The position numbers and the translations under genes are program-made. Under the pieces are notes generated by a model, which worked only from the letters and a program-made list of their open reading frames with translations, was not told the origin of the DNA and did no database searches. A stretch of DNA of 40,720 nucleotides from Candidatus Neomarinimicrobiota bacterium (GTDB lineage Bacteria > Fidelibacterota > SORT01): contig JACZTG010000018.1 of the NCBI GenBank assembly GCA_022573815.1, positions 1 to 40,720 on the forward strand. Reading direction: 5' to 3'. Position 1 is the stretch's first letter; every line of letters starts with the position of its first letter. Shown here in pieces: positions 1-40,720 of this stretch.

Positions 1-2
1 AC

Positions 3-298
3 GCCTGCCCGCTGGCGCCTGGGAACCTTGGCCATCAAAGAGTCCTGAGTAAATTACAAGCCATTCTGAAATCCAGAACAGCGGAAGTTATTAAAAGCCT
101 CTGCACTCTAGCCAAAAATATCAAAAAAAAATAGAAAAAAAAGGATTTGCACCTAAAATTTTAGATATAAATAAAAAAATTCCTTTTTCTATTGAAGAAC
201 TTTTACTATCTACTGAAAAAGACTCTTTTAAAATTTTTAAGAGATTAATTAAATATTATGAAAAAGAAAAAATCACCTCGTTTACGCACAGTAGATAA
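3..298 (+). pseudogene. partial ORF, frameshifted in a 9-A run
   Basis: An open frame enters from the left edge (frame of base 3) and stops at TAG 132-134, directly after nine A's (123-131). Adding one A to that run joins it to the frame that continues to TAA 296-298, giving about 98 lysine-rich, helical-looking residues without a break. The 3' end overlaps the start of the restriction endonuclease gene by 41 bases. I see no family motif. Because restriction genes usually sit beside their methyltransferase, this could be the C-terminal tail of a cognate methyltransferase, but no methyltransferase motif lies in the window. The first ~90 bases look less AT-rich than what follows, so an assembly junction is also possible. 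Confidence 0.3.
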
Positions 299-1013
299 GG
301 TAAAACCACCTTATCTACTTAATAATTTTCCGAAAAACTTTGGATTGAATCTTGGTCGTGAAATTGTTTACCTACTCGCTACCAAAGGACGACCTGCAAT
401 TGCTGGTGAAGAATGGGAAGAAATGTTTTCAAATTGTATCGGCGCCACATGGAAACCATCAAACATAGGTCTTGACGATGTAATATTGGGTTCCTGCGCT
501 TGGGGTGCTAAAACAGTAAAAAATATAAATCCTTCGAAGGCAAAAAAAGTTCGCCTTATTTCGGGAAGAAACTCACCTATATATTCATATGGAGAATCTA
601 ATATATCAATTGAAGCTGATCCTATGGAATTGGGCGAGCAAATATTGACAATTTGGAATGAACGTGTATCATCATTACGAGAAAAGTTTAAACATCTCAG
701 GACTATTGTATTAGTAAAATCGAACGACCTATCTGAAGTGGTAGTATTCGAATATGATACCATACGATATGAACCAGAATTATTTACTTGGGCATGGAAT
801 AAAAATAAAAATTTGGAAGGCAATGATAAAATCACTAATTCACATAAATTTACTTGGCAACCTCATGGGTCTCAATTTACAATTATTGAAAAATTGCCAT
901 CAGATTTTTTAATAATAAATATCAAATTACCAAACAAGCTTGATAAGGACTTGATATTAGATGGGATTGGATTTGATAATAATTGGATTAAAGTGAGTAC
1001 TTCAAATGGTTGA
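258..1013 (+). CDS. probable type II restriction endonuclease
   Basis: 251 aa, cytoplasmic. A PD-(D/E)XK-like core can be read: acidic helix GEEWEE (50-55), Asp73/Asp74 in GLDD, then a strand with CAWGAKTVK (80-88) whose Lys85 would be the catalytic lysine in an xAK variant. It is followed by RLISGRNSP and, later, a conserved-looking HKFTWQPHGSQFTI segment. I recall this arrangement from uncharacterised restriction-type proteins encoded beside cytosine methyltransferases and Vsr; that is memory, not a search result. The next gene is Vsr, overlapping by 8 bases, which strongly supports a restriction-modification context. The gene is clearly more AT-rich than the genes to its right, as expected for a transferred module. 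The recognition sequence cannot be predicted. Confidence 0.7.
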   Translation: MKKKKSPRLRTVDKVKPPYLLNNFPKNFGLNLGREIVYLLATKGRPAIAGEEWEEMFSNCIGATWKPSNIGLDDVILGSCAWGAKTVKNINPSKAKKVRLISGRNSPIYSYGESNISIEADPMELGEQILTIWNERVSSLREKFKHLRTIVLVKSNDLSEVVVFEYDTIRYEPELFTWAWNKNKNLEGNDKITNSHKFTWQPHGSQFTIIEKLPSDFLIINIKLPNKLDKDLILDGIGFDNNWIKVSTSNG

Positions 1014-1410
1014 TACATTTACAAGAGAAAAGCGTTCAGAAATAATGACTTCTGTAAAATCTTCCGGGAATAAATCAACTGAACTTAAACTTATAAAAAC
1101 CTTTAAACTATACGGTATTAGTGGCTGGCGCAGAAAATATGGTTTATTTGGGAATCCTGATTTTGTGTTTCCGAAGAAAAGAATTGTTTTATTTGCTGAT
1201 GGATGTTTCTGGCATGGTCATGACTGCAGAAAGCTAATTCCTGCTACTAATAAAAATTATTGGATAGAAAAGATATCACGAAATAAAAAACGAGACAAAT
1301 TAGTTACAGAAAGTCTAATTGAAGATGGTTGGGATGTGTTAAGGCTTTGGGAATGTAAGATAAAACAAAAAATTTTAAGCCAAAAAGTTGTTACTAAATT
1401 ATTATTTTGA
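1006..1410 (+). CDS. vsr: very short patch repair endonuclease Vsr
   Basis: 134 aa. Vsr nicks DNA 5' of T:G mismatches made when 5-methylcytosine deaminates, protecting sites modified by a cytosine-C5 methyltransferase. The family signature is complete: N-terminal FTREKRSEIM (5-14), GNPDFVFPKKRI with catalytic Asp52, GCFWHGHDC (66-74), and the C-terminal RLWEC (113-117). Cys67, His72, Cys74 and Cys117 match the structural zinc site of E. coli Vsr. Length is typical. It overlaps the preceding endonuclease gene by 8 bases, so the two are probably cotranscribed and translationally coupled. Its presence implies that the cognate methyltransferase makes 5-methylcytosine, although that gene is not intact in the window. 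Confidence 0.93.
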   Translation: MVDTFTREKRSEIMTSVKSSGNKSTELKLIKTFKLYGISGWRRKYGLFGNPDFVFPKKRIVLFADGCFWHGHDCRKLIPATNKNYWIEKISRNKKRDKLVTESLIEDGWDVLRLWECKIKQKILSQKVVTKLLF

Positions 1411-1542
1411 TCGGCTTTTAAGATAAGTTTTCCACGATATTATAGATTAAGAATTTATTGCATGGACTAATTCTCATCCTACCTTAGTAACCAATCTTTT
1501 GACCTGCTGAAATGAACATCCGTCGGCGTAATGATTACAAAC

Positions 1543-1947
1543 CTATGCCGCGCCTTTCTCCCATGAAACTTCCGAAGTTGTATGCAGCCCGCCTCGAATC
1601 TTGAAATCGCCGTAAACTGTTACCATTTTAGGTTCCACAGCTTCCACGAAATCTCCGAGGATTCTGTTCACCACATGCTCATGAAAAATTCCCACATTGC
1701 GATACGACATCAGATAAAATTTCAGACTTCTGAGCTCCACACATTTTTTATCCGGCAAGTAGTTAATCGTTATGGTAGCAAAATCAGGAAGTCCGCTCTT
1801 CGGGCAGACGCAGGTAAATTCATCAGTGCTGATGTCGAGACCTACATCCGTTTCGGGATATTCGTATTCAAAAGTTTCTAAAATGTCCGGGCGGACCGAA
1901 TCCGGCGACTTAAAATCGCCTATAATTTCTTTCTCTTTATCCTTCAA
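1543..1947 (-). CDS. queF: NADPH-dependent preQ0 reductase QueF
   Basis: 134 aa, short (unimodal, Bacillus-type) form. It reduces the nitrile of preQ0 to the amine of preQ1 in queuosine biosynthesis. Visible signatures are CPKSGLPDFATI with nucleophile Cys48 and proton-donor Asp55, the QueF motif ELRSLKFY (71-78) for NADPH, and the downstream FHEH with Glu90. The start is a TTG that overlaps the queC stop as TTGA, preceded by GAGAG, so translation is probably coupled to queC. It is the last gene of queE-queC-queF. A gene converges on it from the other side (vsr), and the 132-base gap between them shows no convincing terminator. Confidence 0.95.
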   Translation of the reverse strand: MKDKEKEIIGDFKSPDSVRPDILETFEYEYPETDVGLDISTDEFTCVCPKSGLPDFATITINYLPDKKCVELRSLKFYLMSYRNVGIFHEHVVNRILGDFVEAVEPKMVTVYGDFKIRGGLHTTSEVSWEKGAA

Positions 1948-2639
1948 CTCTCTGATTCCTCATCGTTATTAATATAGACTATCGGATCCTCAATTCCTGC
2001 ATCTTTAAAGCCGTTTAGTCTCAGAACGCATGATTCACAAACTCCGCATGCTTTATCCTCATTTTTGTAACATGACCAACTCAGATCAAAAGGCGCTCCA
2101 AGTTCTATACCCTTTCTGATTACATCACCCTTGCTCATATGTATAAGCGGCGCTATAAGTTTGATTTTTGTCTCCGGTCGAGTACCGATTTCTATCATCT
2201 GATTGAATGCTTCAATAAATTCTTCCGTACAATCAGGATAGCCTGCGCTGTCTTCCTCCATCATCCCCACATAGATAGACGCGGCTCCCGTTGCCTCTCC
2301 CCACGAAACAGCGATTGAAAGAATATTAGCATTGCGAAACGGAACGTATGTCAGCGGAATACCTATATTCTTTCCACTGAAATCTTCCACAGGAATATTT
2401 TTGTCGGTAAGACTCGATGTACCGATTTTCCTTAGATGGTCAATATCCGCCACAAACCTCTTATCGATATTGTAATAATCGGCAATATGATGAAATGCTT
2501 CTAACTCACGTTTTTCCGTTAGGTTGCCATAATTGATGTGCATCAGAGCCAGCTCATGACTTTCCGCAGCCACTGCTGTTGCAACAGCTGAATCCAGCCC
2601 ACCGGATACTGCCACTATTGCTAAATTTTTGTCAATCAC
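1944..2639 (-). CDS. queC: 7-cyano-7-deazaguanine synthase QueC
   Basis: 231 aa. It converts 7-carboxy-7-deazaguanine and ammonia to preQ0 with ATP. The N-terminal PP-loop SGGLDS (12-17) binds ATP, and the C-terminal zinc site is Cys190, Cys198, Cys201 and Cys204 (CYKNEDKACGVCESC). The segment LTYVPFRNANILSIA (96-110) is also typical. The annotated start is GTG with only weak ribosome-binding sequence. It sits between queE (28 bases upstream) and queF (4-base overlap), so substrate and product enzymes are adjacent. Length is normal for the family. Confidence 0.95.
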   Translation of the reverse strand: MIDKNLAIVAVSGGLDSAVATAVAAESHELALMHINYGNLTEKRELEAFHHIADYYNIDKRFVADIDHLRKIGTSSLTDKNIPVEDFSGKNIGIPLTYVPFRNANILSIAVSWGEATGAASIYVGMMEEDSAGYPDCTEEFIEAFNQMIEIGTRPETKIKLIAPLIHMSKGDVIRKGIELGAPFDLSWSCYKNEDKACGVCESCVLRLNGFKDAGIEDPIVYINNDEESES

Positions 2640-2667
2640 TTTATCAATATCAATTTATTAAAAATGC

Positions 2668-3306
2668 TCACACCCCGAGAGTCTGTTCTCCCCAGATATA
2701 TTTATGAATCTGCACATTCATCCGAACATCTATTTTATCATCTAACATCCATTTTGCTAACTCGGAGGGACTCAGCACACCGTGCACGGGAGAGAGATTA
2801 ACGATAGTTTTTTCCTCAAGACCGTTTTCTTTGATAATATTCAAAGCCCACATGTAATCGGCTCTGTCTCCGATAACAAATTTCAGTTCATCACCCGGAT
2901 TAAGTCTTGATAAGTTATCCCAATTGTTTTCATCCACCATAAGACTTGAAGGGGTCTTGAAGTCAATAATTTTTTTGACCCGCGGGTCAACTTCCTTAGT
3001 ATCTATTGAACCGCCTGTCTCCAGTAACACTTCGTACTCCTTGTCGCAAAGCTTTTTCATTAAGGCGTAACACTCACCCTGCATCAGCGGTTCTCCGCCG
3101 GTTAATTCCACCAAAAGCGGACCGGCCTCTTTTACTTCAGCCATTATCTCTTTTATGCTTTTCTCTTCCCCGCCGAAAAACGCATACGCCGTGTCGCACC
3201 AGGCGCAGCGCAAATTACATCCGCTTAAACGAATAAAAACGCAAGGTAATCCCTGATAACTTGATTCTCCCTGAATACTCGTGTATATCTCGTATATCTT
3301 CAACAA
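2668..3306 (-). CDS. queE: 7-carboxy-7-deazaguanine synthase QueE (radical SAM)
   Basis: 212 aa. It rearranges 6-carboxytetrahydropterin to 7-carboxy-7-deazaguanine. The radical-SAM cluster motif is Cys30-x3-Cys34-x2-Cys37 (CNLRCAWC). FxSxQGEG appears as SIQGESSYQG near residue 10, and GGEPL follows near residue 75 for SAM binding. This is the first gene of the queE-queC-queF unit. The start is unclear: the frame begins with two TTG codons, and a nearby AGGAATG lies in a different frame and hits a stop after five codons. QueD, which makes the substrate, is not encoded in the window. Confidence 0.93.
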   Translation of the reverse strand: MLKIYEIYTSIQGESSYQGLPCVFIRLSGCNLRCAWCDTAYAFFGGEEKSIKEIMAEVKEAGPLLVELTGGEPLMQGECYALMKKLCDKEYEVLLETGGSIDTKEVDPRVKKIIDFKTPSSLMVDENNWDNLSRLNPGDELKFVIGDRADYMWALNIIKENGLEEKTIVNLSPVHGVLSPSELAKWMLDDKIDVRMNVQIHKYIWGEQTLGV

Positions 3307-3338
3307 ATTTTGTTCATTCCTACGGTATAATCCAACCG

Positions 3339-3364
3339 AAAAAAAGGGGCGCAGCTTGCGCCCC
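3339..3364 (-). terminator. intrinsic terminator after bioY
   Basis: Read on the minus strand, a perfect 8-bp GC-rich stem (GGGGCGCA / TGCGCCCC) with a 3-base loop at 3346-3364 is followed by seven T's (3345-3339). It starts 22 bases beyond the bioY stop codon and closes the cysS-to-bioY operon before queE begins. Confidence 0.92.
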
Positions 3365-3386
3365 TGAATACATTAACACCGTTATA

Positions 3387-3965
3387 TTACTTATTCTTGT
3401 TACGAAATCTCATAGCTTCCACAACAGCAATAACCAATCCTATTTTTACCGCTGCGCCCGGTAGAAACGGTATGAATCCAAGTGATAGTGTTTTAGCAAC
3501 AGCTCCATTCATTATAATCAATAACCAGAGGTTGCCTAAAAGAAAAATAGTTACCGTTCCTGCAATTAAGGCAATAATCAATCGACTTCGTTCTTTCGAC
3601 TCTCCTAAGATTAACCCGACTACCTTGGGCGCAACAATAAACCCTGCAAGAAATCCGCCCGTAGCTCCTGATAACAATGCTAATCCTGATGTCATACCGG
3701 CAAATATTGGTAATCCGATAACTCCGGCTGATACGTATATAATCTGGGACATCGAACCTTTTCTACCACCGAGTATAACTCCTGAAAGGAGTACGACAAA
3801 CGTTTGCATCGTAATAGGTATCGGTGTGAATGGCAGCGGGATACGAATAAGAGCGGCAATCGCGGTGAGAAGAGCAAATCCAGCCACAGGCAGACCGATT
3901 CTCAATATATCGCCCTGCTCTATTGTTTTCGCCTTCGTGAAAATTGATCTAATGTTCTGATTCAA
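3387..3965 (-). CDS. bioY: biotin transporter substrate-binding protein BioY
   Basis: 192 aa, integral membrane S-component of an ECF-type biotin importer. About six hydrophobic segments are visible. The family motif PFTPIPITMQTF (45-56), followed by GVILGGRKGSMSQIIYVSAG, is a clear BioY signature. No BioM or BioN energy-coupling genes are adjacent, so it either shares an ECF module encoded elsewhere or works alone, as some solitary BioY proteins do. It lies 14 bases after ssb as the last gene of the operon, before a strong terminator. Confidence 0.93.
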   Translation of the reverse strand: MNQNIRSIFTKAKTIEQGDILRIGLPVAGFALLTAIAALIRIPLPFTPIPITMQTFVVLLSGVILGGRKGSMSQIIYVSAGVIGLPIFAGMTSGLALLSGATGGFLAGFIVAPKVVGLILGESKERSRLIIALIAGTVTIFLLGNLWLLIIMNGAVAKTLSLGFIPFLPGAAVKIGLVIAVVEAMRFRNKNK

Positions 3966-3979
3966 TTACTTCTCCTTCG

Positions 3980-4423
3980 TTAAAATGGCAGATCATCGTC
4001 GTCATCATCAATGTTGTCTGTTGATGCCGGCGGCTCCTGAGTTTTTGGAGGACCCCCGGCACTGCTTCCGCTGCCACCTTCTGCGCGCGAGCCGAGCATA
4101 GTTATAGTATCAGCAACGATTTCAGTCATATACTTTTTCTGCCCGTCCTGCTCCCACGAACGAGTTTGGAGCTTTCCCTCAATAGACACCAATTGACCCT
4201 TTTTGAGCCATTCCCCAACAAATTCTGCTTGTCGCCGCCAGGCAACGATTCTGTGCCATTCGGTCTTTTCCTTCTGATTACCGTCACTATCTTTCCATTT
4301 TTCTGATGTGGCAAGACTAATTTGTGCTTGTGCCGTGCCATTTGGGGTGTATTTCAGTTCAGGATCATTACCGAGGCGTCCGATTAAAATCACTTTGTTC
4401 ATACTACTGACAGCATATGCCAT
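3980..4423 (-). CDS. ssb: single-stranded DNA-binding protein
   Basis: 147 aa. It coats single-stranded DNA in replication, recombination and repair. The OB-fold runs from about residue 8 ([20 protein letters not shown]) to 112. A Gly/Ser/Pro linker follows, and the protein ends in the acidic tip DDDDDDLPF (139-147) that recruits partner proteins. I keep the longer start because GGAG lies 7 bases before it, while the family-like MNKV at residue 8 has no ribosome-binding site. It is placed between the PNP-like gene (60 bases) and bioY (14 bases). Confidence 0.96.
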
Positions 4424-4483
4424 AGCTTACTCCATTATATAATTTGAATTAAAAATTTACGAGATGATGAATAAAACAGCAAG

Positions 4484-5263
4484 CTATTTGCTTCCGGAGC
4501 TGAGGCTTCTAAGCATTTTATAGAGCAATTCATCTTCTTTTTCACCAACATTAATAAAAAGGGTCAATGCGGTTCTCGTTTTACCATGTGCTGCCGTAAT
4601 AACTTCCTGCATCCCCTGGTTGCTGATAACATCAACTTTTATCTTGAGTAATGTGTCAATGAGATTTTCCGGCAGAAATTTTTCGTTCCAATCTGACGCC
4701 CAGACTCCTTTCTTTGTGTTTACTCCCAAATTTTCCGTCACCTTTATCCCTTCAGTGGTCAATTCCGAATCATAAACCCCGGTCATATCAGGAAATCGCT
4801 CTCCAAATTCATCAACGTTGGCTCCTACCAATGGATTGCTGCCTGAAAGGTTTATATGATCTTCCGCCCAAAACAACTGTTCTTCAATTGCGTCGCCCTT
4901 CAACTGTTCGCCTTTTCCAAAAACGATCAGTTCTTCAATACCTAACAGCTGTAGTAATCTTATGCCGAGAGCCTTGAGCCGCACATCATATCGAATTCCG
5001 GATTCAAACACCGGCTCTGTAACAACGAGCGCTCCCGGAGCTAATTCTCCGAAATAAATTCCACCGGCTCTGATCTTTTGGTCATCAAGACCGGGCAGGG
5101 TTGAATACTGAATGAAATTATCCGCGGAAAATTTTATAGTCGGTAGCTGGTTATTCCCGAGAAAAAACGCTCTATTACTTTCATATTGGAACCTACTTCG
5201 GATTGCCTCTGAGGCTGATAAAAACCGTTCGTAGAGGTTTAAATCATTCACTTTTCTCTTCAA
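4484..5263 (-). CDS. purine nucleoside phosphorylase-like protein, catalytic motifs degenerate
   Basis: 259 aa. The PNP/MTAP fold is recognisable from DHINLSGSNPLVG, then DEFGERFPDM (about 134-161). Residues that normally do chemistry are missing: the phosphate/ribose motif GRxHxYEG aligns with a segment around VFESG, TNAAGG with FGKGEQ, and GPSFET is not recognisable. One Asn near the C-terminus (FINV) may correspond to the base-binding Asn. It may therefore be a ligand-binding or scaffold homologue, not a phosphorylase. The frame starts with TTG at 5263 and overlaps divIVA by 20 bases. A GTG at 5251, preceded by GAAGAG, is the more likely start. It lies between a DivIVA gene and ssb. Confidence 0.7.
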   Translation of the reverse strand: MKRKVNDLNLYERFLSASEAIRSRFQYESNRAFFLGNNQLPTIKFSADNFIQYSTLPGLDDQKIRAGGIYFGELAPGALVVTEPVFESGIRYDVRLKALGIRLLQLLGIEELIVFGKGEQLKGDAIEEQLFWAEDHINLSGSNPLVGANVDEFGERFPDMTGVYDSELTTEGIKVTENLGVNTKKGVWASDWNEKFLPENLIDTLLKIKVDVISNQGMQEVITAAHGKTRTALTLFINVGEKEDELLYKMLRSLSSGSK

Positions 5264-5867
5264 CTACGTCATCAGTAACGTCTTCGAAAGGACTGCTTTC
5301 GCTTTCGTTTTCAGGATCTGAAGCAGGAGATTCTTCCAAGTCGTCAACTATTTTTTCCTTGACCTCAGCTATCTCTTCCGCACTGTTTTCAACAATTCGA
5401 AACTCTTTTTCTTCGACGTTAACCTCGCCAAACATTTCCAACAGTTCAACCTGAGAACTTAGGATGCTCTTCAGTTTGACCGCAAATGAATCTCTTAAGA
5501 CCGTTAATCTTGTAATCTCATCTTCAATTCTCGATGCTTTTTTTCTCGCACCTTCCAATATTTTATCGGCGTGAAGCTCCGCATCGCCCACAATAAGCTC
5601 CGCTTCCTTTCTGGAATTTTCCATTAAGCGGTCTGTGGTTTCTTTAGCGCTTACGAGAGTATCCTGAAGACTTTTTTCCACCCTTCTATACTCTTCTATT
5701 TCCTTTTCGAGGCGTTTGCTCTTTTGCTCAAACTCCCTGCGGTCTTGCTGCAATTTTTCAAATTCTTCCGCCGCAAGTTCGAGGAATGCCTGTACCTCGT
5801 ACTTATCGTATCCGCGTATTCCTTTTTTAAATTCCCATTTCCGTATGTCAATCGGTGTAAGTTTCAA
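5244..5867 (-). CDS. DivIVA-domain coiled-coil protein
   Basis: 207 aa, cytoplasmic, peripheral to the membrane. The N-terminus has the DivIVA signature (LTPIDIRKWEF, then GIRGYDKYEVQAFL at 16-29), which in the family recognises curved membrane. A long coiled coil follows to about residue 135 (EKLQQDRREFEQKSKRLEKE onwards), then an acidic, Ser/Glu-rich tail. DivIVA proteins organise poles or septa, and the neighbour yggT often accompanies them. It starts 15 bases after yggT. Its specific role here is inferred from domain and context. Confidence 0.9.
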   Translation of the reverse strand: MKLTPIDIRKWEFKKGIRGYDKYEVQAFLELAAEEFEKLQQDRREFEQKSKRLEKEIEEYRRVEKSLQDTLVSAKETTDRLMENSRKEAELIVGDAELHADKILEGARKKASRIEDEITRLTVLRDSFAVKLKSILSSQVELLEMFGEVNVEEKEFRIVENSAEEIAEVKEKIVDDLEESPASDPENESESSPFEDVTDDVVEEKSE

Positions 5868-5882
5868 TGGTAACCTCCAGCC

Positions 5883-6176
5883 TTACTTAAGCCTGAATCC
5901 GATATCGAGAAGGCTTTCGACAACGAATATATCAGCGAAATAAAGAATTAACATTGCCGCCATTGGTGAAAAATCCATTGCTCCACCCGGCAAATACTTT
6001 CTAATAGGTTCAAGAACCGGTTCGGTTACATTTATTAAAAAACTGTAATATTGGCTGCTTTTATCAACCTCAATCCACGAGATGACTGCCCGTATAATAA
6101 ATAAGACGTATCCTACGCTTATAATCAAATCCAAAATCTTTCCGATTGCCACTAATAAATTGCCTATAACTACCAT
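5883..6176 (-). CDS. YggT-family membrane protein
   Basis: 97 aa with two hydrophobic hairpins (about 3-33 and 70-90). The family segment [13 protein letters not shown] (51-63) ends in a Gly-Gly-Ala-Met-Asp turn. YggT proteins are small inner-membrane proteins usually encoded next to yggS and divIVA, as here. They are implicated in envelope or division functions, without a firm biochemical role. It sits 10 bases after yggS and 15 before divIVA, so it is cotranscribed. Confidence 0.9.
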
Positions 6177-6186
6177 CTACCCTCCA

Positions 6187-6879
6187 TCATTTACGCTCGC
6201 CGAAAAGCGCACGACCGATTCGAACCATCGTAGCGCCCTCTTCAATTGCTATTTCAAAATCGTTAGTCATTCCCATTGACAGACTTTTCATCTCTATACC
6301 GTCAATCTCAGATTTAGCCGCTTTGTCATAAAGCCGTTTCAATTTTTTAAATGCCGTTCGAATTTCATTCTCGTCATCCGTGTGCGGACCAATGGTCATC
6401 AATCCGTCGATATTTAGACCCGCGGTTTCGGATATTTCAGACAGAATGTCTATTACACTGTCCGGTTCTACTCCGAATTTAGTACTTTCGCCTGAAGTGT
6501 TCACTTCCAAAAGCAGTTCTTTCCCCACAGCGTTCTGGTCGGCAATCTTAGAGGCAAGTTTCAAGCTATCTACAGAATGTATCACATCGAATAGCTCCAC
6601 AGCTTTTTTAACTTTATTGGTTTGCAGGTGACCAACCAAATGTTTTTTGAATTCTCCCTCCACTTCCGAAAATTTCCACGCCGCTTCCTGCACCCGATTC
6701 TCACCTATTTCCGTTATACCCTCGCTAATCGCTTCCCGAATAACCTCAGGACCTAATGTTTTCGTTATTCCGACCACCCTGACTTTTCCGGTCTCTCTAC
6801 CGGAATGCTGCTCGGCTGCCCTCACTCTGTCAAGTGTGTGCCGTATATTGTCTATTATAGAAAACGTTGTAACATTCAA
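6187..6879 (-). CDS. YggS-family pyridoxal phosphate homeostasis protein
   Basis: 230 aa, PLP-binding TIM barrel without known enzymatic activity in the family; it buffers PLP and affects amino-acid and vitamin B6 balance. The PLP lysine is Lys40 in [22 protein letters not shown] (59-69), a central [10 protein letters not shown] segment and the C-terminal phosphate loop ([13 protein letters not shown]) are all present. The frame begins with TTG, with no convincing ribosome-binding site. cysS lies 58 bases upstream and yggT 10 bases downstream. Confidence 0.94.
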
Positions 6880-6937
6880 TTTAGGTTACGTTAATATATT
6901 TTTATCTATCGCAAAAATCAAGCGGTTTGGGCTGCAA

Positions 6938-8416
6938 CTATTCTTTCTTTTTAAGCACAATACGATTTTTTATGTCCTCCATCTGCCAACCCTCAACAGC
7001 CATTTCCTCTCGTAATTTATCAGCTTCTTCCCATTTTTTTGCGTTTCTTGCTGCGGCTCTTTGCTTAGCCATTTCTTGGATATGTGGAGGCGGTTTCCCT
7101 CCCCTTGTTTCAATAGTAATTTCTAATCCATCTGATATTCTTATGTTGTCATTTATTTCAATTTGTTCCATTGGGTTCAAGTTAAGTACTTGATCAAATT
7201 TTCCGAACGTTTCTATTATTTCCAAAGCGCTTTGTTTGCCTAATTTGCCCTTATCTCTTAACCGGTTCATCTCTCCAATCATACCAAATACAGCATTAAA
7301 TGCTCCGGTAACATAAAGATTGTCGTCAAGTGCCTGCTCAAATTTTGAAGTGTATTCCGCTAGCTTTTCTTTGATTTTGACATTACTATTATCCCCTTCT
7401 ACTCTTTTCATTGAAGCTAGGAAACTTTTTATCCTTTTGATCTTCCCATCGGCATCATTTAGCAGTTCGGCAGTCAAGTCAAGCTGTGAGCGGTAATGAG
7501 TGGATAATAGTGCAAGCCTTATTGCCTCTGGAGAATGTCCCTCCTCAATCAATTCATCCAATAGTTTGATGTTTCCCTGCGATTTCGACATTTTTTCACC
7601 ATCTAAAATCAGGTGTGCGCAATGAACCCAATAACTGACAAACTTGCTTCCCGTGGCAGCTTCGCTTTGAGCAATTTCATTTTCATGATGGGGAAAAATG
7701 TTATCCACGCCACCGCAGTGAATATCTATCTGCTCGCCAAGGTGAGTCATAGACATTGCCGAGCATTCTATATGCCAGCCGGGGCGACCCTTTCCAAGCG
7801 AAGTTTCCCAAAAAATCCCCCCATCACTTTCTTTCCAGGCTTTCCAGAGCACGAAATCGCGCGCGCCGCCTTTTTCGTATTCATCGTCCTGAACTCTCTC
7901 GCCGGAACGCATATCTTCGGGATTAAGGTGTACAAGCTTTCCATAATCGGGATATTTATCTATCGAAAAATATATCGAACCGTCATCTGATTTATACGCA
8001 AATTCTTTTTCGAGGAGACTGGTGATTAGGGCAACCATTTCATCTATCGTCTCTGTCGCTCTCGGATAAAGATCCGCTTCTTTTATCTTGAGAGTTTTAA
8101 GTCCGCCTAAAAAATCTGTTTCATATTTCTTTGTGAATCTGTTCAGCTCTTCTAAATTTCCACCGGATGCGGCGATGGTCTTATCATCAATATCGGTGAT
8201 GTTCATAACTAATTTTACCTTATATCCGCTGTACTCAAGATATCTTCTGAGAAGATCCTCAAACACATAGGCGCGGTAATTTCCAATATGAGGGTAATCG
8301 TAAACCGTTGGTCCGCAGGCATACATTTTCACTTCCCCCTTTATCAAAGGTGTGAATAATTCCTTCTTTCGAGTAAGGGTGTTATAAAGTTTTAGAGCCA
8401 CATTTAATATTACCAT
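6938..8416 (-). CDS. cysS: cysteine--tRNA ligase
   Basis: 492 aa, class I aminoacyl-tRNA synthetase that charges tRNA-Cys. The HIGH motif is HIGN (43-46) and the KMSKS loop is at 275-279. The active-site zinc ligands Cys34, Cys218, His243 and Glu247 match those of the E. coli enzyme, shifted by 6-9 residues. The C-terminal anticodon-binding part ends with the usual RNAKKWEEADKLREEM helix. A GTG at codon 7 could also be the start; neither has a clear ribosome-binding site. It appears to be the first gene of the operon running to bioY, with its promoter in the AT-rich spacer upstream. Confidence 0.97.
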   Translation of the reverse strand: MVILNVALKLYNTLTRKKELFTPLIKGEVKMYACGPTVYDYPHIGNYRAYVFEDLLRRYLEYSGYKVKLVMNITDIDDKTIAASGGNLEELNRFTKKYETDFLGGLKTLKIKEADLYPRATETIDEMVALITSLLEKEFAYKSDDGSIYFSIDKYPDYGKLVHLNPEDMRSGERVQDDEYEKGGARDFVLWKAWKESDGGIFWETSLGKGRPGWHIECSAMSMTHLGEQIDIHCGGVDNIFPHHENEIAQSEAATGSKFVSYWVHCAHLILDGEKMSKSQGNIKLLDELIEEGHSPEAIRLALLSTHYRSQLDLTAELLNDADGKIKRIKSFLASMKRVEGDNSNVKIKEKLAEYTSKFEQALDDNLYVTGAFNAVFGMIGEMNRLRDKGKLGKQSALEIIETFGKFDQVLNLNPMEQIEINDNIRISDGLEITIETRGGKPPPHIQEMAKQRAAARNAKKWEEADKLREEMAVEGWQMEDIKNRIVLKKKE

Positions 8417-8841
8417 ATCTTAAATGCTTATACAAATAAAATATGAGACCAATTTAGTTTAAGCTTAGACTGATTATGATTATAATGGATTTAAGCTATA
8501 TAATGATAAATTCTTAATGGTGTTGGTGCAATAACTTCATAAAGCTTACTATTGTTATTTAAAATTATATACATTATGTTGGTTTTATATTTTAATATAT
8601 CTATACATAGTATATAATGAACATATTACGCCCATATTATTAGTTTATGTATAAACTATAAATCGGACTGAAAGCAGTAGCGAAAATTTTCTGTTTATTA
8701 GCTTATTAAGATAGGAATCTGTGAATAATTATTTTTTCAAATCTATAATACTACTATATATAGATATGATTAGTGAATTTAGTTTACATATAGTGTATTA
8801 TAAACAAATAGCGTTTGAAATAACAGTTTATACATAAACCG
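8417..8841. other. AT-rich intergenic spacer with palindromes
   Basis: 425 bases between the oligopeptidase gene and cysS, very AT-rich. No ORF, tRNA or recognisable RNA fold was found. It contains a perfect AGTTTAT-GT-ATAAACT palindrome at 8642-8657 and a near-copy at 8825-8840. The cysS promoter must lie here on the minus strand, but no hexamer pair is convincing. Confidence 0.5.
8642..8657. repeat. 16-bp palindrome AGTTTAT-GT-ATAAACT, copy 1
   Basis: Perfect inverted repeat with 7-base arms and a 2-base centre. The same sequence on the opposite strand (AGTTTAT-AC-ATAAACT) occurs at 24567-24582, and a one-mismatch version at 8825-8840. This suggests a dimeric protein binding site or a small dispersed repeat. 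Confidence 0.6.
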
Positions 8842-8844
8842 TTA
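8821..8844. repeat. palindrome copy 2, extended arms
   Basis: The core AGTTTAT-AC-ATAAACC at 8825-8840 is flanked by TAAC and GTTA, giving 11-base arms with one mismatch. It overlaps the stop codon of the oligopeptidase gene, so it could also form a weak transcript-end hairpin on the minus strand. Confidence 0.55.
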
Positions 8845-10989
8845 TTCTATTCCTAATACATCAAGCAAAACAGCAAACTCAAATGCCTTTTCTCTTAGAT
8901 AATCATATCTGCCCGATGCTCCCATATGACCTGCTCCCATTTTTGTTTCAAGTATCAGCAGGTTATCATCGGTCTTAAGCTCCCTCAGCTTCGCTGTCCA
9001 TTTTGCCGGCTCCCAATATCCCACACGTGGGTCGTTCAAACCAGCCTTGATAAACATATTCGGATAATCCTTTTCGACCACATTATCATATGGAGAATAT
9101 TTCACCATATAATCGTAATCTTCTTTTACTTTCGGATTACCCCATTCTTCCCACTCGATCGCCGTAAGCGGAATCGTTTCATCCAGCATAGTATTTATCA
9201 CGTCCACAAACGGCACACTTGCGATAACCAGCTCAAATAATTCCGGCTTCATATTGGTAACGGCTCCCATCAGCAACCCGCCTGCGCTTCCGCCGGAGAT
9301 AGCCAATTTATCTTTATTCGTATATTTTTCAGCTATCAAATATTCCGCACAAGCGATGAAATCAGTAAACGTATTTATCTTATTTTTCAACTTTCCGTCA
9401 TCATGCCATACTCTTCCCATCTCTCCGCCGCCACGAATATGCGCTATTGCGTAAACAAATCCTCTGTCTAACAGCGACAATATATTCGAATCAAATGAGG
9501 GCTCTCTACTTGACCCATACGAACCGTAGCCATATAACAAGGCTGGACGGCTTCCATCTTTAACATAATCGTTCCGGTATACAATCGAAATCGGGATGCT
9601 TTTCCCGTCTGCAGCGGTGGCGAAAATACGACGCGTTGTATAATCCTTTTTATCATAACCGCCAAGCACTTCATATTCTTTTAAAAGCTTTTGTTCTTTG
9701 GTTCCCATATCATAATCATAGACGCTTTTCGGCGTGATCATTGAAGTGTAAGTGAACCGGAGTTCCTTTTTGTTAAACTCCCTGTTTCCTCTGGCGCTAA
9801 AAGTATATACGGGTTCAGGAAATTCAACATAATAGTGTGTTCCGCTATTCATATCTACTACGCGAATCTGTTTTAATCCCTCCTTTCGTTCATAGACCGC
9901 CATATGACCGGCAAACATATCAACGTAATCAATTTTCACATCCTCCCGATGCGGCAAAACCTCTTTCCAGTTTTCCTTGCCGGGATTATCGTCAGAAACT
10001 TCCATCAGTTTAAAGTTTAAAGCTTCGTCATTCGTCACTACATAGAATTTTTCCGCATGATGATAAACATAGTATTCCATCATATGTTGGCGTGGATGGA
10101 ATATCTTGAATTCGCCCTCAGGCTCATCCGCAGAAAGATAACGGACTTCCGTTGTCGTGGCGCTACCCGACTTCAAAATCAGGAATTTTCCGTCTTTCGT
10201 TTTACCCGGGGAAAGGAAATATTGTTCATCTTTCTCGTGATAGACCAATTCGTCGGAATCTCCGCTTTCGCCGAGCTTATGCCTGAAGACCTTATCCGGT
10301 CGATGCGCCTCATTCAAAGTATTATAAAAGAGAGTTTTATTGTCGTTGCCCCATTCAATCGAATATCCGCCGATATTTTTTACTTCGTCAGGATAAAACT
10401 CTCCCGTTTCCAGGTTTTTTATGCGAAGTAAATATCGCTCTGATCCGGTGCTGTCAATGGTTACCGCCACCAGGTTATGATCCGGACTTACTTCAAACGC
10501 CCCGATTTCGAAAAAATCATATCCTTCAGCAAGCTTATTCTGGTCAAGCAAAACCTCTTCTTCGGCGTCCAGCGTGCCCTTTTTTCGCGCGTAGATAGGA
10601 TATTGTTTTCCTTCCTCCGTACGATTGTAATAAAAATATTCTCCCCTTTTTTCCGGGACAGAAAGGTCTGTTTCTCTTATCCTTCCCACCATTTCTTTAT
10701 ATAGCGATTCCTGAAGCTCTTTGGTATGAGATGTCATTTCATCGGTATATTTATTTTCTGCATTCAGATATTCCATAACCCTGGGATTATCTTTATCCCT
10801 CAACCAATAATAATTATCTACCCGCTCATGACCGTGCAAAGTCTCTATTTTAGGTATTTTATCAGCAATCGGCGGTTGGGGCGTACGTGTTTTTGCTTTA
10901 TCTGTCATTATATTTTCTCCAGCTGAACACCCAATTGAAACAATTACTATTGAAACCACAGATATTATCTCTGTTTTCATGAAATCCAT
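8842..10989 (-). CDS. S9A prolyl oligopeptidase family lipoprotein (oligopeptidase B-like)
   Basis: 715 aa serine peptidase that would cleave short peptides. The N-terminal half is a beta-propeller and the C-terminal half an alpha/beta hydrolase. The catalytic triad is Ser568 (GGSAGG), Asp653 (GLNDPRV) and His688 (GAGHMG), with GYGSYG near 487-492. A signal peptide ending in the lipobox VSIGC puts the lipid-anchored Cys at residue 21. M4 is an equally good start (MKTEIIS). A third ATG at codon 28 (10908-10906) has GGAG 8 bases upstream and would yield a protein without a signal peptide, close to the usual cytoplasmic oligopeptidase start. It follows the amidase gene by 12 bases. Confidence 0.93.
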   Translation of the reverse strand: MDFMKTEIISVVSIVIVSIGCSAGENIMTDKAKTRTPQPPIADKIPKIETLHGHERVDNYYWLRDKDNPRVMEYLNAENKYTDEMTSHTKELQESLYKEMVGRIRETDLSVPEKRGEYFYYNRTEEGKQYPIYARKKGTLDAEEEVLLDQNKLAEGYDFFEIGAFEVSPDHNLVAVTIDSTGSERYLLRIKNLETGEFYPDEVKNIGGYSIEWGNDNKTLFYNTLNEAHRPDKVFRHKLGESGDSDELVYHEKDEQYFLSPGKTKDGKFLILKSGSATTTEVRYLSADEPEGEFKIFHPRQHMMEYYVYHHAEKFYVVTNDEALNFKLMEVSDDNPGKENWKEVLPHREDVKIDYVDMFAGHMAVYERKEGLKQIRVVDMNSGTHYYVEFPEPVYTFSARGNREFNKKELRFTYTSMITPKSVYDYDMGTKEQKLLKEYEVLGGYDKKDYTTRRIFATAADGKSIPISIVYRNDYVKDGSRPALLYGYGSYGSSREPSFDSNILSLLDRGFVYAIAHIRGGGEMGRVWHDDGKLKNKINTFTDFIACAEYLIAEKYTNKDKLAISGGSAGGLLMGAVTNMKPELFELVIASVPFVDVINTMLDETIPLTAIEWEEWGNPKVKEDYDYMVKYSPYDNVVEKDYPNMFIKAGLNDPRVGYWEPAKWTAKLRELKTDDNLLILETKMGAGHMGASGRYDYLREKAFEFAVLLDVLGIE

Positions 10990-11001
10990 TTTTTTAATTG
11001 A

Positions 11002-12687
11002 TTATTTTTCCGGCAGCGTAGGATGTTTTAGATGAAAACTTGTTGCATCCTGATACGCTCCGGCTACAGCCAATACCATTCCATCTTCGTACAGATTCCC
11101 TGTAAAGGTGATACTCGTTGGAGTATTGTTTTCCCTGAAACCGTTTGGCACAACTACTGCCGGATGTCCTGTTAGATTCGTCATAAGAAGGCTGTTGCCT
11201 CCGAATGTCGGAGCGACGAAAACATCTATTTCCTTGAATAATACTTCCATTTGCCTCATCAAAAGTGTTCTTGCCCTGTTAGCATTTATATATTCTACAG
11301 CAGGAATCAATCTCGCCTGCCTGAATACGTTAGGCCACGCTTGTTTTATCTGGCGAACAAGTAAATCATCATCTCCCGAGCGTGTTAATTCATCAAACGC
11401 CGCTGCTGCTTCCGCGCTGAGTATGAAACTTATATCAAAAACAGGAAAATCAGGTAATTCAATTGGTATCAGCTCCGCGCCCAAAGACCATAAAACATCT
11501 ACAACCTCATCGTCAATTTTTTTCTGATCGCGTTCTTTTTCAAACTCAGACTTCAGGTAACCTATCTTTATTTTTCTCAGGTTTACTTTTTGATTGTAGT
11601 TAAACGGCATATCCTCCACCGTTAGGTCCAATCCATCGGGACCATAAATCTCATTAAACACCAACGCGGCATCGTTCACCGAACGCGTCATTGGGCCCAG
11701 CTTGTCCATCGTCCAAGACAACGCCATCACGCCGTGACGGCTAACCATCCCGTATGTCGGTCGCAGCCCCGTGACTCCTGTTCTCGTCGAGGGAGATATG
11801 ATAGAACCCCATGTCTCTGAACCTATTGCGAATCCCACTAATCCGGCGGATGTAGCGGCACCGGGACCGGCGGATGAACCGCTTGAGCCTTCATCAAGGT
11901 TCCATGGATTCTTAGTTTTCCCACCATACCAAACATCGCCCCAGGCTAATGCTCCCATCGTGAGCTTTGCTACGAGAATCGCGCCTGCTTCTTCGAGTTT
12001 TTTCACAACTGTAGCATCATAATCGAAAAGCTGCTCTCTGAAGGGCATTCCTCCCCATGTCGTTCTAATCCCGTCAGTAGCCAGCAGGTCTTTAGCGCCC
12101 CAGGGTATGCCGTGGAGCGGACCTTTATAATTTCCTGACCGTATGTCGGCATCGGCTTGCCGTGCCTGTTTCATAGCAAGATCTTCGGTTAGTGTTATCA
12201 CACACTGAAGCGTTGAGCCATATTTTTTTAGTCTGCTAAGGTACATTTCTGTCAATTCAACAGACGTGACCTGCCCGGTTCGTATGAGCTCCGCCAGCCG
12301 AGTAACTGTCCAGAAAGCAACATCTTCAAGGTTTTGAGGTCTTCTGACGCCCGTAGGTCTTTTATAACTAAGATTCGGTGGTTTTTCTTTAAATTTCATA
12401 CCCGGCAGAATAGCGCTGAATGAAAAAGCCGGAGGTACAGAATTCGGCAGATCAATTTCCCTTAATTTCTCATAATTTCCCAGAAGGTCGTTCAAATCTC
12501 CGCGCATGGAATCTATTTCGGAGCGTGTAAATTTCAACCCCATTATTTCAGAAGCCTCGGAAATTATTTCTGACGTAATATTCCCCTCTTCTTTCAGCGA
12601 GTAGTAAAAAGTGGAAGTTATAAGAGTAAGCAAAACAATTACTCCTAATGTAGAAATTAATTTTTTCCCATTAACTTTTATCATCAT
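11002..12687 (-). CDS. membrane-anchored amidase-signature family hydrolase
   Basis: 561 aa. The amidase signature is complete: catalytic Lys199 in GIPWGAKD, the cis-Ser segment GSSGSSAGPG (267-276), and the nucleophile Ser295 in GSETWGSI. An N-terminal hydrophobic segment (about 10-30) either anchors or exports it, and a helical linker to residue 90 precedes the domain. The substrate cannot be deduced: family members hydrolyse amides from peptides to fatty amides. The first ATG is supported by GAGG 6 bases upstream. It stands between DUF885 and the oligopeptidase, so peptide or amide degradation in the periplasm is the likely theme. Confidence 0.92.
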   Translation of the reverse strand: MMIKVNGKKLISTLGVIVLLTLITSTFYYSLKEEGNITSEIISEASEIMGLKFTRSEIDSMRGDLNDLLGNYEKLREIDLPNSVPPAFSFSAILPGMKFKEKPPNLSYKRPTGVRRPQNLEDVAFWTVTRLAELIRTGQVTSVELTEMYLSRLKKYGSTLQCVITLTEDLAMKQARQADADIRSGNYKGPLHGIPWGAKDLLATDGIRTTWGGMPFREQLFDYDATVVKKLEEAGAILVAKLTMGALAWGDVWYGGKTKNPWNLDEGSSGSSAGPGAATSAGLVGFAIGSETWGSIISPSTRTGVTGLRPTYGMVSRHGVMALSWTMDKLGPMTRSVNDAALVFNEIYGPDGLDLTVEDMPFNYNQKVNLRKIKIGYLKSEFEKERDQKKIDDEVVDVLWSLGAELIPIELPDFPVFDISFILSAEAAAAFDELTRSGDDDLLVRQIKQAWPNVFRQARLIPAVEYINANRARTLLMRQMEVLFKEIDVFVAPTFGGNSLLMTNLTGHPAVVVPNGFRENNTPTSITFTGNLYEDGMVLAVAGAYQDATSFHLKHPTLPEK

Positions 12688-12736
12688 TCGTACCTCGAAT
12701 GTAAATTCAAATCAGTCACTGTTTTTCTATAATCAA

Positions 12737-14068
12737 CTATTTTAAACTTGATGGAAGCCTTGGAGAAGAAAGCAGCAGTATGAATTCTTCCCAGCGTTTC
12801 TCCGGGTTGTCGGCACTGCCTCCGCGGGACTCTATATACTCACTTACCAAATCTTTTCCTAAATTATAGTTAATGACATATGCCCTGTATTTATCTATAA
12901 ACCGTACTCGCTGGGCGGCTCTTTCAGGCGTCATTAGGGCAAGATTCACGAACATTTCTTCTGATTCAGACCTATCTGCATCACCGTTCAAGTACCCCCT
13001 CGCAACTTCGTTTGACACGTAATTAAGTTTAGCGACCAAATTGATTACATTATAATATTCTTCCACCCTGCTCGGATCCAAGCCGGCAAGCGGAAATAGT
13101 ACTTCTCGCTCAAATACGGCTCGCTCTTCTCCCGGAAAAACTACCTCAATGCCAAAATTGGCGCTTCCCTCGGAAATTATTGATTGGGGGCTGTAAAGCG
13201 GGTTGACCGTAAATTCCACCCAACCGCGCCCCCGTGCCAATGTTTTTTCTAATAGTGCGTTATAAAGGTGGTGTCCCGGATAGCCTTCGTGACACGCCAC
13301 GTCAATAGCCCTGTCAATATAAAGCGGGAATTCGGTGTTCAATTGTATAAGGCTGTGGCTGTTGCCCTTATACCAGTTATAGCCTGTCCACGGCTTGCCG
13401 GTCACATATTCCAATTCAAAATTATCGTTTTCAGGAAGTTCGATATATTTTGAAGTTCGAATTCGTGCTTCAGTTATGGCTGCTACAAATACTGTGTCGA
13501 GCTTATCAATAGGAATTACAAATTCGTTTCTAAAAGTGTTAAACCGTTCTTGAATCGTGCCTGTACCGGGAAGCATTTCGCCGATTTCCCTGACAATCTC
13601 TTTAAAGTGACTTTCGGGATATACGGGAGGAGTTACATCGAATATTTCTTTTGCTTCCCTTTCGAATGTGAATTTCACTCCCTCATTCATATCAATCCGC
13701 GACATTACCGATTCCAACTGCTTCATCAAGTATTGATGCCGGAGCTGTAAAATTTCTTCTTCTCCCGACACATCTAATTCGCTTAGTCCGGCAATTACTT
13801 CTTTGGCGTCCGCCCTTAAATCTACAAGTGACTTCTGAATTGCGATAGCATCATCTTTGTATTCTTGCGGGCCGTAGTAAGCATCAACATATCCCGGTTC
13901 GTGAATATCCATACCGAGCATTATCCCAACGTATGATTCGGCAAATTTATTTATCGATTCCTCTATGCTTTGAGGCATTGCCACTTCTTCCGTTTTTACT
14001 GATTCTTTCGTGCATCCGATTAAAACAAATAGTGACAAGAGGATAATAATTTTTATTAATTTTTTCAA
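12737..14068 (-). CDS. DUF885-family peptidase-like lipoprotein
   Basis: 443 aa from the start chosen here. DUF885 proteins are putative metallopeptidases; the family hallmark CHEGYPGHH is at 259-267 and SEGSANFG follows near 299-306. I chose the TTG at 14068-14066, because AAGGAG lies 7 bases before it (14081-14076) and translation from there gives a textbook lipoprotein signal (short basic start, hydrophobic core, VLIGC with Cys19). An upstream in-frame ATG at 14119 has no such support and would add 17 residues. It is shorter than many DUF885 proteins. The amidase gene follows after 49 bases. Confidence 0.88.
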   Translation of the reverse strand: MKKLIKIIILLSLFVLIGCTKESVKTEEVAMPQSIEESINKFAESYVGIMLGMDIHEPGYVDAYYGPQEYKDDAIAIQKSLVDLRADAKEVIAGLSELDVSGEEEILQLRHQYLMKQLESVMSRIDMNEGVKFTFEREAKEIFDVTPPVYPESHFKEIVREIGEMLPGTGTIQERFNTFRNEFVIPIDKLDTVFVAAITEARIRTSKYIELPENDNFELEYVTGKPWTGYNWYKGNSHSLIQLNTEFPLYIDRAIDVACHEGYPGHHLYNALLEKTLARGRGWVEFTVNPLYSPQSIISEGSANFGIEVVFPGEERAVFEREVLFPLAGLDPSRVEEYYNVINLVAKLNYVSNEVARGYLNGDADRSESEEMFVNLALMTPERAAQRVRFIDKYRAYVINYNLGKDLVSEYIESRGGSADNPEKRWEEFILLLSSPRLPSSLK

Positions 14069-14187
14069 TAAAGTTCTCCTTAAAAATTTTCCGGGTATTT
14101 CGTTTTTAATATTAGACATAAAAGATATATGTTATCTCACTTGATTTCAAGTAGAAGAAAGGTAAAAGAATATCAATTCCCCCATTC

Positions 14188-15213
14188 TCAAAAGAAAATG
14201 ACAGGCTTGATGAAAATTTCAAATTGACGTTCCTTGTCAATGCTGAATGTTTTTGTTTCAAAACTATATTCCCTTCTATTTTCGAACAATAAGCCAAATT
14301 CTATCCCTGCCAAATGCCCGATAAACGGGAAAAATTTGCCATATGCCGCCAGAATTCTTGAAAATCCGTCTTCCGATTCGGTAACAGGGTATTCAATTTC
14401 AATGGAAACCTTGCTGTTATGCAAAATTCTCCAATCAGTTTTGGATTTTTCTCTTCTCGAGCGTTTTAACACTATGGTAATTGTATTGGGAATATCACTT
14501 AAACCGTACTGTCGAAATCCCGCCTTTAAATCCCAATTCCATTTCTTATTTAGGTATCCCCCGTTTCCCTTAACTTTCCATTCAACTCTGAACCAATTAG
14601 ACCTGACGAAACTATTGTCGAACAGTTGGTGTAATCCACCTGTGATAACTACACCGCTTGCTCCTTTCGCGGCAATCATTAAATCATCGTTCTCGTCCAA
14701 ATCCCAAAAAGTGGCAAGCTGACCGACAAAAAGACTTGCGGATATCGGCTCTTGTTTTCCTCCTGCAAAGTTTTTTAACAGGTTAAAATTATCGCCCAAA
14801 TCGAAATCGTGGTAGGCGTCGTTATTTTTCTCTTCCATCCATGCCGATAATGACGCGACTGGATATCCGGTTACTTCCATTAACAAAAACCCGGGTTTTA
14901 TAGATTTTTTTACCAGGTCCTTATATAATCCGATCTCATCTTCATCCCATAATATCGCTTCGCGTTTCTTATCCGTATCTACAAAAACGCTTGAATAGCT
15001 TTTATATATACCGGGTACAAACGCTGCCCCCCAATCTCTGTCAATCCATTTCCAGCCGGTGTTAAAATCTCTAAACCCTCCATTGGTTGTGGATGTGGAT
15101 AAAGGTTCCCCTCTGCCCGAATGAATATTACCGGTTGATTGCGCATTGATTTTTTCTGAACTGTTTAAAAATAGAACTGAAATCGCAAATAATTTAAGAA
15201 TTACAAATATGAT
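14188..15213 (-). CDS. exported beta-rich protein of unknown function, no canonical start codon
   Basis: I do not recognise the family. The sequence is rich in aromatic, alternating strands (for example NWFRVEWKVKG, KWNWDLKAGFRQYG) and ends in Phe-Phe, as outer-membrane or periplasmic beta proteins do. In-frame TTG (14886) and ATG (14880) would give about 231 aa, but the frame stays open upstream to a stop at 15240-15238 and encodes a signal-peptide-like stretch (LKLFAISVLFLNSSEKINAQS, cleavage after NA) and more Trp-rich sequence. No ATG, GTG or TTG occurs in that upstream part. The start given is an ATC with a weak TAGG 7 bases before it; it is only a placeholder. Either a rare start codon is used or the gene has lost its start. 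Confidence 0.55.
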   Translation of the reverse strand: MIFVILKLFAISVLFLNSSEKINAQSTGNIHSGRGEPLSTSTTNGGFRDFNTGWKWIDRDWGAAFVPGIYKSYSSVFVDTDKKREAILWDEDEIGLYKDLVKKSIKPGFLLMEVTGYPVASLSAWMEEKNNDAYHDFDLGDNFNLLKNFAGGKQEPISASLFVGQLATFWDLDENDDLMIAAKGASGVVITGGLHQLFDNSFVRSNWFRVEWKVKGNGGYLNKKWNWDLKAGFRQYGLSDIPNTITIVLKRSRREKSKTDWRILHNSKVSIEIEYPVTESEDGFSRILAAYGKFFPFIGHLAGIEFGLLFENRREYSFETKTFSIDKERQFEIFIKPVIFF

Positions 15214-15270
15214 CGCAATACCTACATAATACTCTGATTAGAAATTATTCGGCTGATTTTAATATAAGAT

Positions 15271-15294
15271 AAGGGCGGCAAAATTGCCGCCCTT
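15271..15294 (-). terminator. strong hairpin, probable terminator
   Basis: Perfect 11-bp inverted repeat AAGGGCGGCAA / TTGCCGCCCTT with a 2-base centre, 36 bases beyond the stop of the 51-aa gene on the minus strand. The minus-strand 3' flank is T-rich (TTATCTTATATT), though not a clean T run. Confidence 0.75.
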
Positions 15295-15330
15295 AATCAC
15301 AATTAAATAAATAATTTTACTTTAAATATA

Positions 15331-15486
15331 TTATTCTTCTGATGCAGAACCTTCAGGGGTTGTCGCACCCGACGCGTAAACTTTCGCTAAATAACTCCCC
15401 ATCAATACATCATGCCACACATAACTCAATAGAAACATCGCTACGAACGCGCCGAGCCAGGCTCCTGTCGTTTTTTTAGGTTCCAT
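15331..15486 (-). CDS. 51-aa small membrane protein
   Basis: Short gene with a good ribosome-binding site (GGGAG, 7 bases before ATG 15486). The product has one hydrophobic stretch, GAWLGAFVAMFLLSYVWHDV, after a basic MEPKKTT start, then a polar tail ending SASEE. A single inner-membrane helix with the N-terminus in the cytoplasm is likely. The position, 103 bases after ddl and just before a strong hairpin, and the clean ribosome-binding site support a real gene. Function unknown. Confidence 0.7.
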   Translation of the reverse strand: MEPKKTTGAWLGAFVAMFLLSYVWHDVLMGSYLAKVYASGATTPEGSASEE

Positions 15487-15589
15487 TTGTTAGCTCCCTT
15501 TATTGAAGTGTACAATAATCGTCCGAATAGTGTTATTTATATTGAACTTAGGTAGATATTTAAAAATTTAGACTATTTGACGCGCAATA

Positions 15590-16576
15590 TCAAGTTGCCA
15601 GCTCCAATAGCTTTCCGACCAAAACATCAAAGCTCATCCCGAGAGCTTCGGCGGATTTTGGTACAAGGCTTGTTTCCGTCATACCCGGCAGCGTATTGAC
15701 TTCAAGACAATAATACCTTTCTTTATCACCGAGCAAGAAATCTACCCTGGCATAATCCCTGCAACCAAGAGCATTGAATGCTTTTATGGCTGCTAACTGA
15801 ATTGCTACTTCCAATTGTTCGGGTAGCTCCGCAGGGCAGACATACTTAGTCATACCGGGGGTGTATTTACTCTCATAATCATAGATTTCGTTTTTCGGCT
15901 TGATTTCAATTATTGGAAAAGCTTCGTTTCCAATCACAGCCACTGTCAATTCTCTGCCATTTATGTATTTTTCAACCATCACATCAGATGAATGTTTTGC
16001 CGCTTTAGCTGCCGCCGCATCAAGTTCATCATAGCTTTTTACAATGCTGAAACCTACTGTTGAGCCTTGATCGTTTGGCTTCACAACCATAGGAAAATCC
16101 ATATCCTCCTCGCTGTGCACCACTTTTCCCTCTCTTACCATAGTCCAGTCAAGCACCGGGATTCCAGCCCGTTGAAACATCTTTTTTGACCTGTCCTTAT
16201 CCATTGCCAGGGCGCTTGCCAGTACCCCTGAACCGGTGTATTTAAGACCAGCCGTTTCAAGCAGCGCTTGAATCATTCCATCCTCTCCAAAAGTGCCGTG
16301 AAGGGCGATAAATGCGAGTTCAGCCTCTTTTAATATGGATGTATTGAGCATCTCAATCGCTTTGCTATAATCAGCTTCCGTGATATCGGGCGGCTTTCTT
16401 CCCGGTTTTGTTTTGTAGACATCAGATTCATATGACTCCTGGTTCTTCCCCAATTTCGGATCCGCCAGAGAGACATCGTGACCCAAATTCACTAATGCCC
16501 GTCCAATAGCGCTTCCGGAAGCGAGAGATACTTCGCGCTCTGGAGAAAACCCCCCGCAAATGACAACTATCTTCAT
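15590..16576 (-). CDS. ddl: D-alanine--D-alanine ligase
   Basis: 328 aa ATP-grasp enzyme joining two D-alanines for peptidoglycan precursors, cytoplasmic. The N-terminal GGFSPEREVSLASG (8-21) is the Ddl signature. HGTFGEDG, VVKPNDQGSTVG, EKYINGRELTVAV, RDYARVDF and the C-terminal EVNTLPGMTETSLVP complete the ATP and magnesium sites. Length is normal. It starts 10 bases after the Wzi-like gene, so it belongs to the same transcription unit as gmhB and the envelope genes upstream. No other mur genes are present here. Confidence 0.96.
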   Translation of the reverse strand: MKIVVICGGFSPEREVSLASGSAIGRALVNLGHDVSLADPKLGKNQESYESDVYKTKPGRKPPDITEADYSKAIEMLNTSILKEAELAFIALHGTFGEDGMIQALLETAGLKYTGSGVLASALAMDKDRSKKMFQRAGIPVLDWTMVREGKVVHSEEDMDFPMVVKPNDQGSTVGFSIVKSYDELDAAAAKAAKHSSDVMVEKYINGRELTVAVIGNEAFPIIEIKPKNEIYDYESKYTPGMTKYVCPAELPEQLEVAIQLAAIKAFNALGCRDYARVDFLLGDKERYYCLEVNTLPGMTETSLVPKSAEALGMSFDVLVGKLLELAT

Positions 16577-16586
16577 TTATTTATCC

Positions 16587-18149
16587 CTATAACATTACGG
16601 TTTTTATAAAATCGTACCAGAATCCGATAAAAATCCTATTATCACTTTCATCAGCTCCTTCCACATTACCGAAATTATCAATAGATCTATATTCGTATTC
16701 AAATCTGAGTCTGAGCCTATTCGATACGCTTTTTTCCGCCTTTATCTCAAATGAAGTTATATTCTGAACGATTCCGGTTGGAAACGGTTCCGAGTAACCC
16801 CCACTAACAGAATATAGCGGAAGCCCCAAATTGTCTACATCGGTCCAGGGTGTGCTGAAGGGTACATTGATTCCGCCTTCTCCATCTCTGATAAAAGTTA
16901 GCGCTGTTGAAATCTTTAACCCTTTCATTATCCACGCGGAAGCTCCGAATTCCCAGCTGTCGAAGTCGTTTCCGAGAAAATATCCGATCGGTCTATTCCG
17001 ATGAATCAGAGTTTCTTCAATATTCGGTGTCGTATAAGTTCTGTTGGTAATCCTAACATATTCAGCCCACAGATCAACGCCATCAAAGCTAAACGGATTT
17101 GCCCTCCGCAATCCCAGTACTATTCCAATTTCGTCTGGTTCTAAATCGCCGATCTCCTTATTGTCAAGTTGGACATCGTCTATCAATAGAGCGGCTGACA
17201 GACGCCAGTTTCTCTTTGGATACCAGAGTAAGTCTATACTGCCGAGAGTATTCGCCTGGTTATTTTCATCGTTCAAATTTTCACCATGAAAAACCAGAGC
17301 GGGGTTACTGAATGCCGCCAATGGGCTTGCGTTAACACCGCCATAAATCAGCATTTCAGACACACCAATATTAAGCGAATTGCTTATATGAATATCAACT
17401 CTATGAGCCGATATAAATCTTCTTTTACCGGCTATTTTATCCAGCTCGGCAGCAAGGAAAGATAATTCTACAGGCCCAACTCTAAGTTCAGCATAAAGCT
17501 GGTCTAACGGTCTTGAATAGTCTGAAATTAAAAGCGTTCCCGCCCTTCCGACTCCCCATCTTTGAAAGTCTCTGCCGAAAAGTATGCTGAACCGCTCCGT
17601 TTCATAACGCAGGTATGCTTGCTCGGTAAACGCTGAGAGACCGCGCCAAGTACTCCCAATGTAGGTCGAATCATTCGCCAAATCTGAATCAAAATTCATT
17701 GTATTTATTACAGCGAAGTTATCACCGACTTGAAACCCGCCTTTAATTCGAAAGCTTCCGGTGTCGTCGGTTTCATTGCCTTCGTCTTCGAGACCTGCCT
17801 GAGTCAGCAATCCGATGAAGAATTCATCATTAGCGTTACCTTTGCGCAATTGGTTCATTTCCGAAGCAAATTCCGCATATAATTCATCTAAAAGCCACAC
17901 AGCCTTCGGCATATCATCCATCGCCCACCCGACTATTAACATATCCACAAGTTCGCTTGCCACTTCACCTCTTGAGAAGGGTTTTTTAGCCAAATTCAAT
18001 TCCAATAAAAATCCTCTCAGGCGCAATTCTTCCACATAATCATATACCCAGTGGTAGGTTGGAAGCGTTTCATTCACTCCTGCGTGGAGTTTAATATTCG
18101 GAATAATATAGGTTGTGACGAATAAAATAACGAAAACAAGTTTACGCAT
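16587..18149 (-). CDS. capsule assembly Wzi-family outer-membrane barrel
   Basis: 520 aa with an N-terminal signal peptide (about 1-23, cleavage near HAG). An amino-terminal helical part (30-105) precedes a long beta-barrel region. The segment FGRDFQRWGVGRAGTLLISD and the following PLDQLYAEL are typical of Wzi-like proteins, which anchor surface polysaccharide at the outer membrane. The last strand ends in YDFIKTVML. It overlaps gmhB by 8 bases and precedes ddl by 10, which fits a surface-polysaccharide role. The family call is from memory of the motif pattern; general barrel topology is more certain than the specific function. Confidence 0.78.
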   Translation of the reverse strand: MRKLVFVILFVTTYIIPNIKLHAGVNETLPTYHWVYDYVEELRLRGFLLELNLAKKPFSRGEVASELVDMLIVGWAMDDMPKAVWLLDELYAEFASEMNQLRKGNANDEFFIGLLTQAGLEDEGNETDDTGSFRIKGGFQVGDNFAVINTMNFDSDLANDSTYIGSTWRGLSAFTEQAYLRYETERFSILFGRDFQRWGVGRAGTLLISDYSRPLDQLYAELRVGPVELSFLAAELDKIAGKRRFISAHRVDIHISNSLNIGVSEMLIYGGVNASPLAAFSNPALVFHGENLNDENNQANTLGSIDLLWYPKRNWRLSAALLIDDVQLDNKEIGDLEPDEIGIVLGLRRANPFSFDGVDLWAEYVRITNRTYTTPNIEETLIHRNRPIGYFLGNDFDSWEFGASAWIMKGLKISTALTFIRDGEGGINVPFSTPWTDVDNLGLPLYSVSGGYSEPFPTGIVQNITSFEIKAEKSVSNRLRLRFEYEYRSIDNFGNVEGADESDNRIFIGFWYDFIKTVML

Positions 18150-18717
18150 TTGCGCTCACTTTTGAATCAGCCATTATAAACTTAATTGCCTCAGAAAGAT
18201 CAGTTACGATTGCCACAGCGTCATCTTCAGACACGGAAAGTCCCTTTACTTCCTTGCCTCCCTTTATCAAAATCGGTTTCAGCGACGCTGACTTCGCCGC
18301 TTCTACATCCGACAATTTATCACCGATAAACCATTTATCAGAAAGATCAATCCCATATTTTTCAGCAGCTTGATAAAACAGATCCGGCTTTGGTTTCCGG
18401 CAACTGCATCCCTCTTCCGGCGTATGAGGGCAATAAAAAACATCCAGAATATCGCCGCCGGTTGCTTGCACTTCAGAAATCATTTTCGCCATTATTTCAT
18501 CAATTTCCTCTGCTGTAGCGTAACCTCTATCGATTGCGGACTGATTTGTTATGACAATTACACTCCAGCTATTCTCGTTAAGATATTTTAATGAATCTAA
18601 TGCGTTCGGTAGGAATTCAAATTGTGACCAGTCAGTTATGTATCCATCAATCTCGCGATTGATAACTCCATCCCTGTCAAGGAAAATAATTTGCTTATTT
18701 TTGTCTAATTGGGGCAT
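18142..18717 (-). CDS. gmhB: D-glycero-heptose-1,7-bisphosphate 7-phosphatase (GmhB-like HAD)
   Basis: 191 aa HAD phosphatase. The nucleophile and acid are Asp14 and Asp16 in FLDRDGVIN, motif II is VITNQS (55-60), motif III and IV are RKPKPD and GDKLSDVEA. The zinc-binding loop specific to GmhB, Cys96, His98, Cys104 and Cys106, is present. The enzyme prepares heptose phosphate for ADP- or GDP-heptose used in LPS core or surface glycans. No other heptose gene is in the window, so closely related histidinol-phosphate phosphatases remain an alternative, though the context favours an envelope role. Confidence 0.88.
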   Translation of the reverse strand: MPQLDKNKQIIFLDRDGVINREIDGYITDWSQFEFLPNALDSLKYLNENSWSVIVITNQSAIDRGYATAEEIDEIMAKMISEVQATGGDILDVFYCPHTPEEGCSCRKPKPDLFYQAAEKYGIDLSDKWFIGDKLSDVEAAKSASLKPILIKGGKEVKGLSVSEDDAVAIVTDLSEAIKFIMADSKVSANA

Positions 18718-18756
18718 TTCTAAGTTCGTGTAATTTACTCAGTTAGCAAGGGCAAG

Positions 18757-20094
18757 TCAAGAAAGATTACCCCGCTGCGCCACATCCGAAACACCTAAAT
18801 AAGAGCATATAATTGATGATATTTGTGTGATATCATACTCATTTGAATCAGAATCGCCGTCAAGATACACAAACGCATCTCCATAGGTATGCATCCCGCT
18901 GAACCTGTTATTTCCATACAGTTCTTTTACCGAAAGCTCACCTTTTAATTCATAGCCCGGAAATGGAATCGCTATAAGGTCGGGCAGCTGAACCTCTGAT
19001 TTATCGAAATCAGTTGTGTTCCATTCCTGCCGCATATCAACGACTCTTTCTATTACATTCGCTCCGGTCTCCGGATCAAGAAGATTCAATAGCGATTCTG
19101 AGATGTTTTTCCTCAGCTTATGGGCCTCCGCACCTTTTTCTACTTTTCCCTCCGGTGTATCGCCACTTAAGTGCAGATATATCCTGCCGGGCGCCATGCT
19201 GAACGCTTTACTTAATACGTCCATTCCCTTTAAATTCGTTGCATTCGGATCGGATAGTTTTAAGTACCCTTCATCCAGCAGCCATCGGTTCAGATAAACA
19301 TCTTTTTTCAACCGACTGAATCCATGGTCTGAAAGAATGATAATTGCCGTGTCAGAGGGAATTGACTTTGAAATCTCTACAAGAAAATCATTTATCATAT
19401 TGTAAATTTTGGAAAATAGACCGATTGCCGAACTTTCTCCTTCCTCCATCTGACGCCACATAAAATGATGTAAGCGGTCTGTTTCGAGAATATGTAAAAC
19501 AAAAAGATTCCATCGTTCGCGGCCTAAATAATGCCGGGCGGCATTAAGTCGAGCCGATAGAGTCTTGGGGAGCTGCTCTATTAGAGAATCAGTAGATTTT
19601 CTCGCAGACCATGCATCAATATCTATCTGATAGTTGATCGAATTTAAATATTTGACTTCTTCTTTCGGATATACGGCTCTTTCAAGATTCGGAGCAAGAA
19701 ATCCCGATACAATAACTCCGTTGATTGGTTCGGGTGGGAAGGTGGCCGGAATCCCTATAGAGCAGACTCTAAGCCCATTTCGTGAAAGATGTTGATATAT
19801 TGTTGTCGCTTTCAAATTTGATGCTGTTGGTACAAACGGGGCGTATCCATTCACTTCTCTATCCACAAAACCTGTAATGCCGTGCTCCCCCGGGCTTACC
19901 CCAGTTAAAAACGAAGCCCACGCTACGGAAGAGACCGGTGGTAGTGTCGTTGTCATCGGATGAATCAGGTTCCTCTTGTACAGCCCTGACAAGAACGGAG
20001 ATAGATTATGTTTATCTATTTTCGGGAAAAAAGAAAACGGCAATCCGTCTATTGCTATGACCATCACTTGTTTTTTGGGGGAATGAGTAATCAA
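18757..20094 (-). CDS. alkaline phosphatase superfamily hydrolase (phosphodiesterase-like)
   Basis: 445 aa. The fold is seen from AIDGLPF with metal Asp16, the nucleophile region TLPPVSSVAWASFLTG (50-65), ETDRLHHF and the metal motif LSDHGFSR. These match type I phosphodiesterase/nucleotide pyrophosphatase proteins, which hydrolyse phosphate or sulfate esters, including phospholipid head groups and nucleotides. The nucleophile is a Ser, where many relatives have Thr. There is no signal peptide, so it appears cytoplasmic. The frame starts with TTG; a GTG at codon 10 or ATG at codon 11 lies just before the first strand. It is paralogous to the hydrolase two genes upstream. Confidence 0.85.
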   Translation of the reverse strand: MITHSPKKQVMVIAIDGLPFSFFPKIDKHNLSPFLSGLYKRNLIHPMTTTLPPVSSVAWASFLTGVSPGEHGITGFVDREVNGYAPFVPTASNLKATTIYQHLSRNGLRVCSIGIPATFPPEPINGVIVSGFLAPNLERAVYPKEEVKYLNSINYQIDIDAWSARKSTDSLIEQLPKTLSARLNAARHYLGRERWNLFVLHILETDRLHHFMWRQMEEGESSAIGLFSKIYNMINDFLVEISKSIPSDTAIIILSDHGFSRLKKDVYLNRWLLDEGYLKLSDPNATNLKGMDVLSKAFSMAPGRIYLHLSGDTPEGKVEKGAEAHKLRKNISESLLNLLDPETGANVIERVVDMRQEWNTTDFDKSEVQLPDLIAIPFPGYELKGELSVKELYGNNRFSGMHTYGDAFVYLDGDSDSNEYDITQISSIICSYLGVSDVAQRGNLS

Positions 20095-20150
20095 AATATA
20101 CTTCGATAGAGACAGATGGCTTGAGTTATATCAAGCAGACAATCTCTAAG

Positions 20151-20984
20151 TTATAACTGCTGCTTCATCTCCTGCAGCACTTCATAAGGTATGGCCATAT
20201 TTCCGTAACCTACGCCCAGCTTAATAGACGGCTTGTTCTCGCCGTGAAAATCCGTACCGCCTGATATTACAAATCCGTTTTTATCAACAATTTTCATTAA
20301 TTTATCTTCATCGCTCGGTGAGTGACTATTATAAAACAGTTCTAACCCGTCAAAGCCCACTTCTTTCAGTTCGGCCATTAGATTATCAAGTGAAATACCG
20401 TTAACTCCAAGGGTATGTGGATGCGCTAAGATAACCAATCCGCCCGCTCCGTGTATCATATCCACAGCTTTTTCCCGCGTAAGCCGATGTCGCTCGTAAT
20501 ATGCTACTGCTCCCTTTTTCAGGTATTTATCGAACGCATGCTGAATTGTACGTACATGACCATTTTTCAAAAGTGCCGCCGCAATGTGAGGTCTCCCAAC
20601 CTGCCCCCCGCCCGATATTTTCTCTACTTCTTCCATTGTAATACTGAGTCCCAGCTCATTTAGTTTTTCTATGATTCGTGGGTTACGCGAGGACCTGCTT
20701 GTCTGCAAGTCAGTGAGATATTCTTTCAGTTTTTCGTTCTCAATGTCAAGAAACAGACCAAGCACGTGCATTGAGCCCGGCTGATGATCAATACTTATCT
20801 CTACTCCGGGTATTACTTCAACACCCATCTTCTCTCCCGCCTCCAAAGCCTCAGGAAGCCCCTCTATAGTGTCATGGTCGGTGATGGCAATCGCCTCAAT
20901 GCCCTCTGACTTAGCGAGCTTCACAAGATCCTTCGGGCTATAAGTTCCATCAGATGCTGAAGTATGAGCGTGGAGGTCTATCAT
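20151..20984 (-). CDS. PHP-domain phosphoesterase (TrpH/RNase AM-like)
   Basis: 277 aa. PHP motifs are complete: DLHAHTSASDG (His5, His7, Asp12), ITDHDT (Asp36, His37), GVEIS, the LAHPHT segment and the C-terminal SGGTDFHG. Family members remove phosphate from 3',5'-nucleoside bisphosphates or trim 5' ends of RNA. Being directly adjacent to cysC (stop and start codons abut) suggests a role in clearing 3'-phosphoadenosine 5'-phosphate, the by-product of PAPS-dependent sulfation. That link is inferred from context. Confidence 0.9.
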   Translation of the reverse strand: MIDLHAHTSASDGTYSPKDLVKLAKSEGIEAIAITDHDTIEGLPEALEAGEKMGVEVIPGVEISIDHQPGSMHVLGLFLDIENEKLKEYLTDLQTSRSSRNPRIIEKLNELGLSITMEEVEKISGGGQVGRPHIAAALLKNGHVRTIQHAFDKYLKKGAVAYYERHRLTREKAVDMIHGAGGLVILAHPHTLGVNGISLDNLMAELKEVGFDGLELFYNSHSPSDEDKLMKIVDKNGFVISGGTDFHGENKPSIKLGVGYGNMAIPYEVLQEMKQQL

Positions 20985-21605
20985 CTAAATATATCCAAGC
21001 GCCTCAAGACGTTTTTGTATAAATTCTTCTTCTTCCGCCGTATATCCCTCTGAAGAATCCCCAAACCCGATTCTTCCCAATTCCTCTAATCGTTTTATAA
21101 TTATGCCTACAGATTCTTCCACCGTTTCTTTATCCGTGTGAACTTCGATCTCTGCGTCTTCCGGCGCTTCATACGGATCGTCAATACCAGTAAACTGTTT
21201 TATCTCGCCGGCTAATGCCTTTTTGTATAATCCCTTCACGTCTCTTTCTATACACTTTTCGATAGGCGCATTTACAAATACTTCTATGAAATTTTCATCT
21301 TCTTTCCGCAAGTTTTTTCTGATATAGTCATACGGACTGATGGCAGCTGCGATGGCTATTACGCCGTTTCGCGAGAGAAGTCGACATACAAAACCGATTC
21401 TCATCAAATTGGTCTCTCTGTCCTCTTTGCTGAATCCCAAGCCCTTGCTTAGATTTGTACGGACGATATCGCCGTCCATTATTTCAACTTTTTCTCCGCG
21501 CCGTATCAGTATTTCGGCAAGAGCGTTTGCAATTGTTGTTTTTCCGGCGCCGGAAAAACCTGTCATCCAGAGTGTGGTGCCCGATTTATAATAAGATTTA
21601 GTCAT
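20985..21605 (-). CDS. cysC: adenylyl-sulfate kinase CysC
   Basis: 206 aa P-loop kinase making PAPS from adenylyl sulfate. Walker A is GFSGAGKT (16-23). DGDIVRTNLSKGLGFSKEDR and the FVNAPIEKCIERDVKGLY segment are diagnostic for APS kinases. An unusual C-terminal tail beyond the kinase fold (about 175-206) ends in YTAEEEEFIQKRLEALGYI, a helix motif that I recall at the ends of alkaline-phosphatase-superfamily proteins. No cysD or cysN is present, so PAPS here more likely feeds sulfation of a surface molecule than assimilation. It lies 14 bases after the upstream phosphohydrolase. Confidence 0.93.
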   Translation of the reverse strand: MTKSYYKSGTTLWMTGFSGAGKTTIANALAEILIRRGEKVEIMDGDIVRTNLSKGLGFSKEDRETNLMRIGFVCRLLSRNGVIAIAAAISPYDYIRKNLRKEDENFIEVFVNAPIEKCIERDVKGLYKKALAGEIKQFTGIDDPYEAPEDAEIEVHTDKETVEESVGIIIKRLEELGRIGFGDSSEGYTAEEEEFIQKRLEALGYI

Positions 21606-21619
21606 TGAGTATTCCTGAT

Positions 21620-22999
21620 TTATATTATCGGTTTTCCTACCATATCGGCAGGTATCTCTATTCCATGTAATTTCAGCAGTGTGGGAGTTATATCTAACAG
21701 CTTTGCTCCTTCAATTTTTCTTCCTCCCTCTACTCCCGGATGCTTAATGAGGAACATTCCATTCATTGCGTGATTAGCGTCATCGGGGCCGGTATCATTC
21801 TCAAATGTGTGTATGCCGTCCATCCCGATAGAGCCAACCGACCGCCAGTACAAATCCCCGAAAATTACAATAAGGTCCGGCGCGACTCCGTTGACTTCCG
21901 GATACAGTTCCTCCGGTTTGTGTGCTATTGTGCCGATATTATTGCCGTCCGGGTCAGTCAGAGCAGCTAGCTTTTCCTGAAGTTCATTACGCAGCGATTC
22001 GTAATCAGATTGCTTTACAATACCCTCTGGTTCACGCCCTTCAACATTTATAAACAGCCTCCCATAATATCCGCCGTCTCCCCATGCTTTTGTCTTTGAC
22101 CAATCAACCATATCAAAGGTCATCCGAGTCGGCTTATCGGGATAATTTTTCACAGTCAGATAGCCTTCCTTGATAAGCCACTCATTAAAACAAATCCCTC
22201 CGTCCATCTTCTTCGCGCCGTGGTCAGAGACAACCAAAATTGTGTCATCATCATCCACCCGCTCAAGCAATGTTCCTATTTCCCTGTCTATATATTTATA
22301 ATACTCCAGCATTGCCGGATTAAGTTCGTCATCCTTGATGAAAGCCCGATGTTCCTTATCAAAATATTTCCAGATACCGTGGTGGATACGGTCTGTGCCC
22401 ATCTCAACGAACATAAAGAATTTCCACTCTTTATCATCCATGAATTTTCGAATCACTTTAAAACGCTTCTCCGTCATCTCATAAATTTGTTCGAGAAGAT
22501 ACTTTTTATCATCTGTGCGGAAATTGGGCACGTCCACCATATATTCCCCGACAAGATCTGCAATTTCCTCTTTTATATGAGCGGGGTAGGTATATTGACT
22601 TTCAAGGCTCGGCGTAAGAAATGAGCTCACCTGAATCCCGTTCACCTGACGAACAGGATAGGTTTGAGGCACGCCGATCGTGATAGTTTTCCATCCCTGC
22701 CGATTAAGAATATCCCAGAGTAGCGGTTCTTTTACAGCTGTGGAGGTAGCGAAATAAAGAGCGTCGTATGAATGGTCTTTCCTGTTGCGGAATCCGTAAT
22801 AGCCCAATTGCCCCGGAGTTTTGCTCGTCATCATACACATCCACGCTGGAACGGTTATGGGTGGAATAACGCTTTCCAGCTCGCCCCACACACCCTCACT
22901 CATAAGCCGCTTAAAGTTCGGCATCTCATCGGTGAACTGCTCGAACATCAGTTCTGGTGGAGCGCAGTCCAGCCCTATGATCAATATCCGTCCCGCCAT
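21620..22999 (-). CDS. alkaline phosphatase superfamily phosphohydrolase
   Basis: 459 aa, no signal peptide. Visible residues are Asp11 in GLDCAPP, nucleophile Thr49 in PPITVPAW, GTDRIHH and SDHGAKKMDGG for the two metals, then HAMNGMF near the C-terminus. This set marks the predicted phosphohydrolase/phosphomutase branch of the superfamily. It is the first gene of the minus-strand run through cysC, PHP, a second hydrolase, gmhB and Wzi. Substrate unknown; sulfated or phosphorylated glycan or lipid intermediates fit the neighbourhood. The upstream region is a divergent promoter region. Confidence 0.87.
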   Translation of the reverse strand: MAGRILIIGLDCAPPELMFEQFTDEMPNFKRLMSEGVWGELESVIPPITVPAWMCMMTSKTPGQLGYYGFRNRKDHSYDALYFATSTAVKEPLLWDILNRQGWKTITIGVPQTYPVRQVNGIQVSSFLTPSLESQYTYPAHIKEEIADLVGEYMVDVPNFRTDDKKYLLEQIYEMTEKRFKVIRKFMDDKEWKFFMFVEMGTDRIHHGIWKYFDKEHRAFIKDDELNPAMLEYYKYIDREIGTLLERVDDDDTILVVSDHGAKKMDGGICFNEWLIKEGYLTVKNYPDKPTRMTFDMVDWSKTKAWGDGGYYGRLFINVEGREPEGIVKQSDYESLRNELQEKLAALTDPDGNNIGTIAHKPEELYPEVNGVAPDLIVIFGDLYWRSVGSIGMDGIHTFENDTGPDDANHAMNGMFLIKHPGVEGGRKIEGAKLLDITPTLLKLHGIEIPADMVGKPII

Positions 23000-23196
23000 T
23001 TACCTGTTGCCCGCTATGTAGTCTGTCTTGTTTTTCATATCCGTTTATCTAAATGTCCCTTCCAAAAGAAGGGAGAAAAGATACGAATTATATCAGAAAA
23101 TGCAAAGGAGAAGTGGCTTTTTGTTAGATGCCTATATCAATCAAATATTACGGCACTACAATTTTCCTTGCCCTTTTGCTGATTTTTCTTAACTTA

Positions 23197-23224
23197 TTGC
23201 ATCTACACAATTTACAACTAATAT
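23197..23224 (+). promoter_or_regulatory. candidate promoter for the Met-rich membrane protein gene
   Basis: TTGCAT and TAATAT are separated by 16 bases. The region lies 60 bases before the ATG at 23284, which also has a very strong ribosome-binding site (AGGAGGA). The sequence around the -10 (ACAACTAATATTTTAAT) resembles that of the promoter at 25892. Confidence 0.5.
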
Positions 23225-23283
23225 TTTAATCATTGTGAGCAAGTAACATAGCTTAAGCAGAGAAAAACCTACAGGAGGAATCC

Positions 23284-23910
23284 ATGGGTAATGTTGATTT
23301 CAAAAAAGTAGTGATCGCCGCTGTCGCAGGTACGGCAGCTATGACGGCAATTATGTTTATGGCGCCGATGATGGGAGTGCCGGAGATGAATATAGGCGCT
23401 ATGTTAGGGGGGATGATGTCCATGTCATCTAACGTGGGTTGGATGATGCATTTCGTCATTGGTATCTTCCTAACCTGGATTTATGCCGCATTTTTACTTA
23501 ATGTTTTACCATCTACGGGATGGAAACGGGGGATGATTTACAGCCTTATACCCTGGGCGGTGATGAATTTTATGGCAATGCCGATGATGGGGATGGGTAT
23601 CTTCATGGGAGGTATGATGGCATTTGTGGGTACTGTTATCGCCCATTTTGCTTATGGTGGAGTTATGGGTCATCTTTACGGGGATGGCGGAGCATCGTCT
23701 GAAGAAGCCCCTGCTGCTGAGCCTGCATCAGAGCCGGAACCAACTCCTGTACCAGAACCAACTCCAGAACCCGAGCCAACTCCCGAACCCGAACCTCCGG
23801 CAGAGGAAGAATCCAGTTCTGGCGAAGAAGAATCGGCATCGGAGGAAGAATCCAGCTCTAGCGAAGAAGAATCAGGATCGGGCGACGATGAGGAAGAAAA
23901 ATCAGAATAG
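23284..23910 (+). CDS. methionine-rich membrane protein with acidic low-complexity tail (DUF6789-like)
   Basis: 208 aa. Residues 1-137 form about four hydrophobic segments carrying some 24 methionines (for example MMGVPEMN, MAMPMMGMGIFMGGMM). The pattern resembles small DUF6789/YagU-like membrane proteins; this call is tentative. Residues 138-208 are a different kind of sequence: a Pro-Glu-Pro-Thr repeat followed by Ser/Glu/Asp blocks ending DDEEEKSE. The tail is hydrophilic and strongly acidic and would hang in the cytoplasm or periplasm. An AGGAGGA ribosome-binding site suggests high expression. Metal (copper) handling is possible from the Met content, but unproved. Confidence 0.75.
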   Translation: MGNVDFKKVVIAAVAGTAAMTAIMFMAPMMGVPEMNIGAMLGGMMSMSSNVGWMMHFVIGIFLTWIYAAFLLNVLPSTGWKRGMIYSLIPWAVMNFMAMPMMGMGIFMGGMMAFVGTVIAHFAYGGVMGHLYGDGGASSEEAPAAEPASEPEPTPVPEPTPEPEPTPEPEPPAEEESSSGEEESASEEESSSSEEESGSGDDEEEKSE

Positions 23911-23939
23911 TATTCAGTAAACCTATACATTTTAGTTTG

Positions 23940-23967
23940 CGGGCTTTTTCATGATAGAAAAAGCCCG
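23940..23967 (+). promoter_or_regulatory. hairpin enclosing the tag start codon
   Basis: Perfect 11-bp stem CGGGCTTTTTC (23940-23950) and GAAAAAGCCCG (23957-23967). The 6-base loop ATGATA contains the tag initiation codon. It may also serve as a weak terminator for the preceding gene. No Shine-Dalgarno is visible for tag. Confidence 0.65.
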
Positions 23968-24526
23968 TTGTTCTTGGCCCTCTAATGATCCGCTTATGGA
24001 GGAGTATCATGACAACGAATGGGGAGTTCCTTCCAAAGATGATATTCATCAATTTGAACATCATATCCTTGAGGTCTTTCAGGCGGGACTTAGCTGGCGA
24101 ACAATTCTTCATCGCCGGGAAGGATTCCGAAAAGCATTCGCCGGTTTCGATCCGAAGAAAGTATCCAAATTCGGTGATACTGATATTGAGCGATTGCTTG
24201 CCGATGTAGGAATTATCAGGAACAACCTGAAGATCCGCGCAGCGATAAATAACGCCTCAAGATTCCTCGAGGTAATAAGCGAACATGGAAGTTATTATAA
24301 TTTTCTGCTTCAATTCAGACCTAAAAATCTTCCAATATATAATGAGTTAAGCGAGCTGCCGGCGGAAACAGCTGAGTCTGCCGCTCTCTCAAAAGAATTA
24401 AAAAACCTTGGATTTAAGTTCGTCGGACCCACCACATGTTACGCACATATGCAAAGTGTTGGCATAGTGAACGATCATATAAAAAGCTGTTTTCGGTATA
24501 AAGAAATCGAGAAGATGCAAAAATAG
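23951..24526 (+). CDS. tag: DNA-3-methyladenine glycosylase I
   Basis: 191 aa helix-hairpin-helix glycosylase removing 3-methyladenine from alkylated DNA. The zinc site is Cys7, His20 and the C-terminal His175 and Cys179 (DHIKSC). YHDNEWGVP (19-27), FQAGLSWRTILHRREGFR and GPTTCYAHMQSVG are all typical. The start must be the ATG at 23951, because Cys7 is an essential zinc ligand and no other start exists upstream, although it sits in the loop of a hairpin and has no ribosome-binding site. Length is normal. Confidence 0.95.
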   Translation: MIEKARCSWPSNDPLMEEYHDNEWGVPSKDDIHQFEHHILEVFQAGLSWRTILHRREGFRKAFAGFDPKKVSKFGDTDIERLLADVGIIRNNLKIRAAINNASRFLEVISEHGSYYNFLLQFRPKNLPIYNELSELPAETAESAALSKELKNLGFKFVGPTTCYAHMQSVGIVNDHIKSCFRYKEIEKMQK

Positions 24527-24566
24527 TTGCGGAGCGAATTTATAGTCGAAAAAGTGCCATATTTTT

Positions 24567-24582
24567 AGTTTATACATAAACT
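24567..24582. repeat. 16-bp palindrome AGTTTAT-AC-ATAAACT, copy 3
   Basis: Perfect inverted repeat, the reverse complement of the copy at 8642-8657, located 41 bases after the tag stop codon. With the copy at 8825 it makes three related sites in the window. Confidence 0.6.
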
Positions 24583-24627
24583 ATCCCTGTTTTTAAATGT
24601 AATTAGAAGTCCTCTTTTTTTATAGAA

Positions 24628-24717
24628 TTGGCAACAACGAATCTCAGTGAAGAAAAACTCTATCGAATTTCAGATGTTCTTTCACAAGAAGAGCCTGATA
24701 TCTCAATCGAAAAATGA
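24628..24717 (+). pseudogene. N-terminal fragment of the frameshifted gene at 24714
   Basis: A 29-codon frame, TTG 24628 to TGA 24717, encodes a helical segment ending in PDISIEK. Adding one A to the five-A run (24710-24714) fuses it without a gap to the downstream ORF, giving an EKMISSPG junction. No good ribosome-binding site was seen for the TTG. Confidence 0.5.
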
Positions 24718-24962
24718 TCTCCTCTCCCGGCATTAAGTATAAATCTAAAGTGATAACTTTTTACCATAATGACGAAATGGTCTTTCGGGTGGGAAAGGAA
24801 ATTGACTTTAAAAAACACGGTATAGAAAATCCGAAGTATTTAAATCCGTTTAAATCCAAACCCCCTATGACGGGCTGGATTTGTATTTCATATTCTGATG
24901 AAAAGAGATGGGAAGAATTTACCCGATTTGCGTTCGAAGCTATGAAATCTGAAATCGATTAA
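24714..24962 (+). CDS. small protein of unknown function, probably 5'-truncated by frameshift
   Basis: 82 aa, cytoplasmic, soluble. Sequence features are MISSPGIKYKSKVITFYH, MVFRVGKEID, LNPFKSKPPMTGWICI and a C-terminal Trp/Phe helix. I recall short conserved proteins with SSPGI, MVF-LGK and NPFKNKPPM motifs, in which about 30 more residues precede SSPG; I cannot name the family. Those residues are encoded just upstream in another frame (24628-24717), and the two frames overlap as ATGA. Either translation is coupled or a single-base deletion split one gene. No zinc site, signal peptide or membrane segment is present. Confidence 0.6.
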   Translation: MISSPGIKYKSKVITFYHNDEMVFRVGKEIDFKKHGIENPKYLNPFKSKPPMTGWICISYSDEKRWEEFTRFAFEAMKSEID

Positions 24963-25046
24963 AAACCGAAATTCAATATTTTCCTCTCATATTACAGGTT
25001 CGCATATTACTTTTAAATTTAATCATTTCCGGAAAGGATATTAATT

Positions 25047-25409
25047 ATGAGCGAGCTATCAGAATTGAAATGTGTGGCGTGCCGTCGTGGAGCGCCAACC
25101 GTTACTGAAAAAGAAATCAATGAGTATTCAACAAAAATCCCTAATTGGTCTCTAATACAAATTGATGGAGTCGACCGGCTTGAATACACTTTCAGGTTCA
25201 ACGATTTTATTGAATCACTTGCCTTTACGAATCTTGTCGGTAAAGCTGCCGAAGATGACGGTCATCATCCGGCTTTATTGACAGAGTGGGGCAGCGTGAC
25301 GGTTTCATGGTGGACCCACAAGATCAAAGGTCTCCATAAAAACGATTTCATTATGGCCGCCAAAACGGACAAAATTTTCTCCGATCTCGGCAATGCCGGC
25401 ACATCCTGA
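25047..25409 (+). CDS. 4a-hydroxytetrahydrobiopterin dehydratase (PCD/DCoH)
   Basis: 120 aa. It dehydrates the pterin carbinolamine made by aromatic amino-acid hydroxylases, or has a related pterin role. The active-site motif [13 protein letters not shown] (69-81, His73, His74) and the later [13 protein letters not shown] (88-100) are diagnostic. A Cys-rich N-terminus (KCVACRRG, 8-15) is common in bacterial members. AAGGATATTAATT before the ATG gives a usable ribosome-binding site. It overlaps the next gene by 17 bases. No hydroxylase gene is nearby. Confidence 0.93.
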
Positions 25410-25887
25410 TACGCGAATAGGTCATGTCCATTTGAAAGTTGCGGATATAGACAGATCCATTGAATTTTACCGGGACCTGCTCGGGTTTGAAGTTACGCAG
25501 CGGATAGGCGATCAGGCAGCGTTTCTTTCTATGGGCGGATATCATCATCACATTGGTTTAAATACATGGGAAAGCAAAGGAGGTACGCCTCCGCCGATGG
25601 GTCACACAGGACTTTACCACACTGCAATACTCTTTCCCAACCGGGTCGAACTTGCCAGAGCGCTGAAGAAACTGATGGATGCCGATTATCCATTGCAGGG
25701 TGCTGCGAATCACGGGGTTTCAGAGGCTATTTATCTTGCTGATCCTGACGGAAACGGCATTGAACTTTATTCGGATAAACCTATGGATGAATGGCCAAGG
25801 ACAGCCGAAGGTAATCTCGAAATGGTTACTCTATCCTTAGATATAGAAGGACTTCTTGCTGAGATTGACGGGAAGAAAACAGATTAA
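25393..25887 (+). CDS. VOC-family protein, catechol 2,3-dioxygenase-like
   Basis: 164 aa made of two paired beta-alpha-beta-beta-beta units. The presumed metal ligands are His13 (GHVHLKV), His76 (GLYHTAIL) and Glu124 (GNGIELY), an arrangement shared by glyoxalases and extradiol dioxygenases. The segment [13 protein letters not shown], then [26 protein letters not shown], matches the CatE-like (YfiE-type) group best. Substrate unknown. It overlaps the pterin dehydratase gene by 17 bases, so the two are cotranscribed. Confidence 0.88.
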
Positions 25888-25891
25888 CACC

Positions 25892-25919
25892 TTGAAAATA
25901 ATCTTTTTACGACTAATAT
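25892..25919 (+). promoter_or_regulatory. candidate promoter for the cyclic-nucleotide-binding protein gene
   Basis: TTGAAA and TAATAT separated by 16 bases, 44 bases before the ATG at 25963. It rules against the longer reading frame starting with GTG at 25927, which would begin at or near the transcription start. Confidence 0.5.
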
Positions 25920-25962
25920 TTAATTAGTGCTTTCAGATAAATGGGCAAAAAGGAGCATTATT

Positions 25963-26436
25963 ATGATTTCCGATGAACAGAAAAGATTATTGTTTCAAGC
26001 GTCCCTCTTCTCGGGGCTATCAAGCGATCAGATTTCCAGCGTTCTGGACACCGCGAAGGAGGTTGTATTTCAGGCCGGTGATACAATCATGACCGAAGGA
26101 GAAGAGGGTGGAGAGCTTTACGTGATTGTTGAGGGAAGCGTGCAAATTGAAAAGAAAGCCGGCAATGACCTTACAATTAAAATTGCTCACGCCGAGAAAA
26201 AAGGAATGATGCTCGGCGAAATGTCTCTCATCGATATGAAACCGCGCTCTGCAACTGTCCGGGCAAATTCTGAAGTAAAGATGATAATGTTGGAACGTGG
26301 AGATCTTGCTGAACTGTTTGATAAAGACCCCAAAATACTTGCTACAATCTCACTTAACATAGCGAGGGCTCTGAGCGTCAGACTAAGAAGTTCAAATGAA
26401 ATGTTTTCGGAGTTTTTTAATAACTTTACTGCTTGA
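25963..26436 (+). CDS. cyclic nucleotide-binding domain protein
   Basis: 157 aa, one cNMP-binding beta-roll domain and no DNA-binding helix-turn-helix or kinase domain. Typical segments are FQAGDTIMTEGEEGGELYVI, then the phosphate-binding cassette GEMSLIDMKPRSATV with its Arg. The C-terminal helix is short. I chose ATG 25963 because GGAG lies 7 bases upstream and a promoter is just ahead; the open frame extends 12 codons further to a GTG. It may be a stand-alone sensor acting by protein contact. Cyclic nucleotide binding is inferred from the cassette. Confidence 0.88.
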   Translation: MISDEQKRLLFQASLFSGLSSDQISSVLDTAKEVVFQAGDTIMTEGEEGGELYVIVEGSVQIEKKAGNDLTIKIAHAEKKGMMLGEMSLIDMKPRSATVRANSEVKMIMLERGDLAELFDKDPKILATISLNIARALSVRLRSSNEMFSEFFNNFTA

Positions 26437-26473
26437 AGATCTGTTCTTTGTTTACGAGTATCTTCCGGATCCT

Positions 26474-26641
26474 TCAGGATAAATTTTTTTTAGCAATTTC
26501 TTCGTAAACTATCTTTGAAATATCTGCAATCAATTCTTCGGCAGCGTTATGATTTTCAATACCTCTTGTAAAAATTACTAAGGCATACACAGACCTTTCG
26601 GCGTGTATATTATTGCCGCATCGTGTTCAATATTTATCCCT
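26474..26641 (-). pseudogene. 3' relic of a class A beta-lactamase-like serine hydrolase
   Basis: Read on the minus strand, one frame gives GINIEHDAAIIYTPKG and, after a one-base shift near 26595, a second frame gives RSVYALVIFTRGIENHNAAE and continues to a TGA at 26476-26474. Together these resemble the last two strands and C-terminal helix of beta-lactamase-related serine hydrolases. Upstream sequence, where the KTG motif should be, is full of stops. The rest of the gene is missing, so this is a decayed remnant. Confidence 0.6.
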
Positions 26642-26698
26642 CAAATTCACAGCCATAGAAGATTGTAAACCTTAACAGCAGATACAATAGAAAAGCCT

Positions 26699-27412
26699 TC
26701 ATTTGGATTTTCCATTATACCTCGTTGAATCTGAATTTATCTCTCCGGTTCTGATATTCGAGATAAACGGATTTACCGGATAAATCAGCATCTTTCCTTT
26801 GTATTCCCCTACCGTTTTGCCATAAAACGATTTTTCGATCGCGCTTTTAACATTTTGGTATGAAAAGTCACCCTCTATTAAAAGCAATAATCGAGATGTA
26901 ACAAATTTATCCGCGTGATACCTTTGTAAATCTTCGTCGGATGCTTTAGCAAGCGAATTAAATCTTCCAATCCGAACGGAATCTATTAATAAAGAGTCGA
27001 AAGACAGGTTATAAAACACACTTAATAGATTGTTAAGCGAGACTTCGAATTGGGCGGTTGCTGATTGAATTGTAAGAGCATTAAATCCTCCTAAATTAGT
27101 CATGTGAACGGTTGTGTAGTTTTGTACATTTCTTAACGAAACTCTTAATATGAGCTCTTCGAGATCACTGTTGGTCGAATCTTCCTTTTCATCAACCCGT
27201 AAAAGTAATAATGACAGATCAATCGTATCGCCAAGAGTTTTTTTGAAAATGACAGCCAAGTTGTTTGCCGTAAATTCTTTAATATCACCAACATTCATAG
27301 GTACAGTCGGTTGAATTGAGGTTGTATCCGGCCGCTCTTGTTTAATGCAGCCGGATACGATAATTATGGTAAATATGAGAGCTAATTTAGAAAAACTTTT
27401 CATCGGTATCAA
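26699..27412 (-). CDS. lipoprotein with degenerate M16 (insulinase-like) domain
   Basis: 237 aa. A signal peptide ends with VSGC, placing the lipid-anchored Cys at 22. After it, the sequence follows the pattern of one M16 half-domain: NNLAVIFKKTLGDTIDLSL, then SDEDLQRYHADKFVTSRLLL and LIEGDFSYQNVKSAIEKSF. The zinc motif HxxEH is absent, so it is not an active peptidase on its own. M16 proteins often pair an active and an inactive half, but no active partner is nearby. The start is TTG 27412 with GGAG six bases upstream; the ATG three codons later is an alternative. Confidence 0.65.
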   Translation of the reverse strand: MIPMKSFSKLALIFTIIIVSGCIKQERPDTTSIQPTVPMNVGDIKEFTANNLAVIFKKTLGDTIDLSLLLLRVDEKEDSTNSDLEELILRVSLRNVQNYTTVHMTNLGGFNALTIQSATAQFEVSLNNLLSVFYNLSFDSLLIDSVRIGRFNSLAKASDEDLQRYHADKFVTSRLLLLIEGDFSYQNVKSAIEKSFYGKTVGEYKGKMLIYPVNPFISNIRTGEINSDSTRYNGKSK

Positions 27413-27636
27413 ATTTACTCCATCAATATCGGCTTAACAATAAATTAAATAAATTAATTTCTATTTTTTTACCATATCTATTTAAATTGTCATAAAATAG
27501 TGCGAACAGAAAAATTAATAAGTTTGCACCATTGCAATATATAGATATACCCTATTTTACATCACAATATATGGCATAGGTGCTACAAATAATCTTATAC
27601 GTTTGACTCTATATCAATTATTCTTCCGATTTTTTC

Positions 27637-27663
27637 TTGACTTCGCATTTCATCTCCTAATAT
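27637..27663 (+). promoter_or_regulatory. candidate promoter of the motor operon
   Basis: TTGACT (27637-27642) with TAATAT (27658-27663, spacing 15) or TATATT (27661-27666, spacing 18). It lies about 50 bases before the ATG at 27716 and is the only strong hexamer pair found ahead of the eight-gene operon. The upstream region 27413-27636 is AT-rich and otherwise featureless. Confidence 0.5.
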
Positions 27664-27715
27664 ATTGCAGATAGCAAGAAATTATTGCTATTGTTTTACC
27701 ACTTTGAGGATCAAT

Positions 27716-28702
27716 ATGAGTAACGACAAGTACACTGCCAAGCTGCGTGGAGCTTTTTTCACCACACTTATTCTAACCCTGTTTTTATCGGCCTGCGGCG
27801 CTCTTTCACCATTTGGAACAAGTGGCGACGATAAGGGCGATGGTCAGGATGTAACCCCTCTTTTCCGATCAGCCGTTAGCAGCAAGAACGAACAGCCAAC
27901 ACCTCAACAACAACAAACAGCTTCCGCACAGCAGAGTACCGCAACTCGATCTTCGTCAGGCGGTTTAGTGACTCAGCGTGTCGGCACAAGCATTTCTAAT
28001 CAGGATATATCAGAAGTACGTTTTGAAATTAAGAGATTGCAGGCTGAAATAGCCCATCTTAATTCAGAGATTACTAATCTGAATAATCGTTCTGAAATGT
28101 GGCGTGACCCGCAAAGCATTTTTAATAAGAAAATTGTGCTTACAAATGGAACTATCTTTTTTGGTAACGTTGTTTATCAGGATCAAAAATTTGTAAAAAT
28201 TGAGACCTTGATCGGCAGTTTGGTATTGCAACGAAATTCTATTAGTCGAATATTGGAAAATACATCTGGCTTTGATATACAAAGCCTTTACGAGCCTCAG
28301 CCAACGCTTCTTTCTAAACAACCCACTGCCGCGAGAGATAATCAAAGCAGATTTGCTCCTTCAGCTACAGAGCGGGGACTTGCAAATGTTGTGATTGAAA
28401 GTCCCATTAAGGAAAAGAAAGACAAGAGCGGAAATACGATTTTTAACGGCGTGTTGAAAAACACCGGTAACAAGCGCGCTGATTTTGTAAAAATAAATTT
28501 TATTATCAGAAAAGATTGGTCAGGTAACACCGAAACTTATACCACTTTTGTAAACGGCGCCCAATTTACTTTTGCCAGTGGAGTTAGTACGGATACCACT
28601 CTTCCGGCAGGGGCGACGGGGGCGTTTGAGATATATATACCACGTTCGATAGGCCCATTCATCGGGTACTCTTATTCCATAGATTGGGAAGAGTATGAAT
28701 AA
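27716..28702 (+). CDS. coiled-coil lipoprotein with FxLYD-like C-terminal domain
   Basis: 328 aa from the ATG at 27716 (GAGGA 5 bases before it, and the longer frame would start within the promoter). The signal peptide ends in LSAC, lipidated Cys27. A Gln/Ser/Thr-rich linker is followed by a coiled coil (DISEVRFEIKRLQAEIAHLN), then a compact beta segment with LTNGTIFFGNVVYQDQKFV reminiscent of Sm-like folds. The last ~100 residues (ANVVIESPIKEKKD, FNGVLKNTGNKRADFVKINF) look like an FxLYD domain. It is probably periplasmic and membrane-anchored. It is first in the operon with MotA/MotB and FliF/FliG-like genes, so it may be a structural part of that machine. Confidence 0.8.
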   Translation: MSNDKYTAKLRGAFFTTLILTLFLSACGALSPFGTSGDDKGDGQDVTPLFRSAVSSKNEQPTPQQQQTASAQQSTATRSSSGGLVTQRVGTSISNQDISEVRFEIKRLQAEIAHLNSEITNLNNRSEMWRDPQSIFNKKIVLTNGTIFFGNVVYQDQKFVKIETLIGSLVLQRNSISRILENTSGFDIQSLYEPQPTLLSKQPTAARDNQSRFAPSATERGLANVVIESPIKEKKDKSGNTIFNGVLKNTGNKRADFVKINFIIRKDWSGNTETYTTFVNGAQFTFASGVSTDTTLPAGATGAFEIYIPRSIGPFIGYSYSIDWEEYE

Positions 28703-29408
28703 ATTTTCTCTCACGGCATCAATAATAGCGTCACTGTTCATCGGTTGTGGAGGCTCTGCTTCAAGCGGTAGCCTTTCAACCGAGATCGGAAACGATGCCG
28801 TAACGCATAATATTGAGCTTATGGACTTAAGGTCGTCAGTTATTATCCTTCAATCTGAAATTATAGACCTGAAAGAAAGCCTGAAGCTCGCCACAGATAT
28901 AAATGACCGCCTGAACACACAGATTGAAGAGAAAAATGCGAGATTAAAAGCTATTGAAGGATATCCGAGTTCAAGCAAAGCGTCTGTCATAAAGAAAAAC
29001 GATAGTCGAGCAGTTGTTATGCAATTTGATGAAACCGACACTGTTGAAAAAATGTACAAAACCGCTATATCATCTTATTTTGACGGCGAATATAAAAATG
29101 CAATCAAATACTTCGAAAAACTAATTTCTGTGGATGATTCACACGATTTGTCTGATAATGCCCAGTATTGGATAGGCGAATCATATTTTGCACTCGGGCA
29201 TTACGAAGATGCCATGGGCACTTTCGAGATTGTCTTAACATATCCACAGAGCAACAAAAATGATTATGCGCAATTTAAAATCGGACTTTGCCTATTGAAA
29301 TTGAATAAACGCAATCAGGCAAATGCAGCTTTTCAGTCTTTTCTGGACAGTTACCCGGAAAGTGAACTTGTGAGCAGAGTAGAGACGCTCAAAATCAGGA
29401 TACAATAG
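28695..29408 (+). CDS. CpoB/YbgF-like TPR lipoprotein, copy 1
   Basis: 237 aa. The lipobox FIGC puts the lipidated Cys at 18. A coiled coil (about 40-90, LQSEIIDLKESLKLATD) leads to three tetratricopeptide repeats (about 118-237) with the CpoB-type phrase LSDNAQYWIGESYFALGHY. In E. coli CpoB the same layout links peptidoglycan synthesis and Tol-Pal. Here the neighbours are motor genes and no tol genes are visible, so the name describes architecture, not function. It overlaps the previous gene by 8 bases, and the next gene starts directly at its stop codon. Confidence 0.85.
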   Translation: MNKFSLTASIIASLFIGCGGSASSGSLSTEIGNDAVTHNIELMDLRSSVIILQSEIIDLKESLKLATDINDRLNTQIEEKNARLKAIEGYPSSSKASVIKKNDSRAVVMQFDETDTVEKMYKTAISSYFDGEYKNAIKYFEKLISVDDSHDLSDNAQYWIGESYFALGHYEDAMGTFEIVLTYPQSNKNDYAQFKIGLCLLKLNKRNQANAAFQSFLDSYPESELVSRVETLKIRIQ

Positions 29409-30434
29409 ATGCGGCTTCTTCAATTAGCGCTCGTAGTAACCATTTTAATTATTGCCGGCTGTGGCGGTTCACGAACCAACAGCAATTCGAACGAAAGCAG
29501 ACCTTACGCATTCGTTAAACCTGCTATTGATGAGACTTCCATAGATACAGACAAGGGCGGAAATGAAGGCTCCATCACTGAGGAAGAGGAATTCAAACCA
29601 CACCCGCTGATACCTCTCGAAAGCCCGGTAAACAAAAATCTCCGAAAAGATGATCCCTTGTTAAATGGCGGCTTTTTGTATGATCTCGGACTTGAAATCG
29701 AACCGATAGGGGGAAGTACGAATAATATTGTTGTTGATCCAATGCTCGAAAGCATTCGGCAAGACCTTATGATTAAGTGGGGAATGGACGAACGCGGAAC
29801 TTCCACCCAAAAGATTATGAGCTCGGCCGTTCCGGACATACATCTGCGAATTTCGAATCTTGAAAACAGTATGAAGGGCGATCTTGCAGCGCTAAGAAGC
29901 GAGAATTTGCTGCTGCTCAGTAAATTGCAGGAACTGGAAAAAAGGATTGTTTCCAAACCAAAAGTTAAGAAAAAAACTTCGAAAAAAGCAGTATCGCGAA
30001 AAATAATAAAACCGATAGTTAAGACAGCTTCAAAAACAATCAAACCGAAGATCAAGAAATCGTACAAGGTTAGATATGATAACGCACTTTCTGACTATCG
30101 GAAAAGAAGGTTTGCTTCCGCTATTAAGAAATTCAACGCACTTTTAGCTGAGAATAACAATAACAATTTATCCGACAATGCCCAATATTGGATAGGAGAA
30201 TGTTATTATCATATGAAGCTTTATTCCAAGGCCGCAACTGGATTTGGAAATGTACTTAACTACAAGAATTCTAATAAAATAGACTCTGCCATTCTTATGA
30301 GGGGAAAGGCTTATAAACATTTAGGTCGAAAATCCGATGCTATCGCTCAGTTTCGGACGCTTGTTACTAACTATCCCAGAAGTTCTTATACCAAGCGAGC
30401 AAGGGAACTTATTTCAGACCTGGAAAGAATCTAA
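29409..30434 (+). CDS. CpoB/YbgF-like TPR lipoprotein, copy 2
   Basis: 341 aa. Lipobox IAGC with Cys18. A long disordered acidic linker, a short coiled coil (MKGDLAALRSENLLLLSKL), a Lys-rich hinge (KPKVKKKTSKKA) and three TPRs follow. The phrase LSDNAQYWIGECYYHMKLY matches the previous protein almost word for word, at DNA level too, so the two genes are an ancient tandem duplicate that diverged in the linker. The basic hinge could contact peptidoglycan or another acidic envelope component. It starts at the base after the previous stop codon. Confidence 0.85.
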   Translation: MRLLQLALVVTILIIAGCGGSRTNSNSNESRPYAFVKPAIDETSIDTDKGGNEGSITEEEEFKPHPLIPLESPVNKNLRKDDPLLNGGFLYDLGLEIEPIGGSTNNIVVDPMLESIRQDLMIKWGMDERGTSTQKIMSSAVPDIHLRISNLENSMKGDLAALRSENLLLLSKLQELEKRIVSKPKVKKKTSKKAVSRKIIKPIVKTASKTIKPKIKKSYKVRYDNALSDYRKRRFASAIKKFNALLAENNNNNLSDNAQYWIGECYYHMKLYSKAATGFGNVLNYKNSNKIDSAILMRGKAYKHLGRKSDAIAQFRTLVTNYPRSSYTKRARELISDLERI

Positions 30435-30449
30435 CCCGATTATCTGCTT

Positions 30450-31820
30450 ATGAAAATAACTGTTATCAAAATATTTTTAGCAACTTCGTTCTCACTTTTA
30501 CTAACAGTGCAGAATATCAGTGGTCAGGCTCGAGTTGGTTTTTCAACAATAGGCGATATGATCAATATTCCTACTACAAGCCATATTATAGGTCCTGATT
30601 TTTTACGGTTCGGATTTGGTGTGGAGTTGAACAATTTCTCTCCATTTCAATCAAGTCAGGGAATATATTTTGATTTTGAACCCTCTTCAAAATATCGCTT
30701 TGGTATTACCGCCTTAAAGGGGTTTTTGCCGGAAAGTACACTTGTCGCTCCGAATCCGGTTGACCCCGCGCCGGAGTTTGGGTTTTCTTTTCAAAGAAAT
30801 ATTTTTACGTATGAAAATATGTCAGTAGCGGCAGGGGTAACGAATATTATTTTTACAGAATCTACCGACTCTTTACAGCGACAGGTTCTCTCTTCTGAGA
30901 TAGGCGCATTTTCTTTTTATGGTATTGTGAGCAGAGAACAGGAATTTGAACTCTATCGCTTAAGATGGTCTATCGGTATAGGAACAGATCGATTTGCAGC
31001 CGATGTGTCAACAGGATCGTCATCAGCTATTGGAATTTTTGCCGGATTTGACCTCAGAACCACCCTTCTTCCTCAAATAGGCGGATTACGTATTCTCGGT
31101 GAATACGACGGTAAGGGAATGAACATTGGAACAAGACTGCCGCTTACGCGCGACTATACCGTAAACTTTGCAATTACGCAGATAGAAAAAATATTGAAAT
31201 TCGGGAAAACAACCGGCAAAGACTTTCCCGGAATTTCTATGGGACTATCCATAAATTTTCCAAGAAAAATTCCCGAAGAAATTATAGAACGGCCAATAGG
31301 CTTACCGTATGCCGAAAGAACCACACTTCCGCCGGGCGTTACCGGCGCACCCGGACTTCTGGTTCCATCAGGCTATATGTCTGATGAAGAAATTCAGGAT
31401 CTTCGCGATTCGCTAAACTTTGCCGCTCAACAGATTGAGACACTTGACGATCTCGCAATGATGTTGAGACAGCGTGTTTCTGTTCTTCAAGATTCAGTCC
31501 AAATTGTTAAGACAGAGCGGTTTGCGCTTGAGCAGAATATAAATGCCGCATTAAAGCATCTTTCGCGTTCTTTGAGATATTTTTACGCCACGCAATATAG
31601 GTCGGCGCTTGAGGAGGTTGAAACAGCAATCGAGTTCAATCCGAATCTCGCATTAGCTTATGCTCGCAGGGGATCAATATTTTATAAATTAGGTGATACG
31701 GAACGAGCAGTAATGAATTGGAATGTAGCGCTTCAGCTTGACCCTGAATATGACGACATCAGGAACATTCTGAGAGCAATGGGCGAAAATCGTTTAAGGG
31801 TAACTTCTTTCAGGAGGTAA
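30450..31820 (+). CDS. outer-membrane barrel with coiled coil and C-terminal TPR
   Basis: 456 aa. Signal peptide (about 1-25, cleavage after SGQA). Residues 27-285 have an amphipathic, aromatic strand pattern like an outer-membrane barrel. A Pro-rich stretch and a coiled coil (IQDLRDSLNFAAQQIETLDD, about 312-365) come next. The C-terminal part (about 366-445) has two TPRs (EVETAIEFNPNLALAYARRG; KLGDTERAVMNWNVALQLDP). Barrel plus TPR would link the outer membrane to periplasmic partners. It is 15 bases from the second TPR lipoprotein and 12 before motA, so the outer-membrane and stator genes are cotranscribed. Confidence 0.78.
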   Translation: MKITVIKIFLATSFSLLLTVQNISGQARVGFSTIGDMINIPTTSHIIGPDFLRFGFGVELNNFSPFQSSQGIYFDFEPSSKYRFGITALKGFLPESTLVAPNPVDPAPEFGFSFQRNIFTYENMSVAAGVTNIIFTESTDSLQRQVLSSEIGAFSFYGIVSREQEFELYRLRWSIGIGTDRFAADVSTGSSSAIGIFAGFDLRTTLLPQIGGLRILGEYDGKGMNIGTRLPLTRDYTVNFAITQIEKILKFGKTTGKDFPGISMGLSINFPRKIPEEIIERPIGLPYAERTTLPPGVTGAPGLLVPSGYMSDEEIQDLRDSLNFAAQQIETLDDLAMMLRQRVSVLQDSVQIVKTERFALEQNINAALKHLSRSLRYFYATQYRSALEEVETAIEFNPNLALAYARRGSIFYKLGDTERAVMNWNVALQLDPEYDDIRNILRAMGENRLRVTSFRR

Positions 31821-31832
31821 CAGGATAAAAGT

Positions 31833-32627
31833 ATGGATATTGCATCATTAGTCGGAATGCTTGCCGGAATCGGCATTATTTTTCACGCTCTTTCCACAGG
31901 CGCAGCACCACTTATATCGTTCTACAATCTACCAAGCATAGAAATTGTTCTCGGTGGAACCATAGCTGCTACACTACTCTCTTTCCCAATTAAGGAAGTT
32001 TTAAGAGTCGCATCTGTAGCATTGATAATATTTAAAAAGGGCGGGATGGAGACTTTAGGACCATTTGTTAATGAAACGGTCGATCTGTCACGAGTAGCCA
32101 GGCTCGGCGTTACCGAGCTTGAGAAAGAAAAAGAATCTATTAGCAATCCTTTTTTGAGAGACGGGGTTCAGATGATTATTGATGGATATACCGAACTTGA
32201 GATCAGGGAAATTATGGAATCGCGTATCGAAAACAGAGAGATACGTGAAAAATGGGAAGAAAACGTTTTAAGAACGATGGCAAAATTTGCTCCCGGATTC
32301 GGTATGATGGGAACCCTCATAGGTCTGATAGGTATGCTTGTTTCAATGGGCGCGTCTTCAGACCCCTCAAAAACTATCGGGCCGAATATGGCAGTAGCGC
32401 TTGTAACAACTTTTTATGGTGTTCTTTTGGCAAACCTGCTGCTTGTTCCAATGGCTGAAAAGTTTAAATCACGCATCGAACAACAGACTGTGATGCAGAA
32501 TATGCTGATAGAAGGAGTTTCAATGTTGTATCAGAAAAAACACCCCCTTGTTGTGCGCGAGAAACTCAACTCCTTCCTTCCCCCCAGCGAATGGGAAAGC
32601 GATAGTGATGGTGGTGGAGAAAAATAA
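31833..32627 (+). CDS. motA: MotA-type stator protein
   Basis: 264 aa inner-membrane proton/ion channel subunit. Four membrane segments are visible (about 5-22, 35-52, 150-172, 184-206). The cytoplasmic loop between the second and third is rich in charge, as in MotA where it contacts FliG. The functional prolines correspond to Pro154 in KFAPGFGMMGTLIGLIGML and Pro206 in LLLVPMAEK. This is the true MotA/PomA branch, not ExbB/TolQ, which is shorter with three segments. Ribosome-binding site AGGATAAAAGT precedes the ATG. It is followed after 21 bases by motB. Confidence 0.93.
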   Translation: MDIASLVGMLAGIGIIFHALSTGAAPLISFYNLPSIEIVLGGTIAATLLSFPIKEVLRVASVALIIFKKGGMETLGPFVNETVDLSRVARLGVTELEKEKESISNPFLRDGVQMIIDGYTELEIREIMESRIENREIREKWEENVLRTMAKFAPGFGMMGTLIGLIGMLVSMGASSDPSKTIGPNMAVALVTTFYGVLLANLLLVPMAEKFKSRIEQQTVMQNMLIEGVSMLYQKKHPLVVREKLNSFLPPSEWESDSDGGGEK

Positions 32628-32648
32628 TAACTGTGAGATCATTTAAGA

Positions 32649-33359
32649 ATGCCTGAAAACGATAATATAAATCAAGAGCTCATTCTTCGGAAGAAAAAGA
32701 AAAAGATACCTCCTGCTGACCAAACGGAACAGTGGCTCCTCACTTATGGAGATATGGTCACATTGATGATGACGTTTTTCATACTGCTCTTTTCAATGTC
32801 TACGATAGATCCCGTTAAAATAAGAGCCTTTGCCGATTCTCTGTCAGAAACGATCGGACATTCGAAAATTGAAAGAGATGAGATTGATCTAGCTGCTATT
32901 ATGAAAAAAGTTGTAGATATTGTAGTCGAGCAGAATATGCAGGATAACGTTTCTGTTCGCTCTGATGCCAGAGGTGTTACTATAGATTTCAAGGGTGACG
33001 TAGCCTTCAAAACAGGCTCGGCTGATCTTTCGGCTGCTGCCAAATCGTTATTGGACAAGCTTGCTCCGGAAATAAACTCTGCGCTGCATGCTACGCCGCC
33101 ATTTCCAATCGCCATTGAAGGTCACACGGACAATGTACCGCTCAGAAAGGGTGGAGCATTCCCATCTAATTGGGAGCTTTCAACGGCCAGAGCAAGCGCT
33201 ACAGTAAGATATCTTCTTGAGCAGGGTGGAGTTGATGCGCCCCCGGGGAAACTTTCAGCAATCGGTTATGGCGATACATGGCCCAAAGATACGAACAGCA
33301 CCCCTGAGGGAAGGGCATCAAACAGAAGAATTGAAATACTATTTTTAACTATCGGTTAA
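32649..33359 (+). CDS. motB: MotB-type stator protein with OmpA domain
   Basis: 236 aa. A basic N-terminus (RKKKKKI) precedes the single membrane helix, WLLTYGDMVTLMMTFFILLF, with the essential proton-carrying Asp35. The plug-like segment follows. The C-terminal OmpA-like domain has the peptidoglycan-binding signature (IEGHTDNVPL, SNWELSTARA, SNRRIEILF). All features of an active, wall-anchored stator are present. It is shorter than E. coli MotB but typical for many phyla. It is cotranscribed with motA (21 bases) and the FliF-like gene (20 bases). Confidence 0.93.
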   Translation: MPENDNINQELILRKKKKKIPPADQTEQWLLTYGDMVTLMMTFFILLFSMSTIDPVKIRAFADSLSETIGHSKIERDEIDLAAIMKKVVDIVVEQNMQDNVSVRSDARGVTIDFKGDVAFKTGSADLSAAAKSLLDKLAPEINSALHATPPFPIAIEGHTDNVPLRKGGAFPSNWELSTARASATVRYLLEQGGVDAPPGKLSAIGYGDTWPKDTNSTPEGRASNRRIEILFLTIG

Positions 33360-33379
33360 CAGTCCGGAGATATTTTAAA

Positions 33380-34549
33380 ATGAAGAAAAATCAATTATTA
33401 AAAACATTCGCAATATGGTTTACAGTCAGTGTACTGCCACTATCCATAGCGCTTTCACAAAATTCGCAATCGCAACTGGCTCAGAAGATAATGCTCGAAA
33501 ATCATTTGCGAACTCGGGCTGAATCTGCATTAAAACATGCTTTAGGCAAGGTAAGATTTTTCGTTAACGTAAATGCTGAAATTAATATTATTCCGGCGCA
33601 ACGCTCCCAACAGATATGGGAACCGGGTAAAGAAGCGAAAGATACGAATATATCCAGGTCGGGCTTGTCGCCCGAAAATCTGCCGGCAGGAGTATTGCCA
33701 AGCGATCTTCTCCTTCCACCGACTCAATCATTTTCTCCGGTATTACCGGGATTCCCGGAGATCCAATCTGCGGAAAGCGAAACTCCTGAAGTTGAATCTC
33801 CGGCAAGGCCGCTTGAAACAATTCCCGAGGAACCGTCTAACACAATTGCGGACATGCCTAAAGACGAGGCGGGTTCTACTCTTGTAAGCTATTCTATCGA
33901 AAGAACTGTAATGGCGATTCCTGAAATTGTTAAGCTTGATGTTACTGTGATGTTTGAAGACGGTGTAGATAAAAAAGTTTTGGATGCCGTCAGACCGATA
34001 GTTGAAGTCGCAACCGGATTGGACTATCAAAGAGGGGATAAATTGAATATTGTCACCACCTCTTTCCTTCAGGGAGAAGCTATCGCCCAGTTGACAGCTG
34101 AGGGTGCATTATCAGATACCGATTTCGCGACTATTGAAGAAAGCCTCGCAGCAAGAATGCTGGAGTTGGAGGCAAAACAGAATGATGCCGAAAATCGTAT
34201 TCTTTACTATCTTGGAGGCGGCTTACTTTTCTTGCTTCTTCTGGCATTTTTAATTATTCGTTACATACGGCGCAATAATACTGAATTAGCGGATACTGGA
34301 TACAATTTCGAAAATGTCGTCTCGGGAACTCCGGCAGAAATTAGTTCTGCGCAGGCGGATGCTAAATTAGCCAGAGAATCCGATTCTAATCGAATGCGCG
34401 CGACAGCATTGGAAAGAGAGATGCATAAAGCAGAGCTGAAAAACACACGACAAGCTATTATTACACTTAGTATAGGAAAGCCTGATACGGCTACAAAAAT
34501 ATTGAATGATTGGATAAGCTCAACCAGTGAGAGCACAGAGGAGATATAA
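33380..34549 (+). CDS. FliF-like MS-ring protein lacking the N-terminal half
   Basis: 389 aa. Signal peptide (about 1-27), then SALKHALGKVRFFVNVNAEI (49-68), which parallels the FliF segment before its ring-forming region. A long Pro/Glu/Ser linker (90-165) follows. Residues 168-229 (VSYSIERTVMAIPEIVKLDV, then GLDYQRGDKLNIVTTSF) match the FliF C-terminal periplasmic domain. A membrane helix (276-295) and a cytoplasmic tail (296-389) follow, whose end, IGKPDTATKILNDWISS, resembles the FliG-binding tail of FliF. FliF is normally about 550 aa with an N-terminal membrane helix and more ring domains; these are missing. The stop codon overlaps the start of the FliG-like gene by one base. Confidence 0.85.
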   Translation: MKKNQLLKTFAIWFTVSVLPLSIALSQNSQSQLAQKIMLENHLRTRAESALKHALGKVRFFVNVNAEINIIPAQRSQQIWEPGKEAKDTNISRSGLSPENLPAGVLPSDLLLPPTQSFSPVLPGFPEIQSAESETPEVESPARPLETIPEEPSNTIADMPKDEAGSTLVSYSIERTVMAIPEIVKLDVTVMFEDGVDKKVLDAVRPIVEVATGLDYQRGDKLNIVTTSFLQGEAIAQLTAEGALSDTDFATIEESLAARMLELEAKQNDAENRILYYLGGGLLFLLLLAFLIIRYIRRNNTELADTGYNFENVVSGTPAEISSAQADAKLARESDSNRMRATALEREMHKAELKNTRQAIITLSIGKPDTATKILNDWISSTSESTEEI

Positions 34550-35481
34550 TGGCTGAAGAGACTATACTTTCCGGTCTTGAAAAAGCAGCAATACTGTTCA
34601 GGGTTCTGGGACCGAATTTAGCCCGACCGTTATTTAAATCATTAAGCGAGACCAATATAATGAAAATTCGCTCAAAAATGAACGAGCTCTCTGATGTTAC
34701 CTTTGATATGAAAAAGCAAGTTATGGAAGAGTTTTACTTTAATTTCATGTCTGAAAAGATGGTTAGTGGAAAGGAGAGTCTATCAAACCCATTTGCGTTC
34801 CTGAATGATCTTGTAGATGAGCAGGTCCTACTGTTGCTTAAAGAGGAAACATCTCGAATTTCAGCGATCGCGCTTGCTCAGCTGCCAACCGAAAGAGTGG
34901 CAAGAATTGTAACACGTTTTGAGCCGGAATTGCAGAGTAAAGTAATGATTGAAATGGGTCATTTAGTGGATATTCCATTAGAGGGTGTTGAAAACATCGC
35001 AAGCGACCTCGCCGAAAAAGCTCTCGGGTTGCCGAAATTTCACAACCTTTCCACAGGTGGCAGCGAATCACTTTCTGATCTTCTTGATCATCTTGATGTT
35101 TCAAATGAGAAACAGATTCTTGATATGCTTTCTAAAGAAGACCCGCAGCTCGCAAAGGAAGTCAGAAAATCTCATTTTACATTTGAAGATTTAATGCTTA
35201 TCCCCGACAATCTAATGCGCGAACTGTTGCGAAGTATAGAAACAACGGATATAGCGATGGCTCTCAAGGGACAGACACAAGAATTTAGGGACAAACTATA
35301 TAACAACCTTCCGGAACGCGCTCAGATTATCCTTGAGGATGAAATCAGGCTGGTTGAGGGACCCCAGCCACGCAGGAAAGTTCAAAATGCGCAGAAGTCT
35401 ATTGTGGACCAGGTTAAAGAATTACAAAAAGAAGGTAAGATCAACATGGCAGATATTTTAGAATCCGACATGATTGAATAA
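34549..35481 (+). CDS. fliG: FliG-like rotor protein
   Basis: 310 aa, cytoplasmic. Three parts can be traced: N-domain (GLEKAAILFRVLG, residues 9-21), middle domain (ISAIALAQLPTERVARIV onwards) and C-domain. In the last, HFTFEDLMLIPDNLMRELLR, then DIAMALKG and LPERAQIILEDEI keep the charged helix that interacts with MotA in FliG. The middle-domain EHPQ motif, which binds FliM, is replaced by EETSR. It ends NMADILESDMIE. It is the last gene of the operon, adjoining a FliF-like gene, followed by a strong terminator. Confidence 0.88.
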   Translation: MAEETILSGLEKAAILFRVLGPNLARPLFKSLSETNIMKIRSKMNELSDVTFDMKKQVMEEFYFNFMSEKMVSGKESLSNPFAFLNDLVDEQVLLLLKEETSRISAIALAQLPTERVARIVTRFEPELQSKVMIEMGHLVDIPLEGVENIASDLAEKALGLPKFHNLSTGGSESLSDLLDHLDVSNEKQILDMLSKEDPQLAKEVRKSHFTFEDLMLIPDNLMRELLRSIETTDIAMALKGQTQEFRDKLYNNLPERAQIILEDEIRLVEGPQPRRKVQNAQKSIVDQVKELQKEGKINMADILESDMIE

Positions 35482-35522
35482 TAAGTTTTAAGATTTTCTC
35501 TAAGGATGGGATCCTCAAAGGA

Positions 35523-35557
35523 AAAGCCCTCCCGCGTGTACTTGGCGGGGGGGCTTT
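35523..35557. terminator. bidirectional terminator
   Basis: 13-bp stem AAAGCCCTCCCGC / GCGGGGGGGCTTT (one G-T pair) with a 9-base loop. It lies between the convergent fliG and esterase genes. A run of T's follows on the minus strand (TTTTCC) and three on the plus strand. Confidence 0.85.
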
Positions 35558-35579
35558 GGGTATTAATTAGGGCTATATT

Positions 35580-36893
35580 CTAATTACCGATAGCGCTGTT
35601 AAACGCTGCAAATGCCTCATCAATGCGCGTATAAACTCCGTCAGAATGAGCGCCGGTATAAGTAGCAGACACAAAAGTTATGCCCAATGAAGTTAACAGC
35701 TCGACGAATTTATTATGTTGAGCGATTATACCGAATCCGACAATGTCATCGGTCGGATCAAAGTCGTCATTTATACCAGTATCGAAGTAGATATTCAGAG
35801 CACTGAAGTCGGCAACCTGCTGGGCGCCAAATGCAGGATATAATAGAGAACCGCCCTGTGCCAACATCGTATAGACATCCTGTAGCTGCCATAAACCAAA
35901 TATATCTGGCTTGAGAGTTGCCACACCGTCGGCATCAAACACGACTGGAAGATCAGCCCCGAGCCAGATATCATCTGTCGGATCAGATGGGGTACCCAAA
36001 TCGCTGAGAAGGGATATGGGATACTGAAAATTATCCGTTGGGTCGGGATCAAGACTGGCGGCCAACAATAAATTGTCGAAGGTAAGAAAACTTCCGTAGT
36101 GCGGAGAGAACGATGATGCCATCCCAAACAGTGTCAGCGTTATCGGATTCGCCGCCCTGTCAGCTGCCGCAGCGGCTAAATCAAGCACAGGCGAATTGGG
36201 CGCACTCGCCATTTTTTCAGCGGCTATCCTTTCAAGCAACCTGCTGTCGGGAGCTTCAAAAAGCTGAGCCAATGCGAGCGGGCCCGAATGAGACGCTACA
36301 GATACGAACATCTCTGGATGTAATAGAGCCAATTTCATTGCTCCGTAACCGCCCATGGAATTCCCCATTATACCGCGTTTTGTCACATCGATATTATAGG
36401 TCGCCTCAGCAGTCGGCATTAAAACTGCCGTTATCAATGCTTCGTACGCGCCAAAACCAAATGCGGGATTAAATGCCGGATTTCTTGTAAGATCGTGATC
36501 GAATGAATTGGTATAGAATCCACCACCAAGAGGATTTGAGGCGCTTGGCATTACTACTATAGTGGGTTCGAGAACTCCCTCATCAATCATTCTGTCAAGA
36601 ATCTGCGCTAAATCAAAACCGGTAGGCCATGATTCGTTATCGCCACCAACACCGTGCAGCTGATAGACTACCGGATAACCTGCCGCTCTTGTGGCATCAT
36701 AATTCGGAGGCAAATATACCTTTGCCACCCTGTCTTCCCCGATAACAGCCGTACTTGCAATATCAAGATTTACAATTGTTCCGGCATTCGGTAAGGTCGT
36801 TTCAAAGGGCGTAGTGGGTTCATCTTCGCCACATCCGGTAATTGTTATCCCTATAATGAACAGCAAACTAAATTGAATATGTTTCATTTTCAA
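35580..36893 (-). CDS. lipoprotein esterase (esterase D/feruloyl-type alpha/beta hydrolase)
   Basis: 437 aa. Lipobox ITGC, Cys21. An alpha/beta-hydrolase fold is seen from VVYQLHGVGG, the nucleophile GNSMGGYGAM (Ser about 179), and C-terminal candidates for acid (around FDTGINDD) and His in GAHSDGVY. This matches the putative esterase family (feruloyl esterase, S-formylglutathione hydrolase, antigen 85). An Asp/Pro-rich loop insertion is present around residue 290. It acts outside the cytoplasm. It follows the FadL-type porin by 13 bases. Confidence 0.87.
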   Translation of the reverse strand: MKMKHIQFSLLFIIGITITGCGEDEPTTPFETTLPNAGTIVNLDIASTAVIGEDRVAKVYLPPNYDATRAAGYPVVYQLHGVGGDNESWPTGFDLAQILDRMIDEGVLEPTIVVMPSASNPLGGGFYTNSFDHDLTRNPAFNPAFGFGAYEALITAVLMPTAEATYNIDVTKRGIMGNSMGGYGAMKLALLHPEMFVSVASHSGPLALAQLFEAPDSRLLERIAAEKMASAPNSPVLDLAAAAADRAANPITLTLFGMASSFSPHYGSFLTFDNLLLAASLDPDPTDNFQYPISLLSDLGTPSDPTDDIWLGADLPVVFDADGVATLKPDIFGLWQLQDVYTMLAQGGSLLYPAFGAQQVADFSALNIYFDTGINDDFDPTDDIVGFGIIAQHNKFVELLTSLGITFVSATYTGAHSDGVYTRIDEAFAAFNSAIGN

Positions 36894-36906
36894 CTCCTAT
36901 ACATAG

Positions 36907-38436
36907 TTAAAACGAATATGCAAGACCGGCAACAAGTGCCGATTCCTCTAAACTCCAGTTTCCCGGCAAATTCGTTTGATCGGTCGGGTCTCCGTTAAAA
37001 AGCGATACTTTATTAATTGTTCTATCATCAACAAACATGGTTTGAGCCGCAAGGTCAATTGTTATTTTACCCATATTAAGACCAAGTCCTACAAAAACGG
37101 AGTTCTTTGTGCCTATATCCGGAATAAAAGCGCCGAGTGTCTCGTCTGGTATGGGGGAACCATCGGAAGTAAACCCGAGGCGCAAGAACGTCAGCCTGTC
37201 ATCGCTGTCCATAATTAAATATTCCAAACCGATTGAATATTTATTTACATCGTCCCAATGTTCCACAAGAGTAGTTACATCATTAACTCCGTCACCATCA
37301 AAATCTTTGTTAATGTTAATTGGAATCTCATCCCATGCAGACCATTGTGTGAACATAAAATCCGCCGCTATCAATAATTTTTCGTTAACTTGATATCCTA
37401 TTCCAACGCCGATTTCCAGGGGCAGCGGGACTGTTGTGGTTGCAGCATTTGAGGTGTTTACCAATGTTGCTCCCGAATACACGCCTGCTGCAGCCGTATA
37501 TAGGGCTTTTGTAGCATCATCAAGACTTGGATCGGCAAGTAACCCGCTGATAAATTCAAATTTATCTTTGTTAAAGGGGAAATATGTGGTTGCGGTAACC
37601 TCTCCGTCAACGTCAATATCAGTAAAATACTGAACATCAACGCCTATTGACAGCTGTTCCGATGCCTCAAGCATTACGCCAAAATTTAAACCGAATCCTG
37701 TGCCTGTTCCATCCAAAATCGTATCAGTTATCAGATATGGATATTGATAGGTGCCAAAGGGTGTTCCCAGCGTTGGATTATTACTGAATGAGGGCTGGCG
37801 GAAGCTTAACTTATTTGCGATGGTATATATAAATCCAACCCCTACCGATAGTTGCTCTGAAAATTCATATGCGACAGTAGGTTGAATTGCCAGAATGGCA
37901 ATATCACTCTCCGTATCAAATTTAGGATATTGAGATGAAAAGGAATTACCGTAATTATTGACTTGTTCCAGATTGAAGAGGTCCCAATTTGTTCCTAAGC
38001 CGAACGGGATCGAAAATGATAATCCATAGGCAATGTTTGAACCTTCAGAATGGTAGCCGAATGCAAATGACGGTATCAAGTGAGTTTTTTTCGTTAATGA
38101 TGTTTCACCGATAGTATAGCCATTGTTCAGACCATACAACCCCCCGTCAGCCGGATTTGGGTTAAATACGTCCGGTGTAAGATTCTTCGGTGTAATGGTC
38201 GCTAACGGCCTGACTCCAACCGCCCCAAACCCCAATTGAAATCCATTTAATCTGGTCATACCGGCAGGGTTCCAATATGCGGCGCTGAAATCATTTGCAA
38301 CTCCCCTAAACGCGCCTCCAAGTGAAAATGCTCTTGCTCCCACAAGTTTCAAACCCAATCCGCTCGCACTCAACTTTGTAGCCGGTACAATTAGAAGAAG
38401 GATTATTATACTAAATCTAATTTTTTGTTTTATCAT
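36907..38436 (-). CDS. FadL/OmpP1/TodX-type outer-membrane transporter
   Basis: 509 aa. A signal peptide (about 1-24, ending SASG) leads to the FadL N-terminal signature: GARAFSLGGAFRGVANDFSA, then AYWNPAGM. Alternating strands to a C-terminal aromatic residue (GLAYSF) form a 14-strand barrel in the family. FadL proteins import hydrophobic compounds such as fatty acids. GAGGATAATA precedes the ATG. With the esterase next door, import and release of lipids or esters is a sensible joint role. Confidence 0.9.
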   Translation of the reverse strand: MIKQKIRFSIIILLLIVPATKLSASGLGLKLVGARAFSLGGAFRGVANDFSAAYWNPAGMTRLNGFQLGFGAVGVRPLATITPKNLTPDVFNPNPADGGLYGLNNGYTIGETSLTKKTHLIPSFAFGYHSEGSNIAYGLSFSIPFGLGTNWDLFNLEQVNNYGNSFSSQYPKFDTESDIAILAIQPTVAYEFSEQLSVGVGFIYTIANKLSFRQPSFSNNPTLGTPFGTYQYPYLITDTILDGTGTGFGLNFGVMLEASEQLSIGVDVQYFTDIDVDGEVTATTYFPFNKDKFEFISGLLADPSLDDATKALYTAAAGVYSGATLVNTSNAATTTVPLPLEIGVGIGYQVNEKLLIAADFMFTQWSAWDEIPININKDFDGDGVNDVTTLVEHWDDVNKYSIGLEYLIMDSDDRLTFLRLGFTSDGSPIPDETLGAFIPDIGTKNSVFVGLGLNMGKITIDLAAQTMFVDDRTINKVSLFNGDPTDQTNLPGNWSLEESALVAGLAYSF

Positions 38437-38764
38437 TATTATCCTCTTTTATAATAGTTAGGTCTGTTTAGTTAAGCATCATGCCCCTCTGCCCATAAAT
38501 AGTAAATTATCTACAAGATAAATTTATGACTTCTCATGATTTCTCCCGGTTTAAGATAGTAATTATTACATAAAAACTTGAATGAAAATATGCCCTAAGC
38601 TGTTAATAAGTCAACCCTTTTGTCTATTTATATAAAAGGATATGCCGGCTCATGTTCCTTGAATTAAGGGGGTTCTATTAAGTATCTTAAGTCACTTTAT
38701 ACCAATAAAATATGTTTAGAAGCTAATGTCCGACAATTGCAAACAAATTTAGGGAGGCGTTTCG
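38437..38764. other. intergenic region, no gene seen
   Basis: 328 AT-rich bases between the FadL-type gene (minus) and the 87-codon ORF (plus). They must hold divergent promoters. I see no ORF, tRNA, or riboswitch fold (in particular, no convincing molybdenum-cofactor riboswitch). Confidence 0.4.
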
Positions 38765-39028
38765 ATTACCAATTTCGACGTTCCGGATAATTTATTTAAT
38801 CTTCCTGCCGAAATCAAACTTGTAGGTAGATTTATATTTATTGGCTTAAAACAGTGCTATTATAAGGCTTATATAGGTATTTCAATCGCCCCAACTGTTT
38901 CCGACCCGCCGGTCGGAATAAAAAAGAGTTGTTTCGTTCCCACTGAATTCATTAATGACGGAATATTATTAAGTATTACTGTTTCTTACCATGAATCGGC
39001 TATAGCGGGGAGGGCGCTTTACGATTGA
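38765..39028 (+). CDS. 87-codon ORF with possible ATT start, coupled to the transporter gene
   Basis: An open frame of 87 codons contains no ATG, GTG or TTG. AGGGAGG (38751-38757) lies 7 bases ahead of an ATT (38765), which would be the start. The protein (for example FDVPDNLFNLPAEIKLVG, then KAYIGISIAPTVSDPPVGIK) has natural composition and mixed strands, but I do not recognise the family. Its TGA overlaps the TTG of the transporter gene as TTGA, so translation would be coupled. AUU starts are known (infC), but rare. The alternative is a damaged start codon. Confidence 0.5.
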   Translation: MTNFDVPDNLFNLPAEIKLVGRFIFIGLKQCYYKAYIGISIAPTVSDPPVGIKKSCFVPTEFINDGILLSITVSYHESAIAGRALYD

Positions 39029-40170
39029 TACGCACCCTTTTCCAAAAAATATCTAATAATCTTTCCTATGCAAAATTTAATCGGAGGGAGCTTTCCGGTT
39101 CACTTGGCGACCTCGGCACATTCTTACCGATAATTCTCGGATTAGCTTATGTTACAGGGCTTTCTTTTTCAGCAATGCTTTTCTGGTCCGGGGCGGCAAA
39201 CATTTTAACGGGCTTGGTATTTGCCATACCTATGCCCGTTCAGCCAATGAAAGCGATCGCCGCAGTGGCATTATCCGGCGGAATGAGTGCCGATGAGGTT
39301 TATGCTTCCGGTATCATTATGGCAGTTTTGTTGATACTTATATGGAGCCTAAAATTGCCCAACGTGCTGGAAAAATTCGTGCCGAAAGCTGTTGTAAGGG
39401 GAATTCAGCTCAGTATCGGTCTTAGGCTTTTGATAAAGGGCATTGATATGATTTATTTAAAACCGCTAATCGGCTATGATAGTATCGTTGTAGGAGTCCT
39501 TGGGCTTTTATTCGTATTGGCGCTTTATAAAAACAATAGAATACCAACCGCCTTAATTATATTTATTTGCGGGTTATCAATAGCTATTTTAAGTGATTTC
39601 GAACTACTAAAATCTTTAAAAGCCGGATTATTCATCCCGGGTCTTATTAATATCAATTTCTCTGCCTTCTCCGGTGGTTTGTTCTCTGGTGCGATCCCGC
39701 AACTCCCTCTAACAATGCTGAATTCAGTTATAGCCGTTTCGGCATTATCGTATGATTTATTCCCGAAACGGGGTGCCGATACCGGTAATATAACTCTCAG
39801 CGTAGGTCTATTGAATTTCGCTTCTTTCTTTGGGGGGATGCCAATGTGTCACGGCTCCGGGGGATTAGCCGCTCAAAGTCGGTTTGGTGCCGAAACAAAT
39901 GGCAGCATAATCTTTCTTGGCACAGCAAAGATCTTAATCGCTGTCGTATTAGGGGCTTCAATTGTTCCTCTAATTTCTGCGTTTCCTGAGAGCCTTCTCG
40001 GTGTTTTGCTGATAGTTGCAGGCATAGAACTTGGCTCCGCCGTAAAAGATCAGAGGGGGTTGCGGAATTTATTAACTATTTTTATTTTGGTTGCAGTATC
40101 ATTTGTGTTCGGCAGCCTGACTGCTGGGTTTTTATTATCTTTAGCTGCATCAAAATCAGTGCTTCGATGA
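39025..40170 (+). CDS. MOT1-type molybdate/sulfate transporter
   Basis: 381 aa with about ten membrane segments. The MOT1/SulP-like signature is strong: RRELSGSLGDLGTFLPIILG (20-39) and IPMPVQPMKAIAAVALSGG (68-86), with a second repeat containing GAIPQLPLTMLNSVIA and GGMPMCHGSGG. Plant and bacterial MOT1 proteins carry molybdate; the motifs do not distinguish this with certainty from sulfate. The start is a TTG overlapping the stop codon of the upstream ORF. No ATPase or binding protein is nearby, in line with a single-component carrier. Confidence 0.88.
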   Translation: MIRTLFQKISNNLSYAKFNRRELSGSLGDLGTFLPIILGLAYVTGLSFSAMLFWSGAANILTGLVFAIPMPVQPMKAIAAVALSGGMSADEVYASGIIMAVLLILIWSLKLPNVLEKFVPKAVVRGIQLSIGLRLLIKGIDMIYLKPLIGYDSIVVGVLGLLFVLALYKNNRIPTALIIFICGLSIAILSDFELLKSLKAGLFIPGLININFSAFSGGLFSGAIPQLPLTMLNSVIAVSALSYDLFPKRGADTGNITLSVGLLNFASFFGGMPMCHGSGGLAAQSRFGAETNGSIIFLGTAKILIAVVLGASIVPLISAFPESLLGVLLIVAGIELGSAVKDQRGLRNLLTIFILVAVSFVFGSLTAGFLLSLAASKSVLR

Positions 40171-40284
40171 CAGCGAAACTTAATTCTATCATCTGGTGTT
40201 TAAAGTTGATAAATATTCGCTAATCAGATATATTAAACACTAATTGCTTTTATTATCAAAACTCTAACTCAAAAAGGATATAGT

Positions 40285-40720
40285 ATGAAAAATTTAATCT
40301 TTCTTCTCGTCTCTTCGCTTTTACTTCTTTCCTGCACGGGCGGTAAAACCTCTGATATCAATATGAATACTTCTTCCGAGGCACAAGCATTTATAGACTC
40401 TTACACGGCAACTTTCCTTGAGCTTCAATATTCTTATGCAAAGGCTTCATGGGCATCAAACACGATGATAGTTGAGGGAGACACTATGAATTCCTTCAAT
40501 CGGAATAAGGCGAATGAGGCGGTTTCTGCTTTCTCCGGAAGCATTGAGAACATTGAAAGGGCGAGATATTTTTTAGACCGGAAGGGCAGTTTGAGTCCCA
40601 TCCAAACTAAGCAACTCGAAACTATTTTATATTACGCTGCAGATTCACCTCAAACCGTACCTGATATTGTTAAAAGAAGAATCGCAGCGGAAACAGCACA
40701 GGTCGAGACTTTATATGGAT
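40285..40720 (+). CDS. M2 (angiotensin-converting-enzyme-like) peptidase lipoprotein, 5' part
   Basis: At least 145 codons, cut by the right window edge. A signal peptide ends in LLSC, lipidated Cys17. The following sequence, EAQAFIDSYTATFLELQYSY, then AKASWASNTMIVEGDT, matches the N-terminal helices of M2 peptidyl-dipeptidases. Further agreement is seen in QLETILYYAADSPQTVP and in AETAQVETLYG. The HEMGH zinc motif would lie beyond the window. AAAGGATATAGT precedes the ATG. The product would be a membrane-anchored peptidyl-dipeptidase, consistent with the other lipoprotein hydrolases. Confidence 0.82.
   Translation, partial: MKNLIFLLVSSLLLLSCTGGKTSDINMNTSSEAQAFIDSYTATFLELQYSYAKASWASNTMIVEGDTMNSFNRNKANEAVSAFSGSIENIERARYFLDRKGSLSPIQTKQLETILYYAADSPQTVPDIVKRRIAAETAQVETLYG

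What the first reader, a model, noticed from the sequence alone, without database searches (positions are those of the whole stretch)
27637..35557. Candidate non-flagellar rotary motor operon: MotA/MotB, FliF-like, FliG-like with outer-membrane and TPR lipoprotein genes
Seen: eight consecutive plus-strand genes with gaps of 0-21 bases or short overlaps, one promoter and one terminator. MotA prolines, MotB Asp35 and OmpA domain, the FliF C-terminal domain and FliG torque helix are present. The first four genes encode three lipoproteins and an outer-membrane barrel/TPR protein. No FliM, FliN, export, rod, hook or filament gene lies in the window. Known: MotAB-like stators drive flagella and myxobacterial gliding (AglRQS with Glt proteins); Zorya uses ZorAB for defence. 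Inference: this couples a stator and a FliF/FliG rotor to the periplasm and outer membrane, for gliding, surface transport or envelope work.
Basis: partly seen in the sequence, partly recalled or inferred. Interest (0 to 1): 0.92.

Follow-up and report, generated by a model that had tools for sequence, protein, structure and literature searches.

The report
Filament-less rotary motor operon
A conserved set of eight neighbouring genes in a poorly studied phylum of mostly marine bacteria appears to build a flagellar-type spinning engine that has no export gate, switch or propeller and is wired to outer-membrane proteins, which suggests that cells use the flagellar motor for something other than turning a flagellum.

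Summary
Window 27716-35481 carries eight tightly packed plus-strand genes: a lipoprotein (g1), two TPR lipoproteins, an outer-membrane barrel/TPR protein, MotA, MotB, a shortened FliF (RBM3/collar, TM, FliG-binding tail; no RBM1-2) and a FliG. The genome (phylum Neomarinimicrobiota) ALSO holds a complete ordinary flagellar cluster with its own FliF, FliG, FliM, FliN, MotA and MotB, so this is a separate second motor. All 40 relative loci fetched (17 families) keep the order; TPR lipoproteins number 0-2, flanks vary. Of 98 genomes at least 90% complete, 78 carry the operon, 21 have flagella (FlhA), and 59 have the operon without flagella; FliM was absent from 55 of 56 tested operon+/FlhA- genomes. 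FliG2 and MotA2 form clades apart from the flagellar copies. Among about 290 genomes of other phyla, g1 gave only weak, partial matches and FliG2 one possible relative. I read it as a non-flagellar stator-rotor machine transmitting torque to the outer membrane. Its use (surface movement, transport or envelope work) is unproven; the phylum's only named isolate is reported non-motile. I found no description in the open-access library searched.

The parts
27716..28702 (+). g1: lipoprotein; coiled coil, small Sm-like beta-barrel, C-terminal beta-sandwich; no Pfam family; best marker of the system
   Evidence: conserved in 75 of 98 near-complete phylum genomes
28695..29408 (+). g2: YbgF/CpoB-like TPR lipoprotein with coiled coil
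   Evidence: TIGR02795 5.9e-20, below cut-off
29409..30434 (+). g3: second YbgF/CpoB-like TPR lipoprotein with coiled coil (0-2 such genes in relatives)
30450..31820 (+). g4: signal peptide, outer-membrane beta-barrel of about 12 strands, long periplasmic helix, C-terminal TPR
   Evidence: pLDDT 77; Foldseek FapF 5o65 E 2.5e-7
31833..32627 (+). motA2: flagellar-type (FIT) stator A subunit
   Evidence: Aquifex MotA 8ucs 2.6e-44; own clade, SH-aLRT 100
32649..33359 (+). motB2: stator B subunit, channel Asp35, plug, OmpA peptidoglycan-binding domain
   Evidence: Asp in 40/40
33380..34549 (+). fliF2: shortened MS-ring protein: signal peptide or TM, RBM3/beta-collar, TM, cytoplasmic tail ending in a FliF-like FliG-binding motif; no RBM1/RBM2
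   Evidence: (Salmonella FliF residues 241-440, E 6.7e-9)
34549..35481 (+). fliG2: 310-aa FliG with N, M and C domains, short N-M linker, FliM-binding EHPQR-type motif lost, K264-equivalent invariant
   Evidence: (own clade, SH-aLRT 95)
35523..35557 (.). GC-rich hairpin after the operon, possible terminator shared with the convergent gene
   Evidence: no T run; weak

Best explanation
The operon encodes an ion-driven, non-flagellar rotary machine. A dedicated flagellar-type MotA2/MotB2 stator, anchored to peptidoglycan, turns a ring of FliG2 held on the cytoplasmic tail of FliF2. FliF2 is a cut-down MS-ring protein that keeps the ring-building RBM3/collar, one TM and the FliG-binding tail, but lacks the part that houses the export gate. 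There is no FliM/FliN, hence no chemotactic switch, and no export gate, rod or filament. Torque leaves through the periplasmic part of FliF2 (extended in most relatives by a coiled coil) to the coiled-coil/TPR lipoproteins g1-g3 and the outer-membrane barrel/TPR protein g4. Most likely use: movement of surface or outer-membrane components, as in contact-dependent (gliding-like) motility or surface transport. Shown here: gene content, domain architecture, conservation, independence from flagella, separate ancestry from the genome's own flagellar copies. Inferred: ring assembly, rotation, coupling to g1-g4, biological use. My component estimates: rotor-stator machine 0.8; torque passed to the outer membrane 0.6; surface movement as its use 0.4.
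For: Operon order conserved in all 40 fetched loci of 17 families while flanks change. Operon in 78 of 98 near-complete genomes against 21 with FlhA; 59 have the operon without FlhA; no association (Fisher p 0.23). FliM absent from 55 of 56 tested operon+/FlhA- genomes (the exception, G001, has flagellar fragments). Rotor chemistry kept: K264-equivalent 46/46, R281-equivalent R/K 46/46, MotB Asp 40/40, MotA Arg/Glu loop residues and prolines retained in nearly all sequences inspected, FliF C-terminal motif ...VGxPDxAxxIxxxWL like flagellar FliF tails. FliM-binding motif EHPQ(R/T) kept in flagellar FliGs but lost in FliG2, and the N-M linker shortened, as expected if FliM is gone. FliG2 and MotA2 each form one side of a supported branch apart from the phylum's flagellar copies, so this is not a recent duplicate or a decaying relic. 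g4 models as an outer-membrane barrel with coiled coil and TPR.
Against: No experiment shows rotation or assembly. The D288/D289 torque-helix charges are present in the window but replaced or deleted in more than half of relatives, so stator-rotor contacts may differ. FliF2 is only distantly similar to FliF (E about 1e-8). The single named isolate of the phylum, Fidelibacter multiformis, is described as non-motile (PMC11652737); whether it carries the operon was not established, and gliding was not discussed there. No adhesin is encoded in the operon. Some lineages lost the operon (streamlined genomes of about 1 Mb and several of about 2 Mb), so it is dispensable.
Confidence: 0.62

Rival explanations
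1. Envelope-maintenance energiser (works like Tol-Pal): the stator uses ion flow to pull or rotate a periplasmic complex that keeps outer membrane and peptidoglycan in register, for example at division; the FliF2/FliG2 ring is a scaffold or clutch rather than a motility rotor.
For: g2 and g3 resemble YbgF/CpoB (TIGR02795 about 1e-20); MotB2 binds peptidoglycan; g4 sits in the outer membrane; TolB_N gave no match in 16 of 20 phylum genomes and only weak ones in 4, so a canonical Tol-Pal system seems missing and its role could be open.
Against: TolB is also unrecognised in genomes without this operon, so the operon does not track a Tol vacancy. A Tol-like pump needs no FliG/FliF ring, yet FliG2 keeps its K264-equivalent in 46/46 and FliF2 keeps the FliG-binding tail. 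No Pal or TolB gene in the operon.
Confidence: 0.22
2. The motor energises or moves type IX-secreted surface proteins (T9SS-linked gliding or secretion) in place of the missing GldLM motor.
For: SprA, the T9SS translocon, is in 43 of 44 phylum genomes while GldM is in 0 of 44, with a positive control at 3.4e-108 in another genome. In G034 a different FliG/MotA/MotB locus sits next to a 1120-aa protein with a T9SS sorting domain and a FadL-like TPR barrel.
Against: All 16 sampled genomes without a detected FliG2 also have SprA and no GldM, so T9SS does not depend on this motor. No T9SS gene lies in the operon.
Confidence: 0.12
3. Flagellar relic or accessory second motor for the flagellum (alternative stator/rotor parts).
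For: All motor parts are homologous to flagellar ones; this genome also has a full flagellum.
Against: 59 of 78 operon carriers lack FlhA and 55 of 56 tested lack FliM; the set is intact, ordered and conserved phylum-wide; FliG2 and MotA2 are clades separate from the flagellar copies; the FliM-binding motif is gone.
Confidence: 0.04
4. Anti-phage defence system related to Zorya.
For: MotB2 matches ZorB profiles (6.7e-21), as any MotB would; Zorya uses MotAB-like proteins (my general knowledge).
Against: No ZorA match and no other defence family besides generic MotB and TPR matches; stable phylum-wide gene order and varied housekeeping flanks rather than a defence island; FliG, FliF and an outer-membrane barrel are not Zorya parts.
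Confidence: 0.01

Closest known systems
Bacterial flagellar motor (MotAB stator, FliF MS ring, FliG)
   Same: Flagellar-type MotA and MotB, FliG with N, M and C domains and conserved torque-helix Lys, FliF RBM3/collar plus TM plus FliG-binding tail.
   Different: No FliM/FliN, FlhAB, FliPQR, FliI, rod, hook or filament genes in the unit; FliF2 lacks RBM1/2; FliM-binding motif lost; fused in gene order with outer-membrane proteins; present mostly in genomes without flagella.
AglRQS-Glt gliding machine of Myxococcus
   Same: MotA/B-related stator working with a set of envelope proteins including TPR proteins (works-like comparison).
   Different: AglRS fall in the generic (GIT), not flagellar, stator clade (PMC12505986); no FliG or FliF known there; similarity of g2/g3 to GltC is only weak TPR similarity (9.9e-5).
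GldLM / type IX secretion gliding motor of Bacteroidota
   Same: Inner-membrane ion-driven motor linked to outer-membrane machinery; SprA present in the phylum.
   Different: GldM not detected in 44 genomes; different stator family; the operon holds no T9SS gene.
Tol-Pal system
   Same: Ion-driven stator with YbgF/CpoB-like lipoproteins and peptidoglycan binding.
   Different: Flagellar MotAB instead of TolQR, no TolA/TolB/Pal, plus a FliF/FliG rotor.
Zorya defence system
   Same: MotAB-like pair.
   Different: No ZorA-type tail and no Zorya effector; has FliF/FliG and outer-membrane parts.

Membership tests
Bacterial flagellum | Type III export gate (FlhA) in carriers of the operon | tested here: not met
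   59 of 78 operon carriers (98 genomes at least 90% complete) have no FlhA over cut-off
Bacterial flagellum | FliM/FliN switch | tested here: not met
   FliM absent from 55 of 56 tested operon+/FlhA- genomes, found in all five flagellate controls; EHPQR-type motif lost in FliG2
Bacterial flagellum | FliF with RBM1-RBM2-RBM3 | tested here: not met
   Only the RBM3/collar part matches
Bacterial flagellum | FliG with torque helix and flagellar-type MotAB | tested here: met
Bacterial flagellum | Rod, hook and filament genes with the unit | tested here: not met
   None among the eight genes or in the conserved neighbourhood; a separate flagellar cluster is on contig C5 of this genome
AglRQS-Glt gliding machine | GIT-type AglR/Q/S stator with Glt proteins | tested here: not met
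   MotA2 matches flagellar MotA/PomA/MotP (1e-54) and TolQ only at 2.9e-5; GltC only weak TPR match
T9SS/GldLM motor | GldM homologue | tested here: not met
   0 of 44 genomes; positive control G299 3.4e-108
Tol-Pal | TolB and Pal with TolQRA | tested here: not met
   None in the operon; TolB_N no match in 16 of 20 genomes and weak in 4. Pal and TolA elsewhere in the genome not tested
Zorya | ZorA and ZorC/D/E components | tested here: not met
   PADLOC: only MotB-type ZorB and a weak TPR match
Rotary stator-rotor machine (mechanistic class) | FliG2 ring turned by MotA2B2 | not testable with these tools
   Needs complex prediction, cryo-ET or reconstitution

The most novel reading that the evidence does not exclude
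A previously undescribed class of trans-envelope rotary machine, characteristic of one bacterial phylum: flagellar-type stator and a FliF/FliG rotor without export, switch or filament, delivering torque directly to the outer membrane to move surface components or the cell. Flagellar rotor parts would thus have an independent function in flagella-free bacteria.
Probability: 0.5. Interest if true: 0.93.

Novelty: new variant of a known kind. Interest (0 to 1): 0.85.

Why it matters
[quoted passage not shown] Here is a concrete, phylum-wide, eight-gene candidate for such a function, mostly in genomes in which the export and switch genes tested (FlhA, FliM) were not found. If it rotates, it shows what half a flagellar motor can do, offers a minimal MotAB-FliG-FliF engine without a switch for mechanistic work, and predicts an unseen envelope machine in a widespread group of marine bacteria.

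Tried and rejected
Genome-contig scan with FliG2 reached only three close relatives; a scan by profile was no longer available. Zorya tested and rejected. T9SS dependence tested and not supported. Association with flagella tested: none. Upstream neighbours tested as possible ninth component: baeRF family 10 in five families, panBCD or a PPDK-like gene in others, so they are lineage-specific synteny. Structure search of g1 gave no significant PDB match. Rfam found nothing in the window. Multi-FliG genomes of other phyla (G496, G373, G516) turned out to hold flagellar-type FliG. Attempt to tie single-contig genome G018 (2,788,509 bp) to the isolate Fidelibacter multiformis IA91 (2.79 Mb, 45.6% GC, PMC11652737) stayed open: sampled GC 47.5%, mraY present.

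Full report
WHAT IS THERE. The eight genes are real and arranged as described. Gene 1 starts at ATG 27716, not at the earlier TTG: AGGA precedes it and that Met is nearly invariant in relatives. Intergenic gaps are 0-21 bases, with overlaps of 8 and 1. Domain searches give TPR lipoproteins (genes 2 and 3, YbgF/CpoB-like), TPR (gene 4), MotA, MotB with plug and OmpA domain, the YscJ_FliF_C domain and all three FliG domains. A promoter-like site exists, but the region holds no more such sites than shuffled sequence. A strong hairpin follows the last gene, without a T run.

THE GENOME HAS A NORMAL FLAGELLUM TOO. FliG_C finds two places in the 2.39-Mb genome: this one and contig C5. C5:76-101 kb reads as a full flagellar cluster. 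FlhA, FlhB, FliP, FliN, FliM, MotA, MotB, FliI, FliG and FliF were taken from it and used as reference profiles that recovered the same set in flagellate relatives, and FlhA and FliM were confirmed by family models. Named close relatives of the FliG2 locus are Candidatus Marinimicrobia / Neomarinimicrobiota, a phylum now also called Fidelibacterota (PMC11652737).

CONSERVATION. I fetched 40 loci with this FliG (FliG2) from 17 GTDB families. In every one the order is g1 - (TPR lipoproteins) - g4 - motA - motB - fliF - fliG, except where a contig ends. Five more loci (L113, L117-L119, L122) agree and show that the TPR lipoproteins number 0-2. g1, which has no Pfam family, is among the best conserved. 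Flanking genes are lineage-specific housekeeping genes: baeRF, panBCD, a PPDK-like protein (the last two named from their sequences).

DISTRIBUTION. All 245 held genomes of the phylum were searched for FliG2 and FlhA (42 genomes over the cut-off). Among 98 genomes at least 90% complete: operon and FlhA 19, operon alone 59, FlhA alone 2, neither 18. 'Operon' here means FliG2 or g1 found. The two traits are independent (Fisher p 0.23). FliM was sought in 56 complete operon+/FlhA- genomes and found in one (G001, a truncated copy beside a flagellar-type FliG), and in all five flagellate controls. The operon is missing from the streamlined genomes of about 1 Mb (family f6) and from some lineages of about 2 Mb. 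Outside the phylum, the g1 profile met only weak matches (best 2.9e-7) in about 290 genomes. FliG2 had one relative that aligned over nearly the whole length (G283, E 7.8e-38; a 651-aa protein next to a TPR gene at a contig end).

ANATOMY. FliF2 aligns with Salmonella FliF 241-440, that is RBM3 and the collar (domain naming from general knowledge). It keeps a TM and a tail (window: IITLSIGKPDTATKILNDWIS) like flagellar FliF tails (INYAAEKPEEVAAIIKAWLAS), and lacks RBM1/2. Most relatives insert a charged, coiled-coil-like stretch between RBM3 and the TM; the window's family has the shortest form. FliG2 keeps the Lys equivalent to E. coli K264 in 46/46 and Arg/Lys at R281 in 46/46; D288/D289 equivalents are kept in the window but in only 18 of 46 (E. 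coli numbering from memory; the MotA R90/E98 contacts with FliG D289/R281 are stated in PMC7564593). The EHPQ(R/T) motif of the FliG middle domain, present in all or nearly all 24 flagellar FliGs, is lost except for its Glu, and the N-M linker is shortened. MotA2 is of the flagellar class; its best solved relative is Aquifex MotA (source organism from memory). The survey that separates flagellar (FIT) from generic (GIT) stators puts AglRS in the latter (PMC12505986). g4 models as an outer-membrane barrel with a 68-residue helix and TPR; the nearest solved barrel is FapF. g1 models as a coiled coil, a small Hfq-like barrel and a beta-sandwich (no significant match).

ANCESTRY. In a tree of 50 FliGs all 21 FliG2 sequences lie on one side of a branch (SH-aLRT 95), away from the phylum's flagellar FliGs. 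In a MotA tree all 20 MotA2 do so (100). The trees are quick searches, unrooted, with some long branches; they argue against a recent duplication from the resident flagellum but do not date the split.

HOW IT MOST LIKELY WORKS (inference). MotA2B2 anchored to peptidoglycan turns a FliG2 ring fixed to a FliF2 ring; the periplasmic part of FliF2 engages the coiled-coil and TPR lipoproteins and g4, so that torque reaches the outer membrane. Without FliM/FliN it probably cannot switch by CheY. The output is best guessed as movement of surface components or of cells on surfaces. The main rival is an envelope-maintenance energiser like Tol-Pal. T9SS energising is disfavoured because SprA is nearly universal and independent of the operon, and defence is disfavoured. 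A caution for motility: the only named isolate of the phylum is reported non-motile, though its operon status is unknown.

NOVELTY. Full-text searches for non-flagellar FliG, FliG homologues or paralogues, FliG with gliding, and Marinimicrobia motility returned no description of such an operon. A 2026 gliding review has no FliG-based machine. Subscription papers and preprints were mostly not searchable. The engine is a variant of the flagellar motor; as a whole system it meets the membership tests of none of the known machines considered.

Noticed in passing
44 genomes of the phylum; e.g. G000:C2:29803-33915 (L144): SprA (T9SS translocon) is found in 43 of 44 genomes but GldM in none (model validated in G299), so this phylum may run T9SS without a recognisable GldLM motor.
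   Followed up: partly
L115:2308-11202 (G034): A different FliG-MotA-MotB locus: REC-Hpt, REC, FliG (M and C domains, 466 aa), MotA, MotB, a 1120-aa FG-GAP protein with T9SS sorting domain, and a FadL-like barrel with TPR, beside Wzz, LytR and polysaccharide-export genes; the genome lacks the main operon.
   Followed up: partly
L114:7580-11149 (G025): A third, divergent FliG-like protein (509 aa) followed by two TPR proteins, in a genome that also has the operon and a flagellar FliG.
   Followed up: partly
L108:9823-12764 (G283, another phylum): 651-aa FliG2-like protein next to a TPR protein and a small outer-membrane-type protein; the contig ends upstream, so stator genes could not be checked.
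   Followed up: partly
L116:2584-4573 (G000 contig C6) and similar places in most genomes: The C-terminal domain of g1 recurs in other proteins of the same genomes; in G000 it sits in a gene directly after a HEAT-repeat protein.
   Followed up: partly
L117 and L118 (G149); G207 C10 and C13: Some genomes carry two copies: G149 has two FliG2 operons, and G207 has two g1 genes, one beside a TPR lipoprotein gene at a contig end.
   Followed up: partly
20 phylum genomes: TolB_N gives no match in 16 and weak matches in 4, so canonical Tol-Pal may be missing in the phylum.
   Followed up: no
window 16587-18149 (-) and 35580-36893 (-): Ordinary neighbours: a Wzi-type capsule assembly protein, an esterase and other housekeeping genes; none linked to the motor.
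   Followed up: no
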